From Marinoscillum pacificum (GTDB taxonomy: Bacteria; Bacteroidota; Bacteroidia; Cytophagales; Cyclobacteriaceae): DNA of 64,000 bases. The position numbers and the translations under genes are program-made. The notes beneath the pieces were generated by a model, which saw nothing but the letters and a program-made list of their open reading frames with translations, ran no database searches and was not told the origin of the DNA. The stretch covers positions 1 to 64,000 of the forward strand of contig NZ_JAMZMJ010000007.1 in assembly GCF_024714495.1 (NCBI RefSeq), read 5' to 3'. Below are positions 1 to 64,000 of the stretch, in pieces (positions within the stretch are counted from its first letter, which is position 1; every line of letters begins with the position of its first letter).

Positions 1-84
1 GAGATATTCTTGAATCATTTGGTGACGTTCTGCCACCGAAATCTCATTTCCATGCCGAATTGGTGCATTCTTCTTTTTATCCAT
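1..84 (-). CDS. 5' end of an unidentified protein, cut by the window edge
   Basis: An ATG at 84 opens a minus-strand frame that runs without a stop to base 1, giving 28 residues. They begin MDKKKNAPIRHGNEIS and continue with VAERHQMIQEYL. The short basic start followed by an EYL helix resembles the N-terminus of IS3-type OrfA/HTH transposase subunits of Bacteroidota. That is an inference from very few residues. The repeat-rich stretch beside it would suit a mobile element edge. The rest of the gene lies outside the window, so no function is assigned. Confidence 0.4.
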   Translation of the reverse strand, partial: MDKKKNAPIRHGNEISVAERHQMIQEYL

Positions 85-156
85 TTTGATTTACATCGAT
101 TGTGTAAACCTATTTCAGGACAAGACAGGGGTTATTAAGTGCTGTATGACAATAAA

Positions 157-225
157 CTCCCCTCTATTTTGAGAGGTGCACGGTCAGTGGAGGTTAGGAG
201 GGGGTTCTTTTTAATAAGATTCGTG
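157..225. repeat. CTCCCC/GGGGG-type intergenic repeat, copy 1
   Basis: It begins CTCCCCTC, contains GCACGGTCAGTGGAGG, and ends AGGGGGTTCTTTTTAATAAG. A copy at 4825-4893 shares the same order (CTCCCC, GCACGGCCAGTGGGAG, GAGGGGGTTCTTTTTAAT). The C-rich start can pair with the G-rich end. The function is not known. Such GC-rich elements are common between genes in Cytophagales. Confidence 0.65.
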
Positions 226-241
226 CACACTACAGCATATA

Positions 242-311
242 GACTCCCCTAGAATCAATTGCAAGTGCTTTTTAATTAGGTAGAGCAGTCATTGATTCGG
301 GGAGTGACGGT
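242..311. repeat. 70-bp hairpin repeat, copy 1
   Basis: The left arm CTCCCCTAGAATCAAT pairs with the right arm ATTGATTCGGGGAG, a 14-bp stem with a 2-nt TA bulge. The second copy at 4619-4688 has exactly the same length (70 bp). The first 26 and last 21 bases are identical between copies, while the 23-bp loop differs. Preserved stems with a free loop suggest selection on structure or recent copying. Confidence 0.8.
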
Positions 312-396
312 ACGTTTTGTGATGACGACCCTAGTTCCTGCCATCAGGCGGTTTCAGGATAACAATTGTTCCAATAAGCAAGAATTGCATGATGCG

Positions 397-416
397 ATTC
401 CTGCCTGCGCAGGAAT
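397..416. repeat. Short hairpin ATTCCTGC/GCAGGAAT
   Basis: This is a perfect 8-bp inverted repeat with a CTGC loop, preceded by GCG and followed by GACG. Related GCGATTCCTGCC sequences occur near 4591 and 4890, so this is a dispersed hairpin family rather than a unique site. Confidence 0.55.
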
Positions 417-529
417 GACGATGGTTAGTAAATATTCAAATCCCTAGGGGCGCCCGGCTAGGGTGGGGCAAATCGATTTGAATTGGAATTGTTAATGAGT
501 AACTCATATTACAATTAGCAGGAAAAGCC

Positions 530-566
530 ACTCTCCCCTTTGACAAGGGGGGGTGGAGGGGGTTCC
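530..566. repeat. CTCCCC/GGGGG-type repeat next to the caspase stop codon
   Basis: The sequence reads ACTCTCCCCTTTGACAAGGG and then runs of G. The CCCCTT and AAGGGG arms form a hairpin. It lies directly 3' of the caspase gene on the minus strand and may end its transcript. A relative is at 4486-4522. Confidence 0.6.
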
Positions 567-3500
567 TCACCTCTTCCTCAACACAATCGGAAAATCATGA
601 CCTATGGAGAAGGTATTAGGATACTGAGGCATGTTTTTGTATTTCAGTGAGTATGCTGGTACCTGATCATCCAGGAAGGATTTGAGCTCATACACGGTGA
701 CTTTTTCATCTTCAGGAGCTCCATCTGCTTTGCCTTTAAGTGCTTCTAATACGGTGTAGGTAAACAGTCCATGGCCTAACTCTTGAAATTCGGTAGCTGT
801 TTGGTCTGACCCTGCGGCTGCCAAAATATGAACGCCTGCACTTCTGGATAGTTGGGCAAGCGCTTTTTCTTCTCCAGCACCGCGAGAAGCGAGTAACTGT
901 GTGGACCCTCCAGAATGACATGCATCGATAAATAGCACCTGCTTCAAAGCTTTGATGGATTTGAGTTTGTCTACTACCTCGGGAACAGGCAACGCTTCCA
1001 ACATCAATGCCTCTTCTTCATAAAGCCGGGTACAGTTGGTCGGAATGAAGAAGAATTTTTCGTTCATCATAGAGCCATGCCCAGCATAGAAGAAATAGAA
1101 CACATCCGTTGGTTTAATGACTGCAGATAGTTCTTCCAGTTTTTTCAGAATGTTTTCGCGAGTAGCCTCTTCATTGGTGATGAGTGTCGTTTCGATTTTC
1201 GTGAACAGGTTTTTACCTTGTTCTTCAACCAGTGAAGCAACACTTTTTGCATCGTCTACAGCATAATTGAGGTTGAGACGAGGGTTGGTGTATTCGTTTA
1301 TGCCTATTGAAAGCACATAACAAGCTGCTGTCGGTTCGTCTGCTGGTCTGTTGATTCGGAGTTCATCAGCTTTGGATTCTATCCGGCTGGAGCCAAAAGC
1401 AGATGCCTGAATGACATTTAGGCCAGGAACCAGATCCAGATGATACGATTTGGCGATGGAGTTTCCTTCTTTGGTGGATTTGAACTCGCTATCGGCAACT
1501 ACACGTTTACCATTTTGCAACACTTTGATTTCCTCAATACCACCACCCTGATCAGTTACTTTGACGATTAACTCAGTTTGCGAATCTGTGATTTCCTTGG
1601 TTTTTGGATAGACAATTTCCACTTTAGGAGGAGGCCGGTTGGCAATCTGATTGCTCAAACTACCTGTTTCCCGCTGTACGTTACTGCCCAGTAGGTTAAC
1701 AGTCAATTTTGGCTGGTAATACTCCTCGAAAAATTGATCCAGCGAATACAACTCATTCCCCTGGACGAAGTACATGGATTGCATGCCTTGCTGTGTGGAA
1801 TAGAAATGGCCAGAAGGGAGCATAGTGGTCCATCGGTTCTCATCCAGTAAAATGTGGGTGTAGAGCTCTTTTTGATTTTTTAGGTCCCAGACTTTTACCG
1901 TACCGTCCTGGCTGCCGGAGATCAACTGCTGACCATCTTCACTAAAAGTCAGCGATACCACACCAGATCGATGCCCCGTTAGTTCAAACTGTAATTCTCC
2001 TGTCTGGTTGTAGAGTCTGATGATATTATCCGCAGCTCCTGTAGCGATGAGTTTTTCATCTGGACTAAACACGGCACAATACACCTTGTCTTCCAACTTT
2101 TCACCAATTGATGTGACTTTACCACCATAATACAAGTCACGTAGAAATACCTGACCATCCCATCCGGTGGTTAGGAGCTGCTTGCCATCTGCACTTGTGA
2201 GAATATCATGAAGTCGGTCCTCGTGCATATCAAATTGGACAATTTCCTGACCTTTTTCCGGTTCACGAAGAGCATTATCCCAGGTGACCAATCCAGTTGA
2301 GGTGAAGGCTACCGTCATCGGTGTTTGGTACCAATCTCTGGCTGTTCTTGGCAGATCTTGAATGTATTCTCCAGTTTTAGCTTTCCAGGCGACCACTCGT
2401 CCACTCATGTCAATGCTAATTAATTGATCGCTATCCTGACTGAATCCGACAGTCATCACTGACTGGAATAGTGTTCTTGTCCAAATGGTATCTCCAGATT
2501 GGATATCCGAGACATAAACAGAGCCATCGGCAGCACTGCTAGCGAACAATTTTTGATCTTTACTCACTGCCAACCCAAGTACAATATCTTCATGAGCTGG
2601 ATAGGTTGTTTTGATCTTACCCGTCGTGTAATCCCATGCAAATACCTGTCTACCCACACGTTCGATGACCGTATTTGGAGGTAAGAATACATGCTTTTTG
2701 GTCGCTTTCATGATCCAGTAATCCACCAAATTATCCGTTAAGTGGCCTTTGAAAAGTCGGATAGGTGAAAGGTCTTTGGAGTTCACAATCTGAGGGATGG
2801 CTCCTCGATTGATCACCATCGTATCAGAAATGGGATGATAAAGCATATTGGAAATGTCATTAGCATCTCCCACATCTATTGACTCGATCAGTACACCAGT
2901 TTGAAGATTAAATCGATGGTATCCCAGGTTATTGTCTCGCTCAAATTTATCCTGTACTCCTTCCAGGTAGATGGCAGATAAAATAGTTCCTTCATTGTTG
3001 ATCGCCAGGTCATTAAATTTGAAAGAAATCCCAGTGGTGATCTGTTGCGGAGCTAGCAGGACTCTTGGTTCTTGTGCCGGATCAATAGACCACTGAATAA
3101 TGCCTTGAATTTCTGACCCGATGATGAAGGATTTGCTATCTGGTGTGAAAGCAATGGAAGTGATTCCCGAATGACTGAATTTGGAAACATCATAGTATTG
3201 ACACTGATTGATCAATTTACGTTTTGGTATGTTCCAAAGACTAACCTGTCCATTTCGGTCCACAACAGCCATCCATTTGCCATCAGGACTTACACCCATC
3301 GAGTGCTGACAGTTGTAATTGCAATAAGTGCGCTCCCCGTCTAAAAAAGCAATTGGATCATCCTTTTCCAGTGACCAGATGGTAGCCACTTTTGGTCCGG
3401 CAATGATCATTTCTTTGCCATTTGGAAGGAATTGACCAGTTTGTAAATAGCCATCTTCAGGAGTCAGAGTCTTGATAAGTTTACCAGTGGTTACCTCATG

Positions 3501-3800
3501 GATCAACCCGGTCCCATTTTGAATGATCGAAAGGATCAACTGACCATCCGGACTGAAATCTAGTGATTCCACATTGTCTTCACAATCTATTCTTCTAAGT
3601 TCTCTTCCTGTTTCCCAATCCCAGAGTACGATGCTGCGATCATATGCGCCAGAAGCTAAAATTTTTCCGTCATCAGAAAAGGTCATGGCCGTTACACTGC
3701 TGTAGTGCCCCGCCTCAATTCTTAATTCGACAGGTAAATCCTGTGCAATGAGGGTATGGGCGAATAGAAATGTTATGGCAAAGGCGATATTGAATCTCAT
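567..3800 (-). CDS. Secreted WD40-repeat caspase-family (C14) protein
   Basis: The product is 1077 aa. I chose the ATG at 3800 over one at 3818 because it starts directly with a signal peptide (MRFNIAFAITFLFAHTLIAQ). About residues 30-660 carry many WD40 repeats, seen as DG..LASG...IVLWD patterns, ending with one reading SQDGTVKVWDLK. An Ig-like domain lies near 730-810. A caspase/metacaspase domain fills about 830-1070, with the catalytic His in YAGHG (about 908) and the Cys in DACHSGG (about 961), so the dyad is intact. Peptidases of this family cleave after Arg/Lys or Asp; the target here is unknown. The signal peptide places it outside the cytoplasm. It is divergent from an ECF sigma gene with a 124-bp gap. 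Related WD40-caspase fusions occur in Cytophagales, but a role is not established. Confidence 0.9.
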   Translation of the reverse strand: MRFNIAFAITFLFAHTLIAQDLPVELRIEAGHYSSVTAMTFSDDGKILASGAYDRSIVLWDWETGRELRRIDCEDNVESLDFSPDGQLILSIIQNGTGLIHEVTTGKLIKTLTPEDGYLQTGQFLPNGKEMIIAGPKVATIWSLEKDDPIAFLDGERTYCNYNCQHSMGVSPDGKWMAVVDRNGQVSLWNIPKRKLINQCQYYDVSKFSHSGITSIAFTPDSKSFIIGSEIQGIIQWSIDPAQEPRVLLAPQQITTGISFKFNDLAINNEGTILSAIYLEGVQDKFERDNNLGYHRFNLQTGVLIESIDVGDANDISNMLYHPISDTMVINRGAIPQIVNSKDLSPIRLFKGHLTDNLVDYWIMKATKKHVFLPPNTVIERVGRQVFAWDYTTGKIKTTYPAHEDIVLGLAVSKDQKLFASSAADGSVYVSDIQSGDTIWTRTLFQSVMTVGFSQDSDQLISIDMSGRVVAWKAKTGEYIQDLPRTARDWYQTPMTVAFTSTGLVTWDNALREPEKGQEIVQFDMHEDRLHDILTSADGKQLLTTGWDGQVFLRDLYYGGKVTSIGEKLEDKVYCAVFSPDEKLIATGAADNIIRLYNQTGELQFELTGHRSGVVSLTFSEDGQQLISGSQDGTVKVWDLKNQKELYTHILLDENRWTTMLPSGHFYSTQQGMQSMYFVQGNELYSLDQFFEEYYQPKLTVNLLGSNVQRETGSLSNQIANRPPPKVEIVYPKTKEITDSQTELIVKVTDQGGGIEEIKVLQNGKRVVADSEFKSTKEGNSIAKSYHLDLVPGLNVIQASAFGSSRIESKADELRINRPADEPTAACYVLSIGINEYTNPRLNLNYAVDDAKSVASLVEEQGKNLFTKIETTLITNEEATRENILKKLEELSAVIKPTDVFYFFYAGHGSMMNEKFFFIPTNCTRLYEEEALMLEALPVPEVVDKLKSIKALKQVLFIDACHSGGSTQLLASRGAGEEKALAQLSRSAGVHILAAAGSDQTATEFQELGHGLFTYTVLEALKGKADGAPEDEKVTVYELKSFLDDQVPAYSLKYKNMPQYPNTFSIGHDFPIVLRKR

Positions 3801-3902
3801 GAAGCAATAATTGGTCAATAAGTCAAAACTAATTCAATTGTATTTCGCAGATTCATTTTAACCATGGTTTTGTGAAACGTCTAATTAGAATAAACCGTAT
3901 TT

Positions 3903-3910
3903 TAGCTTTG
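3903..3910 (+). promoter_or_regulatory. Putative -7 element for the ECF sigma gene
   Basis: TAGCTTTG fits the Bacteroidota -7 consensus TAnnTTTG. It lies 14 bp before the ATG at 3925. No TTTG is found at the usual distance upstream, so the -33 element is weak or the promoter needs an activator. Confidence 0.5.
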
Positions 3911-3924
3911 CCTAATCACTTGTC

Positions 3925-4464
3925 ATGCACCTAATCGAGACCTTTAAAAAAGGAGACAAACGTAGTTTTCAGCTCATTTTCGATGAGATGTATCTGCGTC
4001 TGTGTGCCTACAGTTCTCACTATTTGTACGATGATCAGGAAGTCGAAGACCTGGTGCAAGATAGTTTTGTAACCCTCTGGGATAAGCGACAGGATTTCGA
4101 TCACATCAATGCCGTTAAATCGTTCCTTTACACCTCCGTTCGCAACAAATGCTTGAATGTATTGAAGCATCAATCAGTGATTAAAGAGCATGAAAATCGA
4201 GTGATCTACGAGTTGGAGCATTCGGATTCAGAACAAGCAATCGTAGCAGAGGAATATTACGGCCAACTATATCAGGAGATCAAATTATTGCCGGAGGGCA
4301 GTCAGAAAATTATGATCCTGGCCTTGAGAGGCTTGAAGAATCACGAGATCGCTGAGGAGCTTGGGATAAGTGAAAATACCGTAAAAACTCAGAAGAAGAT
4401 TGCCTACGCCAAGCTGAAGGAAAAGCTCAGTCCAGCGATGTTTAGTTGGGTGTTGAGTTTGTAG
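3925..4464 (+). CDS. RNA polymerase ECF sigma factor (FecI-like, Bacteroidetes family 1)
   Basis: The product is 179 aa, the usual ECF length. Region 2 (about 10-75) holds the FDEMYLRLCAYSSHY and DLVQDSFVTLWDKR segments that bind core polymerase and the -10 element. Region 4 (about 120-170) holds a helix-turn-helix, ALRGLKNHEIAEELGISENT, for the -35. It starts a set with FecR (5025) and an STN-type TonB receptor (6258), the layout of FecI-FecR-FecA systems in which ligand binding at the outer membrane releases the sigma factor. The FecR gene is 560 bp downstream, behind a repeat cluster. A divergent caspase gene shares the upstream region, so joint control is possible but unproven. Confidence 0.92.
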   Translation: MHLIETFKKGDKRSFQLIFDEMYLRLCAYSSHYLYDDQEVEDLVQDSFVTLWDKRQDFDHINAVKSFLYTSVRNKCLNVLKHQSVIKEHENRVIYELEHSDSEQAIVAEEYYGQLYQEIKLLPEGSQKIMILALRGLKNHEIAEELGISENTVKTQKKIAYAKLKEKLSPAMFSWVLSL

Positions 4465-4485
4465 TGTTATTTTATTAATAGTCTA

Positions 4486-4522
4486 CTTCTCCCTCTTGAC
4501 AAGGGGGAGATCGAGAGGGGGT
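4486..4522. repeat. CTCCC/GGGGG-type repeat
   Basis: The segment starts TCTCCCTCTTGACAAGGG, a CCCTCTTGACAAGGGG hairpin, then AGATCGAGAGGGGGTT. It resembles 530-566 and 4825-4893 and lies just past the sigma gene, where it may act as a terminator. Confidence 0.55.
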
Positions 4523-4618
4523 TGTTGGATACACGCTTTCCTGCCACGGAAGGCAGGCTTCGTCAGCATGTTGTATTAGACTATGGTTCATGCGATTCCT
4601 GCCCGACCACCTTATGAA

Positions 4619-4688
4619 GACTCCCCTAGAATCAATTGCAAGTGTCATTTGAAGAGGTGAATCATTCATTGATTCGGGGAGTGACGGT
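4619..4688. repeat. 70-bp hairpin repeat, copy 2
   Basis: Same element as 242-311: a 26-bp left end and a 21-bp right end are identical, and the intervening 23 bp differ. The arms CTCCCCTAGAATCAAT and ATTGATTCGGGGAG can form a long stem. Confidence 0.8.
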
Positions 4689-4824
4689 TTTAGTGTGAGA
4701 CTGCTTCATTTCATCCGCAGTGACGTGCAGGGTTTATTTTGTTGTTGAGATTTATTAGTGACTATCCAGATGGGAATACAACTTGTCAATGAGTAACTCA
4801 AATTACTGTCACGTTGATCATCTA

Positions 4825-4893
4825 CTCTCCCCATTTTGAAGGGGCGCACGGCCAGTGGGAGATCGAGAGGGGGTTCTTTTTAATGCGATTCCT
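4825..4893. repeat. CTCCCC/GGGGG-type intergenic repeat, copy 2
   Basis: Partner of the copy at 157-225, sharing CTCCCC, the GCACGGCCAGTGGGAG segment and GAGGGGGTTCTTTTTAAT. It is followed by GCGATTCCTGCC, a motif of the hairpin family at 397-416. Confidence 0.6.
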
Positions 4894-5024
4894 GCCCTAC
4901 CACGGTAGGCATGCTACGCAGGAAAGACGCTTCTATGGTAATTGAAAAAAAATTTCAATTTTTTTAACCCACTCTTCACCCTGTTTTATAACTCGGTTGT
5001 TACTGCTTATGAAAATACGAAAAA

Positions 5025-6179
5025 ATGGAAAAATCGTTTGACATAGCAGCCCTTATTCACAGGTCTTTTCGGGAGGAGTTGACTGCAGGTGAAGTTCAGC
5101 AGCTCCAGGAATGGAGAAAAGAAAGTGTTGCGAATGAGGAGTTGTATCAAGAGCTTTTGGATCACTCCAGGGCTTTGAGCAAAATGGAAGTCTATCAACG
5201 ATTTGATTCTGTAAAGGCATGGTCATCCATTCAGGGGAAGCTTGAAGAACCGAAAGTTGTTCCACTTTATTCGAAAGTGTGGCGATATGCTGCTGCGGTT
5301 TTATTTCCGGTTTTGATGGCCGGAGCTATTTTCTACTACTTCCAAGGCAACCAGGATCCATTGGCAGGTATTGATGAGGCTATAGTTCCTGGTATGGAAC
5401 AAGCAGTTTTGATTTTGTCTGATGGAAGTCAAGTTGACTTGACAAGTGAGGAAGCATCTCAACCTATTAAACAAGGAGCGGTGAATATTTCCAATCATCA
5501 AAGCAAACTTCAGTACGAAGAGGAGATTACAGATATTCCAGAACCAGTTGCTGCTTACAATGAACTACAAACCCCGAAAGGTGGTATTTATCAACTGCAG
5601 CTGGCTGATGGGACAAAAATCACTCTAAATGCTGCGTCTTCTATTCGATTCCCGGTGTCCTTTACGGATAGTACTAGAACAGTTTACCTGGCAGGAGAAG
5701 CATTTTTTGATGTTACTCACACGGGAAAACCCTTCATCGTGCATAGTGAAATGCAAGCGGTACGAGTGTTAGGAACACAGTTCAATGTGATGGCTTATGC
5801 GGATGAGTTAATTGTGGAAACTACGCTGGTAGAAGGAAAAGTACAAGTGGAAACTGCTGACAATAAGCAGCTATTAAAACCTGGTGAACAGGCAGTATTG
5901 GACCAAAATACTTTAACTGTTCAGGCGGTGAACACCGACAATTACACCTCCTGGATGGATGGAAAGTTCCAGTTTAAGAATAGCTCGATGGAAGAAGTGA
6001 TGAGGCATTTGGCTCGCTGGTATGACTTCTCGTATGAGTTTGAAAATGAGAAGGTCAAGAGCCTTCACTTTACGGGTCGTATTGACAATCAACAGCAGAT
6101 CTCGGCGATTCTGAAAATGCTGGAAGTAACGACCGCAGTGACTTTTGAATTTAACGATGAACAAATCATCATTCAATAA
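5025..6179 (+). CDS. FecR-family anti-sigma factor
   Basis: The product is 384 aa. Residues 1-85 are cytoplasmic and should hold the sigma factor. A transmembrane helix spans about 86-106 (YAAAVLFPVLMAGAIFYYF). The periplasmic part has the FecR domain at about 175-280 (LQTPKGGIYQLQLADGTKITL; AFFDVTHTGKPFIV) and a C-terminal DUF4974 secretin/TonB short-N-like domain at about 315-384. It should relay contact with the N-terminal STN domain of the receptor at 6258 to the sigma factor at 3925. It is 78 bp before the receptor gene and probably co-transcribed with it. Length and domain order are normal for Bacteroidota. Confidence 0.93.
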   Translation: MEKSFDIAALIHRSFREELTAGEVQQLQEWRKESVANEELYQELLDHSRALSKMEVYQRFDSVKAWSSIQGKLEEPKVVPLYSKVWRYAAAVLFPVLMAGAIFYYFQGNQDPLAGIDEAIVPGMEQAVLILSDGSQVDLTSEEASQPIKQGAVNISNHQSKLQYEEEITDIPEPVAAYNELQTPKGGIYQLQLADGTKITLNAASSIRFPVSFTDSTRTVYLAGEAFFDVTHTGKPFIVHSEMQAVRVLGTQFNVMAYADELIVETTLVEGKVQVETADNKQLLKPGEQAVLDQNTLTVQAVNTDNYTSWMDGKFQFKNSSMEEVMRHLARWYDFSYEFENEKVKSLHFTGRIDNQQQISAILKMLEVTTAVTFEFNDEQIIIQ

Positions 6180-6257
6180 AAATGGGAAATGCGGCAACAT
6201 CTCCCATTCTAATTTTTCCAATTAAAAGACGTGTAAATCTTTCAATCATTTAAAGGT

Positions 6258-8903
6258 ATGAAAAATCTAACCAAATTTCCTACTTCCTGGTTCCGACAGG
6301 CGCTGGTCATCGGCCTGGCAGTGCTGCTCTCGCTGCTATATCGGAATGTTTATGGGCAAGCAGCTCCAAAAATTGATCTGGACTTAAAAGAGGTCACTTT
6401 TGAGGAGGCTGTGGAAGAATTGATCAAAAAGACCGATATCAATATCATTTATAACAACGAACAGATTAAGGACATTCCAAGAGTGACGCTTCAGATGAAA
6501 CAAGTCACTGTAGAAGAAGCTCTTGAGGAGTTGTTAAAAGAGTCGAAGTTGACTTATCGTAAAATCAACGAGACGATCGTCATTGGGCCAATTGAGGATA
6601 CTCCGAACACGCCCTTACCTCCGGGGTTCAAGCAAACATTACGGGGTACCATCTACGACAAGGATTCTCAAGCCCCACTATCCTTTGCGACGGTACAGGT
6701 AATCACTACCGAAACGGTAAAAGGTGCCATTTCAGATATTGATGGGAATTTTAGTATCACCAATTTACCAATCGGTAGACACTCAATCAAGGTTTCTTTT
6801 GTTGGCTATGAGGATGCGTTCGTAAATGATATTTTGCTGGGTACTGGTAAGGAGACGATCATCAAAGTTTCTTTAACGGAGCAATTGACCAACCTAAGTG
6901 AGGTAGTGGTGACAGCTTCCAATGGCGAACCGATCAATGAAATGGCGACCGTTAGCGCTAAGTCGTTTGACGCGGAAGAAACCAAGCGTTATGCCGCTAG
7001 TATCAGTGACCCTGCTCGTATGGCGTTAGTCTTTGCTGGTGTGGCTACAACGGATGATGCATCTAATGAAATTGTTATCCGTGGTAACTCTCCCAACTGG
7101 ATGCTTTGGAAGCTGGAAGGGGTTGAGATACCAAGCCCAAATCACTTTGCAGAAGAAGGCTATTCCTCTGGAGCGATCAGTATTGTTAGTGCCAACATGC
7201 TCGGCAACTCTGATTTTTACACTGGAGCTTTTTCTGCTGATTATGGCAATGCCTTGTCCGGGATTTTTGATCTGAAACTTCGAAACGGAAATAATCAAGC
7301 GTATGAGCATACCTTTCAGGCAGGAGTTCTAGGTGTAGACTTTGCCTCAGAAGGTCCTTTCAAAAAAGGCTACGATGGATCTTATTTGTTTAATTACCGC
7401 TACTCGACTTTGGGATTGCTCAATGCTTTGAACTTTGCGGTATCAGAAAACGCGCTTCCCAGTTATCAGGATCTGTCATTCAAGTTCAACTTGCCCACCA
7501 AGGAGGTGGGTACATTCGCTATCTGGGGCATTGGTGGATTGTCAAAAGCTGTGGAGCATTTTGAGCCAGACTCCATTGATTGCGAAGATTGGAAATATGG
7601 GTACCACGATGATACTTATACCGGCATGTACGCTTATGGCGTAACTCACAATTACTTCATTGATAATAATTCTTTTGTAGAAACAGTCCTATCTCATTCC
7701 AAGAGCTTTAGTGATCAGAACTATGAGGAAATGGATTCCTCCTGGACATTGAGTCCACGATTTCAGGATGATTTAAACAAAGGGTCTGTGAGGTTGAGTT
7801 CCTACTACAACAGAAAGGTTAATAGCCGATTGACGATGCGTACAGGAGCTATTTTAAGCCGTTTGAATTACAATTATGAATCGCGTGGATGGAGCAATTC
7901 AAAAAATGACTGGCTAGTGGAAGTGGATACGGAAGGTCACACCTATTTGTATCAGGGTTACCTCATGGGAAAGTACAAGTTTACTGACAAGATAGTTGCT
8001 ACTGGCGGAGTTCATTATATGCGTTTTGAATTGAATAAAGATCAGGTCATTGAGCCACGACTGAGCTTGGCAGTGGGAATGAAGAATCAGCAAAAATTGA
8101 CTTTTGGCTATGGTCGACACAGCCGTCATGAGAGTTTGCCTCTTTATTTTGTAAGAACCTATGCAGATAATGGACGGATTTACCTACCCAACAGAATGTT
8201 GGAGCTGACCAGAGCATCTCACTATGTGATTGGTTATGAGAAAGCCGTTTCCAAGTACTTAAATTTTAAGGTGGAGGGTTATTATCAAAAGGTGAATAAT
8301 CTGCCAGTTCCAAATAATCCTGACAAGTACTACACACCAATATTCGGTGGTTTTAGCGACCAGGATACTTTAGTGAATAAAGGGCAAGCCAGAAACATTG
8401 GGCTGGAGTTGACTGTCCAGCGAACATTTGCCAATAATTATTACTTCCTGGTGACGAGCTCTCTCTTTGATTCCAAATACCAGCCGCTTGATGGCAAGTG
8501 GTACAATGGTGAATACAACCTTAATTATGTAAACAATTTTGTGGTTGGAAAGGAATTTGAATGGGGCGAGAACAAACGAGTTGGCTTGAACTCCAAAGTG
8601 ATGTGGACTGGAGGAAAACGTCAATATCCAATAGATCTGGAACGATCTATCGCTGAAGAAGAAACCTATACATTTGAAAATCAACCATGGGCCTATCAGA
8701 CCAGAGATTACTTCCGAATAGATGCAGGAGTCAAAGTTCATTTTTATAAGAATGGAAAAGAACAGGTGATTTCTCTCGACATTCAGAATGTGACTAATCG
8801 CTTAAATACCTGGGCAGAGTACTATGATCCTCAAACGAATCAGGTTGAGATTGCTACTATGGCAGGGTTAATACCAATTTTAAATTACCGCTTAGAATTC
8901 TAA
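6258..8903 (+). CDS. TonB-dependent outer-membrane receptor with STN signalling domain
   Basis: The product is 881 aa. A signal sequence covers about 1-34. An STN domain (about 38-115) interacts with FecR-type anti-sigma factors. A CarboxypepD_reg-like beta-sandwich (about 128-215, ISDIDGNFSITNLPIGRHSI) precedes the plug (about 230-345) and the beta-barrel, which ends RLEF with the expected C-terminal aromatic residue. With the sigma and FecR genes it forms a transport-and-signalling unit. The ligand cannot be read from sequence. No SusD partner is next to it, so siderophores, metals or peptides are as likely as glycans. Confidence 0.9.
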   Translation: MKNLTKFPTSWFRQALVIGLAVLLSLLYRNVYGQAAPKIDLDLKEVTFEEAVEELIKKTDINIIYNNEQIKDIPRVTLQMKQVTVEEALEELLKESKLTYRKINETIVIGPIEDTPNTPLPPGFKQTLRGTIYDKDSQAPLSFATVQVITTETVKGAISDIDGNFSITNLPIGRHSIKVSFVGYEDAFVNDILLGTGKETIIKVSLTEQLTNLSEVVVTASNGEPINEMATVSAKSFDAEETKRYAASISDPARMALVFAGVATTDDASNEIVIRGNSPNWMLWKLEGVEIPSPNHFAEEGYSSGAISIVSANMLGNSDFYTGAFSADYGNALSGIFDLKLRNGNNQAYEHTFQAGVLGVDFASEGPFKKGYDGSYLFNYRYSTLGLLNALNFAVSENALPSYQDLSFKFNLPTKEVGTFAIWGIGGLSKAVEHFEPDSIDCEDWKYGYHDDTYTGMYAYGVTHNYFIDNNSFVETVLSHSKSFSDQNYEEMDSSWTLSPRFQDDLNKGSVRLSSYYNRKVNSRLTMRTGAILSRLNYNYESRGWSNSKNDWLVEVDTEGHTYLYQGYLMGKYKFTDKIVATGGVHYMRFELNKDQVIEPRLSLAVGMKNQQKLTFGYGRHSRHESLPLYFVRTYADNGRIYLPNRMLELTRASHYVIGYEKAVSKYLNFKVEGYYQKVNNLPVPNNPDKYYTPIFGGFSDQDTLVNKGQARNIGLELTVQRTFANNYYFLVTSSLFDSKYQPLDGKWYNGEYNLNYVNNFVVGKEFEWGENKRVGLNSKVMWTGGKRQYPIDLERSIAEEETYTFENQPWAYQTRDYFRIDAGVKVHFYKNGKEQVISLDIQNVTNRLNTWAEYYDPQTNQVEIATMAGLIPILNYRLEF

Positions 8904-8910
8904 TAAGAGA

Positions 8911-8931
8911 GGAGTGTGTTTGTCACACTCC
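8911..8931. terminator. Shared terminator between convergent genes
   Basis: GGAGTGTG and CACACTCC form a perfect 8-bp stem with a TTTGT loop, 8 bp after the receptor stop and 3 bp before the end of the opposing gene. It lacks a long T tract on the plus strand. Confidence 0.6.
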
Positions 8932-8933
8932 TA

Positions 8934-10037
8934 TTAATTTGCTTGAGCCTGGAGCTCTCGGTTACTAAGTTTTAAATAGTGGTAACCATTCCAGTAGTCA
9001 TCCGACATGTTATTAGCTGCTTCATCAAAGAAGACATCTGTTTTGGACATTTCAATGTGAGGGAAATTGTCCAGGTTGGCGGTGTTGATGTTGTTGTTGA
9101 TCAGGATACAGTTGAACTCATAAACTTTATCCATTTCGAAGTACTCTCCTTTGTAGGTTACCGCCGTAAGATTGTATCGGCCATTCAGAAACTCATACTC
9201 CTCAGTCCATTTCGCATACTCCCAAAAGGTACTTCTGGCTGCATCAGGCTCATAGATCATTTTCACAATGGCATAAGTTTCGTCTTCGATGTACAAAGTG
9301 CCAGAAACATACCCTTTACGATTCTTAGGTTTGAAGCTTACTTCATAGACTGAATGCTCTTGGTAAGGTCGCTTGCCTTCGTACTCAAACTCATAATGCT
9401 TTCGATTACGCCTGCTTAAGAAGGAGTTTTTTCTCCATATAGAGGATATGGCCATGTCATGAGCATGCCCACTCATCATGGTGGCGTTTCCAGAGATATC
9501 ATCCGGGTTCACTACGTTCTTTCTGGTTTTGATAGGAGCTATTTTGATATTGTTCAACCGCACGTTTGGAGGCATTAGAATATCCAGAACACCCTCAGCC
9601 AGGTAGACCATTGAGCTATCTGAAAGTAGTTTTTCTTTGTAATAACTGGTTAGTCGAAGAGGCTCCATCTCATAGTTGGTAATCAATCGATCGAATACTC
9701 GACCCATTAATATATCACCAGTTAATACGGTCACTGCATCTAGAGCTAAGGTAGACTCTTTTAGTTCTACATTGAATTTAGTGCGATTTTCAACCTTTTG
9801 AGTAAAGGGTTCAAAGCCAATGAAAGAGATTTGGATAACCGTATCTTCAGGATGTTCTTTCAAGATGACGAACTGCCCATCTAGATTACTGATGGTAGTT
9901 GAATTTCCAAGGGTGACGTGAGCAAATGGTATGGGTTCTTTGGTAAGAATATCTGTCACCTGGCCAGAAATCTCCTGGGCAAATGAGTAGTACCCTGCAA
10001 TGAAGCAGAGGACAATTGTCGCGGTGTGTCTAAGCAT
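8934..10037 (-). CDS. Secreted CarboxypepD_reg-like domain protein
   Basis: The product is 367 aa. A signal peptide covers 1-20 (ending SFAQ). A CarboxypepD_reg-like domain (about 22-100) carries ISGQVTDILTKEPIPFAHV and SNLDGQFVILKE, typical of Bacteroidota outer-membrane proteins. The remaining about 260 residues are rich in beta-strand patterns and contain several aromatic blocks (YEFEYEGKRPY, YKGEYFEMDKVYEF), as in proteins annotated only as carboxypeptidase-like regulatory domain proteins. No catalytic residues are seen. It probably sits in the periplasm or at the outer membrane. It converges on the TonB receptor gene. The exact role is unknown. Confidence 0.75.
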   Translation of the reverse strand: MLRHTATIVLCFIAGYYSFAQEISGQVTDILTKEPIPFAHVTLGNSTTISNLDGQFVILKEHPEDTVIQISFIGFEPFTQKVENRTKFNVELKESTLALDAVTVLTGDILMGRVFDRLITNYEMEPLRLTSYYKEKLLSDSSMVYLAEGVLDILMPPNVRLNNIKIAPIKTRKNVVNPDDISGNATMMSGHAHDMAISSIWRKNSFLSRRNRKHYEFEYEGKRPYQEHSVYEVSFKPKNRKGYVSGTLYIEDETYAIVKMIYEPDAARSTFWEYAKWTEEYEFLNGRYNLTAVTYKGEYFEMDKVYEFNCILINNNINTANLDNFPHIEMSKTDVFFDEAANNMSDDYWNGYHYLKLSNRELQAQAN

Positions 10038-10181
10038 GTTGGTGGTTTACTTCGACGAATGAACGAAATAAACGGATGAAAATCAAGTTGTTACACATGA
10101 AAAACAATGTATCAACCTGTATTTTTAGCGGAATTGTAAAAAGAAGAAGCTCCAATGAGGTTGATTTACCAAAATGGAAAC

Positions 10182-10208
10182 AAAAAAGGCAGGAGTTACC
10201 CTGCCTTT
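10182..10208 (-). terminator. Intrinsic terminator after lspA
   Basis: On the minus strand AAAGGCAGG pairs with CCTGCCTTT and is followed by a run of T. It is 24 bp past the lspA stop, the right place and direction to end the ileS-lspA transcript. Confidence 0.75.
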
Positions 10209-10231
10209 GATATTGTATTAGATTTTATCTC

Positions 10232-10873
10232 TTAATTCTCCGTTTCAGCTAGTTCAGCTTTTTGTTCTTCCTTTTCTTCATGACTCCCAAAGTAGCGCTT
10301 TTGGAAAATGAGGATAAACGTGATCCCTAAAAAGATGGAAGCATCTGCCACGTTAAACACTGGCCAAAGTGCCATGTAATCACCGCCTATGATTGGCACC
10401 CAGTCAGCAATACGACCTTCCCAAATATCGATGTAGAACATGTCTACTACCTGTCCATAAAACCATGGAGTAGGAGCATCAAACGGCGCATTGTCTAACC
10501 AAACACCATAGAAAATACTATCTACCAGGTTCCCGATTGCACCACCAAGAATCATAGCGATACAGATCAATAAGCCATTGCTATGTTCTTTCTTGTAGAG
10601 CGTATAAAGGTAATACCCAATGGCAACCATGGCTCCCAAGCGGAAGATGGTCAATACCAGCTTTCCATTATCGATGAAGCCAATTTCCATTCCAAATGCC
10701 ATTCCCGGGTTGGTCAGGTAATGCAACTTAAACCAGTCCCCAAAGATTTGGATTTGACCTTGAGACCCCTTGGTCATGTTGAAATGCACGGCCATTTTTA
10801 CAATCTGATCAATACCTATAACCAGTAAACTGATTAGGTAAAAGATGTATAGCGGGGTTCTTTTTTTCTCCAT
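10232..10873 (-). CDS. lspA: Lipoprotein signal peptidase (signal peptidase II)
   Basis: The product is 213 aa, somewhat longer than the usual 160-170 because of a charged C-terminal tail (KEEQKAELAETEN) and a central insert. Four transmembrane segments are visible. The catalytic aspartates lie in VVDMF and NVADASI, the family signatures. The enzyme removes the signal peptide of prolipoproteins at the lipobox cysteine in the inner membrane; several lipoproteins of this window (SusD, SusE, GH97) would be substrates. It lies downstream of ileS, a common pairing, with a palindromic repeat at 10919-10991 between them. Confidence 0.95.
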   Translation of the reverse strand: MEKKRTPLYIFYLISLLVIGIDQIVKMAVHFNMTKGSQGQIQIFGDWFKLHYLTNPGMAFGMEIGFIDNGKLVLTIFRLGAMVAIGYYLYTLYKKEHSNGLLICIAMILGGAIGNLVDSIFYGVWLDNAPFDAPTPWFYGQVVDMFYIDIWEGRIADWVPIIGGDYMALWPVFNVADASIFLGITFILIFQKRYFGSHEEKEEQKAELAETEN

Positions 10874-10918
10874 GTTAGTTTAATCTTCGGTTGGCTCAAA
10901 ATGATCTAAACAACCTTT

Positions 10919-10991
10919 TGTCATTCTGAATTTATTTCAGAATCTAATTCATCTTTTAAAATTATAGATCCTGAATCAAGTTCAGGATGAC
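10919..10991. repeat. Paired-hairpin intergenic repeat (TTCAGGATGAC type)
   Basis: Two hairpins lie side by side: ATTCTGAA/TTCAGAAT (10923-10943) and ATCCTGAA/TTCAGGAT (10968-10988). The outer ends GTCATTCTGAA and TTCAGGATGAC also match each other inverted, so the unit could fold as one long stem. This type of GTCATTCTGAA...TTCAGGATGAC element is frequent between genes in Bacteroidota. Confidence 0.7.
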
Positions 10992-11020
10992 GCTCAATAT
11001 TTTGAGCCATGATATATAAC

Positions 11021-14000
11021 TTATTTAGCTACCTCAAGGTCAACAGTCATTTCCAGACCGTCAATATCCAGTGAAGTACCACCATTAGCTTGTTCAACAT
11101 ACTCCAAAGAAAGCGCCTGGGTTTCTTTTTGGATGTAATTTTTGTAAGCCTCTACTGAAGTTTTTAATAAATCGTCAGTTGTATGATAGCTTACTTTGAT
11201 CTTATCCTGTACCTCAAGGCCTTTATCTTTTCTCAAGTTCTGCAGTCTGTTGACAACATCTCGGCTAATACCTTCTTGTTTCAAATCATCCGAAATGGTG
11301 ATATCCAAAGCAACAGTCAAACCATCTTCACTCGCAACTAACCATCCTGGAATGTCTTCTGATGTGATTTCCACATCTTCCAGTCCAAGTGTGATAGTTT
11401 CGCCATCAAGATCCAATTTAAATTCACCTGATTGCTCTAGTGATTTGATTTGATCCTGATCCATTTGGTTAATCAATGGAGCCAACTGCTTCATCTTCGG
11501 TCCAAAATGTTGACCCAGTTTACGGAAGTTTGGTTTGATTTTCTTTACCAATATTCCAGAAGCGTCATCTACATACTCTACTTCTTTCACGTTGGTTTCA
11601 GAGATAATCAATTCAGCAACTTTCTCAATTCTTTCCTTATCTGCTTCGTTTAAGATTGGAATCAACACCTTATGTAATGGCTGACGTACTTTGATCTTCT
11701 CTTTCTTTCTCAAGCTGTGAACCAAAGAAGAAGCACTTTGTGCCAAATGCATGCGTTTCTCTAACTCCACATCGATCAACGACTCGTCTACCTTAGGGAA
11801 ATCCGCTAAGTGAACCGACTCGCTTTGATCCAATCCAGATACGGCGTTCAAGTCTTTGAACAATTGCTCAGAGTAGAACGGAGCGATTGGAGCAGAAAGT
11901 TGTGCTACGGTCACCAATGCTGTGTAAAGCGTTTGGTACGCAGCTTCTTTGTCTTCGTTGTATTCTCCAACCCAGAAACGTTTTCTATTCAAACGAACAT
12001 ACCAGTTACTTAGCTCATCCGTCACAAAGTTTTGGATTGCTCGAGCTGCTCTAGTTGGCTCATATTCATTAAATGCCGCATCCACTTCTTTGATCAGACT
12101 GTTCAGTCTACTCATTACCCAACGGTCACTCTCCGTACGTTTCTCCATCGGAAGAGCCGGTTTAGAGAAGTCAAACCCGTCAAGGTTCGCATATAGCGCA
12201 AAGAAGGAATAGGTATTAGCAAGTGTTCCGAAATACTTACGTTGTACTTCAGCAACACCTTCTATGTCAAATTTCAAGTTGTCCCAAGGGTTGGCGTTGG
12301 AGATCATGTACCAACGAGTCGCATCAGGACCATATTTATCCATGGTTTCGAATGGGTTGATGGCATTGCCCAATCGCTTAGACATTTTGTTGCCATTTTT
12401 ATCCAATACGAGACCATTCGCAATAACGTTTTTGAACGCTACTTTATCATAAAGTAATGTAGCAATCGCGTGAAGTGTAAAGAACCATCCACGAGTCTGG
12501 TCTACGCCTTCCGCAATGAAGTCTGCTGGATAGTTCGCATTGAATACATCTTCATTCTCAAATGGATAATGCCACTGAGCGTAAGGCATCGCACCAGAGT
12601 CAAACCAAACGTCAATCAAGTCCGGCTCACGGTACATTGGCTCACCTGTAGAACTCACAAGGATCACATCATCTACATATGGTCTGTGTAGATCAAAGTC
12701 ATCACCGATTTCTTCACTTATATGACCAGCAGCAATTGATTTCTTCACTTCTTCCTGAAGCTCAGCAATGCTGCCGATACACTTTTCTTCTTTTCTATCT
12801 TTGGTTACCCAGATTGGCAGTGGAGTTCCCCAGAATCTAGAACGGCTCAAGTTCCAGTCCACTAGATTTTCCAACCAGTTGCCGAAACGACCAGATCCTG
12901 TAGAAGCAGGCTTCCAGTTGATCGTTTTGTTTAGCTCAACTAATCGATCTTTTAGTGCAGTGGTTTTGATGAACCAGCTATCTAGTGGGTAGTATAATAC
13001 AGGCTTGTCAGTTCTCCAACAGTGAGGGTAACTGTGCTCGTATTTCTCTACCTTAAATGCTTTGTTGTCTTCTTTCAGCTGGATGGCAATCAACACATCC
13101 GTTGGCTTGAAGTCCTTGTCACTACGTGTAGCATCGTCGTAGTATTCTTCCTTCACAAACTTGCCTGCAAAGTCAGTTACTTCGTCAACGAATTGACCTT
13201 TTTTGTTCACCAATGGCACATCATAACCCTGATCGTCCTTCACCATCACGGCAGGAACACCAGCTTGCTGTGCTACTCTAAAGTCATCCGCACCAAATAC
13301 TGATGCTGTGTGAACGACTCCAGTACCATCTTCTGTCGATACGAAATCTCCAGGGATAACTCGGAAGGCATTTTTCTCCAAGTCTTCGTTCGTTACATAG
13401 GGCATCAACTGCTCGTAACGTACCTCTAGAATGTCTTTACCTGTGAACTCAGATACGATCTCAAATGGGATCAACTTGTCACCAGGCTTGTAATCTCCTA
13501 GGGCTACTTCTTTTGCCTTATCAGAGAAGAACTTGCCAACCAAATCTTTGGCCAGAACTACACTTAAAGCAGCTCCAGTGTATTGGTTGTAAGACTTCAC
13601 TTTCACATAAGTGATCTTTTCACCTACAGCAAGCGCACAGTTAGATGGCAAGGTCCACGGAGTTGTCGTCCATGCAAGGATTCTTACATCTTCGTCATCA
13701 GACTCAAATAGGAAGGCAGAATGATCATCTTTCTTCACCTTAAACTGAGCCACGATAGACGTGTCTTTTACATCCTTATAAGTACCCGGTTGGTTAAGTT
13801 CGTGTGAGCTCAAACCCGTACCGGCAGCAGGAGAGTATGGCTGTACAGTATATCCTTTATATAGAAGTCCTTTTTCGTATAGCTTCTTCAATAGATGCCA
13901 TAGCGACTCCATGTATTTCTGATCAAAAGTGATGTATGGATCATCCAGATCAACCCAGTAACCCATTTGCTGAGTGAGACGATCCCACTCATCTTTGAAA

Positions 14001-14380
14001 CGCATCACCGTTTCTTTACACTTCTGGTTGTATTCGGCTACAGAGATAGTCTTACCGATATCATCTTTCTTGATACCTAGTTCTTTCTCTACCTGAAGCT
14101 CAACAGGAAGTCCGTGCGTATCCCAGCCACCTTTACGTTTTACCTGAAAACCTTTTTGTGTTTTGTAACGGCAGAAAATATCCTTTACAGTACGGGCCAT
14201 CACGTGGTGAATACCCGGTGTTCCGTTGGCAGATGGAGGACCTTCATAAAATGTGAATGTCTCTGCTCCTTCACGCTCTGTTACTGACTTCTCAAAGATT
14301 TGTTGGTCAGCCCAAAATTTCAATACCTCTTCTGCTATCTGAGGGTAACTGACCTGTTTGTACTCTGGATATTTAGCCAC
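11021..14380 (-). CDS. ileS: Isoleucyl-tRNA synthetase, type 2-like with swapped HIGH motif
   Basis: The product is 1119 aa, longer than the about 940 of type 1 bacterial enzymes and close to the eukaryote-like type 2 form. It attaches isoleucine to tRNA-Ile. The Rossmann fold carries the first signature as G56-I57-H58-H59 (in NGTPGIHHVMARTVKD), that is GXHH instead of HXGH. KMSKR is at about residue 664. The editing (CP1) domain lies between, and the anticodon-binding domain follows. The GXHH swap is described for a subset of type 2 IleRS and tied there to very high mupirocin resistance. No second ileS is in the window. The start ATG at 14380 gives the usual N-terminus. Confidence 0.96.
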   Translation of the reverse strand: MAKYPEYKQVSYPQIAEEVLKFWADQQIFEKSVTEREGAETFTFYEGPPSANGTPGIHHVMARTVKDIFCRYKTQKGFQVKRKGGWDTHGLPVELQVEKELGIKKDDIGKTISVAEYNQKCKETVMRFKDEWDRLTQQMGYWVDLDDPYITFDQKYMESLWHLLKKLYEKGLLYKGYTVQPYSPAAGTGLSSHELNQPGTYKDVKDTSIVAQFKVKKDDHSAFLFESDDEDVRILAWTTTPWTLPSNCALAVGEKITYVKVKSYNQYTGAALSVVLAKDLVGKFFSDKAKEVALGDYKPGDKLIPFEIVSEFTGKDILEVRYEQLMPYVTNEDLEKNAFRVIPGDFVSTEDGTGVVHTASVFGADDFRVAQQAGVPAVMVKDDQGYDVPLVNKKGQFVDEVTDFAGKFVKEEYYDDATRSDKDFKPTDVLIAIQLKEDNKAFKVEKYEHSYPHCWRTDKPVLYYPLDSWFIKTTALKDRLVELNKTINWKPASTGSGRFGNWLENLVDWNLSRSRFWGTPLPIWVTKDRKEEKCIGSIAELQEEVKKSIAAGHISEEIGDDFDLHRPYVDDVILVSSTGEPMYREPDLIDVWFDSGAMPYAQWHYPFENEDVFNANYPADFIAEGVDQTRGWFFTLHAIATLLYDKVAFKNVIANGLVLDKNGNKMSKRLGNAINPFETMDKYGPDATRWYMISNANPWDNLKFDIEGVAEVQRKYFGTLANTYSFFALYANLDGFDFSKPALPMEKRTESDRWVMSRLNSLIKEVDAAFNEYEPTRAARAIQNFVTDELSNWYVRLNRKRFWVGEYNEDKEAAYQTLYTALVTVAQLSAPIAPFYSEQLFKDLNAVSGLDQSESVHLADFPKVDESLIDVELEKRMHLAQSASSLVHSLRKKEKIKVRQPLHKVLIPILNEADKERIEKVAELIISETNVKEVEYVDDASGILVKKIKPNFRKLGQHFGPKMKQLAPLINQMDQDQIKSLEQSGEFKLDLDGETITLGLEDVEITSEDIPGWLVASEDGLTVALDITISDDLKQEGISRDVVNRLQNLRKDKGLEVQDKIKVSYHTTDDLLKTSVEAYKNYIQKETQALSLEYVEQANGGTSLDIDGLEMTVDLEVAK

Positions 14381-14402
14381 CTTACTCTTCTAAAATTTTA
14401 TA

Positions 14403-16787
14403 TTAGTTCTTTTCCGTCTCTTCTTCGTCATCCTCTTCATCATAGTCTGCTTTCGCAAAATCCTCGATGTATGGATGATCTTCTTTTTCGATCTTGCCTG
14501 AATCAAATTGCAATAGCAATGACGGCAGTACGATCAGATTTGTAAACATAGCAAACAACAGTGTTATAGAAGTTAGTTTCCCTAATGCAACCGTTCCGCC
14601 AAATTCAGATAATGTAAAAATCACAAATCCACAGAATAGGATAATGGATGTGTACATCATACTTGCGCCAGTTTCACGTAAACTACGGCTTACCGCAATA
14701 GGTACGAAGAAATTGTGCGCGTGAAGTTCCTGACGATATTTAGCCAGGAAGTGAATGGAGTCATCTACCGAAATACCAAAAGCAATGCTAAAAATCAATG
14801 CAGTACTTGGCTTAATTGGAATACCTAAGAATCCCATAATGGCTCCGGTTAGAAGCAATGGAATCAAGTTAGGGATCAATGAGATGACTATCATCTTAAA
14901 GTTCTTAAACAGTATCGCCATGATGATTGCGATGATGATAAACGCAAAAATCATAGAGGTGATCAGATTGTCAATCAGGAACTTGTTTCCTTTAATGAAC
15001 AAAGGAACTGTACCCGTTACCTTGACATCCATTTTTCCTTCATTGAAGACTTCTTCAATCTTTGGACTTATGACGTTCGTCACCAAAGAGTCCATCTTCT
15101 GTGAGCCGATATCTGGCATTTTTAGTGAGATTCTCACATACTGACCAGTGCTATCCACAAAAGACTTAGCTATTCCCGCTTCATCACTTTCCTCTTTTAA
15201 ATAGCGCAAAATAAAGGCACTTTCCCGATTATTTGGAATAGAGTAGAAAGCCGGGCTTTGATTGTAAAATGCTTGCCGGGCGGCTTTAATGAAGCTAACC
15301 ACCGATACTGGCTGAGATATTCCTTCAAGGGAATCCAGGAAGGTCTCAAACTCATCAATCTTACGGAGGTTGCTAAGTTTTTGAACCCCTTTTTTAGTTC
15401 CTGTATCTACAATGACTTCCAAAGGCATGACTCCACTGAAGTTTTCTTCGAAAAACTTCAATTGCTGAGCTAATGGACTGTCTTCTGGTAAATCATCTAC
15501 CATGTAGGAGTTTGATTCTAACTTGGTCAATCCATAAATGGAGCCTAATACAATTAAGATTGTTGCCGTAAAAACGAGTTTTCTGTGCTTGTGAACCAAC
15601 ACATCCATTCCAACCAGAGCACCATTGAGCATTTTAAAGTCAAGGTGTTTAAGATGTCTATCAGACGGAGGTTTGAATAGTGAGAATACCGAAGGTATCA
15701 TGATGGTACTCACAATGAAAGTACACATGATATTGATACCTGCTACGATACCAAACTCCATCAAGATTGGAATGCCAGTAAATACCAACACGAAGAATCC
15801 CACTGCTGTGGTAAAGTTGGTGATGAAAGTAACGATCCCAATGTTGCGGATGATTTTACCTAATGCCTTCATCTGGTCACCGTGAGTGGAATACTCGTGG
15901 TGATACTTGTTGAGCATGTAGACACTATTCGGTATTCCGATAACGACAATAATGGAAGGAATTAGACCTGTTAACAGCGTTATTTTAAACTGGAACAAGG
16001 ATACTGTGCCCAATACCCAAACCACAATCACACCAATGATGATCAATGGGAATATTACTGCTTTGAACGATCGGAAGAATCCAAATAGAATTAAGCCGGT
16101 TACAATGACAGAGTAAATCAAGAACTTGTTGAGTTCTTCTTTGATTTTTAACGTGTTGACAGATCTTACATATGGAAGTCCCGCAAAATGTACATTAACT
16201 CCTGTAGCTTCTTCGAACTGCTCACCGGCCATAACGATATCAGCTACCATGGTATGACGGTACTCAGAGTTTAATGCAGATTTTTCAACAGTTACAAGAA
16301 TTAGGGTAGCACCGTTTTCATTATTAATCAATTGCCCAGAGTAGAACTTAAGATCCATGGCAAACCTCAGCATACTGTCCAGCTTCGATTGATTATCGGG
16401 CACTTCTGGGAAAACAGGCTCTAATTCAAAACGACGTTTCTCGTCATTTTTAGAAAGCATCTGTAAGTTAGGCAGACCTAATACATCTTTTACTCCCTTG
16501 ATGCTCTCCAACTGATTCGTTAGATACTTGAGTTTACGGAAGTTGTCAGCCTGATAGATAGAGCTGTCCTTGAAGCCTAATGCTAGAATGTTGCCATCCT
16601 CTCCGAAAGTCTGCTTGAATTGTCTGAAATAAACCTGGTCAGGATCGTCTTCAGGCACTACATTGGCCATGTCATATGACCATTGGATGTACTGCGCCTG
16701 GTACGCCATAAAAATGGTAATCAACCCCAAAATTGACATTAGGGTGATCCTGTATTTAAGAATGATATTGGCTAATTGTGTCCACAT
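14403..16787 (-). CDS. RND-superfamily (MMPL-type) transporter
   Basis: The product is 794 aa. Two similar halves each have one N-terminal helix, a large periplasmic loop and five more helices, giving about 12 transmembrane segments. The second half shows AFGISVDDSIHFLAKYR, a typical sequence of this superfamily. The C-terminus is a soluble acidic tail (YDEEDDEEETEKN). Members export lipids, hopanoids or other hydrophobic compounds by proton antiport; the substrate here is unknown. It is 22 bp upstream of ileS on the same strand and may share its transcript. SecDF and AcrB are excluded by length and lack of their signatures. Confidence 0.88.
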   Translation of the reverse strand: MWTQLANIILKYRITLMSILGLITIFMAYQAQYIQWSYDMANVVPEDDPDQVYFRQFKQTFGEDGNILALGFKDSSIYQADNFRKLKYLTNQLESIKGVKDVLGLPNLQMLSKNDEKRRFELEPVFPEVPDNQSKLDSMLRFAMDLKFYSGQLINNENGATLILVTVEKSALNSEYRHTMVADIVMAGEQFEEATGVNVHFAGLPYVRSVNTLKIKEELNKFLIYSVIVTGLILFGFFRSFKAVIFPLIIIGVIVVWVLGTVSLFQFKITLLTGLIPSIIVVIGIPNSVYMLNKYHHEYSTHGDQMKALGKIIRNIGIVTFITNFTTAVGFFVLVFTGIPILMEFGIVAGINIMCTFIVSTIMIPSVFSLFKPPSDRHLKHLDFKMLNGALVGMDVLVHKHRKLVFTATILIVLGSIYGLTKLESNSYMVDDLPEDSPLAQQLKFFEENFSGVMPLEVIVDTGTKKGVQKLSNLRKIDEFETFLDSLEGISQPVSVVSFIKAARQAFYNQSPAFYSIPNNRESAFILRYLKEESDEAGIAKSFVDSTGQYVRISLKMPDIGSQKMDSLVTNVISPKIEEVFNEGKMDVKVTGTVPLFIKGNKFLIDNLITSMIFAFIIIAIIMAILFKNFKMIVISLIPNLIPLLLTGAIMGFLGIPIKPSTALIFSIAFGISVDDSIHFLAKYRQELHAHNFFVPIAVSRSLRETGASMMYTSIILFCGFVIFTLSEFGGTVALGKLTSITLLFAMFTNLIVLPSLLLQFDSGKIEKEDHPYIEDFAKADYDEEDDEEETEKN

Positions 16788-16888
16788 GGAAAATAAGGCT
16801 GCAAAGGTAATGATTTTATCAGTTCTGACGCCCTAATTAACTTATTGATAAATAGAGCATTGATAGTTTCTTTGTTTTGTTTTTTGAT

Positions 16889-16974
16889 CCTCCCCCTTAA
16901 TCCCCCTCGAGAAGGGGATATTGTTTTTCTACATAAAGTGTATATCCCCCTTTGGAGGGGGTAGGGGGTGGAGA
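16889..16974. repeat. Long imperfect inverted repeat of C- and G-runs next to the DUF559 gene
   Basis: The left half starts TCCTCCCCCTTAATCCCC and ends AAGGGGATA. The right half starts TATATCCCCCTTTGGAGG and ends GGGTGGAGA. Each half folds on itself and the halves are inverted copies of each other around a 20-bp AT-rich centre. It begins 11 bp after the stop of the DUF559 gene. The layout resembles REP-pair (BIME) elements. Confidence 0.7.
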
Positions 16975-16985
16975 AAATAGTATTT

Positions 16986-17411
16986 CTATGATTTTCTTAT
17001 TCGCTTAGGTAATTCAATATTCTTTTCATCTATGATGGTTTTGGCTGTTTCGATAATTTGATCCATTACTCTATTGATACTTGATAACACTTCATCATCA
17101 GTAAATCTCAAGAAAGTGAATCCAGCAGATTCTAAATTTTGTTGTCGTACTTTATCATTTTTTACTACCTCTTCATAGCTATGTGTAATGCCATCTACTT
17201 CAATAATTAGCATTAGCTCTTTACACATAAAATCAGCTATGTAATTCAGAACAGGTCTTTGTCTTCTGAAAGTAAATCCGAGTATGTTGCCCGCTCTAAG
17301 GACATACTTCCACAGACATGCCTCTGCCTTCGTCATATTGTTGCGGTTGGCTCTGGCGTGTTCCTTTAGGTTTTTATTGTAGCCATAATTGTTTTCTTTT
17401 CCGGCTTTCAT
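16986..17411 (-). CDS. DUF559 (very-short-patch-repair-like) endonuclease-domain protein
   Basis: The product is 141 aa. The fold is of the restriction-endonuclease type. It shows the family opening (YNKNLKEHARANRNNMTKAE, CLWKYVLRAG), then GFTFRRQRPVLNYIADFMC and LMLIIEVDGITH. The D of IADF and the E-V-D of IEVDG fit the metal-binding PD-(D/E)XK-like residues, and FLRFTDDEV closes the domain. Cellular roles are unknown; relatives include the Vsr mismatch nuclease. It is 18 bp upstream of the dgt stop in the same direction order, and an inverted repeat (16889-16974) follows directly. Whether it cuts DNA here is inference. Confidence 0.85.
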   Translation of the reverse strand: MKAGKENNYGYNKNLKEHARANRNNMTKAEACLWKYVLRAGNILGFTFRRQRPVLNYIADFMCKELMLIIEVDGITHSYEEVVKNDKVRQQNLESAGFTFLRFTDDEVLSSINRVMDQIIETAKTIIDEKNIELPKRIRKS

Positions 17412-17429
17412 AATGAGAAGATAAAGATC

Positions 17430-18779
17430 CTAAACCTTGCTGGTAGGCAACGAAAATCCGTAGATCGTTTTATATAATTTGATGGCATAAGAATCGGTAA
17501 GACTGGATATAAAGTCCATATTGATTAACAATAAATCGTACACAGAGTTTTCTTTTTTCAGTTTACTCTGAATTCCTGCAGGTAATAATCTGTAAATAGA
17601 CTTCATTCTTGGAGTATGAGCATCTTCATCAAAATACTTGGTGAATGCCGCCATACAGAAGGCCTCCATGAGTTTTCCGATCACTTCAAAACCTCCAGCT
17701 TCTCGCTCCAGCACCTGTTTGGATCGATAAATTTTTTCAATAGAAAGTGAAGTAATTTTTTCAAGTGATGCTGCTGCCGGTATGTGTTCCGTTAACGCAC
17801 CGTCAAATTCACCAGCAAGAATGGCTTCTTCTTTCTCGAGGAAGAGTGTAACACATTGATTGATCAATTCAGAAATGGCCAATGCTCTTAAGAGTCCTAG
17901 CTTTTGGTTTACATCATCAGAAAGTTCTAGTTTATCCTGATCATATCTTTCACCAATAATCGCCGCCATTAAATCTCTGGTGTATTCATAAGGGACAAGC
18001 CCTAATCGACATCCATCTTCCAGATCAATGATATTGTAGCAGATGTCATCCGCAGCTTCTACAAGAAAAGTAAGCGGATGCCGAACCCATGATTCATCAG
18101 TCAGGGAGGCCATGCCCATCGTCTCCGTTAGCTCTTTGAATTGGTCCAGATTACTTCGGTAATACCCATATTTCTTTTGAGACTTTCGGCTTTCGTCTTT
18201 TGGAGCATGTGAGGATTTTGGGTATTTGGCAAAGGCTCCTAATGCAGCGAAGGTCAGTTTTAAACCTCCATTTCCTTCATCATTCAATATCCGAAATCCT
18301 TGTGCATTTCCTTCGAAGCTAATTAAGTCAGACCATTCATTTTCTGCAACGAGTGTTTTAAAGTGTTGACCTTTTACACTATCCGTAAAAAATGATGAAA
18401 TCGCTGTTTCACCTGAATGTCCGAAAGGCGGGTTGCCTAGATCATGAGCTAAACTTGCAGCTGCAACTATGCCGCCAAAGTCATGAAAGGTATATCCCGC
18501 TTGCTCCAGATCGGGATATTTCTTCAACAATTGTTCTCCAACTGCCTTCCCCAAAGAACGACCAACGCTTGAAACTTCTAAGCTATGAGTCAATCGAGTA
18601 TGTACAAAATCGTCCTCTGGAAGTGGAAAAACCTGGGTCTTGTCTTGAAGTTTTCTGAATGGATGCGAAAAGATCAGTCTGTCATAGTCCTGCTCAAATC
18701 TACTTCTGCTATCATTCGTGACAGTGGCTTCAAATTTATCTCCAAACCTCTTCGGTGAAAGTAATTGTATCCAGTTCAT
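17430..18779 (-). CDS. dgt: Deoxyguanosinetriphosphate triphosphohydrolase (dGTPase)
   Basis: The product is 449 aa, normal for the long dGTPase class. It hydrolyses dGTP to deoxyguanosine and triphosphate in the cytoplasm, helping to set dNTP pools. The HD-domain metal site is visible: RLTHSLEVSSVGR supplies an early His, and SLAHDLGNPPFGHSGE contains the HD pair. VEAADDICYNIIDLEDG, a further conserved metal-site segment, lies near residue 238. Start at 18779 (MNWIQLLSPKRFGD) matches the family N-terminus. The DUF559 gene follows 18 bp downstream. dGTPases can limit phage growth by lowering dGTP, so the neighbouring nuclease-like gene is of interest, but both are widespread chromosomal genes. 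Confidence 0.94.
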   Translation of the reverse strand: MNWIQLLSPKRFGDKFEATVTNDSRSRFEQDYDRLIFSHPFRKLQDKTQVFPLPEDDFVHTRLTHSLEVSSVGRSLGKAVGEQLLKKYPDLEQAGYTFHDFGGIVAAASLAHDLGNPPFGHSGETAISSFFTDSVKGQHFKTLVAENEWSDLISFEGNAQGFRILNDEGNGGLKLTFAALGAFAKYPKSSHAPKDESRKSQKKYGYYRSNLDQFKELTETMGMASLTDESWVRHPLTFLVEAADDICYNIIDLEDGCRLGLVPYEYTRDLMAAIIGERYDQDKLELSDDVNQKLGLLRALAISELINQCVTLFLEKEEAILAGEFDGALTEHIPAAASLEKITSLSIEKIYRSKQVLEREAGGFEVIGKLMEAFCMAAFTKYFDEDAHTPRMKSIYRLLPAGIQSKLKKENSVYDLLLINMDFISSLTDSYAIKLYKTIYGFSLPTSKV

Positions 18780-19033
18780 TACATCCGTTGATCAAGCCGC
18801 AAGTTAAAAAGGATTCAATAATGATCTTGTCAAATAGTAGAACAGTATTATATCATGCTAAACTTTCAAATCATTACACTCGCATTTCCCAATTATATAT
18901 GGGTATTTTAAATAATGTAGAAACATACCTTGGTCTATTATTGCAAGTGGATAAGCATTCTTAATAGCTCACGTTTCGAATTTGCTGATGACTACAGGTT
19001 AATTTTTTCAAGATTATATGAGAAGGCAGCATA

Positions 19034-19543
19034 TTAATCTTCATTTTTAATTTCAAGATCTCGGTCAGCATAAAAGCCGAGATCTTTGTTTTTTAGCTGC
19101 TTTGTCCTAAAGGCAATCTGTCCTGTATGATAAGAAAAGTGTTCCGTAACGTGAATGATGATTCCAATTCCGGAGTAATTAAAACCTTGTACCATCCGGT
19201 TTCGCATTAGCTCTTCTTCGCTTACATTCTTTATGGTATGGACCGCCTCTGATACAGTTTCTTCCAATTTTTGTATCAACTCCAATTTGGAGAGACCCCC
19301 GGTAGTACTAAATTCTTCTGATCTGCTTCTGACATCCGGAGACTGTCCAAGCGATGAAATAGCATATTGACGTATGTTGCCACAAAGGTGTAGCACCAGG
19401 TTGCCAATGCTATTGAGAGATTCATTTGGCTTTTTCCAGACATCTTCTTCACTCAATTGGTCAAAGCATTTTTTGATCCGAGGAGGATTTAGCTCCATTT
19501 GGTAGATGCACTGATTTTTGAATTCTTGAGCGAAGGCTTTCAT
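19034..19543 (-). CDS. DinB-fold protein (DUF1572-like)
   Basis: The product is 169 aa, the size of a four-helix-bundle DinB domain. Three histidines in family positions can bind a metal: LVLHLCGNIRQ at about 48-58, and IHVTEHFSYHTGQI at about 129-142 with two His. The family includes thiol-dependent transferases and proteins of unknown role; no substrate can be named. It is a single gene facing the secreted-protein gene at 19735 in divergent orientation, with about 190 bp between. Confidence 0.8.
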   Translation of the reverse strand: MKAFAQEFKNQCIYQMELNPPRIKKCFDQLSEEDVWKKPNESLNSIGNLVLHLCGNIRQYAISSLGQSPDVRSRSEEFSTTGGLSKLELIQKLEETVSEAVHTIKNVSEEELMRNRMVQGFNYSGIGIIIHVTEHFSYHTGQIAFRTKQLKNKDLGFYADRDLEIKNED

Positions 19544-19734
19544 TCTAGATTAATTAGATACTCAGTAAAAATGCGAAGTATCGGTATGTATTTCAAGTGG
19601 TTCGAGACAAGAATATCAATCCATCATGATGATTTATCAACTAACTGTTTCGAATCCTGTATATATTGGGTCAATAACCAATTGACCTTTCCACATGGTA
19701 AGGCTGTATTGATAACTAATTCACAAAAATTAAA

Positions 19735-21405
19735 ATGATCCTAATTAAACGACTTTCACTTTATAGTGTGCTATTACTTGCTTTCTGTTCTCTTTTAGCA
19801 CAAACTACCGTATTCGAGCTGCGAAATTCGCTTGGCGAAAAGTATACGGGTTTTGATATTCATGACATCACTTTTGATGAAACCAGTAAAGAAATTACGC
19901 TTTTTGGATTAAACTGGACGAAGGGTTGGCTAAATGAAAAGAACGAAGCTGACGGAGGTAAAAAGCTTTCTATTGTAACAGGTGCCGGGATACGTGGCAC
20001 AGAGGTTTCACAGCCGGTACTTACTATTTTGAAACTAGATGCTTCTGGTAGAGTCCTTAATAAAATCGAAGAGCCCATTCATTTATCAGGGGTTTTTAGC
20101 AAGCTATCTAAGGAAGACCCATATGTTGTCAACCATTATGGTTCATTGATGTTGTGGATCGATAGTAACGATGCAAAATCCGTAGAAGACTTAAAAAGCC
20201 ATTATTCAAAAGCATTTCCGAAGGAGGGTGAAGATTATGAAACCACTGTTTTGGAAGCTTCAGAAAGTGGATTTGTACCTGCATATTTAAGAAAGCAAGT
20301 CACAGTACATGAATATAAGAAATGGCAGGGTAGCTACAAAACGGAAGCTCAGGAGTGGCAATCTGTAGGGTTTGATAAAGTCAATAAGTTTGAATATCCG
20401 TCGGGTGGTTATGTGTTTGATAAAGACAAAAAACAGATTTTGTATCCAGTAAAGGCTCAACCTACGGATCGGATAAGTGGGTTTTACAACAAGCAAGTGT
20501 ATTTATTGGATGAAAATGGTACAGTGCTTAATAACGCTGCTATTACTTTGGAACAACCTAAAGATTTTAAATATATCGGTGGATTGAGTAACTCTGTAGG
20601 TGATCCGTCTTTTGAAAAAGGGGCAATATTAATCTATGGTAAGGCACAACTGCGTAAGAAAAAGAATGATCAGGATCTTACAAGACACTATGTGGTCTTC
20701 CTTGATGAATCTGGAGCGCTCACTCATCAGAGCGAGTTCCATTTAGGTGAAGACGGTCAGTACCTACAGCTGTACTCCTCGTTTACACAAGGGGATAAGA
20801 TTTTTGTTTTCGGTCGTTTAATGAACAAAGACAAACCGGGTCATGTGGTTTTAGAGTTTGATCAGAATGGTTTTGTTAATAGTAAGCTGTACAGTTATCA
20901 AGAAATGCAGGCGTTATTAGTAGGTGATTCTGAACCGGCTCTTAAGACGTTTATGCGTATAGATTTTGACCCATATATCACTACTCAGCTCGCGGATGGT
21001 AGAGTTGTAATAGCTGGAGAAACTTTCGAAAAAGAGAAGGAAACACTTCCACCAGCAGAAGGACAGTCGTTCGGAGAGACCATTATTCATCAATATCTAC
21101 TGAGTAGAATCTTCCTGGTGTTTGATCAAGAAGGGAATTGGGTTGGGTATTATTCTAAAAAACGTCCTGAGGAGAAGTCTGAAAAGAAATCAAAGCTGGT
21201 TGAAATTCGGTCTACCGCCAATGCGGTTTACTATCATGATCAGGTCCGTAAGAAATTGCTTGTGCTAGACCTGGAAAATGACTCGGTGAAAGAGTTAGAT
21301 TCGGTAGATAGAATAGTGGAATCAGGCCAAAATCAAATGATTCTGTTCAATGATTGGAACTCAGGAGGAAGTAGAGAATTCAGCCTTCAAGTGATCGAGC
21401 AGTAA
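19735..21405 (+). CDS. Secreted protein of unknown function (556 aa)
   Basis: A signal peptide covers 1-23 (MILIKRLSLYSVLLLAFCSL, then LAQ). I do not recognise the rest. It has recurring patterns such as VVFLDESGALTHQSEFHLGE, ILKLDASGRVLNKIEE and LVFDQEGNWVGYYSKK, that is short beta segments around a D..G turn, as in beta-propeller proteins. No catalytic motif, lipobox or T9SS sorting domain is seen. The region KKRPEEKSEKKSK is strongly charged. It stands alone between divergent and convergent genes. The most I can say is a periplasmic or exported propeller-like protein. Confidence 0.65.
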   Translation: MILIKRLSLYSVLLLAFCSLLAQTTVFELRNSLGEKYTGFDIHDITFDETSKEITLFGLNWTKGWLNEKNEADGGKKLSIVTGAGIRGTEVSQPVLTILKLDASGRVLNKIEEPIHLSGVFSKLSKEDPYVVNHYGSLMLWIDSNDAKSVEDLKSHYSKAFPKEGEDYETTVLEASESGFVPAYLRKQVTVHEYKKWQGSYKTEAQEWQSVGFDKVNKFEYPSGGYVFDKDKKQILYPVKAQPTDRISGFYNKQVYLLDENGTVLNNAAITLEQPKDFKYIGGLSNSVGDPSFEKGAILIYGKAQLRKKKNDQDLTRHYVVFLDESGALTHQSEFHLGEDGQYLQLYSSFTQGDKIFVFGRLMNKDKPGHVVLEFDQNGFVNSKLYSYQEMQALLVGDSEPALKTFMRIDFDPYITTQLADGRVVIAGETFEKEKETLPPAEGQSFGETIIHQYLLSRIFLVFDQEGNWVGYYSKKRPEEKSEKKSKLVEIRSTANAVYYHDQVRKKLLVLDLENDSVKELDSVDRIVESGQNQMILFNDWNSGGSREFSLQVIEQ

Positions 21406-21420
21406 TAATTGAATACATAT

Positions 21421-21465
21421 CAAGGAGAAGTCTTATTCAATTAGGATAAACCGGACTTCTCCTTG
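21421..21465. repeat. 12-bp perfect inverted repeat spanning the end of the collagen-like gene
   Basis: CAAGGAGAAGTC (21421-21432) and GACTTCTCCTTG (21454-21465) pair perfectly around a 21-bp spacer. The right arm is coding for the last residues of the minus-strand gene; the left arm is just outside its stop. It may act as a terminator for either convergent gene, though no clear T tract follows. Confidence 0.5.
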
Positions 21466-22770
21466 GTTTCCATGATAGCCATTTCTGCCTGGGGCGCCAT
21501 TGTAACCTGCTTGACCATTAGTGCCGTTTGGGTTTCCATCACCTCCTTTTCCACCACGGCCACCTGCTCCTCCAGAAGCACCGTTTCCTGCATCTCCACC
21601 AATACTTATTGCCTGAATGGTGTTTAAATAGTGTTCTGCCAGGGCATTGTAATAGACGGTTATCATTCCGCCTGGTCCACCATCACCTCCCCAGCCACCA
21701 TGCCCCCCATCACCTCCATTTTGACCGTTGCCACCTGGCCCTTTTTTCTGTATTTCAGTCCAGGTAGAATCAGATGTAGCAATTTGCCTTTTATATACAG
21801 CACCGTCATGACCGTCCATTCCATTGCCTCCGTCTCCACCATTCCCACCATTTCCTCCATCACCACCCTCTGAAATGATTTGGAGAAACCCACCATCAGG
21901 GTTGATACGATAAAACTCTTTTTTGTTTTGACTGGATACCTCTACATCCAATAGCACAGTTTGGAGAATAGAATCATTGTGGGCTTCGATGTACACATCA
22001 ATATTCGGGCCTTGATCACCATGTTGTCCATCTTGACCGTGCTGCCCGTGTATACCACTGGTGCCGGAGAATCCACTTGAGCCATTGCTTCCAAAAAATC
22101 CATCATCTCGAAATTTATAGGATCTGCGGTAGTCCATGATAAGGGTGAAAATTTGTGTTTCCATGGATCTTGTGATGGGTTGAACATAGAGCTCAACTTC
22201 ATGATTCTGTATGTCTCTAGGGTCTTGAGCTATTTTAATCCTACCATTTTTAAAAGTTCCTCCAGACACTGCAAACTCATATTGATTCAATGATGGAGAA
22301 ATAATGAACTCTTTGTCGTAATCATTTCGAACTATAGCTTCCAGTTCAATAGGGATGTTTACTCCTGGTGAGAAACTTTCATCTTCTGGTAGTTTTAGTA
22401 TTAAAGCATCTTCGTGATGTAATTGGAAATATTCAATACTGGCTACCTCAGGGTATTTTTTGCAGTGAACGGAAATAGAAAAAGCATTTGATGTACTCTC
22501 TGGAAAGTGAATTTTGCCGAATTGATAGCTTCCGTTGTTCAACTCAAATTCGAAATTGGTTAGACCAAGGTTGCCGCCAATATTCCGAGTTTTGAGAACT
22601 GTTGAATCGGGCATTAAGGCTTCTACACCTATGACTAGAGACTCTCCTGGTAATCGAAGCGCGTTAGATTCGTAAATAATTGAAATTCTAAGAGGCTTTT
22701 CAGGAAGCTTTTTGGCACTGACAGTATGCCAGAGAAAGAGTGAAGTTAATATGATTAGGTAGCGGCTCAT
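21433..22770 (-). CDS. Secreted glycine-rich protein with collagen-like triplet blocks
   Basis: The product is 445 aa with a signal peptide (ending VSA, about 1-19). Residues about 20-220 look like beta-sandwich material. Blocks of Gly-X-Y triplets follow: one near 223-256 (GSNGSSGFSGTSGIHGQHGQ and on), one near 305-325 (GGDGGNGGNGGDGGNGMDG), one near 345-370 and one near 390-435. They are separated by short beta segments such as IDVYIEAHNDSILQTVLLDV and MITVYYNALAEHYLNTIQA. Such blocks can form a triple helix or a flexible stalk; a surface or matrix role is inference. It follows mtfA on the same strand after a 41-bp gap. The Gly codons keep the local GC high. Confidence 0.75.
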   Translation of the reverse strand: MSRYLIILTSLFLWHTVSAKKLPEKPLRISIIYESNALRLPGESLVIGVEALMPDSTVLKTRNIGGNLGLTNFEFELNNGSYQFGKIHFPESTSNAFSISVHCKKYPEVASIEYFQLHHEDALILKLPEDESFSPGVNIPIELEAIVRNDYDKEFIISPSLNQYEFAVSGGTFKNGRIKIAQDPRDIQNHEVELYVQPITRSMETQIFTLIMDYRRSYKFRDDGFFGSNGSSGFSGTSGIHGQHGQDGQHGDQGPNIDVYIEAHNDSILQTVLLDVEVSSQNKKEFYRINPDGGFLQIISEGGDGGNGGNGGDGGNGMDGHDGAVYKRQIATSDSTWTEIQKKGPGGNGQNGGDGGHGGWGGDGGPGGMITVYYNALAEHYLNTIQAISIGGDAGNGASGGAGGRGGKGGDGNPNGTNGQAGYNGAPGRNGYHGNQGEVRFILIE

Positions 22771-22811
22771 GTTTTGTGTGTTTGCAAAACTGATGCCAAA
22801 GCCGTTTTATT

Positions 22812-23585
22812 CTATCTCAGCAATAATGGATCTTGCTGAAGCAGATCAGCTAATGTTTTGTAAAGTGCTGAATGGTGTTCAGAAAATTCTTTCGGTCTCT
22901 CAAAGAAATTCTCTACTGCCACAGCAAAAAATTCTGCATGATTGGTGCCAGCATAAGATCTGAAAAAAGTTGACTTTCCTTCACGAATCAACCTCATTTC
23001 CTGGCTGGCAAGTCCTTGCCAGAGCTTAATAGCATCCTCATCCATAAAGCCAAATTCGTCATTCATGATCACATTCTCCAATTGAAGAGCGTGTGCCATT
23101 TCATGAAGACCTAGGTTTAGTCCTTCTTCAGTAGCATAACCTTCCACGAAATGTCTCCAGGAAATCACAATCACAGCCATTGCAGGATTTACTTCTCCTT
23201 TGTGATATCGCTGATCTGCCGTGCTGAAAAACTGGTCGGGATAAACAATAATGCGATCGAAGTGAGCAAGAAATACATCAGCAAAGCCAAAGGCTATTTG
23301 AACAGCAGAGGCGGAAATAAGTACTTCCATTTCTGAAGTGACCTCACCCATATGGCGAGGAACAAACTCGGTCAGTTTCTTGAATCGATTGACTCGATAG
23401 GCAAAGATTCGCTGAGATTTGGGAGGAAGAGCTCTATAATAAGCAAAGTGTTTTTGCAAAGAATAGAGCTCCTCTTTATTTAAGCTTGGTTTTATGCCTT
23501 CTGCAGCTAGAAATTGTTGAAAGAGATGTGAGCGATAAACGACCACACCAAATATGATAACTGCAATCAGTAAAAACCAGAGCAC
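22812..23585 (-). CDS. MtfA-like zinc metallopeptidase (M90 family)
   Basis: The product is 257 aa with an N-terminal transmembrane helix (LWFLLIAVIIFGVVVY). The zinc site HEMAH sits in LNLGLHEMAHALQLEN, and the third ligand is the Glu of NHAEFFAVAVENFFERP, as in MtfA of enterobacteria. There MtfA is a peptidase that interacts with the Mlc repressor; no such partner is expected here. The catalytic residues are intact, so it is probably an active membrane-anchored peptidase with the domain in the cytoplasm or periplasm. The start codon directly adjoins the glyS stop (23586), so the two are co-transcribed. Confidence 0.88.
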   Translation of the reverse strand: MLWFLLIAVIIFGVVVYRSHLFQQFLAAEGIKPSLNKEELYSLQKHFAYYRALPPKSQRIFAYRVNRFKKLTEFVPRHMGEVTSEMEVLISASAVQIAFGFADVFLAHFDRIIVYPDQFFSTADQRYHKGEVNPAMAVIVISWRHFVEGYATEEGLNLGLHEMAHALQLENVIMNDEFGFMDEDAIKLWQGLASQEMRLIREGKSTFFRSYAGTNHAEFFAVAVENFFERPKEFSEHHSALYKTLADLLQQDPLLLR

Positions 23586-25133
23586 TTATAGCTGTTTAAG
23601 AAGCGTTTTGATGTTTACTTTTTCATCCAAAGTCTTGATCAACTCAGGAATAGAAACACGCTGCTGCTCCATCGTGTCACGCTCACGGATAGTCACCATG
23701 TTGTCTTCCAACGTTTGGTGGTCAACAGTCACGCAGTAAGGAGTACCAATAGCATCTTGTCTTCTGTATCGCTTTCCAATAGCATCTTTCGCATCGTATT
23801 GCGCATTGAAGTCCAGCTTGATCTCTTTCATGATCTCCTCTGCTTTTTCAGGAAGACCATCTTTGTTCAACAATGGAAGAACAGCTACTTTAACCGGAGC
23901 CAAAGCTGCAGGAATCTTCAAGACTGTTCTTTCACTGCCATCTTCCAGCTTTTCTTCCGTATAAGCTGATGACATTACTGCAAGGAACATTCTGTCCAGA
24001 CCAATAGAAGTTTCCAATACATATGGCACATAGCTTTCATTTAAGTCATTATCGAAGAACTGAAGCTTTTTACCAGAGTGCTTTTCATGAGCACTTAAGT
24101 CAAAGTCTGTTCTTGAGTGAATTCCTTCTAGTTCTTTGAAGCCCATTGGGAAGTTAAACTCAATGTCACAAGCTGCATTAGCGTAATGCGCAAGGTTCAG
24201 GTGATCGTGGAAACGGTAGTTCTCTTCACCAAGACCAAGCGCTTTATGCCACTTGATTCTCTTTTCTTTCCAGGTTTCGTACCACTCCATTTCGGTACCT
24301 GGCTTGATGAAGAATTGCATCTCCATTTGTTCAAACTCACGCATTCTGAAAATAAACTGACGTGCGATAATTTCGTTCCGGAAAGCCTTACCTATCTGAG
24401 CGATACCAAATGGCAATCTCATACGGCTTGTTTTCTGCACGTTCAGATAGTTAACGAAAATACCTTGAGCCGTTTCAGGTCTTAAGTAGATTTTACCAGA
24501 TTCATCGGCAACAGAACCCAACTCTGTGCTAAACATCAAGTTGAATTGACGAACATCCGTCCAGTTTCTAGAACCAGAAACAGGATCAGCAATTTCTAAG
24601 TCAACGATCAACTGCTTCAACCCAGCAAGGTCACCAGCTTCGGTAGCAGTCTTCATTCTGTGCTCAATCTCTTCTATCTGACCTTTGTATTTCAATACAC
24701 GGTCATTGGTTGCGACGAATTGACCTTTATCAAATGAGTCACCGAAACGTTTTGCCGCTTTGGTTACTTCTTTGTCAATTTTAGCTTCAATCTTGGCCAT
24801 TGCTTCCTCGATCAAAACATCTGCACGATATCTTTTCTTAGAGTCTTTATTGTCAATCAATGGATCATTGAAGGCATCTACGTGGCCCGATGCTTTCCAG
24901 GTAGTCGGATGCATGAAGATCGCTGCATCGATACCCACAATGTTTTCGTTGAGACGAACCATTGCTTTCCACCAATATTCTTTGATGTTATTCTTTAATT
25001 CAGAACCGTAGGGACCATAATCATACGTCGCTCCAAGTCCATCGTAAATCTCACTAGAAGGGTAAATGAAACCATATTCCTTACAGTGTGAGGCTATATT
25101 TTTAAGTGTAATTTGTTCGCCAGAATTTGCCAT
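23586..25133 (-). CDS. glyS: Glycyl-tRNA synthetase, homodimeric class II type
   Basis: The product is 515 aa, the single-chain alpha2 form rather than the GlyQ/GlyS tetramer. It charges tRNA-Gly. The N-terminus (KNIASHCKEYGFIYPSSEIY) and the YDYGPYGSELKNNIKEYW segment are characteristic. Motif 2 is in IGKAFRNEIIARQFIFRMRE, followed by FEQMEMQFF. Motif 3 is in LETSIGLDRMFLAV. An insert at about 85-185 precedes the core, and the anticodon-binding domain lies at about 400-510 (VAVLPLLNKDGLPEKAEEI). A good -7 element lies within 10 bp of the ATG, hinting at a leaderless mRNA. mtfA follows without a gap. Confidence 0.96.
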   Translation of the reverse strand: MANSGEQITLKNIASHCKEYGFIYPSSEIYDGLGATYDYGPYGSELKNNIKEYWWKAMVRLNENIVGIDAAIFMHPTTWKASGHVDAFNDPLIDNKDSKKRYRADVLIEEAMAKIEAKIDKEVTKAAKRFGDSFDKGQFVATNDRVLKYKGQIEEIEHRMKTATEAGDLAGLKQLIVDLEIADPVSGSRNWTDVRQFNLMFSTELGSVADESGKIYLRPETAQGIFVNYLNVQKTSRMRLPFGIAQIGKAFRNEIIARQFIFRMREFEQMEMQFFIKPGTEMEWYETWKEKRIKWHKALGLGEENYRFHDHLNLAHYANAACDIEFNFPMGFKELEGIHSRTDFDLSAHEKHSGKKLQFFDNDLNESYVPYVLETSIGLDRMFLAVMSSAYTEEKLEDGSERTVLKIPAALAPVKVAVLPLLNKDGLPEKAEEIMKEIKLDFNAQYDAKDAIGKRYRRQDAIGTPYCVTVDHQTLEDNMVTIRERDTMEQQRVSIPELIKTLDEKVNIKTLLKQL

Positions 25134-25138
25134 AGCCG

Positions 25139-25146
25139 CAAAGATA
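25139..25146 (-). promoter_or_regulatory. Putative -7 element for glyS
   Basis: On the minus strand the sequence is TATCTTTG, matching TAnnTTTG. It ends 5 bp before the ATG at 25133, so transcription would begin at or next to the start codon. No TTTG lies at the 19-bp distance, which lowers confidence. Confidence 0.45.
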
Positions 25147-25203
25147 AAATTTTGAGCATCTTTTGGGATGAAAAAACCAAAATTCGATTAGAGTGGATCT
25201 TTC

Positions 25204-27147
25204 TTAGTTATCAAACTTAAACTGGACTTCTTCCAGACTCTTAATGGAGCCAACTACTGTGACTATATCTCTGAGCCTCAAACGAGTGTACCCATGAGTA
25301 ATGATACTCTGTCCGCCACGCATGATGGACAATATAATGACATCACCAGGAAGTCGAAGATCTCGAAGTGTGAGTCCATGAATGTCTGGGTTGAGTATTT
25401 CCACATCTCTGGAATCTTGTCCTTTCTCCATACCCAACAATAATGAAGTGGCCTGTGGAGATCTCACGAAGTGATCTAGCAGACTTACCATGGCCGTGGA
25501 AGGATCTACTACCTTGGCATCCAGTGCCAGGAATTTGTCATAGTTGTATCGGTGATTCAGCCTTACAATAACATCTCGAGTGCCAAAGTGATGGTAAGCC
25601 GTATCACATATTTTGAGGTTTTCTTCGTCCGAAAGCATGGTTACTATTGCTTCAGTCTTATCTGCATTCATGAGGTCAAACTCTTCTTTGCTGAAGTCTT
25701 TTATTCCATAAGTAATGCTGATGCCTTCTGGCTCGTCAATGCTTCCTTGCTGTAATTTGGTGGCAATTTGAACTTCCCACCCATTTTCTCTTAGTTGATT
25801 TGCTAAGGCTACAGACTGACTTTCAAATCCAAATATGATAGCATCTCTAATTCCATCAAACTCCGGAGTTTGTGCTTTGGTCCTGTCTTCACCTAATTGA
25901 TAGATGGCCCATTTGAACAATGGAGGACCTAAGAATTGATTGATAACGATCACAGCAATGATTACTGTTGCAAACTCATCCCCCCAACCTGGGAAAGTAT
26001 CCGCTATTACGGTTGCCAAGCCTAACCCAACACCTGCTTGAGTCACATACGGCATCCAGCCAAGGTGATTTTGTTTCATAGGGTCACCAGCTAAAATTCC
26101 TCCAGTGTAGGCACCCATGATCATGGTAATTATTCTTATGGCAAATAGAATTAAGGCTACTCCAATTACCGAACCGATCACATTAATGGCTAAAGTTGCT
26201 CCTGTGTAAGTAAAGAAAGCTATGTAAATAGGCGTGGCTGTATGTTCTAAAATATTGATGAACTCTGCTCTATACTTGGTGTAGTTGGTTACAAAGAATG
26301 AGGCTAGAATGGACATCAGCAGCGGTTCCATATGAATGCCATGATTGAAGTACTCAAGAGTAAGATCTTTTACGGCATGAGAAAGCAAATAGCTTGAAAA
26401 GCCAACTAACAACACCAACACTGTCTTACCAGGTCGGATAATCTTTAGAGATAGAACAAATTTTAATAACTGGCCGAAGGCATAGAACCCAATCCCAAAT
26501 GAGAGCGCCAGCTCAACTATAATATGAACAATGCTTAATAACTTAAAATCTTCCCCGGCAATCAAGGATTCTCCAACTGCCAGACAGATGGAGAATAAAA
26601 TGATCACAAGAAAATCCTTCACTACTGTTACGCCCATCACCGTCTGTACAAATGGACCTTTGGCGCGGAGTTCATTAATTACCGCAATGGCAGAAGCTGG
26701 AGAACGCGCTACAAATATGGCCGCAGTGATCGTGGAAACAGAGATTTTAGCGGCAGTACTCATTTCTCTCATGTACGGAATGTAGTCTGCGCAGAAGTAT
26801 ACCGCTATGGATCCTACCACAAAAGTCACCACCAGCTGTCCGAAGGTGTTCCACTTGATACTTTTAAATCGGCTTCTGAGTTCTTTGAGGTAGAGCTCAG
26901 CTCCAGCTGCAAATGCAATGAACGCTAGGGCGATCTCATTGATGAATTGTAAGTTGTCTTTCGCGGAGATAGGAATAAGCCCAATAATATGGGGGCCGGA
27001 GATAATTCCTGTGAAAATCAATCCAGTGATCAGTGGCAATCGTATCTTCTGAAAGGACTTGGCAATCTGGTTAGAAGCAAGTGCAATGATCAGAAAACCT
27101 GATAACACTAGAATCAATTCTTTATATGTAGATAGAAATGTTAGCAA
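25204..27147 (-). CDS. CPA2-family cation/proton antiporter with TrkA regulatory domains
   Basis: The product is 647 aa. About residues 1-400 hold 12-13 transmembrane segments of the KefB/NhaA-like fold, including ITGLIFTGIISGPHIIGLIP and IALAFIAFAAGAEL, where CPA2 members have the ion-site region. A TrkA-N Rossmann domain follows (about 425-545), with a degenerate nucleotide loop GFESQS in place of GxGxxG. A TrkA-C domain ends the protein (about 575-640, GLTLRDLRLPGDVIILSI). It probably exchanges K+ or Na+ for protons at the inner membrane. It is divergent from the DUF547 gene and 70 bp downstream of glyS. Confidence 0.9.
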   Translation of the reverse strand: MLTFLSTYKELILVLSGFLIIALASNQIAKSFQKIRLPLITGLIFTGIISGPHIIGLIPISAKDNLQFINEIALAFIAFAAGAELYLKELRSRFKSIKWNTFGQLVVTFVVGSIAVYFCADYIPYMREMSTAAKISVSTITAAIFVARSPASAIAVINELRAKGPFVQTVMGVTVVKDFLVIILFSICLAVGESLIAGEDFKLLSIVHIIVELALSFGIGFYAFGQLLKFVLSLKIIRPGKTVLVLLVGFSSYLLSHAVKDLTLEYFNHGIHMEPLLMSILASFFVTNYTKYRAEFINILEHTATPIYIAFFTYTGATLAINVIGSVIGVALILFAIRIITMIMGAYTGGILAGDPMKQNHLGWMPYVTQAGVGLGLATVIADTFPGWGDEFATVIIAVIVINQFLGPPLFKWAIYQLGEDRTKAQTPEFDGIRDAIIFGFESQSVALANQLRENGWEVQIATKLQQGSIDEPEGISITYGIKDFSKEEFDLMNADKTEAIVTMLSDEENLKICDTAYHHFGTRDVIVRLNHRYNYDKFLALDAKVVDPSTAMVSLLDHFVRSPQATSLLLGMEKGQDSRDVEILNPDIHGLTLRDLRLPGDVIILSIMRGGQSIITHGYTRLRLRDIVTVVGSIKSLEEVQFKFDN

Positions 27148-27333
27148 GCTGACTCTTTAAGCTTAATTAGTTGGTTAATTACAACCGGCATTGTTCTTGC
27201 CCGTTACTTTAGGAATCCAAAAATTAGTCTGTTTTAGGCAATGAGTCACTAGAAATCTTTCAATTCTATTAATAAATGAATAAAATTCTTAATGACACAG
27301 TTCCTGGAACCTTTGAAATTAAACAATATCCTA

Positions 27334-28092
27334 ATGAAATCTATCACGGTTCTTACCTCGATTTTAATACTGCTTAATTGTAGTCCAGTTCAATCCAATA
27401 ACTTGGAAGGCGAGCCTGTTTCCCATGAAATCTTTGATCAGTTACTAAATAAATATGTGGGAAAGAATGGGTTCGTAGATTATAAAGGGTTTCAGAAGGA
27501 GCGAGCAAAGCTGAAGGAATATTTGACATTGCTTCAGAGCACTGCTCCAGGGAAGAGTTGGAGTAAGAATGAGGAAATTGCCTATTGGATCAATGTCTAT
27601 AATGCTTTTACTATTGAGTTAGTCCTCGAGCATTATCCGGTAGAGAGCATTAAGGATATCGGAAGCTCCATTCAGATTCCATTTGTCAATACACCGTGGG
27701 ATATCAAATTTATAGAAATAGGTGGAGAGACTTATGATCTGAACAATGTGGAGCATGGAATTCTCAGAAAGAAATGGAAAGAGCCACGTGTACATTTCGC
27801 TATCAACTGTGCATCTTATTCATGTCCGGTCTTGCGCGAGGAGGCATACACTGCAGAAAAACTCGATGATCAACTCAGTGATCAAGCCAAGCGATTCATC
27901 AATGACGATTTCAGAAATGATATTACTAAAGACAAGGCACAGCTTTCTAAGTTATTCGATTGGTTTGGTGGGGATTTTAAAGCGGTAATGCCCATTAAAG
28001 ACTTTATCAATCAATATGCAGATGTAAAAATTGGAGACAAAACAGATATCTCCTACAAGGAATATGATTGGCGTCTAAACGAGCAGAAATAG
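27334..28092 (+). CDS. DUF547 lipoprotein
   Basis: The product is 252 aa. An ATG 14 codons upstream (27292) is possible, but the one at 27334 starts directly with a lipoprotein signal (MKSITVLTSILILLNC), so I prefer it. The DUF547 domain shows YWINVYNAFTIELVLEHYP, then LNNVEHGILRKKWKEPRVHF and AINCASYSCPVLREEAY. The conserved H, N, C and S residues are suggestive of a cysteine-hydrolase-like site, but no activity is established for the family. It is probably anchored in a membrane facing the periplasm. A clear terminator follows, so it is monocistronic. Confidence 0.87.
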   Translation: MKSITVLTSILILLNCSPVQSNNLEGEPVSHEIFDQLLNKYVGKNGFVDYKGFQKERAKLKEYLTLLQSTAPGKSWSKNEEIAYWINVYNAFTIELVLEHYPVESIKDIGSSIQIPFVNTPWDIKFIEIGGETYDLNNVEHGILRKKWKEPRVHFAINCASYSCPVLREEAYTAEKLDDQLSDQAKRFINDDFRNDITKDKAQLSKLFDWFGGDFKAVMPIKDFINQYADVKIGDKTDISYKEYDWRLNEQK

Positions 28093-28114
28093 GCATTAAG
28101 AGAATGTGATGAAG

Positions 28115-28146
28115 AAAGCCTCAGAATTAAGTTTTGAGGCTTTTTG
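28115..28146 (+). terminator. Intrinsic terminator after the DUF547 gene
   Basis: AAAGCCTCA and TTGAGGCTTTTT form a stem with an AATTAAG-type loop and a T tract. It lies 23 bp after the stop at 28092. Confidence 0.8.
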
Positions 28147-28239
28147 CTTTTTAGTCAACTGAGTAATCGGAAATACGTTGATAATCAGTACCCTAAAGGA
28201 ATAAATTGGAAGATTTTCAAAACACTTCCCTTAGATTGT

Positions 28240-28247
28240 TAATTTTG
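28240..28247 (+). promoter_or_regulatory. Putative -7 element for the acyl-CoA dehydrogenase gene
   Basis: TAATTTTG matches TAnnTTTG and lies 27 bp before the ATG at 28275. No good -33 TTTG is visible. Confidence 0.5.
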
Positions 28248-28274
28248 TAATAACAACATTACCCCAAATTACAA

Positions 28275-29441
28275 ATGATTGAAACAATGACTGAGAGCCC
28301 GCAGACATCACAGCGGGAGGAGAATCAGCGTATGATCGCTGATATGATTCGTGAATTTGCTAAACACGAAATCGAACCGCACAAAATGGAATGGGATGAG
28401 TCCCAGGAATTCCCAATTCATGTATTTAAAAAACTTGGTGAGCTAGGCCTGATGGGTGTGCTCGTTCCACAGGAATATGGAGGTTCAGGTTTCGGCTATC
28501 ATGAATATGTAACAGCCATTATCGAGTTAGGCAGAGTAGATGGATCAATCGGATTGTCTATGGCAGCACATAACAGTTTGTGTACAGGTCACATTCTTCA
28601 ACATGCCAGCGAATCCCAAAAAGCCAAATACTTACCAAAACTTGCTACTGGTGAATGGATAGGTGCATGGGGCCTCACAGAGCCAAATACGGGTTCAGAT
28701 GCAGGTAATATGCGTACTACAGCTGTGAAAGAAGGAAATGAGTGGGTGCTGAATGGAGCTAAAAACTTTATAACTCATGGTATTTCTGGAGATGTAGCTG
28801 TAGTTATTGCTAGAACAGGAGAGCCAGGTAAATCTAGAAATGCATCTGCTTTTATCGTAGAACGTGGTACTCCAGGGTTCAGCGGAGGCAGAAAAGAGAA
28901 TAAGTTGGGAATGCGCTGCTCTGAAACAGCGGAGATGATCTTTGATAATTGCCGTATTCCGCAGGAAAACCTGATAGGAGAAGTGGGAGATGGTTTCGTC
29001 CAGTCTTTGAAAGTATTGGATGGTGGAAGAATCTCCATTGCAGCTTTAGGTTGTGGTATTGCTCAGGGAGCCTTCGATGTATCCGTGCAATATTCTAAAG
29101 AGAGAGAGCAATTTGGGAAACCAATTAGCTCATTCCAGGCTATTTCCTTCAAGCTCGCAGATATGGCCACTAAGCTAGAGGCAGCCAAATTGCTAACTTA
29201 TCAATCTGCAGAGCTGAAAATGCAAGGCAAGCCTATGACAAAAGAGTCAGCTATGGCCAAGTACTATTCTTCAGAAGTAGCAGTAGAGTTAGGAAATGAG
29301 GCGGTGCAGATTTTTGGAGGGTATGGCTATACCAAAGACTACCCAGCAGAGAAGTATTATAGGGATGCTAAGCTGTGTACCATTGGTGAAGGCACCTCCG
29401 AGATACAAAAATTGGTGATTTCCAGAGAAGTATTGAAATAA
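28275..29441 (+). CDS. Acyl-CoA dehydrogenase
   Basis: The product is 388 aa, the normal family size. It oxidises an acyl-CoA to the trans-2-enoyl-CoA using FAD in the cytoplasm. Visible signatures are [20 protein letters not shown] (FAD/substrate loop), [40 protein letters not shown] and [16 protein letters not shown]. The Glu of GEGTSE is at the position of the catalytic base in short-chain and butyryl-CoA dehydrogenases. Chain-length preference cannot be told. It is read alone; rpsU follows with its own promoter. Confidence 0.94.
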
Positions 29442-29444
29442 ATG

Positions 29445-29475
29445 TTTGGGAGGAATAAATTTTCCTTTACTTTTG
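29445..29475 (+). promoter_or_regulatory. rpsU promoter (TTTG-N19-TACTTTTG)
   Basis: TTTG at 29445-29448 and TACTTTTG at 29468-29475 are separated by exactly 19 bp, the optimal Bacteroidota primary-sigma spacing. The start of transcription should be near 29480, giving a 5' leader of about 17 nt before the ATG at 29497. Confidence 0.85.
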
Positions 29476-29496
29476 CAGGCTCAAATACGAAATAAC

Positions 29497-29691
29497 ATGA
29501 TTGTAGTAAACGTAAAAGAAAACGAGTCAATCGATAAGGCGCTTAAAAGATTCAAGAAGAAATTCGAGAAAACCGGAGTTCTTAGAGAATTGAGATCTAG
29601 AACTTATTTTACTAAGCCTTCAGTGGTTAGAAGAACTCAGGTTATTAAGGCTGCGTACCGTCAGCACATGCAAGAGCAGGAAAATAAGTAA
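29497..29691 (+). CDS. rpsU: 30S ribosomal protein S21
   Basis: The product is 64 aa. An upstream in-frame ATG at 29446 lies inside the promoter and is rejected; [20 protein letters not shown] at 29497 is the family start. S21 is a small basic protein of the 30S platform near the anti-Shine-Dalgarno region. In Bacteroidota it helps keep the 16S 3' end occupied, which fits genes here lacking Shine-Dalgarno sequences. It heads the conserved order rpsU-xerC-hpf. Confidence 0.95.
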
Positions 29692-29762
29692 TCCCAAATT
29701 CGGGAATTATCATATGAAATTATTAAGTTAGTATTTACCCTCTATCGGGTAGATACTGACTT

Positions 29763-30638
29763 ATGGTTGACTCCTTTCTTAAATACCTTCGTTACGAAAA
29801 ACGCTATAGCGAGCATACCCTTACGGCGTACGAGAAGGATTTAGAACAATTCACCCAATTTCTTCAGGGAACCTTCGAGATAGATGATTTGACAGAAGTC
29901 AAGCATCCTCATCTGCGCAGCTGGATTGTAGAGCTAATGGAAGCTGGTATAGCTCCGGGATCTATCAATCGTAAAATTGCTACGCTCAAATCTTATTATA
30001 AATTCTTATTGGCCCGAGAGTTTGTCTCCACCAACCCTACTGGTAGGTTGAAGCCTCTCAAAGTTGAAAAACGACTTCCCTCTTTCGTTAGGGAAAATGA
30101 AATGGTCGTTTTGCTAGATCAAATTGAGTTCAGCGAAGACTTTTTTGGACTCAGAGATCGCGTGATTCTGGAAATGCTGTATGCAACGGGAATTCGTCTC
30201 TCAGAATTAATTGGGCTTAAGGATCTGGATATCAATGAGTATCAAAATTCCATTAAAGTTTTAGGAAAAAGAAATAAAGAAAGGCTTATACCAACCACTG
30301 ATTTTCTCGTTAAACTACTTAGAAACTACCAGCAACAACGAAACAAACAATTCGGTAAAACGGAGTTTCTACTAGTAACAGATAATGGTGATAAGTTGTA
30401 TCCTATGATGGTTTACAGAACAGTTAAAAAGTATTTAGAACAAGTTACTACCATCAGTAAAAAAAGCCCTCACGTTCTGAGGCACACATTTGCAACTCAC
30501 TTATTAAACAAAGGTGCAGAACTAAACGCGGTGAAGGATCTGCTAGGACATACTAGTCTGGCAGCAACCCAAGTTTATACGCACAATTCAATGGAGAAGC
30601 TGAAGTCGGTTTTCGATCAGGCTCATCCAAAAGCATAA
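29763..30638 (+). CDS. xerC: Tyrosine recombinase XerC/XerD
   Basis: The product is 291 aa, the standard Xer length. The N-terminal SAM-like core-binding domain (about 1-85) starts FLKYLRYEKRYSEHTLTAYE. The catalytic domain has the Arg in YATGIRLSELIGL, the Lys in VLGKRNKERLIP, His-x-x-Arg in PHVLRHTFATHLL, the second His in LLGHTSLAATQ and the Tyr in VYTHNS. All catalytic residues are present. It resolves chromosome dimers at dif during division. Position between rpsU and hpf marks it as the housekeeping gene rather than an integrase. Confidence 0.94.
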   Translation: MVDSFLKYLRYEKRYSEHTLTAYEKDLEQFTQFLQGTFEIDDLTEVKHPHLRSWIVELMEAGIAPGSINRKIATLKSYYKFLLAREFVSTNPTGRLKPLKVEKRLPSFVRENEMVVLLDQIEFSEDFFGLRDRVILEMLYATGIRLSELIGLKDLDINEYQNSIKVLGKRNKERLIPTTDFLVKLLRNYQQQRNKQFGKTEFLLVTDNGDKLYPMMVYRTVKKYLEQVTTISKKSPHVLRHTFATHLLNKGAELNAVKDLLGHTSLAATQVYTHNSMEKLKSVFDQAHPKA

Positions 30639-30666
30639 ATGGTTTAATCTTTAAATTTTAAGAATC

Positions 30667-30969
30667 ATGAAATTACAAATGCATTCTATCCACTTTGACG
30701 CAGACCAGAAATTGGTTGATTTTATTCAAAAGAAAGCTAACAAGCTAGATACTTTTTATGATAGAATTATTGACGGAGAAGTATTCATGAGACTAGAAAA
30801 GGATGATGACAGAGAAAATAAAGTACTGGAGATCAAATTGAATATTCCAGGAGGTCAACTTTTTGCTAAAGAGAAGTCTAAGTCTTTCGAGGCAGGAGCC
30901 GATGAGGCTGTGGAGTCCCTAAGACGACAACTGAAAAAACATAAAGAAAAGCTCTTGGCTCATAATTGA
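30667..30969 (+). CDS. hpf: Ribosome hibernation promoting factor, short form (HPF/RaiA)
   Basis: The product is 100 aa, the short HPF type without the C-terminal dimerisation domain. It opens MKLQMHSIHFDADQKLVDFI and has the basic C-terminal helix ESLRRQLKKHKEKL. It binds the 30S subunit in stationary phase and blocks translation by idle ribosomes. It closes the rpsU-xerC-hpf group and is followed by a clear terminator at 30990-31018. Confidence 0.93.
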   Translation: MKLQMHSIHFDADQKLVDFIQKKANKLDTFYDRIIDGEVFMRLEKDDDRENKVLEIKLNIPGGQLFAKEKSKSFEAGADEAVESLRRQLKKHKEKLLAHN

Positions 30970-30989
30970 GCTTAAAGCCAATCACTAAA

Positions 30990-31018
30990 AAGCCGAGAAA
31001 TGTTTCTTGGCTTTTTTT
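30990..31018 (+). terminator. Intrinsic terminator after hpf
   Basis: AAGCCGAGAAA pairs with TTTCTTGGCTT around a TG loop, followed by seven T. It is 20 bp past the hpf stop. Confidence 0.85.
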
Positions 31019-31146
31019 ATGCCTTTGCGTTTATCGGAAGAGGCATGCCAAAAATCGAGAGATCATGACTGCTTATCCAATTGATTAATAATGCAAGCCG
31101 GAATCACTGCATTTTTGAATCATAAACAAGCATAGTTTTTGATGAG

Positions 31147-31234
31147 TGCAATACTTATCTAGCGGTGATTTAAAGTATGGTTGAGAAGCAACCATCGGCT
31201 TAAAGTCGTTCCTCGGGCAAGGAACGACTTTTTT
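31147..31234 (+). ncRNA. Candidate small RNA with two hairpins and a terminator
   Basis: No reading frame fits here, yet a strong Rho-independent terminator (AAGTCGTTCC / GGAACGACTTTTTT, 31204-31234) lies 230 bp after the hpf terminator, so something else must be transcribed into it. A second perfect hairpin, ATGGTTG-AGAAG-CAACCAT, lies at 31177-31195. A loose promoter (TAGTTTTTG at 31133-31141) lies upstream. I do not recognise the sequence as 6S, SRP, tmRNA or a known riboswitch. The 5' end is a guess. Confidence 0.4.
31203..31234 (+). terminator. Strong intrinsic terminator
   Basis: An AAGTCGTTCC arm pairs perfectly with GGAACGACTT over 10 bp around the loop TCGGGCAA, then T6. It ends the putative small RNA. 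Confidence 0.85.
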
Positions 31235-31260
31235 ATTTAAAATATTACAGTGTTCTATTA

Positions 31261-31291
31261 GCCCTTTCAGGTTGTCTGAAGGGGTTTTTTC
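31261..31291 (+). terminator. Second terminator-like hairpin
   Basis: CCCTTTCAG and CTGAAGGGG form a 9-bp stem (one G-T pair at the base) with a GTTGT loop and T6. Two terminators within 90 bp may insulate the TonB receptor gene, or this one may be an attenuator for a longer leader. Confidence 0.7.
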
Positions 31292-31334
31292 TTAATGTTT
31301 TTATGATTTAGATAAGTCTAAAAATAATATGTGA

Positions 31335-31366
31335 TTTGTATAATAAATAATTAAAAATAATCTTTG
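31335..31366 (+). promoter_or_regulatory. Putative promoter of the TonB receptor gene
   Basis: TTTG at 31335-31338, 19 bp, then TAATCTTTG at 31358-31366 (a TA-TTTG gap of 3 instead of 2). Transcription would begin near 31372. This places the candidate start at 31364 inside the promoter and argues for a downstream start. Confidence 0.5.
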
Positions 31367-31399
31367 TCATATATTTCAACAAACTGTATTGTTTTGGTA

Positions 31400-33628
31400 T
31401 TGAGAAGATTAGTCTTTTTGTGTTTGCTTTTGAATGGTGCGCTTGGCTTAGCTGGTCAGGTTTCAGGCTGCGTATTTCATGACGGTGAAGCAGTGCCTGG
31501 TGCCACAGTGCAAGTGAAGAACTCGGAGTTTGGAACGGTCTCGGATTCTAATGGATACTTTGTCTTTGTTTCAGCTTTGCCAGAAGACGCAGTATTGGTG
31601 GTGAGATCAGTCGGTTTCAAACAGCAGGAGAAGCGTGTAGGCAATAAAGCCTCTATACGCTTTGATTTAGAAGTGAGTGATTTGGGGCTTGATGCTGTGG
31701 TGGTAACTGGTACGATGAAGCCAACCATGATCACAGCTTCTCCGGTGAAAGTAGAAGTGATCACCTCGAAACATCTCAACACCTATATTCCAGCAGCGGC
31801 TTCATCCATTATGGAAGGAGTAAAGCTGATCAATGGTGTACAGGAAGTAGTCGCTTGTGGTGTGTGTTTTACCAATAGTATCCGCATCAACGGATTACCA
31901 GGGCCTTACACAGCAGTTTTGATTGATGGAAGTCCAATGTTTGGAAATTTGGCGTCTGTTTATGGCTTGAACGGCATTCCAAACATGGTAATAGATCGGT
32001 TTGAAGTCATAAAAGGACCTAACTCTACACTCTATGGTTCTGAAGCCATGGCTGGCGTCATTAACGTGATCACTAAAGACCCGGCAGATCAGCCCAAGTT
32101 CTCCATCGATTTGATGGGAACCTCTCATCTGGAATCATTCGGAAATATTGGAGTATCCACTACCACGAAACGTTTCAAAGGATTTACGGGGTTGAATTAT
32201 GCAATTATTGGGGATTATGATGATGAAAACGAAGATGGATTTAGTGATTTGGTTAACCTGGATCGCTACTCGTTATTTTCTAAATGGAGTATGATCCGTC
32301 CCAATGATAAAAAGTTTACTCTGGCTGGTAAGCTTTATTATGAAGATCGAAGAAATGGAGTAGAAGAGTTTTTGGAAGATCGAGCCTATCGCTCCATTCG
32401 TGGCAATGACTCGATTTATGGAGAGAGTATCTACACTTATCGAGCGGAACTATTTGGAACTTATGAATTTCAGACAGCTGAAAATCTCAAACTCGATTAT
32501 TCCATCAGTCAGCACATTCAGGATAGCTATTATGGGGCCGACCACTACGAAGCTGAGCAGACCATAGCTTATACCAATTTTGTTTGGACCAAAGCACTGA
32601 AAAATCATACGGTGATTACTGGGCTGACGAATAGATTCCAATTGTATGATGACAATACCGTTGCTACGGTTAATAATCCAGACAATCAGTGGATTCCTGG
32701 TTTGTTTGTGCAGGATGAATTTGAAATAGGGAAGTCTTTTAGCTTGCTTTCAGGGCTGAGAGTTGACCATTATTCTTCGCATGGGTTGATTCCTTCGCCA
32801 AGACTATCTACCAAATGGAAAGTAGGAGATTGGACTACTTTGAGAAGCAATTTTGGAACAGGGTTTCGAGTTGTTAATCTCTTTACGGAAGATCATGCAT
32901 TCGTCACTGGGCAACGGGAAGTCCAGATTGTGGAAGAGCTAAAGCCAGAGCGATCTGCGAATGCTTCTTTGAACCTGAATCATATTTTCACCCTTGGTGA
33001 GAGCCAGGGAATGTTTGATTTAGACGCTTTTTATTCGTATTTCTACAATAAGATTATTCCTAATTACGATACGCCAGGGCAAATCATTTATGCGAATTCA
33101 CCTGGTTATGCCATTTCCAGAGGAATTGGATTTAATTGGAATCAAGAGTTAATGATGCCTCTTTCTTATTCTCTCGGATTCAATTACCAGAAGGTAACGG
33201 AAACGAGAGATGAAGTAACCAGAGATGTGGAGTTTTCGCCGTTGTGGAGTAGTGTGTTTACAGCTAACTATTCCTGGAAGGCCCAAAAAATAACCTTTGG
33301 CTACACACTGAGAGTTACAGGTCCGATGGCTCTACCTGAAGTATATGATTTAAATGCTGTTGGCGATCCTGTGAGCAATCCACGAGCAACGAGATCAGAG
33401 CCTTTCGCTTTTCAGAATATTCAAATCAATAAGCAGTTTTCTGACCAGTTTTCACTTTACGGAGGGATCCAAAACCTATTCAACTATATTCAGAAACAAT
33501 CACCATTGGTTGGTTACAATGATCCGAACAGTCCAATAGGTTTTAGTCCGTATTTTGATACCTCTTATGCTTACTCACCCATCCATGGGCGCGAGTTTTA
33601 TTTAGGCATTAAATGGCAGATAGATTGA
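31400..33628 (+). CDS. TonB-dependent receptor (TTG start)
   Basis: With TTG at 31400 the product is 742 aa and begins with a normal signal peptide (RRLVFLCLLLNGALGLAGQ after the initiator). No ATG occurs in frame before about residue 105, well past the signal. A CarboxypepD_reg-like domain (about 20-100) precedes the plug (about 110-235; VEVITSKHLNTYIPAAASSI, GLPGPYTAVLIDGSPMFG, VIKGPNSTLYGSEAMAGVIN). The beta-barrel ends REFYLGIKWQID. A short CGVC motif lies in the plug (EVVACGVCFTN), which might bind a metal. The substrate is unknown; siderophore, copper or cobalamin are options. It stands alone, converging on cysS. Confidence 0.87.
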   Translation: MRRLVFLCLLLNGALGLAGQVSGCVFHDGEAVPGATVQVKNSEFGTVSDSNGYFVFVSALPEDAVLVVRSVGFKQQEKRVGNKASIRFDLEVSDLGLDAVVVTGTMKPTMITASPVKVEVITSKHLNTYIPAAASSIMEGVKLINGVQEVVACGVCFTNSIRINGLPGPYTAVLIDGSPMFGNLASVYGLNGIPNMVIDRFEVIKGPNSTLYGSEAMAGVINVITKDPADQPKFSIDLMGTSHLESFGNIGVSTTTKRFKGFTGLNYAIIGDYDDENEDGFSDLVNLDRYSLFSKWSMIRPNDKKFTLAGKLYYEDRRNGVEEFLEDRAYRSIRGNDSIYGESIYTYRAELFGTYEFQTAENLKLDYSISQHIQDSYYGADHYEAEQTIAYTNFVWTKALKNHTVITGLTNRFQLYDDNTVATVNNPDNQWIPGLFVQDEFEIGKSFSLLSGLRVDHYSSHGLIPSPRLSTKWKVGDWTTLRSNFGTGFRVVNLFTEDHAFVTGQREVQIVEELKPERSANASLNLNHIFTLGESQGMFDLDAFYSYFYNKIIPNYDTPGQIIYANSPGYAISRGIGFNWNQELMMPLSYSLGFNYQKVTETRDEVTRDVEFSPLWSSVFTANYSWKAQKITFGYTLRVTGPMALPEVYDLNAVGDPVSNPRATRSEPFAFQNIQINKQFSDQFSLYGGIQNLFNYIQKQSPLVGYNDPNSPIGFSPYFDTSYAYSPIHGREFYLGIKWQID

Positions 33629-33632
33629 GCTA

Positions 33633-35117
33633 TTATTCCTCAAAAGCCCAATCAATGCCTGTTTTCATGTCTTTTACGATCACTCCCTCAGCTTTTAGCT
33701 TAGCTCTCAGCTCATCCACTTTGTCGTAGTTCTTCGCTTCTTTAGCTACTTTGTATTCTTCAAGGATGACTTCTAGAAGGTTTTGTGAAGACAAGTTTGT
33801 CTCTAATTTTAGCCCTAGAATTTCCTCACAGAAAGCAATGAAGGTGCTCTTCATGCGCTCGAAAGTCTCTTTGCCAATCTCCTCAAATTTCAATTGACCA
33901 GTTTGGATAGAGTTTACTTTCTTCACCAGGTTAAACAAATGACCAATCGTCAAAGCAGTATTGAAGTCATCATTCATCGCATGGTAGCAGTTGTCACAGA
34001 TTTTGTTGATCTGCTCTGCTTGTTTTGTGTTAATTTCTTCTGCTAAACCTTCAGGATATTCATAGTTTTTGATCAGTCTTAAGCCGTTCGCCAACTTCAT
34101 ATAACCTTTCTGTGCTGCATCCAGTGCTTCATTGGAGAAATCCAATGTGCTTGCGTAGTGAGACTGAAGCATGAAGAAACGGATAGTCATTGGGCTGTAG
34201 CCATGCTCTAACAATTCATGATCGCCAGAAATCAACTCATGTGGTAAGAATGAATTGCCAAGTGACTTACTCATCTTGGTTCCGTTTACCGTAAGCATGT
34301 TGGTATGCATCCAGTATTTGGCTCCTTCTTTACCAGTAGAACCTGCATTTTGTGCAATTTCACATTCATGGTGAGGGAATTTTAGATCCATTCCACCTCC
34401 GTGAATATCAAATTCTTCACCGAGATACTTGGTGCTCATCACCGAACACTCCAAATGCCACCCCGGGAATCCATCGCTCCATTTGGTATTCCAACGCATG
34501 ATATGCTCTGGTGCGGCTTTTTTCCAAAGCGCAAAATCCAATGGGCTTCTCTTGTCCGATCCACCATCCAATTCTCGAGTTTGATTCAGTAAGTCTTCGG
34601 TTTTTCTACCACTCAACTTACCATAATCATACTTTTCATTGAATTTGCTAATATCAAAGTATACAGATCCATTAGATTCATAAGCGAACCCATTATCTAC
34701 AAGCTCCTGAATCATGTCCAGTTGCTCCATCAAGTGACCAGTCGCCGTAGGCTCGATATCTGGTGGCAGGATGTTGAATGTTTCCATTACTCTATGGAAG
34801 TCATTCGTGTATTTCTGCACGATTTCCATAGGTTCCAGGTTTTCTAACTTGGCCTTTCTTGAAATCTTATCCTCACCAGTATCATCCAATAGGTGTCCTA
34901 CATCTGTGATATTGCGCACATATCGCACTTTATATCCTAAAAATTGTAGGTATCTGTAGATCACGTCAAATGACATGAATGTTCTTACATTCCCCAGGTG
35001 AACATCACTATAAACCGTAGGCCCACATACGTACATTCCCACGTGAGGAGCGTTTAACGGTTCGAATACTTCTTTTTCTCTGGACAATGAGTTTACAACT
35101 CGGAGTTTTCCGATCAT
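33633..35117 (-). CDS. cysS: Cysteinyl-tRNA synthetase
   Basis: The product is 494 aa, the family length. It charges tRNA-Cys. The HIGH motif is HLGN in CGPTVYSDVHLGNVRTF and the KMSKS motif is in GTKMSKSLGN. The zinc ligands are visible as Cys of YVCGPT, Cys of WHLECSVMS and His/Glu of HHECEIAQ. The anticodon-binding helical domain (about 350-494) is complete. The gene is divergent from rimP, whose promoter lies in the 160-bp gap. Confidence 0.97.
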   Translation of the reverse strand: MIGKLRVVNSLSREKEVFEPLNAPHVGMYVCGPTVYSDVHLGNVRTFMSFDVIYRYLQFLGYKVRYVRNITDVGHLLDDTGEDKISRKAKLENLEPMEIVQKYTNDFHRVMETFNILPPDIEPTATGHLMEQLDMIQELVDNGFAYESNGSVYFDISKFNEKYDYGKLSGRKTEDLLNQTRELDGGSDKRSPLDFALWKKAAPEHIMRWNTKWSDGFPGWHLECSVMSTKYLGEEFDIHGGGMDLKFPHHECEIAQNAGSTGKEGAKYWMHTNMLTVNGTKMSKSLGNSFLPHELISGDHELLEHGYSPMTIRFFMLQSHYASTLDFSNEALDAAQKGYMKLANGLRLIKNYEYPEGLAEEINTKQAEQINKICDNCYHAMNDDFNTALTIGHLFNLVKKVNSIQTGQLKFEEIGKETFERMKSTFIAFCEEILGLKLETNLSSQNLLEVILEEYKVAKEAKNYDKVDELRAKLKAEGVIVKDMKTGIDWAFEE

Positions 35118-35183
35118 CGGGTTATTTTTTATAAATACTTAGTTATGACGAAGTTGAGCTAAAATAGTTTGTTTAAACCTCAA

Positions 35184-35214
35184 TTTGAATTGACTATTTT
35201 TTCTACTAGCTTTG
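35184..35214 (+). promoter_or_regulatory. rimP-nusA-infB promoter (TTTG-N19-TAGCTTTG)
   Basis: TTTG at 35184-35187 and TAGCTTTG at 35207-35214 match the consensus with the ideal 19-bp spacer. Transcription should start near 35220, giving a 55-nt leader that contains the hairpin at 35240-35259. Confidence 0.88.
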
Positions 35215-35239
35215 CATTGCAAATATAGAATTAAGGTTC

Positions 35240-35264
35240 GAGGGGACGCAAGTCCCCTCTTTTT
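35240..35264 (+). promoter_or_regulatory. Terminator-shaped leader hairpin before rimP
   Basis: GAGGGGAC and GTCCCCTC form a perfect 8-bp stem closed by a GCAA (GNRA) tetraloop, followed by five T. It ends 12 bp before the rimP ATG, inside the transcript. In shape it is a terminator, yet it is placed before the operon, which suggests attenuation, perhaps by a product of the operon (NusA, RimP). Regulation is inferred. Confidence 0.65.
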
Positions 35265-35276
35265 ATTCATAATAAA

Positions 35277-35747
35277 ATGGTTGTTGGAAAGAAGATTGAG
35301 GAAGAAGTTCAGCACATGGTGGAGGGAATCATCGCAGGTGATCCTTCATTGTTTTTGGTGAACGTGATCCTTAAAGGGAATTCTGGGAACCAAAAATTGA
35401 TTGTATTGCTGGATGGGGATGAGGGCATCACCATTGATCAGTGCAGTCAGGTGAGTAGAGAGCTTTCAGGCTTATTGGAAGAAACCGACTTGATTGACGG
35501 TAAATATTTTCTGGAAGTGTCTTCAGCGGGATTAGATTTTCCTTTGCAGTCTATTAGGCAATATCACAAGAATGTGGGAAGGTCATTAAAAATAGACTTA
35601 GTAGATGGAAGTCAAGTAAGTGGTGAGTTAAAAACCGTGGAGGATGACAAAATCGTGTTGGAAGAGAAAGTGAAGAAAGAGGTCATCACACACGAGATTA
35701 ATTTAAGTGATATTAAAAAATCGATGGTATTAGTTTCATTCAAATAA
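35277..35747 (+). CDS. rimP: Ribosome maturation factor RimP
   Basis: The product is 156 aa. The N-terminal domain shows LIVLLDGDEGITIDQCSQVS (the family D-G-x-x-I-x-x-C pattern) and DGKYFLEVSSAGLDFPL; the C-terminal SH3-like domain follows. RimP assists maturation of the 30S subunit. It is the first gene of the operon with nusA (3-bp gap) and infB, an arrangement kept across bacteria. A hairpin leader lies directly upstream. Confidence 0.94.
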   Translation: MVVGKKIEEEVQHMVEGIIAGDPSLFLVNVILKGNSGNQKLIVLLDGDEGITIDQCSQVSRELSGLLEETDLIDGKYFLEVSSAGLDFPLQSIRQYHKNVGRSLKIDLVDGSQVSGELKTVEDDKIVLEEKVKKEVITHEINLSDIKKSMVLVSFK

Positions 35748-35750
35748 ACG

Positions 35751-36992
35751 ATGGATACTGGAATTTTAATTGATTCGTTTGCGGATTTTGCCAGAGGCAA
35801 AAACATTGATCGTCCTACTATGATCAGGATTCTGGAAGATGTTTTCAGAACAATGATTCGCAAAAAGTATAAGACTGATGATAACTTTGATATTATCATC
35901 AACACAGATAAAGGTGACTTAGAGATCTGGAGATTTAGAGAAATCGTGGATGATAACTCTGAAGATATCTGGGATCATGATAAAATTAGTTTGACGGATG
36001 CTCGTAAGATTGAGCCCGATTTCGAAATTGGTGAGGAAGTTTCTGAGGAAATTAAATTAGAAGATTTCGGTAGAAGAGCGGTAATGACTGCTCGTCAGAC
36101 ATTGATCCAAAAGATTAAAGATCTTGAGAAAGATATCTTGTTCCAGAAGTATAAGGATCTGGTAGGTGAAATCATTGCTGGTGAAGTTTATCAAACTCTT
36201 AGCAGAGAGATTTTGTTGATAGATGCAGAGGGTAATGAACTAAACCTTCCAAAAGCGGAGCAAATTTCAAAAGATAGATACAGAAAAGGAGATAACGTAA
36301 GAGCTATCGTGACGCGAGTTGAGATGGTGAACGGTAACCCTAAAATCATACTTTCCAGAACTTCTCCTACTTTCCTTGAGCGTTTGTTCGAGAGTGAAGT
36401 ACCAGAGGTTTATGATGGATTAATCACTATCAAAAATGTAGTTAGAGAGCCGGGAGAGCGTGCAAAAGTGGCTGTTGAGTCATTTGACGACAGAATTGAT
36501 CCGGTTGGAGCATGTGTTGGTATGAAAGGATCTCGTATCCACTCTATCGTACGTGAGCTACAAAACGAAAACATTGACGTAATCAACTTTACCGACAATC
36601 TTGAGCTATACATTGCAAGAGCTTTGAGCCCTGCAAAAATCACTAGCATGAAGATTAGCGAGGAAAAAGACCGTGTTTCAGTGTATCTGAAGCCAGATCA
36701 AGTATCTTTGGCGATCGGTAAGGGAGGTCAGAACATTAAACTAGCATCGAGACTTGTAGGACTTGAGATAGATGTCTTCAGAGAATTGGATGAAGCCGAG
36801 GATGAAGATGTGGATCTGGATGAGTTCTCAGATGAAATCGATAGCTGGATTATCGACGAATTGAAAAAAATTGGTTTGGATACAGCAAAGAGCGTACTTC
36901 AGTTGTCAATTGAAGAGCTTGTAAGAAGAACCGACCTGGAAGAAGAGACAGTAAAAGAAGTACTGAACATCTTCAAACAAGAATTTGAATAA
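35751..36992 (+). CDS. nusA: Transcription termination/antitermination protein NusA
   Basis: The product is 413 aa, the short form without the gammaproteobacterial acidic repeats. The N-terminal RNA-polymerase-binding domain covers 1-125, S1 about 135-200 (IAGEVYQTLSREILLIDAEG), KH1 about 230-280 (VGACVGMKGSRIHSIVRELQ) and KH2 about 300-350 (VSLAIGKGGQNIKLASRLVG). A helix-hairpin-helix tail (IDELKKIGLDTAKSVLQLSI) ends the protein. It modulates pausing and termination. Second gene of the rimP operon. Confidence 0.96.
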   Translation: MDTGILIDSFADFARGKNIDRPTMIRILEDVFRTMIRKKYKTDDNFDIIINTDKGDLEIWRFREIVDDNSEDIWDHDKISLTDARKIEPDFEIGEEVSEEIKLEDFGRRAVMTARQTLIQKIKDLEKDILFQKYKDLVGEIIAGEVYQTLSREILLIDAEGNELNLPKAEQISKDRYRKGDNVRAIVTRVEMVNGNPKIILSRTSPTFLERLFESEVPEVYDGLITIKNVVREPGERAKVAVESFDDRIDPVGACVGMKGSRIHSIVRELQNENIDVINFTDNLELYIARALSPAKITSMKISEEKDRVSVYLKPDQVSLAIGKGGQNIKLASRLVGLEIDVFRELDEAEDEDVDLDEFSDEIDSWIIDELKKIGLDTAKSVLQLSIEELVRRTDLEEETVKEVLNIFKQEFE

Positions 36993-37023
36993 TAGGCTAA
37001 TAAGGAATTAGTAACAGTAATAT

Positions 37024-39957
37024 ATGGCAGAAGAAAAAACTTATCGACTAAGTCAAGTTGCAAGAAAACTGAATGTGGGTCGTGGGACTATACTCGATTA
37101 CCTTTCTGGTAAAGGATTCGAGGTAGATAGTAGTCCTAATTCGAAGATCACACAAGAGCAGTATTCCTTGCTTTCCAGAGAATTTGCATCTTCTGCCATG
37201 GAAAAAGAAGAGGCGTCTGGCTTGACTATAGGCACTAAGCACTCTGATAATATGGTGATAAAGGCTACTGAAGAGCAGCCTAAGTCAACATCTGATGATG
37301 AGGAAGAAATCCTGATTAAGGATAATAGTGCCAAAGAAGCTCCTAAGAAGGAGGAAGAGGATGCCGATAAGATTCTCGGAAGAACCAAACTAGAAGGTCC
37401 TAAAGTTGTCGGCAAAATTGATTTGGATGGCAACAAGAAAAAAGAGGAGCCAAAACCTGAACCTCCTAAGGCTGAAGAGCCTAAAATAGAGGAGAAGAAG
37501 GAGGAGCCAAAACCTGAACCAAAGGTTGAAGCGCCAAAACCTGAGCCAGTTCCTGAGCCTAAGGTAGAAGAGAAAAAAGAAGAGCCTAAGCCTGAGGTGA
37601 AAGCCGAGGAGAAGAAGGAAGAGCCGAAAGCGGAAGAGCCTAAAAAGCCTGAAGTGAAGGAAGAACCTAAGAAAGAAGCTCCGGCTGCACCTAAAGTGGA
37701 AGTGAAAAAAGAAGAGCCTAAGAAAGAGGAACCTAAGAAGGAGGAGCCTAAGAAAGAAGAGAAAATCGAAGCGAAAGCTGATTCTCTTAAAGGTCTAACA
37801 GTACTAGGTAAAATCGAGCTTCCTGAGAAGAAGAAACCGAAACCGGTTGCTAGCTCAGACGAGAATAAAGACCGCAAGAAAAAACGTCCTCGTAAGAGAA
37901 TAAACAGTCCATCAGATAATAACAATAATAACAATCGTGGACCGGGACAAAATCGCGGAGGAGATAGAAATAATAACAATCGTGGTGGTAACCGAGGTGG
38001 AAATCACCGAGGCGGTAACCAACGAGATAATAGAAAGACTGAAGAACTTACTGATAAGGAAATCCAGGATAAGATCAAGGCAACTTTGGCCAAGCTTTCC
38101 GGAGGAAAAACTAATCAGGGACAAGGTCGTTCGAAATACAGAAAAGATAAGAGAAATGCGAAAGCAGAGGCTGAGGAAGAAAGGCTAATGCAAGAGCAGG
38201 AAGAAGCTAAAAAATTAAAAGTAACTGAGTATATCTCAGCTAGTGATTTGGCTTCTTTGATGGGCGTTTCTGTTAATGATGTAATTTCTACTTGTATGTC
38301 TTTGGGTATGTTCGTTTCGATCAACCAGAGACTTGATGCTGAATCCATTACTGTAATCGCAGATGAATTCGGTTATGAAGTAGAATTCTCAACGGAAGAT
38401 GAAGATGTAGAAGTACAGGAGGTAGAAGATACTGCAGATGATCTAAAAGACAGAGCACCTATCGTTACCATCATGGGACACGTTGATCATGGTAAGACAT
38501 CACTTCTTGACTACATCCGTGATTCTAAAGTAACAGAAGGTGAAGCCGGAGGTATCACACAGCACATTGGTGCTTATGATGTGACAACAGAGGGAGGTAA
38601 GCGAATTGCTTTCCTTGATACACCAGGTCACGAAGCCTTTACAGCGATGCGAGCTCGTGGTGCGAAAATCACCGACGTTGCAATCATCGTGGTAGCTGCC
38701 GATGACGCGGTAATGCCACAAACAAAAGAGGCAATCAATCACGCTCAAGTAGCTGGTGTGCCGATTATCATTGCGATAAACAAAGTAGATAAGCCAAACG
38801 CTAATCCTGATAAGATCAAAGAAGAATTGTCTCAGATGAACATTCTTGTTGAGGATTGGGGTGGTAAATATCAGTGTCAGCACGTTTCTGCTAAGACAGG
38901 AGAAGGTATTGACGACTTACTTGAAAAAGTATTGCTAGAAGCAGAGCTTCTAGAATTGACTGCAAACCCTGATAAGGCAGCGGTTGGTTCAGTAATTGAA
39001 GCTACTCTAGATAAAGGTAGAGGTTACGTAACTACATTAATGGTACAAGCTGGTACTATGAAAGTAGGAGATGTGGTTCTTGCTGGATCTAACTATGGTA
39101 AAGTAAAAGCCATGTTTGATCACAGAGGTAAGAAAATGACCGTAGCTGGTCCTTCCACTCCAGTATTGATGCTTGGTTTGGATGGTGCGCCACAAGCGGG
39201 AGATCGTTTCAATGTAATGGAATCTGACCGTGAGGCTAGAGAAATTGCAACGAAACGTGAGCAAATACACAGAGAGCAGTCCATCAGAACTAAGAAGCAT
39301 ATTACGCTTGATGAAATTGGTAGACGTTTGGCTATCGGAAGCTTTAAAGAACTTAACGTTATCGTTAAAGGTGACGTGGACGGTTCTATTGAGGCACTTT
39401 CTGATTCCCTATTGAAACTATCTACTGAAGAAGTTCAGGTGAATATTATTCACAAAGCAGTTGGTCAGATCTCTGAGTCAGACGTATTGTTGGCGTCAGC
39501 TTCTGATGCAATCATCATCGGATTCCAGGTACGTCCATCTTCTCAAGCTAGAAGAATTGCAGAAAATGAGGAAATCGAAATTAGATTGTACTCAATTATC
39601 TACGATGCTATCAACGATGTGAAAGATGCGATGGAAGGTATGTTGGAGCCAACTACTGAAGAAGTTATCACTGGTAACATTGAAGTTAGAGAGGTATTCA
39701 AGATTTCTAAGATCGGTACAGTTGCTGGATGTTATGTGACTGAAGGTACTGTAAGCCGTAAGAACAAAGTTCGATTGATTAGAGACGGTATCGTGGCTTA
39801 CGAAGGTGAAATCAACCAATTGAAACGATTTAAGGATGATGTAAACGAAGTGAAGTCAGGCTACGAGTGTGGTGTGAGTATCAAAAACTTCAACGACATC
39901 AAGGTTGGTGACATCATTGAAGGATTCACAGAGAAAGAAGTTAAGCGTACACTTTAA
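37024..39957 (+). CDS. infB: Translation initiation factor IF-2
   Basis: The product is 977 aa. An N-terminal IF2_N motif ([20 protein letters not shown]) is followed by a disordered linker (about 70-380): first Lys/Glu/Pro-rich with many KKEEPK units, then Arg/Gly/Asn-rich near 290-345 ([16 protein letters not shown]). The GTPase domain has G1 [10 protein letters not shown]2 [11 protein letters not shown]3 DTPGHEAF, G4 INKVDK and G5 SAKTGEG. Domains II-IV bind initiator tRNA. The long repeat-rich linker is species-typical, not a defect. A terminator follows at 39985-40013, ending the operon. Confidence 0.97.
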
Positions 39958-39984
39958 TACGTTTAAGAAATATATTCAAACAAG

Positions 39985-40013
39985 AAAAGCAGATCCGATG
40001 GTCTGCTTTTTTT
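39985..40013 (+). terminator. Intrinsic terminator after infB
   Basis: AAAAGCAGA pairs with TCTGCTTTT, followed by further T. It lies 28 bp past the infB stop. Confidence 0.85.
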
Positions 40014-40020
40014 GTGTCAT

Positions 40021-40028
40021 TACTTTTG
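40021..40028 (+). promoter_or_regulatory. Putative -7 element for the sus regulator gene
   Basis: TACTTTTG matches TAnnTTTG directly after the infB terminator, 41 bp before the chosen GTG start. No TTTG lies 19 bp upstream. Confidence 0.45.
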
Positions 40029-40068
40029 TATTGATAATTTCGAAGATCTATTGCTTACCCCCAATACA

Positions 40069-42936
40069 GTGAATAGACAGTTATTTTTTGTAATCTTATT
40101 ATTGGTGACTACCAAGTTAGTTGCACAGACTGATCAGTTTATCTACTATGATCTCAGTGATGCTGTAGATAATGAAGTGATCAAGGGTGTGGTAAAAGAC
40201 GCTCAGGGATTTATGTGGTTTGCGACAGATCAGGGTGTACTTCGCTATGATGGAAGAACCACGGAACTCTTCAACGAAGGCTTACAGAGTGACTATACCA
40301 AGAACTTTCTTAATACTTCAGATAATCGATTGGTCGTAATCAATGATCTAGGAATAAAGGAAATCATATCTAAGGACTCGGTTCAATTTGTTCCATTTAA
40401 ATGGGCTGAGTATACCTATGAAGAGAATTTTGCTTTTCCAAAAAGCATCTATCAGGATCGCCAGGGTAATATCTGGCTGGGAGAGATCAATGCGCTGGTA
40501 AGGATCAATGAAGATGGAATGAAGCGCTTTATGCTTGGCACAGATTATCAATCCATCAGCTATCACAGAACATTCACTTTCAAGGAAGACGCATTTGGTA
40601 CCTTGTGGATTGCACCATTTAAGGGCAAACTTCTCAAATACAGTCCATCTACAGATTCCGTTATGGAAGTAGATGTTGAGCTGCCAATAACAGAGGTTAC
40701 TGGCATTTCAGTGTTGAGAGGAGATTACTTGCTAATTGGAGGAAAAGAAGGCCTGTTTGAAATCAAAGTAGATAGCAATCAAGAGATATTAGGTACTCGT
40801 TTTTATGATGACGTTGCCAACATCTCAGCCTTACAAGCAGCACGGAATATCCTATTTATCGGGACCTGGGACAAAGGGTTGATGATGCTTCAATTTGAAG
40901 ATCGAAGTTTCCTTGAAGTAGAGGAAGTAGATTTTAATGATGTAGTAGACTTTTATTATGATGCTGCGGTTCCAGAGGTTTGGGTAGTAGGTAGTGAAAA
41001 TGTTGGGTTAATCTCTTTTTCTGTCATTCATTCTTTCCAAAGTGTGGGAAGGTCGAGAGTAGAGTCGGTTACCACATTAGATGATGATATTTACTATTCC
41101 ATAGGCCAGGAATTGAGAAAGTTTGATTGGAATGACACCAAACCAAGTGAATCATTGGTGTCCTCTAAGACGGATTACTTTGATCGTATACAGGCAAATG
41201 ATGAAGGTATCTGGATTGGGAGTTCATTTGGGACCATCATGAAATATGACTTTCAAAAGCAAGAACTGATTATGCTTGCGGATAGTACAGGTTCTTCTGT
41301 GAAATACATCACAATTGATAATGCAGGGAATAAGTGGTTTGCCGGAGATCGGCATCTATTAAAGATCCCATTTGGGTCAACAGAAATCATTGAATATACT
41401 GTGGCATCTTCCAACATTGTGGGCCAAAATGCAAAAGGTGACTTGTTTGTGGGCTGCTGGGGTGATCAGAACTTGTTAAAATATGACCCTAACTCAGATC
41501 AGTTCAAGCCAATTTCGGTTCAAGCGGATATCGATTTCGTGGGGAATTTATCAATAGAAGACATTGCTTTTGATAGTAACGACAACTTGTGGCTGGCTAC
41601 TAATCAAGGGCTTTTAAAAGAAAATGGTAAAGGCTTTACTCGAGTAATTGTACCCGGAATTGATGAGAATGCAGCGTTAAAGGCAGTAATTGTACAAGAT
41701 GAAATTATTTGGTTCTCTGGAGACTTTGGGTTAGCGGCATACAATGGAGAGGATGCGTTAATCTTTAATACAAAAAATGGCCTTCCTTCTAAGCTGTTGA
41801 ACTGGCGAGGATTGATGGCCTACAAAGAAGGAGTGCTGGTTTCTAGTGCAAAGGGGCTAGTAATGGCAAAATCTGAGCTGGTGAAGTTTGATAAAACCCC
41901 TACACCTGTGCTACTTGCCATTACCGCAGAAGGAAAGGAAGTATCCGATGAGGACGACATCTCGATAGCGTATAAAGGATCTCTGGAAGTAGAATACACT
42001 ACACTCACCTATCCTGGAAAACAAGTTGAATATCAATCACGCTTAATTGGGTTGAACGATCAATGGTCAGAATCCACGAGCAATAGACAAGTTTCCTATT
42101 TAGGTTTCTCTGAAGGTTCCTATCAGTTAGAGGTTAGGTCACGAGAAATTGGAGCTTTATGGAGTGATCCAGTCGTATTGACTTTCAATGTGCCGAAGCC
42201 CTGGTTTTATACCTGGTGGGCATATTTATCAGCTGGCCTGTTGACCATTGCTTTCATTGCTGGAGTTGTACGTGTTTATAATTATAGTTTGATTCTACAG
42301 AAACGAAGGTTCCGGATGATTATAGAGGATCGAACCAAACAGATCAATGAGCAGAAAAATGAAATCATTGCTCAGAAGAACCGTATAATTGACCAGAAAG
42401 AAGAGCTGTTAGCCAAAACGGAGGCGGTGCATAAATCCCAACAAGCACTTTCTGATGCCGATGTGAATTTCCTTCATCTGAAAGAAAAGCAGCTAAAAGA
42501 TCAGATCGAATATCGTGATAAGCAGATCACCACTCAGTCACTAAATCTGATACAAAAGAATGAAACGCTCAAGTCATTAAAGGATCGTTTGGAAGATCTT
42601 TCCAAGCCAAACAGTAAAGCTACGGCTCAAGACATCCGAAAGGTGCTCAAGCTCATTGATGATAGCTTCCGACATGATAAAGACTGGGAAGATTTCAAGC
42701 TCTATTTTGAGCAGATTTACACGGGGTTTTATGCCAAACTTAAAGTGAATTGTCCTGCTTTGACTACCCAGGAATTGAGACACTGTGCGCTGATTCGTTT
42801 GAACCTTTCAGCCAATGAATGTGCCTCCATTTTGGGGATTTCTCCAGAGAGTGTAAAAGTCTCCCGATCTCGTATTAGAAAGAAGATCGATTTGGAAGGT
42901 AAAGAAGGCCTGACAGATTTTATTTTGTCAATCTAA
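40069..42936 (+). CDS. Membrane-spanning one-component regulator (propeller + Y_Y_Y + LuxR HTH)
   Basis: I chose the GTG at 40069 (955 aa) because it starts a perfect signal sequence (NRQLFFVILLLVTTKLVAQ); the frame upstream overlaps the infB terminator. The periplasmic part has repeated Reg_prop blades (about 40-600; e.g. DAQGFMWFATDQGVLRYDG) and a Y_Y_Y domain (about 625-700). A transmembrane helix lies at about 710-730 (WWAYLSAGLLTIAFIAGVV). A coiled coil (about 740-850) and a C-terminal LuxR-like helix-turn-helix follow (ALIRLNLSANECASILGISP, then VKVSRSRIRKKIDLEG). No histidine kinase or receiver is present. It precedes the starch genes and is the likely sensor/activator, comparable in plan to SusR of Bacteroides. 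Confidence 0.86.
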   Translation: MNRQLFFVILLLVTTKLVAQTDQFIYYDLSDAVDNEVIKGVVKDAQGFMWFATDQGVLRYDGRTTELFNEGLQSDYTKNFLNTSDNRLVVINDLGIKEIISKDSVQFVPFKWAEYTYEENFAFPKSIYQDRQGNIWLGEINALVRINEDGMKRFMLGTDYQSISYHRTFTFKEDAFGTLWIAPFKGKLLKYSPSTDSVMEVDVELPITEVTGISVLRGDYLLIGGKEGLFEIKVDSNQEILGTRFYDDVANISALQAARNILFIGTWDKGLMMLQFEDRSFLEVEEVDFNDVVDFYYDAAVPEVWVVGSENVGLISFSVIHSFQSVGRSRVESVTTLDDDIYYSIGQELRKFDWNDTKPSESLVSSKTDYFDRIQANDEGIWIGSSFGTIMKYDFQKQELIMLADSTGSSVKYITIDNAGNKWFAGDRHLLKIPFGSTEIIEYTVASSNIVGQNAKGDLFVGCWGDQNLLKYDPNSDQFKPISVQADIDFVGNLSIEDIAFDSNDNLWLATNQGLLKENGKGFTRVIVPGIDENAALKAVIVQDEIIWFSGDFGLAAYNGEDALIFNTKNGLPSKLLNWRGLMAYKEGVLVSSAKGLVMAKSELVKFDKTPTPVLLAITAEGKEVSDEDDISIAYKGSLEVEYTTLTYPGKQVEYQSRLIGLNDQWSESTSNRQVSYLGFSEGSYQLEVRSREIGALWSDPVVLTFNVPKPWFYTWWAYLSAGLLTIAFIAGVVRVYNYSLILQKRRFRMIIEDRTKQINEQKNEIIAQKNRIIDQKEELLAKTEAVHKSQQALSDADVNFLHLKEKQLKDQIEYRDKQITTQSLNLIQKNETLKSLKDRLEDLSKPNSKATAQDIRKVLKLIDDSFRHDKDWEDFKLYFEQIYTGFYAKLKVNCPALTTQELRHCALIRLNLSANECASILGISPESVKVSRSRIRKKIDLEGKEGLTDFILSI

Positions 42937-43033
42937 CTCCCAAAAATTATCAATTTGGTAACTCGATCTGGGTTATTTCTTCCATATAAAATCGAATTTA
43001 TCGCATTTACCAGACCCTCTAGAAATTATTTTT

Positions 43034-43055
43034 GATAACCATTTGTTAACCCTCA
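43034..43055 (+). promoter_or_regulatory. Operator candidate, cluster 1: two 11-bp direct repeats
   Basis: GATAACCATTT followed directly by GTTAACCCTCA. The shared core is G(A/T)TAACC with an 11-bp period, one helical turn, so both would be read from the same face of DNA. Confidence 0.55.
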
Positions 43056-43133
43056 ATTCAAGGCGCTATCCTAACAGGAAATCGGCTTTTTGATTGATTT
43101 AGGAAAGATTTAAGGTTTCTGTACAAGGATTCT

Positions 43134-43166
43134 GTTAACCAATTGTAACGCCTCAGTTAACCTATT
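43134..43166 (+). promoter_or_regulatory. Operator candidate, cluster 2: three 11-bp direct repeats
   Basis: GTTAACCAATT, GTAACGCCTCA and GTTAACCTATT lie head to tail with no gap. The first is exactly 100 bp after the first repeat of cluster 1. They are probable sites for the regulator encoded at 40069-42936. Confidence 0.6.
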
Positions 43167-43273
43167 AATCCTTCACAATATTCAGATTTGACTATCACTT
43201 TTTTGAAATAATCTCAAAAAGAGACTTTCAAACCAGTGATACAATGTCAATAATTCAATGAAACCAAAATAGT

Positions 43274-43336
43274 ATGAAGAAACCCTATCAATTATCAATC
43301 ATGTACCATTTGGTAAACGAGGAAGCACCCTGTTAA
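43274..43336 (+). CDS. Possible 20-residue upstream ORF in the susC leader
   Basis: ATG at 43274, stop TAA at 43334, giving MKKPYQLSIMYHLVNEEAPC. It lies 100 bp before susC. It may be chance; there is no sign beyond its position and the MKK start. Confidence 0.15.
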   Translation: MKKPYQLSIMYHLVNEEAPC

Positions 43337-43435
43337 ATCGAACCCTTTTCAGGATAGCTAATCCATCCTGAAAATCCTCAGAAGTAGAGTGAGTGATCAC
43401 TCTGAAATCAATCAAATGATAATTACAAAAATCTA

Positions 43436-46400
43436 ATGAAGGCAGACAATTATAACTTAAGATCAAAGCAGACTGGCTCCGGCTGGTTTAGACTTTTGGC
43501 GATTCTTAGTTTGCTATGTGCAAGCTTCATAGTGAACGCACAAGAGCGAACTGTATCTGGTACTGTTTCCGATGGTGAAACAGATGAGACGTTACCAGGT
43601 GTAACTGTTCTGGTAAAAGGAACATCACGAGGTACCATCACAGACATGGATGGTAACTATAAGATAGGCATAGCTGATGGAGACATCCTTACTTTTTCAT
43701 TTGTAGGTTATGAAACAAAGGATGTGACCGTAGGTAGCCAATCAGTGGTAAATGTTGGACTCCGTCTTTCCATTGAGCAATTGGCAGAGATTGTTGTGGT
43801 AGGATATGGAGAGCAAGAAAAAGGTGACGTTACTGGTGTGGTTGCTGAAGTGAAGTCAGACGACTTTAACAAAGGAGCTATTGTGTCACCAGATAACTTA
43901 ATCGCGGGTAAAGTAGCCGGTGTACAGATTACTCCAAACAGTGGTGAGCCAGGTGGACAAGTAAGTGTACGTATTCGTGGCGGTACTTCACTGACTGCAA
44001 GTAGTGAGCCTCTTTACGTAATCGACGGTGTGCCGATCGATAACTCAGCTCACAATCCTGGTGGTTTTTCTGGAGGAAGAAACCCTTTGAACTTCCTAAA
44101 TCCAAATGAAATAGAAAATATCACCGTATTGAAAGATGCTTCGGCAGCTGCTATCTACGGTGCTAGAGGTGCAAATGGTGTAATTATTATTACAACCAAA
44201 AGAGGTAAAGCTGGGCAAGAAGGTAAAGTTACTTACGATGGCTACTTCTCTGTTGCTGAGTTGGCTAATAGAATTGACATGCTGAATGCAGAGCAATTCT
44301 CTAGCGTAATCATTGCTAAGCATGCCGAGAATATTGACCAAATGGGAACTGGTAACACAGATTGGTACGATGAGATTACTCGAACAGCTATTGGTCAAAA
44401 TCATAGTTTGAGCTTCACAGGAGGTACTGAAACTGCAGGATTTAGATTCTCAGCTGGTTTCCAGGATTTGGAAGGTGTTGTTCAGAATTCTGAAACACAA
44501 AAAACAAGCTTAGGATTTAACTACAATCAGTCATTATTAGATGATCAGTTAAAAATCAATGCTAACATCAAGAGCTCCTTTATCAAAGATCAATATGATG
44601 CTGGTGCAATTGGTGGAGCGATCGCTTTTGATCCAACTCAAAATATTCATGATGCTGGCAGCAGATGGGGTGGTTACTTCGAATACGCTGAAGATCTTGC
44701 TCCAGACAACCCAGTATCTTCAGCTGATCAGGTTCAGGACTTTGGCGAGTATGTGAGAAATATTGGTAAAATTGATATTACTTATGACATGCCATTTGTA
44801 GATGGTCTATCTGCAACCCTTTCTGGAGGTTATGACATCAACCTAGGTGAAAGAAAAAGATTCTTACCAAGTACATTGAGAAGCCAGTCTAGCGATAGTG
44901 GTGAGGTAAGAATTGAGAACATCAAGAGAATTAACCCGATGGTGACTTTCTTGTTGAATTACAAAAAGGAACTTCCCTCTATCAACAGTTCATTAAATGT
45001 GACTGGAGGTTATGAATTCCAACAGTTTACTTCTGAGTATCCATCATACAGAGCTTACGGCTTGTCTACAGACGTATATGGTTTCTACAGTGGCAACATT
45101 GCTGAGTATTCTGAGACTTACAATAGTTACGAAAGCTCTAGAATTATTTCATTCTTCGGTAGAGCAAACTACCGATTCATGGATAGATACTTATTGACTT
45201 TAACCGTAAGACGTGATGGTTCTTCAAGGTTCGGGCCTGACAATCGTTGGGGTGTTTTCCCTTCCGCAGCCTTAGGGTGGAGACTATTGGATGAGTCATT
45301 CATGTCAAGTCTGAAAACGGTGTTCAGTGACTTGAAAGTGAGAGTAGGATACGGTATCACAGGTAGTCAGGAAATTGGTAACTACAGATATTTGGCTACT
45401 TATACTTCAAGTTTCCCAACTGCGCAGTATCCTTTTGGAGATGAATATATCACTACCCTTCGTCCGAATGGTTATGATCAGGGAATAAAGTGGGAGCAAA
45501 CTGCTTCGCTAAACGTGGGTGTTGACTTTGGAATCTTGAAAGGAAGATTAAGCGGTTCCGTAGAATACTACGAAAAGAATACATCAGATCTTTTGTTCGA
45601 AGTATCAGTGCCAGCAGGAACTAATCTGACCAACCGTATCATCACCAACATTGGTGAAATGCAAAACAGAGGAATAGAATTGGCATTGAATAGCTATATC
45701 ATTGACAACAATGACTTAAGCTGGAATGTAGGATTTAACATCTCACACAACCAGAACCAAATCAAAGTCTTAGATGGTAACTCAGATGAGAATTTTGAAG
45801 GTTACTTAACTGGTGGTATTTCAGGAGGAACTGGAAATAACATTCAAATCTTGAGTGTAGGTAATCAAGTGAACTCGTTCTATGTATACAGAGCGATCAC
45901 AGATGAGAATGGTAACCCACTTCCTGATGGTGTAGATCATAATGGAGATGGCGAGATCAACCTGGCTGATATCTACAAAGACACCAACGGAGATGAAACG
46001 GTAAACAGTGAAGATAGAGAGATCTATGGGTCACCAGCGCCTAAGTTCATCATGGGATTAACTTCTCAGACTTCTTACAAAGGATTTGATTTGAGCTTTA
46101 CTTTGAGAGGTAACATTGGCAATAAGGTTTATAACAACATTGCTTCGAACAACGGATTTTACAATGCGATGGATGGATCAGGAAACTGGTTGCAAAATGT
46201 TCACGCTTCCGTTCTTGAAACCAACTATGTAACTCCACAGTATTTCTCAGATTACTATGTAGAGGATGCTTCATTTGTAAGAATGGACAATATCACTTTG
46301 GGATACAACGTCCCAGGTTTACAGAAAACAAACATAAGAGTATATGGTACTGTGCAAAACGCATTTGTATTAACAGAATACTCTGGATTAGATCCTGAGG

Positions 46401-46474
46401 TAGGAAATGGAATTGATAACAATCCATACCCTAAAGCAAGAACTTATGTACTTGGATTAAGTCTTGGATTTTAA
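43436..46474 (+). CDS. susC: SusC-like TonB-dependent glycan importer
   Basis: The product is 1012 aa. A long N-terminal signal (about 1-36, ending NAQ) leads into a CarboxypepD_reg-like domain (about 38-115, SGTVSDGETDETLPGVTVLV) and the SusC signature VVVGYGEQEKGDVTGVV. The plug (KDASAAAIYGARGANGVIII) and the beta-barrel follow, ending TYVLGLSLGF. It forms the outer-membrane channel under the SusD lid and pulls malto-oligosaccharides into the periplasm with TonB energy. First structural gene after the control region, 20 bp before susD. Confidence 0.95.
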   Translation: MKADNYNLRSKQTGSGWFRLLAILSLLCASFIVNAQERTVSGTVSDGETDETLPGVTVLVKGTSRGTITDMDGNYKIGIADGDILTFSFVGYETKDVTVGSQSVVNVGLRLSIEQLAEIVVVGYGEQEKGDVTGVVAEVKSDDFNKGAIVSPDNLIAGKVAGVQITPNSGEPGGQVSVRIRGGTSLTASSEPLYVIDGVPIDNSAHNPGGFSGGRNPLNFLNPNEIENITVLKDASAAAIYGARGANGVIIITTKRGKAGQEGKVTYDGYFSVAELANRIDMLNAEQFSSVIIAKHAENIDQMGTGNTDWYDEITRTAIGQNHSLSFTGGTETAGFRFSAGFQDLEGVVQNSETQKTSLGFNYNQSLLDDQLKINANIKSSFIKDQYDAGAIGGAIAFDPTQNIHDAGSRWGGYFEYAEDLAPDNPVSSADQVQDFGEYVRNIGKIDITYDMPFVDGLSATLSGGYDINLGERKRFLPSTLRSQSSDSGEVRIENIKRINPMVTFLLNYKKELPSINSSLNVTGGYEFQQFTSEYPSYRAYGLSTDVYGFYSGNIAEYSETYNSYESSRIISFFGRANYRFMDRYLLTLTVRRDGSSRFGPDNRWGVFPSAALGWRLLDESFMSSLKTVFSDLKVRVGYGITGSQEIGNYRYLATYTSSFPTAQYPFGDEYITTLRPNGYDQGIKWEQTASLNVGVDFGILKGRLSGSVEYYEKNTSDLLFEVSVPAGTNLTNRIITNIGEMQNRGIELALNSYIIDNNDLSWNVGFNISHNQNQIKVLDGNSDENFEGYLTGGISGGTGNNIQILSVGNQVNSFYVYRAITDENGNPLPDGVDHNGDGEINLADIYKDTNGDETVNSEDREIYGSPAPKFIMGLTSQTSYKGFDLSFTLRGNIGNKVYNNIASNNGFYNAMDGSGNWLQNVHASVLETNYVTPQYFSDYYVEDASFVRMDNITLGYNVPGLQKTNIRVYGTVQNAFVLTEYSGLDPEVGNGIDNNPYPKARTYVLGLSLGF

Positions 46475-46494
46475 TCACTGCAAAAAGAAATAAC

Positions 46495-48069
46495 ATGAAA
46501 AAGATATTTAACATATTATCCGTTGCAGCGATTGTTTCATTAGCTGCATGTACAGACCTGGACGTACCACCAAAGAGTATTGCGTCCGGAGATGTGATAT
46601 TCGAGGATGCTTCTACTTACGAGTCATTCTTGGCTAAAATCTATGCAGGGTTTGCATTGACAGGTCAGCAAGGACCTGCTGGTAGTGGTGATATCTCTGG
46701 TATTGATGAAGGAGCTTCTAGCTATATCAGACAATACTGGCAACTACAGGAATTACCAACAGACGAAGCAGTAATCGGATGGGCTGATGGTAACCTACCT
46801 GATTTGAATACTATGTCATGGAATGATGACAATGAGTTCATCACTGCGATGTACTACAGAGTATTCTACAACATCTCTTTAACAAACGAATTTATCAGAG
46901 AGTCTTCAGATGCTAATCTTGATTCAAGAGGATTCACAGATGCTGAGAAAGAGATTATTCGTCAATACCGAGCTGAAGCTCGATTTGTAAGAGCGATGAG
47001 TTACTGGCATGGACTAGATCTTTTCGGTAACATTCCTTTCTACACAGAGGAAGACGCGATTGGATCTGATGCTCCAGAGCAAGCTACTCCAGCTGAAGTA
47101 TTCGCGTATATCGAAAGTGAATTGATTGATATCGAGAATGAATTATTTGATGCGGCGACTGTTCCTTACGGAAGAGCAAGCAAAGCAGCAGTTTGGGCAC
47201 TTCAGGCTAAGTTGTATTTGAACGCTGCGGTTTATACAGGTAGTGAAAGAAACTCTGACTGTATTGCAGCATGTATTAAAATCATCAACGATGGTACTTT
47301 TTCACTTTGGCCTACGTATTCTGAAAACTTCGGAGCGGACAATAACATCTCAAATGAGATCATTTTTGCAGCATTGTTCGACGGTCAGAATACAAGAACC
47401 TATGGTGGTACTACTTACCTGGTAAGTGCAGCAGTAGGAGGAACTATGGATCCGACAGCTTACGGTATTGCTGGTGGATGGGGTGGCCTAAGAGCAACTA
47501 GTGCTTTGGTTAATCTTTTCCCAGATGAGACTGGTTCATTAGATCAGAGAGCAATTTTCTATACTTCTGGACAGACGAAAGAGATTACAGATATCGCTGA
47601 ATTTACCAATGGATATGCGGTTCCAAAATTCACAAACGTGACTTCTACTGGCGCTCGTGGCTCACATGAGAACTTCCCAGATACGGATTTCGCATTCTTC
47701 AGACTAGCTGACATTTATTTGATGTATGCTGAAGCTGTGGTAAGAGGCGGATCAGGTGGAGATGTGACTACTGCTTTGGGATATGTAAACCAAATCAGAC
47801 AAAGAGCATATGGCACTAACGCAGGTGACATCACAGCAGCTCAATTGACACTTGACTTCATTTTGGATGAAAGAGGAAGAGAGCTTTACTGGGAAGGTCA
47901 CAGAAGAACTGACTTAATCAGATTCGGAGAATATTCTGCTGCAGGTGTTTGGCCATGGAAAGGTGGTGTGCAATCAGGGACAACTACTTCTGCCCACTAT
48001 GACCTTTATCCACTCCCGTCTTCGGAGCTTATTGCTAATCCGAAGTTGAAACAAAATGATCAGTACTAA
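46495..48069 (+). CDS. susD: SusD-like starch-binding lipoprotein
   Basis: The product is 524 aa with a lipobox (SLAACTDLD, Cys about 19). The RagB/SusD fold is visible: tetratricopeptide-like helices (YRAEARFVRAMSYWHGLDLF, ASKAAVWALQAKLYLNAAVY) and the C-terminal block LDFILDERGRELYWEGHRRT, DLIRFG. It sits on the outer face as the lid of SusC and binds the glycan. Followed by susE after 17 bp. Confidence 0.95.
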   Translation: MKKIFNILSVAAIVSLAACTDLDVPPKSIASGDVIFEDASTYESFLAKIYAGFALTGQQGPAGSGDISGIDEGASSYIRQYWQLQELPTDEAVIGWADGNLPDLNTMSWNDDNEFITAMYYRVFYNISLTNEFIRESSDANLDSRGFTDAEKEIIRQYRAEARFVRAMSYWHGLDLFGNIPFYTEEDAIGSDAPEQATPAEVFAYIESELIDIENELFDAATVPYGRASKAAVWALQAKLYLNAAVYTGSERNSDCIAACIKIINDGTFSLWPTYSENFGADNNISNEIIFAALFDGQNTRTYGGTTYLVSAAVGGTMDPTAYGIAGGWGGLRATSALVNLFPDETGSLDQRAIFYTSGQTKEITDIAEFTNGYAVPKFTNVTSTGARGSHENFPDTDFAFFRLADIYLMYAEAVVRGGSGGDVTTALGYVNQIRQRAYGTNAGDITAAQLTLDFILDERGRELYWEGHRRTDLIRFGEYSAAGVWPWKGGVQSGTTTSAHYDLYPLPSSELIANPKLKQNDQY

Positions 48070-48086
48070 GGCTAAAAGGAATTAAG

Positions 48087-49691
48087 ATGAAAAAATTAAT
48101 AAACTTACTATTCGTAGCCTCGGCACTTATAGTATTCACAGCATGTCAGGAGGAAATTGATGTTGATGCATTGACTGATTTCGCTCCAGGTATTGCCTAC
48201 CAGTCTCCGGCTGAAGGAGGTAAAGTAGTGCAAGGGAATTTTGACATCCGAGTGGATGTAGCAGATGGAGCGAGTTCTCCATTGGCAAGCATCACTGTAG
48301 AATTATTGAATGCAAATGGTGATGTATTGCATACAGCAGATAAAGGGCTATCTGGTACTAGAGATTCCATTATCGTAGCAGCTTCAGAGTTCAGTGCTTC
48401 TTCATTGGAGGTTGGGACTTACTCTTTACACATCATGGTGACTGATAGCAAAGGACAGATGACTGATGTTACTTCTGGATTTGAGATTAGCAAATTGCCA
48501 TTTGCTGCAAACAATGATGAAATGTACATAGCTGGTAGTCTTAACGGATGGAGCTGGGATTCTTTAGAGTTGGTTTCTGACTACACGTGGGAAATAAAAA
48601 ATATCGAAATGGATGGTGGAGAATGGAAATTCAAAAACACCAAAGATTGGACAGACGCAGACTGGGGTGACTCAGATTGTAATGGTGTAATGGAAGTAAC
48701 AACAGGTGGAGGTGCAAACACCAACTGTGGTTATTCGGGATTGGTAAACGTTCGATTCAACGACCAAACATTGCAATATACCATTGAGCCAGCTGTGACA
48801 ATCGTAACGAATGTAAGCTCATTATTCCTTTTAGGTTCCTTCAATGACTTCCAGGGAACTGCCTATGAATTCACTTCTAGTGAAGATCATGTTTGGGTGC
48901 TTGGTGAAGTTGAGTTAAAAGCTGGAGATTCATTCAGATTCTCAGAAGGCGCATTTGGAGGTACTAGCTTTGGTGATAATGAGCCTGATAGTATTGCAGA
49001 TATGTCTGCTCCGAATATTGTTTTAGGAAATGACTTCCCTGATGCTATTTATTCAATTACATTCAATGATGAGACTTTGGAGTATTCATTCACATTTGTC
49101 AGAAACTTATTCCCAACTGAGTTATTCCTTGTTGGTGGTTCTACAGTGGCGGGATGGGATCCGGCATCTTCCGTTCAGTTTGTAAGTACAGGTGAGGGAT
49201 ACTTTGAGATGTACACTTACCTGACGGTGGACGGTGATGGTTTCAAATTCCTTCAGGAGAGAGATTGGGCTGGAGACTGGGGAGCTGATGGGTCTAACGA
49301 AGGTTCATTGCTTCAAGAAGGTGAAAACAACTTCACAGTTGCTGAAGATGGTTTCTACCGAATCAATGCCAACTTCATAGATGGTACATACTCTATAACA
49401 GCGTCCAACTGGGGAATCATTGGTGATGCAACTCCTGGTGGATGGGATGCCGATACCGATATGACCCTTGTCGCTGCTGAGCGAGGAAATTATTCATGGA
49501 CTCTTGATGTAACACTGACCGATGGTGAGATTAAATTCAGAGAAAATGATGGCTGGGATGTGAACTTCGGAGATAGTGGTGCTGATGGTACATTAGAAGC
49601 TGGTGCAGACAATATTGCTGTAAGTGCAGGTTCTTATACAATCACCTTAGTACTTGACCCAGTGAACGGATATACTTACACTATCCAATAA
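48087..49691 (+). CDS. SusE/SusF-like outer-membrane starch-binding lipoprotein
   Basis: The product is 534 aa with a lipobox (LIVFTACQEE). An Ig-like SusE domain (about 25-140) is followed by four carbohydrate-binding modules, each opening with a ..L.GS/GG..GW pattern: about 148-235 (YIAGSLNGWSWDSLELVSDY), 248-335 (FLLGSFNDFQGTAYEF), 343-425 (FLVGGSTVAGWDPASSVQF) and 430-534 (WGIIGDATPGGWDADTDMTL). Trp and Trp/Asp stacking residues recur. It should hold starch at the cell surface. The final module lacks the GS and has GGW instead. A hairpin at 49713-49743 follows. Confidence 0.88.
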   Translation: MKKLINLLFVASALIVFTACQEEIDVDALTDFAPGIAYQSPAEGGKVVQGNFDIRVDVADGASSPLASITVELLNANGDVLHTADKGLSGTRDSIIVAASEFSASSLEVGTYSLHIMVTDSKGQMTDVTSGFEISKLPFAANNDEMYIAGSLNGWSWDSLELVSDYTWEIKNIEMDGGEWKFKNTKDWTDADWGDSDCNGVMEVTTGGGANTNCGYSGLVNVRFNDQTLQYTIEPAVTIVTNVSSLFLLGSFNDFQGTAYEFTSSEDHVWVLGEVELKAGDSFRFSEGAFGGTSFGDNEPDSIADMSAPNIVLGNDFPDAIYSITFNDETLEYSFTFVRNLFPTELFLVGGSTVAGWDPASSVQFVSTGEGYFEMYTYLTVDGDGFKFLQERDWAGDWGADGSNEGSLLQEGENNFTVAEDGFYRINANFIDGTYSITASNWGIIGDATPGGWDADTDMTLVAAERGNYSWTLDVTLTDGEIKFRENDGWDVNFGDSGADGTLEAGADNIAVSAGSYTITLVLDPVNGYTYTIQ

Positions 49692-49712
49692 AATATACTT
49701 CTTCATACATTA

Positions 49713-49743
49713 GGAAAGGGGTCAGATTTTTCTGCCCCCTTCC
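49713..49743 (+). terminator. Hairpin between susE and the amylase gene
   Basis: GGAAAGGGGTCAGA pairs with TCTGCCCCCTTCC around TTTT (one mismatch, one bulge). Only mixed T/C follows, so it is more likely a partial terminator or mRNA-stabilising stem that lowers enzyme genes relative to susCDE. Confidence 0.5.
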
Positions 49744-49772
49744 TTATCTTTCTTACCTAAGACAACCAACAA

Positions 49773-52700
49773 ATGATGCAAAAGATGAATAAGTATATCA
49801 GCTTCCTATGTTTTTATTTATTGGCTACATTTTCATTTAGCCAGATTGTGGAGATCTCTCCCACAGATGCCACAGCTGAAGATGAGATAACCATCGTTTT
49901 TGATGCTTCGGAAGGTACAGCTGGACTAGTAGGTGCTGGTTCGGTTTATATGCATTCTGGTGTAGTAACTATTCCTAATGGAGAAGATTGGGAATATGTT
50001 GTGGGAAACTGGGGACAAGATGATGGTGTAGGAAAGATGTCCAAAGTTGATGGAGAAACAGATCTTTGGGAGATCACTTTGACTCCAAGGGATTATTATG
50101 ATGTGCCAGAGGGTACAAATATCTTCAGGTTATCCATGGTATTCAGAAGTGCTGATGGAACCAGTGAAGGAAAAGGAACACCTGGTGATTTTGATGGTGG
50201 ATCTGTCGGTTCTAACGGCGATATTTATCTTAATCTGGCAGTAGATGCCTATGTAAACATTACTTCTCCTACACAGGATGAAGTTTATCTCACCGCAAAT
50301 AGTCCTCTGACTATTTCAGCAGAAGCCTCAGCAGAGGTTTCGTCTATGGAAATGGCGATAGATGGCAGCACAGTTACATCTGTCAATTCAGGAACAACAA
50401 TTAGCCATAATTATATTCCTTCAACAACTGGAAGTATTTCCATATCAGTCAAAGCAACTATCGCAGGAACTAATGTAGAATCCTCCAAGGAGGTTTATGT
50501 TTCTGTAAGACCCAATACGATTGAGGAACCATTACCTGCAGGTATTAAAAAAGGAATTAATTATTCTGATGACCAAACTAAGGTGACTCTTGCTTTAGAA
50601 GCACCAAATAAAGAATTTGTATATGTAGTTGGTGATTTTACCAATTGGGAAACTCAAGACCAATACTTAATGAAGCAAACGCCAGAAGGAGATATGTTCT
50701 GGTTAGAAATCAACAACTTGACCCCACAGCAAGATTATGTATTCCAGTATTGGGTAGAAGGTACCACACGAATTGGAGATCCTTATGCAGATCAAGTGGC
50801 TGACCCATGGAATGATTCATACATTTCTAGTGAAGTGTTCCCAAATCTGCCAGCTTATGATAAAACAGAATATGAAATAGCAACAGTTTTCAAAACTGGT
50901 CAGACAGCATTTGAATGGGCTGCAACAGAAGATACCTGGTCTCCTCCGTTGAAAGATGATCTGGTTATCTATGAATTATTGGTGCGCGATTTCGTTGGGT
51001 CGCACAGTTTTCAGGATGTTATAGACTCATTGAGTTATTTGAAGCGTCTTGGAGTTAATGCTATTGAATTGATGCCAGTAATGGAGTTCGAGGGCAATTC
51101 CAGCTGGGGTTATAACGTAAGTTATTTCTTTGCTCCGGATAAATACTACGGCACCAAGAACGACTTCAAAGAGTTTGTTCAGGCAGCACATGAGCAGGGC
51201 TTTGCAGTGATTATGGACATGGTATTAAACCATGCTTTTGGACAAAATGCCTTGGTTAAGATGTATTGGGATGAAAATGCAGGTACTGTGAGTTCAGAAA
51301 GCCCTTGGTTCAATCAGGTAGCGACACATCCATTCAATGTAGGTTTTGATTTCAATCATGAAAGTGACTACACCAAAGCCTTCGTTGATTCAGTAAATAC
51401 TTATTGGCTGCAGGAGTATCACATAGATGGATATCGCTTTGACCTTTCCAAAGGTTTTACGCAAGTTATTACTGGCGATGATGTTGGAGCATGGGGACAA
51501 TATGATGCCAGTAGAATCGCCATTTTGGAACGTATGGCCAATGTGATTTGGCAAAATGATCAAGACGCTTATGTCATTTTAGAGCACTTTGGAGAGACAC
51601 AGGAAGAAGATGAATTGGCCTCTTCTGGAATGCTACTTTGGAGAAATTTGAACCATGCCTATGCAACTGCTTTAGATGGTGAGGGGGGCAATCTTTCTGG
51701 TGGTCAAAACCGAAAGAGAGTTACTTATATGGAAAGTCATGACGAAGAGCGTTTGGCATTTGTCATGGGTTCTGAAGGCATCTCCTCTGGCAATTACAAC
51801 ATTGCTGATCAAGATGTTTATTTAGAGCGTGCTAAAATGGCTGCAGCTTTCAACTTGCTACAGTCTGGGCCAAAAATGATCTGGCAATTCGGTGAGCTTG
51901 GCTATGACATTCCGATTAACCAAAACGGTCGAACTGGTGAAAAACCTCTGGTTTGGGGTACAGGTAGTTTAGAGTACTACGATGATGAGTTAAGACAATA
52001 TGTATATGACGCATATGCAGCGATATTAGATCTACGTAATCAATATCCAGAAGTAATTCGTGCAGGTTCTTATACATCATCACTCAGCGAAACAGTAAAG
52101 TCTCTTTCCATCACGCACCCTACGCTTGATATTTACATTGTTGGAAACTTTGGTTTAGATGAAGTAACGACGAGTATTACCTTACCAGAAACCGGAGATT
52201 GGTTTGATTATTTTTCAGGAGAGCAAACTGATTTTTCGGTAGCGACTTTTGATTTCGATCTTGCTCCTGGAGAATTCCACATTTTTACAAGCGAAAGGAT
52301 CTCTGAAGGATTTGAGAATGTCATAGAGATCTATCAAAATCCAGTGACTGTAGATCCACCTGTGTTTACTGCTAATACAGAAATTACGATCACATTTGAT
52401 GCTACCAAGGCAAGCAATGCCGGAACAGATGGTTTGGTAGAAGCTTCCAAAGTTTATCTTCATGCGGGTGTTGTTTCTGACGATCCAAGTAGTACGATAC
52501 TTACGAATATTGTTGGTAACCTTTCGGATGATGGAGTTGGTCAGATGACTCAAGTTGATGGTCAATCAAACAAATGGGAAATTACTTTGACTCCTCGAGA
52601 TTACTTTGGGTTGGCGGATAGTGATGATGCTTTTAGGCTGGGTATGTATTTCCGTGATGCGGATAACACCAATAAAGCTAAAGGTTTTAGAGGACGTGAC

Positions 52701-53393
52701 GTATACGTTGATATTCTTCAGGAAGGAAATATTGTATCTGTTGAGCCTACAGAGTTTTCAGTAGATGATGAAGTTACCATTACATTCAACGCGGCACTTG
52801 GAAGCAGAGGTTTGGTAGATGCAGCAAAAGTTTACATTCACTCAGGCGTGGTGACTTCTGATATAGAAACACCAACAGGAGATGACTGGTCCAACATTGT
52901 TGGCAACTGGGCTACGGATGATGGAGTTGGTGAAATGACGAACGTATCCGGTACCGACCTATGGCAAATCACCCTAACACCTAGATCTTATTATAGCTTA
53001 TCAGGTAGCGATGCTTACTGGTTGACCATGGTTTTCAGAGATGCTTCTGGAGCTAGTAAAGGTACGGGTCCGGCTAGTGATTTTGACGGAGGATTCATTG
53101 CGAGTAATGGAGATATTTTCGTTCAGATCCCACTTAGACCATCTACAGTTCTTGAGGCTCCAGCTATTGATGAAGTATTACTTTATCCAAACCCAAGTCA
53201 GGGGTTGATTCAAATCAAAGGGTTGAAAGAGAATCAATTAATCAGAGTTTACGATCAGTCTGGAAAAGTGGTGCTAGAAGATTATACCAATATAGATGGC
53301 CAGTTGGATGGGTCTGCTTTACCAAATGGATTGTATCTGCTTAGAGTAGATGGCCAGCAAGTAATGACGAAAAAGTTGATTATCAATAAATGA
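49773..53393 (+). CDS. Multidomain GH13 alpha-amylase with T9SS sorting domain
   Basis: The product is 1206 aa with a signal peptide (FLCFYLLATFSFSQ). About 24-150 is module A, of no family I know. An Ig-like domain (about 155-245), a CBM48-like domain (about 255-360; FVYVVGDFTNWETQDQYLMK) and the GH13 barrel (about 380-770) follow. Catalytic residues are Asp557 (DGYRFDLSKG), Glu604 (ILEHFGE) and Asp657 (MESHDEERL), all intact. Modules B (about 850-975) and C (about 985-1115) resemble A (DDGVG, ITLTPR). A type IX sorting domain ends the protein (LLYPNPSQGLIQIKGL, KKLIINK). It is likely surface-bound or released and cuts starch outside. Overlaps the next gene by 4 bp. Confidence 0.9.
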   Translation: MMQKMNKYISFLCFYLLATFSFSQIVEISPTDATAEDEITIVFDASEGTAGLVGAGSVYMHSGVVTIPNGEDWEYVVGNWGQDDGVGKMSKVDGETDLWEITLTPRDYYDVPEGTNIFRLSMVFRSADGTSEGKGTPGDFDGGSVGSNGDIYLNLAVDAYVNITSPTQDEVYLTANSPLTISAEASAEVSSMEMAIDGSTVTSVNSGTTISHNYIPSTTGSISISVKATIAGTNVESSKEVYVSVRPNTIEEPLPAGIKKGINYSDDQTKVTLALEAPNKEFVYVVGDFTNWETQDQYLMKQTPEGDMFWLEINNLTPQQDYVFQYWVEGTTRIGDPYADQVADPWNDSYISSEVFPNLPAYDKTEYEIATVFKTGQTAFEWAATEDTWSPPLKDDLVIYELLVRDFVGSHSFQDVIDSLSYLKRLGVNAIELMPVMEFEGNSSWGYNVSYFFAPDKYYGTKNDFKEFVQAAHEQGFAVIMDMVLNHAFGQNALVKMYWDENAGTVSSESPWFNQVATHPFNVGFDFNHESDYTKAFVDSVNTYWLQEYHIDGYRFDLSKGFTQVITGDDVGAWGQYDASRIAILERMANVIWQNDQDAYVILEHFGETQEEDELASSGMLLWRNLNHAYATALDGEGGNLSGGQNRKRVTYMESHDEERLAFVMGSEGISSGNYNIADQDVYLERAKMAAAFNLLQSGPKMIWQFGELGYDIPINQNGRTGEKPLVWGTGSLEYYDDELRQYVYDAYAAILDLRNQYPEVIRAGSYTSSLSETVKSLSITHPTLDIYIVGNFGLDEVTTSITLPETGDWFDYFSGEQTDFSVATFDFDLAPGEFHIFTSERISEGFENVIEIYQNPVTVDPPVFTANTEITITFDATKASNAGTDGLVEASKVYLHAGVVSDDPSSTILTNIVGNLSDDGVGQMTQVDGQSNKWEITLTPRDYFGLADSDDAFRLGMYFRDADNTNKAKGFRGRDVYVDILQEGNIVSVEPTEFSVDDEVTITFNAALGSRGLVDAAKVYIHSGVVTSDIETPTGDDWSNIVGNWATDDGVGEMTNVSGTDLWQITLTPRSYYSLSGSDAYWLTMVFRDASGASKGTGPASDFDGGFIASNGDIFVQIPLRPSTVLEAPAIDEVLLYPNPSQGLIQIKGLKENQLIRVYDQSGKVVLEDYTNIDGQLDGSALPNGLYLLRVDGQQVMTKKLIINK

Positions 53394-55228
53394 GATTAGT
53401 GTTTAGAGGAGTGAGAGTAGTTGCGGCGATTGGATTGCTAATGGTATTGGTTAGTGGATTTTCTCAGTCGATTTCCAGAATAGAGCCACCTAATTGGTGG
53501 GCAGGGATGTCGAATCCAAATCTGCAAGTCATGCTTTATGGCGAGGATCTGAAAGGAGCTAAGGTTAGCATTGATTCTAAAGAAGTCGAGTTGGTAAAAG
53601 TGAATGAAGCCAATAGTCCCAACTATCTGTTTCTGGATCTTAATATACCAGAAGGGACAACTGCACAAACATTCAATATCAACGTCAAATCCAAAAATGG
53701 AAAAACGAAGGTTGCTTATCAGCTGATGGAGCGAACTAGCAGAGAACTTCAAACAGTTGACGCAAGTGACGTGGTGTATCTATTGACTCCAGATCGATTT
53801 GTGAATGGGGATCCGTCCAACGATACGGTGGAAGGAATGAAAGAGGCAGGCGACCGATCTAACAGAGGTGGAAGACACGGTGGTGATTTGACAGGAGTGA
53901 TCTCTAAACTGGATTATCTGGAAGATATGGGAATCACAGCTCTTTGGTTGAATCCTGTGGTAGAGAATGATATGCCTAGCTACTCCTATCATGGGTACGC
54001 CATTACTGATTATTACAAAGTTGATCCTCGATATGGTTCTAACGAACAGTACGTAGAGTTGGCTAATAAACTGCATGCTAAAGGAATGAAATTGGTGATT
54101 GATTTGGTATTCAATCACTGCGGATTGTCACACTGGTGGATGGAAGATATGCCTTATTCGGATTGGGTACATGACCATAATACATATGGTAACACCAATT
54201 ATCAACTGGCAGTAGAAAGTGATCCGTATTCTTCTCAGTCGGATTTGAATCAAATGGAAAAAGGCTGGTTCGTACCGACCATGCCTGATTTGAATCAAGA
54301 CAATCCTATGATGGCCAATTACCTGATTCAAAACAGTATTTGGTGGATAGAGTATGCCGGATTGGACGGTATTCGAATGGACACGCATCCATACAACAGC
54401 AAAGAGGTGATGAAAGAATGGACCGAGAGAGTTCATGCAGAATATCCGGGTTTCTACCTATTGGGAGAAACATGGGTTGGCGAACCATCTTTGGAAGCCT
54501 ACTGGGCACCAGAAGCTAACAACCCGAATGGCTTTGAGTCTGGGCTGACTAGCATTACCGATTTCCCAATCTGTTATGCCATGCAAAATGCTTTCAAAGA
54601 AGATGGAGATGTGTGGAAGCTGTATGAGACTTTGAGCAAAGACTTTTTGTACAACGATCCATTAAGCAATACCATTTTTCCTGATAACCATGACATGGAT
54701 CGCTTCTATCATAGTATTGGCAATGATGTGAATCGTTTAAATACAGCCATGACTTTCCTGATGACAACACGTGGTACTCCACAGCTTTTCTACGGTACTG
54801 AGATACTTATGGAGAAGTTTGGTGATCATGGCGACTTAAGGGAAGACTATCCCGGTGGTTGGGAAGGTGATGAGCAAAATGCATTTGACTTTGAGCAGCT
54901 AACTGCCGATCAACAAATTGCTTTTGACCATTTGCGCAAGTTGATGAACTACCGAAAAGCAAGTAAAGCTTTGCAGATTGGATCACTGGTTCATTTCATG
55001 CCTCGAGACAATGTCTATGTCTATAAGCGAGCATTTGAAGGTGAAGAAGTGTTGGTGATATTGAGCAATAACAATGAGGAGGTAGAGCTAGCTCTTGATC
55101 GATTTGCAGAGGTTATTGGAGATCACAAGAAAGGAGTTAATGCTCTAACAAGTGAGCACGTATCACTTGAAAATACATTGAAAGTGGCTCCTGAGAGTAG
55201 TTTGATTATTGAATTAAGTAAAGATTAA
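53390..55228 (+). CDS. GH13 alpha-amylase/cyclomaltodextrinase-like enzyme
   Basis: The product is 612 aa. An N-terminal membrane or signal sequence (about 1-28, AAIGLLMVLVSGFSQS) is followed by an immunoglobulin-like domain (about 30-115) of the cyclomaltodextrinase type and the GH13 barrel. Catalytic Asp331 (GIRMDTHPY), Glu360 (LLGETWVG) and Asp435 (FPDNHDMDRF) are present, and LVIDLVFNHCG is conserved region I. No lipobox is seen, so a periplasmic enzyme acting on imported malto-oligosaccharides is likely. Start overlaps the previous stop (ATGA), implying coupled translation. Confidence 0.93.
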   Translation: MRLVFRGVRVVAAIGLLMVLVSGFSQSISRIEPPNWWAGMSNPNLQVMLYGEDLKGAKVSIDSKEVELVKVNEANSPNYLFLDLNIPEGTTAQTFNINVKSKNGKTKVAYQLMERTSRELQTVDASDVVYLLTPDRFVNGDPSNDTVEGMKEAGDRSNRGGRHGGDLTGVISKLDYLEDMGITALWLNPVVENDMPSYSYHGYAITDYYKVDPRYGSNEQYVELANKLHAKGMKLVIDLVFNHCGLSHWWMEDMPYSDWVHDHNTYGNTNYQLAVESDPYSSQSDLNQMEKGWFVPTMPDLNQDNPMMANYLIQNSIWWIEYAGLDGIRMDTHPYNSKEVMKEWTERVHAEYPGFYLLGETWVGEPSLEAYWAPEANNPNGFESGLTSITDFPICYAMQNAFKEDGDVWKLYETLSKDFLYNDPLSNTIFPDNHDMDRFYHSIGNDVNRLNTAMTFLMTTRGTPQLFYGTEILMEKFGDHGDLREDYPGGWEGDEQNAFDFEQLTADQQIAFDHLRKLMNYRKASKALQIGSLVHFMPRDNVYVYKRAFEGEEVLVILSNNNEEVELALDRFAEVIGDHKKGVNALTSEHVSLENTLKVAPESSLIIELSKD

Positions 55229-55241
55229 TAATGATATATAG

Positions 55242-57242
55242 ATGAAAAGGGTTTTTAGATTTCTAGCGATTATACCAGTGATCATGATGTCGTGTCAGCC
55301 AAAAGCTGAGAACAATACGACCTTGTCACTTGGATCACCGTCTGATGTGGTGAAAATGACATTTGGTTTGACAGATGCTGGTCAGCCATATTACACGTCA
55401 TCATTTGAGAATAAAGACGTAGTTGATACTTCTTTCCTCGGTTTTGAATTGGGAGATAATGTTTCTCTGAGTAAAGACTTTAAAGTAACTAACTCTGCAC
55501 AAAGCAGCTTTGATGAAACTTGGGAGCAGCCTTGGGGTGAAGAGCGATTCATTCGCAACAATTACAATGAACTGAAGGTAAATCTGGAAACTGCTGCAGG
55601 GTACCAGTTGAACATCATCTTCAGAGCGTTTGACAATGGATTGGCTTTCCGTTATGAATTCCCAGCACAAGCAAAACTTGGTGAGTTTGAGGTTATGGAC
55701 GAGTTGACAGAGTTCAACATGGCCAACGATCAGTCTGCATGGTGGATTCCTACTTACGAAGGCAACAGATACGAATACGAGTTTACTAAGTCTGATGTAA
55801 GTGACCTGAAAATGGTGCACACGCCATTGACGATGGAAGGACAGACCTTCGTATCTATTCACGAAGCGGCATTGTATGATTACCCAAGTATGGTGATCAA
55901 AGGAAAGGGTTCTAAAAAGCTGAAATGTGATTTGGTTCCTTACAGCAAAACCAATCCTGTAAAAGCATATCTGAAAGCACCTTTCTCTACTCCATGGAGA
56001 ACGATACAAATGGGGAATCAGGCTGGTGACTTGATCATGAACTACATGATTTTGAACCTGAATGAGCCTAACAAACTAGGAGATGTGTCGTGGGTAGAGC
56101 CAGGAAAATATGTTGGCGTTTGGTGGGAGATGTTCATCAATTTAGGAACATGGCATCAAGGACCAAAACACGCTGCAAATACTGAAAACGTTAAGAAATA
56201 CATTGATTTTGCTGCGGCTAATGGCTTCAGAGGAATCCTGGTAGAAGGCTGGAACTACGGCTGGGATGGAGAATGGATGAATGGTGGAACCAAGTTTGAT
56301 TTCACAAAACCATATCCAGATTACGACATTGAGGAGTTGAGCAGATATGCAGCTGAAAAAGGAGTTTACATCATTGGCCACCATGAGACTGGTGCGGATA
56401 TCGAGAACTACGATAGCCAGTTAGATGATGCTTACAAATACCTTGCTGATCACGGCATGAAAACCGTGAAGACCGGTTATGTAGAAAATGGAGATACCCT
56501 TCCAAATGGATTGTACCACCACGGTCAGGCTTTCGTTCAGCACTTCCAGCGAGTAATTGAGGCAGGAGCTAAGCACAAGACGATGATTGTAGCTCACGAA
56601 CCTATTCATGATACTGGAAAGCGAAGAACTTATCCAAACATGGTGTCTCGTGAAGGAGCAAAAGGGCAGGAATACAACGCAATGGGTGGAACTGCAATGA
56701 ACCACGTTACGGTGATTCCTTTCACAAGAAGTTTGGCTGGACCATTCGACTACACGCCTGGTCTTTTCGGTATCAAAGTAAAGTCAACAGGTTATACGAC
56801 GCCTACTACTATCGCTAGAGAATTGGCGCTCTACTTAGTGATCTATGCACCAATGCAAATGGCGAATGACTTGCCAGAAAACTATGAAGGTCACCCAATG
56901 CTGCAGTTTATCCGTGATGTGAAAACTGACTGGGAAACAACGAACGTGTTGAGCGGTGAGATTGGCAAGCACGTGGCGATTGCCAGACAAGCTAGAGGAA
57001 CGGAAGACTGGTTTGTGGGAGCTATCACCAATGAGGATGCACGAACTACCACCATCAACTTCGATTTCTTACCAGCAGGGGCAACTTACGAAGCAACTAT
57101 TTACAGAAATGCAGATGATGCTAGCTGGCCTAATAATCCAGAGGCTTACGCGATCGACAAGCAAGAAGTAACTAGCGAATCGGTTATTGATTTTGACTTG
57201 ATCGGTGCAGGTGGTGTAGCGATTAGCCTGAAGAAGAAATAA
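55242..57242 (+). CDS. susB: GH97 alpha-glucosidase (SusB-like)
   Basis: The product is 666 aa with a lipobox (VIMMSCQPK). The beta-sandwich (about 30-275) holds the substrate; the barrel follows with EGWNYGWDGEWMNGG, VYIIGHHETGADIENYD and MIVAHEPIHDTGKRRTYPNM, then SREGAKGQEYNAMGG. The Glu residues of HEPIHDTG and GAKGQEYN fit the inverting, calcium-dependent subgroup. It releases glucose from the non-reducing end of malto-oligosaccharides in the periplasm. It completes the locus and is followed by a strong terminator. Confidence 0.94.
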   Translation: MKRVFRFLAIIPVIMMSCQPKAENNTTLSLGSPSDVVKMTFGLTDAGQPYYTSSFENKDVVDTSFLGFELGDNVSLSKDFKVTNSAQSSFDETWEQPWGEERFIRNNYNELKVNLETAAGYQLNIIFRAFDNGLAFRYEFPAQAKLGEFEVMDELTEFNMANDQSAWWIPTYEGNRYEYEFTKSDVSDLKMVHTPLTMEGQTFVSIHEAALYDYPSMVIKGKGSKKLKCDLVPYSKTNPVKAYLKAPFSTPWRTIQMGNQAGDLIMNYMILNLNEPNKLGDVSWVEPGKYVGVWWEMFINLGTWHQGPKHAANTENVKKYIDFAAANGFRGILVEGWNYGWDGEWMNGGTKFDFTKPYPDYDIEELSRYAAEKGVYIIGHHETGADIENYDSQLDDAYKYLADHGMKTVKTGYVENGDTLPNGLYHHGQAFVQHFQRVIEAGAKHKTMIVAHEPIHDTGKRRTYPNMVSREGAKGQEYNAMGGTAMNHVTVIPFTRSLAGPFDYTPGLFGIKVKSTGYTTPTTIARELALYLVIYAPMQMANDLPENYEGHPMLQFIRDVKTDWETTNVLSGEIGKHVAIARQARGTEDWFVGAITNEDARTTTINFDFLPAGATYEATIYRNADDASWPNNPEAYAIDKQEVTSESVIDFDLIGAGGVAISLKKK

Positions 57243-57268
57243 AGAACTTAGTGTTCATAAGCACGGAA

Positions 57269-57298
57269 GGCATCCACTGGTTAGTGGGTGCCTTTTTT
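57269..57298 (+). terminator. Intrinsic terminator of the starch locus
   Basis: GGCATCCAC pairs with GTGGGTGCC (one G-T pair) around TGGTTA, then T6, 26 bp after the GH97 stop. Confidence 0.88.
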
Positions 57299-57348
57299 AT
57301 TTTCTATACCGTGTAAACATTTATTTCGGTTCGAGTTATCCGTGAAAG

Positions 57349-57966
57349 TTAATATTCCAGAAGTTGAGTAATTTTTAGATCGATGGAATATGCATAATCA
57401 TAGTTGAAGTAGCATCTTTTCAATGAAATGTCTGCATCTTCATCATCAACTAAAGTATATGATTTAGCTACTAGCTCTCCAACAATAGAAAAATAATAGA
57501 TAGAGTGTTCATAGGCTACACCTTTTGTACATTCACTGTTAAAGAAGTTCGCCAATCTTTCAAATGCTATTAGGCTACCATTGCTAGGATTGATATAATA
57601 TCGATAGCCAATGAACCAGTCTCCTGACTCACTCAATGGGTATTCCGCAAAGTAATACAGTTGATTATTTGACGTGTGCAATATATTGATTGAAGCGGAG
57701 ACATCATCTGGCCAGTTATCATCAATCACCTTCACGAATTGGTCCGAGGAATGAGTTTTTGCCATTAACCCTACCAAATTTTGATTTGATGAAATGAATG
57801 ATTGAGTTGATTGGATGACACTGTCAATCTCTTTGACTAATACCGCATTTTGATCTAGTCCAAAAATTGAATCCTCAGCAATATTTAAGTTATTAAGAGT
57901 TCTTGACTGAGAGAGAAGTTGAATAGGTAGAAGTATGATAACTGTTATTGAAGCCAAACGATACAT
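57349..57966 (-). CDS. Small secreted protein of unknown function
   Basis: The product is 205 aa with a signal peptide (ITVIILLPIQLLSQ). The mature part has a stretch like a sensor or lipocalin-like sheet (QLYYFAEYPLSESGDWFIGY, YYINPSNGSLIAFERLANFF) and one Cys pair (SECTKG, LKRCYF). I do not recognise it. It lies 9 bp after the RDD gene and is probably in its transcript; a link in function is not evident. Confidence 0.6.
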   Translation of the reverse strand: MYRLASITVIILLPIQLLSQSRTLNNLNIAEDSIFGLDQNAVLVKEIDSVIQSTQSFISSNQNLVGLMAKTHSSDQFVKVIDDNWPDDVSASINILHTSNNQLYYFAEYPLSESGDWFIGYRYYINPSNGSLIAFERLANFFNSECTKGVAYEHSIYYFSIVGELVAKSYTLVDDEDADISLKRCYFNYDYAYSIDLKITQLLEY

Positions 57967-57975
57967 AATTTCATC

Positions 57976-58500
57976 TCATTTTTCTTGTTTGGTGCCACAT
58001 TCAGCACACTCGAATGAGCCTTTGATGGTCTCTTCAAAAGTGAGGGACAGTTCTGCAGCACAGTTACTACATCGGGCGGTTTCTCCTCCAATGACAGTTG
58101 TTTTGGCCCATAGGTCTCCCACGCGTTGATTTAAGTTAGTATTCCTCACCGTCAAGAAAGCTATCAATCCAAAAGTGCTAAAAAGTTCGAAACTGTCAGC
58201 GATTCTTCTTACCAATGCCTGACTTATAGAAATGGATTTTCCACTAAGAGTGACCACTTTAAGTCCACAGAGCAAGTGACCGATAGTTTGTCCTTTGAAT
58301 CCTTCCACGATAGGAAAGTACAGGAACCATGTGCTAAATAGAATCAATGCGGGCCAACCATTGACGCTATAACCTCCTTTATCATTTGGACTGCCAAATT
58401 GATAGACATACCAGACCCAGAAGGTCATGCAAATGCCATAGTCTATAATGGTAGCTGCAATTCTGAGCTTGAGGTTGGGTTGAGGAGGGAGTTTTGACAT
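57976..58500 (-). CDS. RDD-family membrane protein with C-terminal zinc ribbon
   Basis: The product is 174 aa. The RDD domain (about 8-130) has three hydrophobic segments and conserved polar residues (LRIAATIIDYGICM; GQTIGHLLCGLKV; RRIADSFELF). A four-cysteine ribbon (CSNCAAELSL ... CAECGTKQEK) at about 143-170 is an addition that could bind zinc. RDD proteins are of uncertain role. The ribbon is probably cytoplasmic. Upstream is the toxin-antitoxin pair. Confidence 0.8.
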   Translation of the reverse strand: MSKLPPQPNLKLRIAATIIDYGICMTFWVWYVYQFGSPNDKGGYSVNGWPALILFSTWFLYFPIVEGFKGQTIGHLLCGLKVVTLSGKSISISQALVRRIADSFELFSTFGLIAFLTVRNTNLNQRVGDLWAKTTVIGGETARCSNCAAELSLTFEETIKGSFECAECGTKQEK

Positions 58501-58541
58501 ATTTAGTCTTTACATCAAATGAATTTACTTTTCACATGTTG

Positions 58542-58592
58542 AAGATAATCAATGAATAAGTTATTGGTGCTATAGCAGTGTCTTCTAACACC
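58542..58592. repeat. 51-bp direct repeat flanking hepT-mntA, left copy
   Basis: The first 28 bases (58542-58569) are identical to 59227-59254, beginning AAGATAATCAATGAATAAG. The next 23 keep AGTGTCT and ACAC in register. It encloses the HepT/MntA pair together with the right copy. Confidence 0.85.
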
Positions 58593-58598
58593 ATTAGA

Positions 58599-58937
58599 TT
58601 AATTATCTTTCAATGCTTCAAGTTGGTCAATTAGAAGGTCTAAATCATCAGATATGATTTCCCAAACTATGTCATAATCCACTCCGAAATACTCATGAAT
58701 TAACCGATTTCTATATCCTTTTAGTTGACTCCAGGGAATTTGAGGGTTGGATGTTTGAAAGTTAGTATCTACTCGAGAAGAGGCTTCTCCGATGATTTCA
58801 AAGTTGCGAACTACAGCATCTAGCGTTTTTTGATCTTCTATGAATTCCTGATAGGAATAATTTTGAGTGTAGGAATTGACTCGATTGGCAGCTTCAAGCA
58901 TATCTAAGATAAGCAACTGATTGTCTCTCTTAGACAT
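58599..58937 (-). CDS. HepT-like HEPN RNase toxin (DUF86)
   Basis: The product is 112 aa, the usual HepT length. The HEPN motif RNRLIHEYFG gives R-x4-H-x-Y, the RNase active site. The helical bundle is complete. In known HepT/MntA systems this protein cleaves RNA and is silenced by tri-AMPylation of its active-site Tyr by MntA. The gene overlaps mntA by 8 bp. An intact motif suggests a functional toxin. Confidence 0.92.
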   Translation of the reverse strand: MSKRDNQLLILDMLEAANRVNSYTQNYSYQEFIEDQKTLDAVVRNFEIIGEASSRVDTNFQTSNPQIPWSQLKGYRNRLIHEYFGVDYDIVWEIISDDLDLLIDQLEALKDN

Positions 58938-59220
58938 ATATTAAGTCAGGCTCTATTGATTGGAGATAGTGCGGTTTGATACCTCTCTTGGATACCAAAT
59001 CTACTTTTTGGCCAAGGGACGTTTCTACCTCATTAGCCAGATCGATGAATTTAGACCCTACTTTGCCATCAAACTCAACAAGGATATCTATATCACTATC
59101 TGGAGTTTGTTCAGATCTTGCAAAAGAACCAAAGAGTGCCATAGAAGCTATTGGGTAAGACTTTTGCAATCCTTCCTTTAGGGCTTTTAATTGATCAATG
59201 ATTTCTTCTTTCGTTTTCAC
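58930..59220 (-). CDS. MntA-like nucleotidyltransferase antitoxin (GTG start)
   Basis: I chose the GTG at 59220 (96 aa; KTKEEIIDQLKALKEGL after the initiator) because it matches the family N-terminus. An ATG at 59286 adds 22 residues that are encoded inside a repeat copy. The minimal nucleotidyltransferase motif is intact: GSFARSEQ (Gly-Ser) and DSDIDI (metal aspartates). It should inactivate HepT by adding AMP units. The 8-bp overlap with hepT supports co-translation. Confidence 0.88.
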   Translation of the reverse strand: MKTKEEIIDQLKALKEGLQKSYPIASMALFGSFARSEQTPDSDIDILVEFDGKVGSKFIDLANEVETSLGQKVDLVSKRGIKPHYLQSIEPDLIYV

Positions 59221-59226
59221 TTGATA

Positions 59227-59277
59227 AAGATAATCAATGAATAAGTTATTGGTGTCATAGGAGTGTCTGGAGACACT
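59227..59277. repeat. 51-bp direct repeat flanking hepT-mntA, right copy
   Basis: Partner of 58542-58592. It lies directly upstream of mntA, so it includes the promoter region. This copy contains a perfect palindromic stem (59261-59278) that is degraded in the other copy. Confidence 0.85.
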
Positions 59278-59278
59278 C
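59261..59278. promoter_or_regulatory. Possible operator of the hepT-mntA pair
   Basis: GAGTGTCT-GG-AGACACTC is a perfect 8-bp inverted repeat 41-58 bp upstream of the mntA GTG start, a usual place for autoregulation of toxin-antitoxin operons. Confidence 0.45.
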
Positions 59279-59351
59279 GTTTCCATTTAGAGTTAGATGA
59301 CCTTCCGGAACACTTAATACAACTCGGGTTTATATCTCCTGTTGAAGCACT

Positions 59352-60197
59352 CTATTCTTTTGAGGGGTGTGACCCACTAATAGTGCGATTATAGAGCTGC
59401 GAGATTTCATCAATCACCGTTTTAGGGTCTTTTTCCCAGACTTTGTGATCCGTGTTTTTTGTGGTTATATATTTGTGAAATGGAAGTTGGCCAAGGTTCT
59501 TCAGACATTCTTTCCATAGGAGAATGTCCTCCTCTGTTTCTCCAATATGAGGATTAGGTTTGTAATGCTCTGCAGCAATTACAGTCAGGGGAATTGAGTC
59601 TGGAAAATTTCTTTTGGACATGATTGCTGCTATGTCTGGAAACTTGTCCAAAACATGAAAAAGTCCTGGTTTGTATTGCTTAATCATTGACCAGTTTTCA
59701 TCAGAAATAGAAGTGTAGACTCTATTTGCGTACTCTTTAGTTAGCTGACAAGGTGTTGATACATCAATAAAAACACCTCCGATTATTCTGTCTGAAATTC
59801 TTCGTGCAAATTCGGTAGCATAAATACCGCCAAATGAATGCGCTACCAAAAAGATGGGGTCATCGAAACCGAGACTTTTGAGGGCCATATTGAGATCATT
59901 GATTTCCTGCTTGAATGAAATATTGGAGGTGTCTATCTCGCTTCTGCCCAAACCAGCTCGATCATAAGTGATAAGGGTTGCTCCTGTAGCGTCATAAATA
60001 GGTGGCAAGATGTTTTCCCAGACACTTCCACTGTCTCCATTTCCTGACTCAAAAAGAATAGGAGGGTTATTTCCTTTGATGATTTTAAAAGCCAAACGAT
60101 GGTTACCTACATTGACCAAAGTATCCGTGACTTGAGAACTCGCTTCCCCACTTATGAATGTCATAAAGATTAGAAGACTCTTAAAGTAATTGAGCAT
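59352..60197 (-). CDS. Secreted alpha/beta hydrolase
   Basis: The product is 281 aa with a signal peptide (SLLIFMTFISGEASS). The nucleophile elbow is AHSFGG (Ser about 120), the oxyanion strand region PILFESGNGDSGSVWE precedes it, and YDRAGLGRSE is typical of the fold. The catalytic His is probably in NTDHKVWEKDP. An epoxide-hydrolase/esterase-type reaction is possible; the substrate is unknown. The signal indicates a periplasmic enzyme. It stands alone among accessory genes. Confidence 0.85.
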   Translation of the reverse strand: MLNYFKSLLIFMTFISGEASSQVTDTLVNVGNHRLAFKIIKGNNPPILFESGNGDSGSVWENILPPIYDATGATLITYDRAGLGRSEIDTSNISFKQEINDLNMALKSLGFDDPIFLVAHSFGGIYATEFARRISDRIIGGVFIDVSTPCQLTKEYANRVYTSISDENWSMIKQYKPGLFHVLDKFPDIAAIMSKRNFPDSIPLTVIAAEHYKPNPHIGETEEDILLWKECLKNLGQLPFHKYITTKNTDHKVWEKDPKTVIDEISQLYNRTISGSHPSKE

Positions 60198-60351
60198 GAG
60201 CGAGTTTTTAGGTAGACGCTCAGCTAAGTTGTTTGTTACAAATAGGTCTTAATTTCCCAAAAGTTTGAGTGGGTCGCTCAGACTTAAAAGAATGGATGAC
60301 TTAGAGTGTTAATTGACTCCATTAGATTAGATATCTGTCTATTATGTCTGC

Positions 60352-61053
60352 CTATAATTTTTCTTTGGATAAATCATTGATGTTTGATAAACCTAATAGT
60401 TCAGTAGAGAGATTGTCTCGAGTTGCACCGGGTAGAATGAATTCGTTATAGTGCATTTTTATTATTCTTTTGTCTTCTCTAGTGAGGCTGCCATTGTAAG
60501 AATTAGGGAATTTATAAAAGATACTGTATTCATTTTCTATTTCTCCAAGAAGTCCAAGTGATTTCAATAAGCCTGATTTTAACCTGAATATACCTTCTTG
60601 CATATTATTGATTTTTGAAGGTACGATACAGAAACTTGCTGATGTTAAAGAATAATCCTTATTCCATTTTCTACTGCTCCAATTATTGAATTTAATGTCG
60701 GCATTCACTGGAATTAAAGTATTTGCCAATTTTCCGTATTCCATTAGATCTCCGAAGAATATTAGAATATCATAATCATTTTGATTTGTCTCCATAATTC
60801 GGATTTCAATTAATTGGCTTAATTCAATTATGAATTTGTTCCATGACTTCTCCTTCAAATATTCTCGTTTGCCGACTATTTTATACTTAATGACTTCTTT
60901 ATCAATAGGCCATTTTATTAAGGGTTGATAGTTTTCTTGAACTTTCCAAAATGCTGCATTAATGTAGTTGTCAACGTATTTTATGGCATTTTTATCTTGG
61001 CCTTTAATTGATAAAACGAAGATTAGAAGAGAGATAGATAAAATTAGTTTCAT
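60352..61053 (-). CDS. Secreted DUF2927-like protein in AT-rich DNA
   Basis: The product is 233 aa with a signal peptide (LILSISLLIFVLSIKGQ). A C-terminal segment, LLKSLGLLGEIENEYSIFYK followed by LTREDKRIIKMHYN and LPGATRDNL, resembles the end of DUF2927 proteins (..QALGL..D...SIF...LT..D...L..LY.P...PG). The N-terminal part is not recognised. The gene is strongly AT-rich (many ATT, GAT, AAA codons) against its neighbours, a sign of recent transfer. Assignment is tentative. Confidence 0.55.
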   Translation of the reverse strand: MKLILSISLLIFVLSIKGQDKNAIKYVDNYINAAFWKVQENYQPLIKWPIDKEVIKYKIVGKREYLKEKSWNKFIIELSQLIEIRIMETNQNDYDILIFFGDLMEYGKLANTLIPVNADIKFNNWSSRKWNKDYSLTSASFCIVPSKINNMQEGIFRLKSGLLKSLGLLGEIENEYSIFYKFPNSYNGSLTREDKRIIKMHYNEFILPGATRDNLSTELLGLSNINDLSKEKL

Positions 61054-61219
61054 TGGCTTATAGTGGTGTTTTATTATGGCATTATTTCTAATAACGGATT
61101 ATTTATTCCAAAATAACGGATTTTGAAAAAAACCTCAAATAATAGATCCTGTACTTGTTAAAAACCAACCCCGAAGCTCCATCCTTCCAATCAACACTCC
61201 CACCAGATGCGGAGGAGGC

Positions 61220-61249
61220 GCCAGACCCGCTAGGGCCGGTCTGGCGCAA
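61220..61249. repeat. Strong GC-rich hairpin
   Basis: GCGCCAGACC pairs perfectly with GGTCTGGCGC over 10 bp around the loop CGCTAGGGCC. It has no T tract. It begins the GC-rich block and its right arm may be the start of a further diverged tandem-repeat copy. Confidence 0.7.
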
Positions 61250-61309
61250 CGATTTGTGGGGCTGGGCGTCCCAAAAAGAGGATAAACACTGACTCTTGCA
61301 TGTTTCTGG

Positions 61310-61475
61310 TCTCCGCACATGTGCGGAAGCCCCAAAACTGGAGATTTCACCCTTCTGCAGCTTGCAGAAGGTCTAAACATGTATGTTTCAAGGTCTACAC
61401 ACCTGCGGAATGCCCAAACTTCTGCGTTTGTGCCTTCTACAGGCTTTCCGAAGCCTCAAACATCCAGACTTCACT
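61310..61475. repeat. Two diverged 84-bp tandem repeat units
   Basis: Unit 1 (61310-61393) begins TCTCCGCACATGTGCGGAAG; unit 2 (from 61394) begins TCTACACACCTGCGGAATG. Shared in order are GGTCT, TGCGGAA, CCCAAA, CCTTCT.CAG, AAACAT and TTCA. Unit 1 contains three palindromes (CCGCACATGTGCGG, CCTTCTGCA/TGCAGAAGG, AAACATGTATGTTT) that are mostly lost in unit 2. A third weaker unit may start at 61240. Confidence 0.65.
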
Positions 61476-61636
61476 TTTAGCACCTAACCGCTCATGTCTT
61501 ACGTCTCCCTTGGTTTTGACCAAAGTCATTACCACCTATGACTGAGGTTATTCGCTGAGTCCATAGACTTTTTCAGCTTTGTTTAGACGTCTTGTCCAAT
61601 GGGATTCATTAACTTAATGTCACAACAACCCGAAAA

Positions 61637-61879
61637 ATGGACCAACTATCAACAGCTCTTACACTACTGGGCATCGGTATGATTACCGTTTTTGTCGTTC
61701 TCCTACTGGTAGTACTCACAGGAAATCTTCTGATTCGCATTGTCAACAATCTAAGTTCGGATGAGGGCACTCCCCCGTCTGGCAAGGATGATCCTGGCGT
61801 GATTGCTGCCATTACTGCAGCTGTGGAAATAGTTACCCAGGGACAGGGTCGGATTACTAAAATTGAACCAAAAAATTAA
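61637..61879 (+). CDS. oadG: Oxaloacetate decarboxylase gamma-like subunit
   Basis: The product is 80 aa: one transmembrane helix (IGMITVFVVLLLVVLTGNLL) and a short soluble tail. This is the OadG layout, a small membrane protein that joins the alpha and beta subunits of sodium-pumping decarboxylases. It is 6 bp before oadA. Confidence 0.85.
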   Translation: MDQLSTALTLLGIGMITVFVVLLLVVLTGNLLIRIVNNLSSDEGTPPSGKDDPGVIAAITAAVEIVTQGQGRITKIEPKN

Positions 61880-61885
61880 AAAGTC

Positions 61886-63766
61886 ATGGGTAAGGAAATC
61901 GGCTTAAGTCTTGTATATCGTGACATGTGGCAATCTTCAGGTAAATACATGCCTCGAGTAGATCAGCTAGTTCGTGTGGCTGAACCCATCATAGATATGG
62001 GGTGCTTCAAACGCGTAGAAACCAACGGTGGTGGTTTCGAACAAATCAATTTGCTCTACGGAGAGAACCCCAACAAAGCAGTAAGAGCCTGGACGCAGCC
62101 TTTCAACGATGTAGGCATCCAAACACACATGCTGGAGCGTGGTTTGAATGGATTGCGCATGTATCCGGTGCCTCGCGATGTGCGCAAGCTAATGTTTGCC
62201 TTGAAGAAAAAGCAAGGAACGGACATTGCCCGCTCGTTTGATGGACTCAATGACATTAAAAACCTCAAACTCTCCATTGACTATGCGAAGGAGGGTGGCA
62301 TGATTGCTCAAACGTGTTTGTGTATTACGCACTCGGAGCTGCATACCGTAGATTATTACCTCAAAATGGCTGAAGAGCTCATTGGCATGGGTGCCGAGGA
62401 GATCTGTATCAAAGATATGGCTGGTATTGGACGCCCAGCCTCCATGGGTAAGCTAGTGGCAGGCATCAAGGCGATCAACAAAGACATTCCGGTGACTTAT
62501 CACGGTCATGCTGGGCCAGGGTTCTCTGTGACATCAAGTTTGGAAGCGGCTAGAAATGGTGCTGACTTCATAGATGTGGCGATGGAGCCACTTTCATATG
62601 GTACAGCGCATGCGGATTTGATCACGGTGCATGAAATGCTCAAAGATGCAGGGTTTAGCTTGCCAGACATCAATATGAAGGCCTACATGCAGGTGCGTTC
62701 GCTCACTCAAGAGTTTATCGATGACTTTTTGGGCTACTACATCAGTCCTAAAAACCGGATGATGAATGCCTTATTGATCGGTCCGGGTTTACCGGGAGGT
62801 ATGATGGGCTCGTTGATGGCCGATTTGGAGAACAACCTGAAGAGTCTGAACAAGTACAAAGAGAAAAACAATCAACCTCAAATCACGCAGGATGACTTGT
62901 TGATTAAGCTTTTTGATGAGGTGCAGGAAATCTGGCCGAAAATGGGATATCCGCCACTGGTAACACCATATAGCCAGTATGTGAAAAATGCGGCGTTGGT
63001 GAACGTGATGCAGATGGAAAAAGGCAAGGAACGCTGGTCGTTGCTGGATGACAATACCTGGGACATGCTGCTAGGTAAGTCTGGAAATGTACCAGGTGAA
63101 GTGGCCGAGGAATTGAAGAAACTAGCTGCGGAACAAGGCCGAGAGTTCTTTACAGGTGATCCACAAGACTTGCAGCCGGATGCACTGGATGAATTCCGTG
63201 GTAAAATGAAAGAAAATGGATGGGATACTGGAGAGGATGACGAAGAGTTGTTCGAGTATGCCATGCACCCACAACAATATGAAGCTTACAAATCAGGCAA
63301 AGCTAAGGCGGACTTTGAAGCAGATATCGCTAAGCGAAAAGCTCCTGAAGTAGCAGAAACACCTATCGCTCCTGTGGCAGCTGCCCCTGCTGCTGTTGCA
63401 CAGCCAAAAGATATGGACATCACTGTCAATGGTCAGGTTTATAAAGTATCTGTGAGCTACGGTGAGTCTACAACATCTGCTAAGGAAGAGATGAAAGAAG
63501 CCACTCCACAGCCACAAGTTCATCTCAATGGATCAGCCAAATCCATTACCGCTCCACTAGAAGGGAAGATCTATCTGACGAAGGAGGCGGGTGAGAAGCC
63601 ACTGAAGATTGGCGATATGGTGAAAAAAGGAGATATCGTCTGTTACATTGAAGCCATGAAGGTGACCAATGCCGTAAAAGCCGACCAGGAAGGTACGGTA
63701 GTGGACGTGCTGGTGGCTGAGGGTGACGATGTATTTGATGATGATGTGCTATTCAAATTGAATTAA
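61886..63766 (+). CDS. oadA: Biotin-dependent carboxyltransferase, oxaloacetate decarboxylase alpha type
   Basis: The product is 626 aa. The HMGL-like carboxyltransferase barrel covers about 5-280 (LVYRDMWQSSGKYMPRVDQL; ICIKDMAGIGRPASMGKLVA; VTYHGHAGPGFSVTSSLEAA). The conserved carboxylase domain follows (about 290-490). An Ala/Pro linker (APVAAAPAAVAQP) leads to the biotinyl domain with EAMKVTN, biotin-carrying Lys592. It moves CO2 from oxaloacetate, or a related acid, to biotin; the beta subunit then releases it and pumps Na+. Second gene of the operon. Confidence 0.92.
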   Translation: MGKEIGLSLVYRDMWQSSGKYMPRVDQLVRVAEPIIDMGCFKRVETNGGGFEQINLLYGENPNKAVRAWTQPFNDVGIQTHMLERGLNGLRMYPVPRDVRKLMFALKKKQGTDIARSFDGLNDIKNLKLSIDYAKEGGMIAQTCLCITHSELHTVDYYLKMAEELIGMGAEEICIKDMAGIGRPASMGKLVAGIKAINKDIPVTYHGHAGPGFSVTSSLEAARNGADFIDVAMEPLSYGTAHADLITVHEMLKDAGFSLPDINMKAYMQVRSLTQEFIDDFLGYYISPKNRMMNALLIGPGLPGGMMGSLMADLENNLKSLNKYKEKNNQPQITQDDLLIKLFDEVQEIWPKMGYPPLVTPYSQYVKNAALVNVMQMEKGKERWSLLDDNTWDMLLGKSGNVPGEVAEELKKLAAEQGREFFTGDPQDLQPDALDEFRGKMKENGWDTGEDDEELFEYAMHPQQYEAYKSGKAKADFEADIAKRKAPEVAETPIAPVAAAPAAVAQPKDMDITVNGQVYKVSVSYGESTTSAKEEMKEATPQPQVHLNGSAKSITAPLEGKIYLTKEAGEKPLKIGDMVKKGDIVCYIEAMKVTNAVKADQEGTVVDVLVAEGDDVFDDDVLFKLN

Positions 63767-63770
63767 GCTG

Positions 63771-64000
63771 ATGGATCTTTTTGAGAAACTGTACCGGATG
63801 ACAGCCATCCAGGACATCATCGATCACCCACAGATTTTGTTGATGCTCCTGATTGCTTTCTTCCTGCTTTATCTGGGAATAAAGAAACAATACGAACCGC
63901 TGTTGTTAGTGCCAATTGCCTTTGGGATGTTGATTGCCAACTTCCCTGGTGGACAAATGGGCGTGGTGAAAATAGATGAGAGCCTGACACTGTACCAGAT
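63771..64000 (+). CDS. oadB: Sodium-pumping decarboxylase beta subunit, 5' part
   Basis: ATG at 63771, 4 bp after the oadA stop; 76 complete codons, then the window ends. It starts MDLFEKLYRMTAIQDIIDHP and continues with LLYLGIKKQYEPLLLVPIAF and GMLIANFPGG, the N-terminal pattern of OadB/GcdB/MmdB. These membrane subunits decarboxylate carboxybiotin and export Na+. Cut by the window edge, not broken. Confidence 0.9.
   Translation, partial: MDLFEKLYRMTAIQDIIDHPQILLMLLIAFFLLYLGIKKQYEPLLLVPIAFGMLIANFPGGQMGVVKIDESLTLYQ

Follow-up and report, generated by a model that had tools for sequence, protein, structure and literature searches.

The ileS locus

The window, i.e. the whole stretch of 64,000 nucleotides analysed here, carries on its minus strand an ileS gene for a type 2 isoleucyl-tRNA synthetase (IleRS; 11021..14380), an open reading frame of 1119 aa with a GTG start and a frame free of stops. 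The product matches TIGR00392 with 1001 bits (cut-off 621.4) and carries the Pfam domains PF00133, PF08264 and PF19302, that is, the class I core, the anticodon-binding domain and the PF19302 domain. The codons GGT ATT CAC CAC at 14215-14204 of the minus strand encode Gly56-Ile-His-His59 (14204..14215, the reverse complement of which, GGTATTCACCAC, translates to GIHH), a non-canonical class I signature. The second signature motif, KMSKR, is at residues 665-669 (12374..12388, minus strand, coordinates computed from the ORF start).

The original prediction held that GIHH stands at residues 56-59 in place of HXGH, and the codons and the alignment to solved type 2 IleRS agree on this point. GIHH sits on the HVGH columns of PDB chain 8c8u and on the GVHH columns of 8c8w, and as the alignment to these Priestia megaterium IleRS2 chains has no gap near GIHH, the motif is not displaced. 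A normal HXGH elsewhere in the protein was also looked for, and no H-x-G-H occurs over the whole 1119 aa. The motif is of the G/AXHH kind, i.e. it has G or A in first place and His in third and fourth place at the HXGH position.

Downstream of ileS lies lspA, the gene of signal peptidase II (10232..10873, minus strand, PF01252). An lspA relative is found downstream of ileS in 62 of 80 named loci (L006-L085; within the flank, directly or a few genes on, some of them truncated). A DksA-like gene lies between or beside the two in 36 of the 80, under Flavobacteria and Sphingobacteria titles plus a few others; it was not found in the Cytophagales-titled loci among the 80. A 47-kb record labelled as a Parabacteroides distasonis plasmid (L212) contains ileS (with GIHH), a TraR/DksA-type gene and lspA at 5992-10580, and it probably represents a chromosomal piece that was closed as a circle by assembly.

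The 147-nt spacer between ileS and lspA folds far better than its shuffles (z -5.7). It contains an imperfect inverted repeat (10920-10991, arms GTCATTCTGAA ... TTCAGGATGAC on the plus strand), of which three more near-full copies with 82-84% identity, as well as shorter ones, are present elsewhere in the genome. None of the 14 related loci that were checked has the exact 11-base ends of the repeat. The repeat appears to be a dispersed REP-like element that has inserted in this strain. Other features of the window include a 1083-aa protein that combines WD40 repeats with a caspase-like domain at its C-terminus (567-3818, PF00656) and a DUF559 protein (16986-17411) with a weaker match to the REase-named family PF18741, below the cut-off of that family.

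Type 2 assignment and copy number

The enzyme had been described as type 2-like on account of its length and its KMSKR motif, and comparison with both types supports this. Among PDB entries, the P. megaterium IleRS2 chains match best, with residues 17-1106 aligned. The scores are 810-823 bits for P. megaterium IleRS2 and 774 for the Thermus thermophilus enzyme, as opposed to 316-325 for the IleRS1 of Staphylococcus aureus and P. megaterium, i.e. the window IleRS is closer to IleRS2 over its full length, with the motif in register. PF19302 is located at residues 923-1117, and the C-terminal cysteines of the Escherichia coli IleRS1 row face non-cysteines in the alignment, so the protein has a type 2 C-terminal domain that lacks the IleRS1 zinc motif.

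The absence of a second ileS, first noted for the window, extends to the host genome (6.4 Mb, 32 contigs, completeness 100, contamination 0.53). A protein similarity search and a TIGR00392 search over the 32 contigs found no second copy: only one TIGR00392 match was above cut-off, while 14 of 14 control genomes, including E. coli and Bacillus subtilis, were positive. The window gene thus codes for the only IleRS found in the genome. In the similarity search there was one full-length match; the 4 others cover parts of two more distant enzymes. The distant class I matches of the genome have canonical HXGH signatures, namely HMGH, HVGH and HIGH in proteins that we take to be ValRS-, LeuRS- and MetRS-like, respectively, from similarity and motif context. 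A CysRS-like protein in the window (33633-35117) has HLGN, which is usual for CysRS.

Conservation among Bacteroidota

The nearest named locus by identity is that of Ekhidna lutea (76%), and the best-ranked titles are mostly Cytophagales; on IleRS similarity, the organism is placed near Ekhidna. The motif was readable in 79 of the 80 named loci and was G[I/V]HH in each, with 78 distinct motif contexts (71 GIHH and 7 GVHH). In a survey of the phylum, an IleRS match at E <= 1e-60 was present in 295 of 296 genomes, and in a set of nearest relatives in 18 of 19, the own genome being counted in both. Motif readings come from 113 of the 295 other survey genomes (29 + 40 + 14 + 30) and from 16 of the 18 other near relatives; the genomes were picked by score and then across families, so these readings are not a random sample.

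The final alignment contains 207 Bacteroidota rows, with 176 GIHH, 20 GVHH, 4 GLHH, 1 GMHH and 6 rows without the N-terminus. In other words, G[I/V/L/M]HH is found in 201 of 201 readable rows and HXGH in none of them, where 201 is a count of rows and not of independent species, since the same gene is in some cases represented by several pieces or near-copies. Five of the six rows without N-terminus are gene parts whose N-terminus was read in another locus, L029 being the exception. Sequences shorter than 940 aa were excluded from the alignment, and the motif-bearing fragments read among them also have GXHH. KMSKR is present in 121 of the 207 rows. Ser50, a residue of the window IleRS, is shared by 123 rows, and 116 of these have KMSKR.

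A search for members of the phylum that lack an IleRS2 gave two cases, in both of which an assembly gap seems likely: genome G176 has only an IleRS fragment at a contig end, with GIHH, and the assembly of G302 yielded no ileS, its class I matches all being more distant. Two IleRS matches were seen in 15 of the 296 genomes, scoring being confined to the two best candidates per genome; the 12 that were rechecked contain neighbouring or contig-broken pieces of one gene (the others are G057, G103 and G281).

As far as it was read, GXHH is the normal state for the phylum, and since it is the only form seen in the relatives read, nothing sets this organism apart. The swapped signature is thus a genuine but ordinary observation. 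The type 2 assignment, the published link of the motif to resistance and the single ileS all stand; the idea of a special enzyme does not, given the uniform motif of the readable rows.

Phylogeny and age of the motif

Of the 212 aligned rows, 102 went into a quick maximum-likelihood tree, for which 1100 columns were used with the motif left in. Besides the window IleRS, these are 18 random Ser50 rows, 78 other readable Bacteroidota rows with a length of 1000 aa or more, and 5 rows from outside the phylum survey: two with GIHH (Acetoanaerobium and a viral-collection contig), two HXGH type 2 enzymes and E. coli IleRS1. The motif needs a single change on this tree, in which only 3 rows have HXGH. 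The HXGH type 2 enzymes, from Sutcliffiella and MupA, fall outside a 99-row GXHH group with 98% SH-aLRT, and this group also includes the Acetoanaerobium enzyme and the one from the IMG/VR contig. The weight of the tree is limited by the small number of HXGH rows, by the very long branch of the E. coli type 1 root and by 15 rows with odd letter make-up. A 15.8-kb IMG/VR contig (L218) encodes an IleRS with GIHH that is 43% identical to the window IleRS in the best segment.

Residue 657, which is Leu in the window IleRS, is the counterpart of the mupirocin-stacking Phe586 of P. megaterium IleRS1 and His582 of its IleRS2. In the first row set, which contained no row of the large family f17, Leu was found in 175 of 177 rows and Met in 2. 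When 30 genomes were added, His657 appeared in 12 GVHH rows that form one nested clade on the tree. T. thermophilus IleRS has Leu at this position and a canonical HVGH motif (PMC10485003). A coupling of Leu657 to GXHH, which we had considered, is rejected on account of these GVHH rows and of the T. thermophilus enzyme. One clade has His657 with the motif untouched, so the motif and the neighbouring contact residue would evolve separately.

Another variable feature is found at the paired-cysteine sites (window IleRS residues 183, 186, 454, 457, 526, 529, 576 and 578). Other type 2 IleRS have cysteines at the four sites, which presumably bind zinc, but most of these are absent from the window IleRS. 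Seven of the eight residues are Cys in the Sutcliffiella and Acetoanaerobium rows. The cysteines are mostly lost in Bacteroidota: all 123 Ser50 rows have 0 or 1, while all 8 are present in 10 rows of other lineages.

On balance, we lean slightly towards the view that GXHH is ancestral in the sole IleRS across GTDB Bacteroidota, with no reversion in the rows read and with the motif and residue 657 evolving independently of each other. If so, a target insensitive to mupirocin-class drugs would be a feature of the whole phylum and would predate any recent exposure.

Origin of the swapped signature

What drove the change is a separate question. The swap may be an old structural alternative that was fixed early in the phylum, in which case mupirocin resistance would be a by-product and not the cause of selection; we consider the chances of this explanation to be about even. 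The lack of HXGH in the readable rows and the single motif change on the tree speak for it, and so does the ordinary housekeeping character of the locus, with lspA, or a DksA-like gene and lspA, downstream. However, fixation is silent on the original pressure, the rows are not an unbiased sample and include few HXGH sequences in the tree, and Brkic et al. favour antibiotic pressure, albeit with no direct test (PMC10485003).

It is very unlikely that the gene was acquired as a MupA-like mupirocin resistance determinant alongside a sensitive housekeeping ileS. MupA and the window IleRS are both type 2 enzymes linked to mupirocin resistance, but the staphylococcal MupA is plasmid-borne, has HTGH as its motif and is 38.5% identical to the window IleRS. 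For the assembled genome, a mobile second copy of this type is rejected, as a single ileS was found there, upstream of lspA as in most relatives examined. Least probable of all, and practically ruled out, is a mutation, a sequencing error, a wrongly set frame or a canonical HXGH at another place in the protein: the frame is intact, H-x-G-H is lacking, five genomes of the same genus with 85-98% identity have the identical motif, and the readable relatives all share its form.

Implications for mupirocin resistance

The reading that we prefer, with a probability of about 0.9, is that the gene codes for the single housekeeping IleRS of a Cytophagales-like member of the Bacteroidota. The enzyme would be of type 2 with the described GXHH variant, and catalysis and a high mupirocin Ki are expected of it by homology. 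The link between GXHH and mupirocin hyper-resistance, which the original prediction had drawn from published work, can be traced to Brkic et al. 2023, where the Ki is raised up to ~1000-fold (PMC10485003). In that study G/AXHH was found in 86 type 2 enzymes of 379 sequences. The Deinococcus radiodurans IleRS2, with a natural ALHH, has a mupirocin Ki of 6600 uM, which falls to 8.1 uM upon exchange to HVGH, an 823-fold loss of resistance, while the reverse change brings a gain of ~175-fold in T. thermophilus and ~430-fold in P. megaterium (table in PMC10485003). The crystal structures solved for P. megaterium IleRS2 with a mutant GVHH indicate that the third His is able to replace the first His in catalysis; its clash with mupirocin comes from a model (PMC10485003).

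By homology with these enzymes, the third-position His of the window IleRS would do the catalytic work that falls to the first His in HXGH, and the same bulky residue would, according to the published model, collide with mupirocin (PMC10485003). Given such a clash, the drug should bind the enzyme only at the millimolar level. Both catalysis and the high Ki are published for homologues and are predicted for this enzyme and organism; natural mupirocin resistance of the organism is a reasonable expectation. The literature search on mupirocin and Bacteroidota found no kinetic or MIC values for the organism.

Phenotypic support from within the phylum is thin. Mupirocin at 50 mg/L corresponds to ~100 uM, a concentration that a canonical type 2 enzyme in cells might also partly withstand. 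A Bacteroides isolate was obtained on agar and in broth with 50 mg/L mupirocin and subcultured; the passage reporting it draws no conclusion on resistance (PMC9022498). Such growth fits the predicted resistance. It is no proof of the mechanism, as Gram-negative permeability could give resistance whatever the target. Model-based work on culture media predicts a higher diversity of Bacteroidaceae when mupirocin is added (PMC13085705). Pointing the other way, for a collection of gut strains that includes Bacteroidetes, the relevant passage reports mupirocin resistance genes in Actinobacteria only, as called by annotation and not by a susceptibility test (PMC8128205).

The importance of the single window gene is small. 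The kind of enzyme is already known, and its apparent fixation throughout the phylum is the only part of some general value, in that a published resistance signature is extended from individual enzymes to an apparent rule of a whole phylum. We would predict that mupirocin has a weak effect on Bacteroidota and may give them an advantage in mixed communities. Resistance-gene tables could also be affected: a Flavobacteriaceae genome paper lists isoleucyl-tRNA synthetase under mupirocin (PMC10835994), and an entry of this kind may be a housekeeping gene only.

Comparison with known systems

The ileS of Bifidobacterium is likewise an IleRS tied to natural resistance (the MIC for B. breve is above 1024 ug/ml), but it belongs to another phylum, and other substitutions and mupB are blamed there (PMC11091697). 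The IleRS2 of P. megaterium (PDB 8c8u/8c8w) provides the closest solved structures by sequence; its natural motif, however, is HVGH, with GVHH in a laboratory mutant only, and the species has an IleRS1 besides IleRS2 (PMC10485003).

As to taxonomic range, the passages of Cvetesic et al. 2016 on the owners of type 2 IleRS list other phyla and do not contain the term 'Bacteroid' (PMC4861432). The term is also absent from the main text of PMC10485003, the figures, supplements and source data of which may well include Bacteroidota. The natural non-canonical enzymes with a published Ki in that text, those of D. radiodurans (ALHH) and Streptomyces griseus (cited there), are not from Bacteroidota. 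Going by the published description (PMC10485003), these G/AXHH enzymes and the window IleRS are alike in being type 2 and in having motif positions 1 and 3 swapped; the window IleRS differs in species, in having GIHH where D. radiodurans has ALHH, and in its KMSKR as the second motif.
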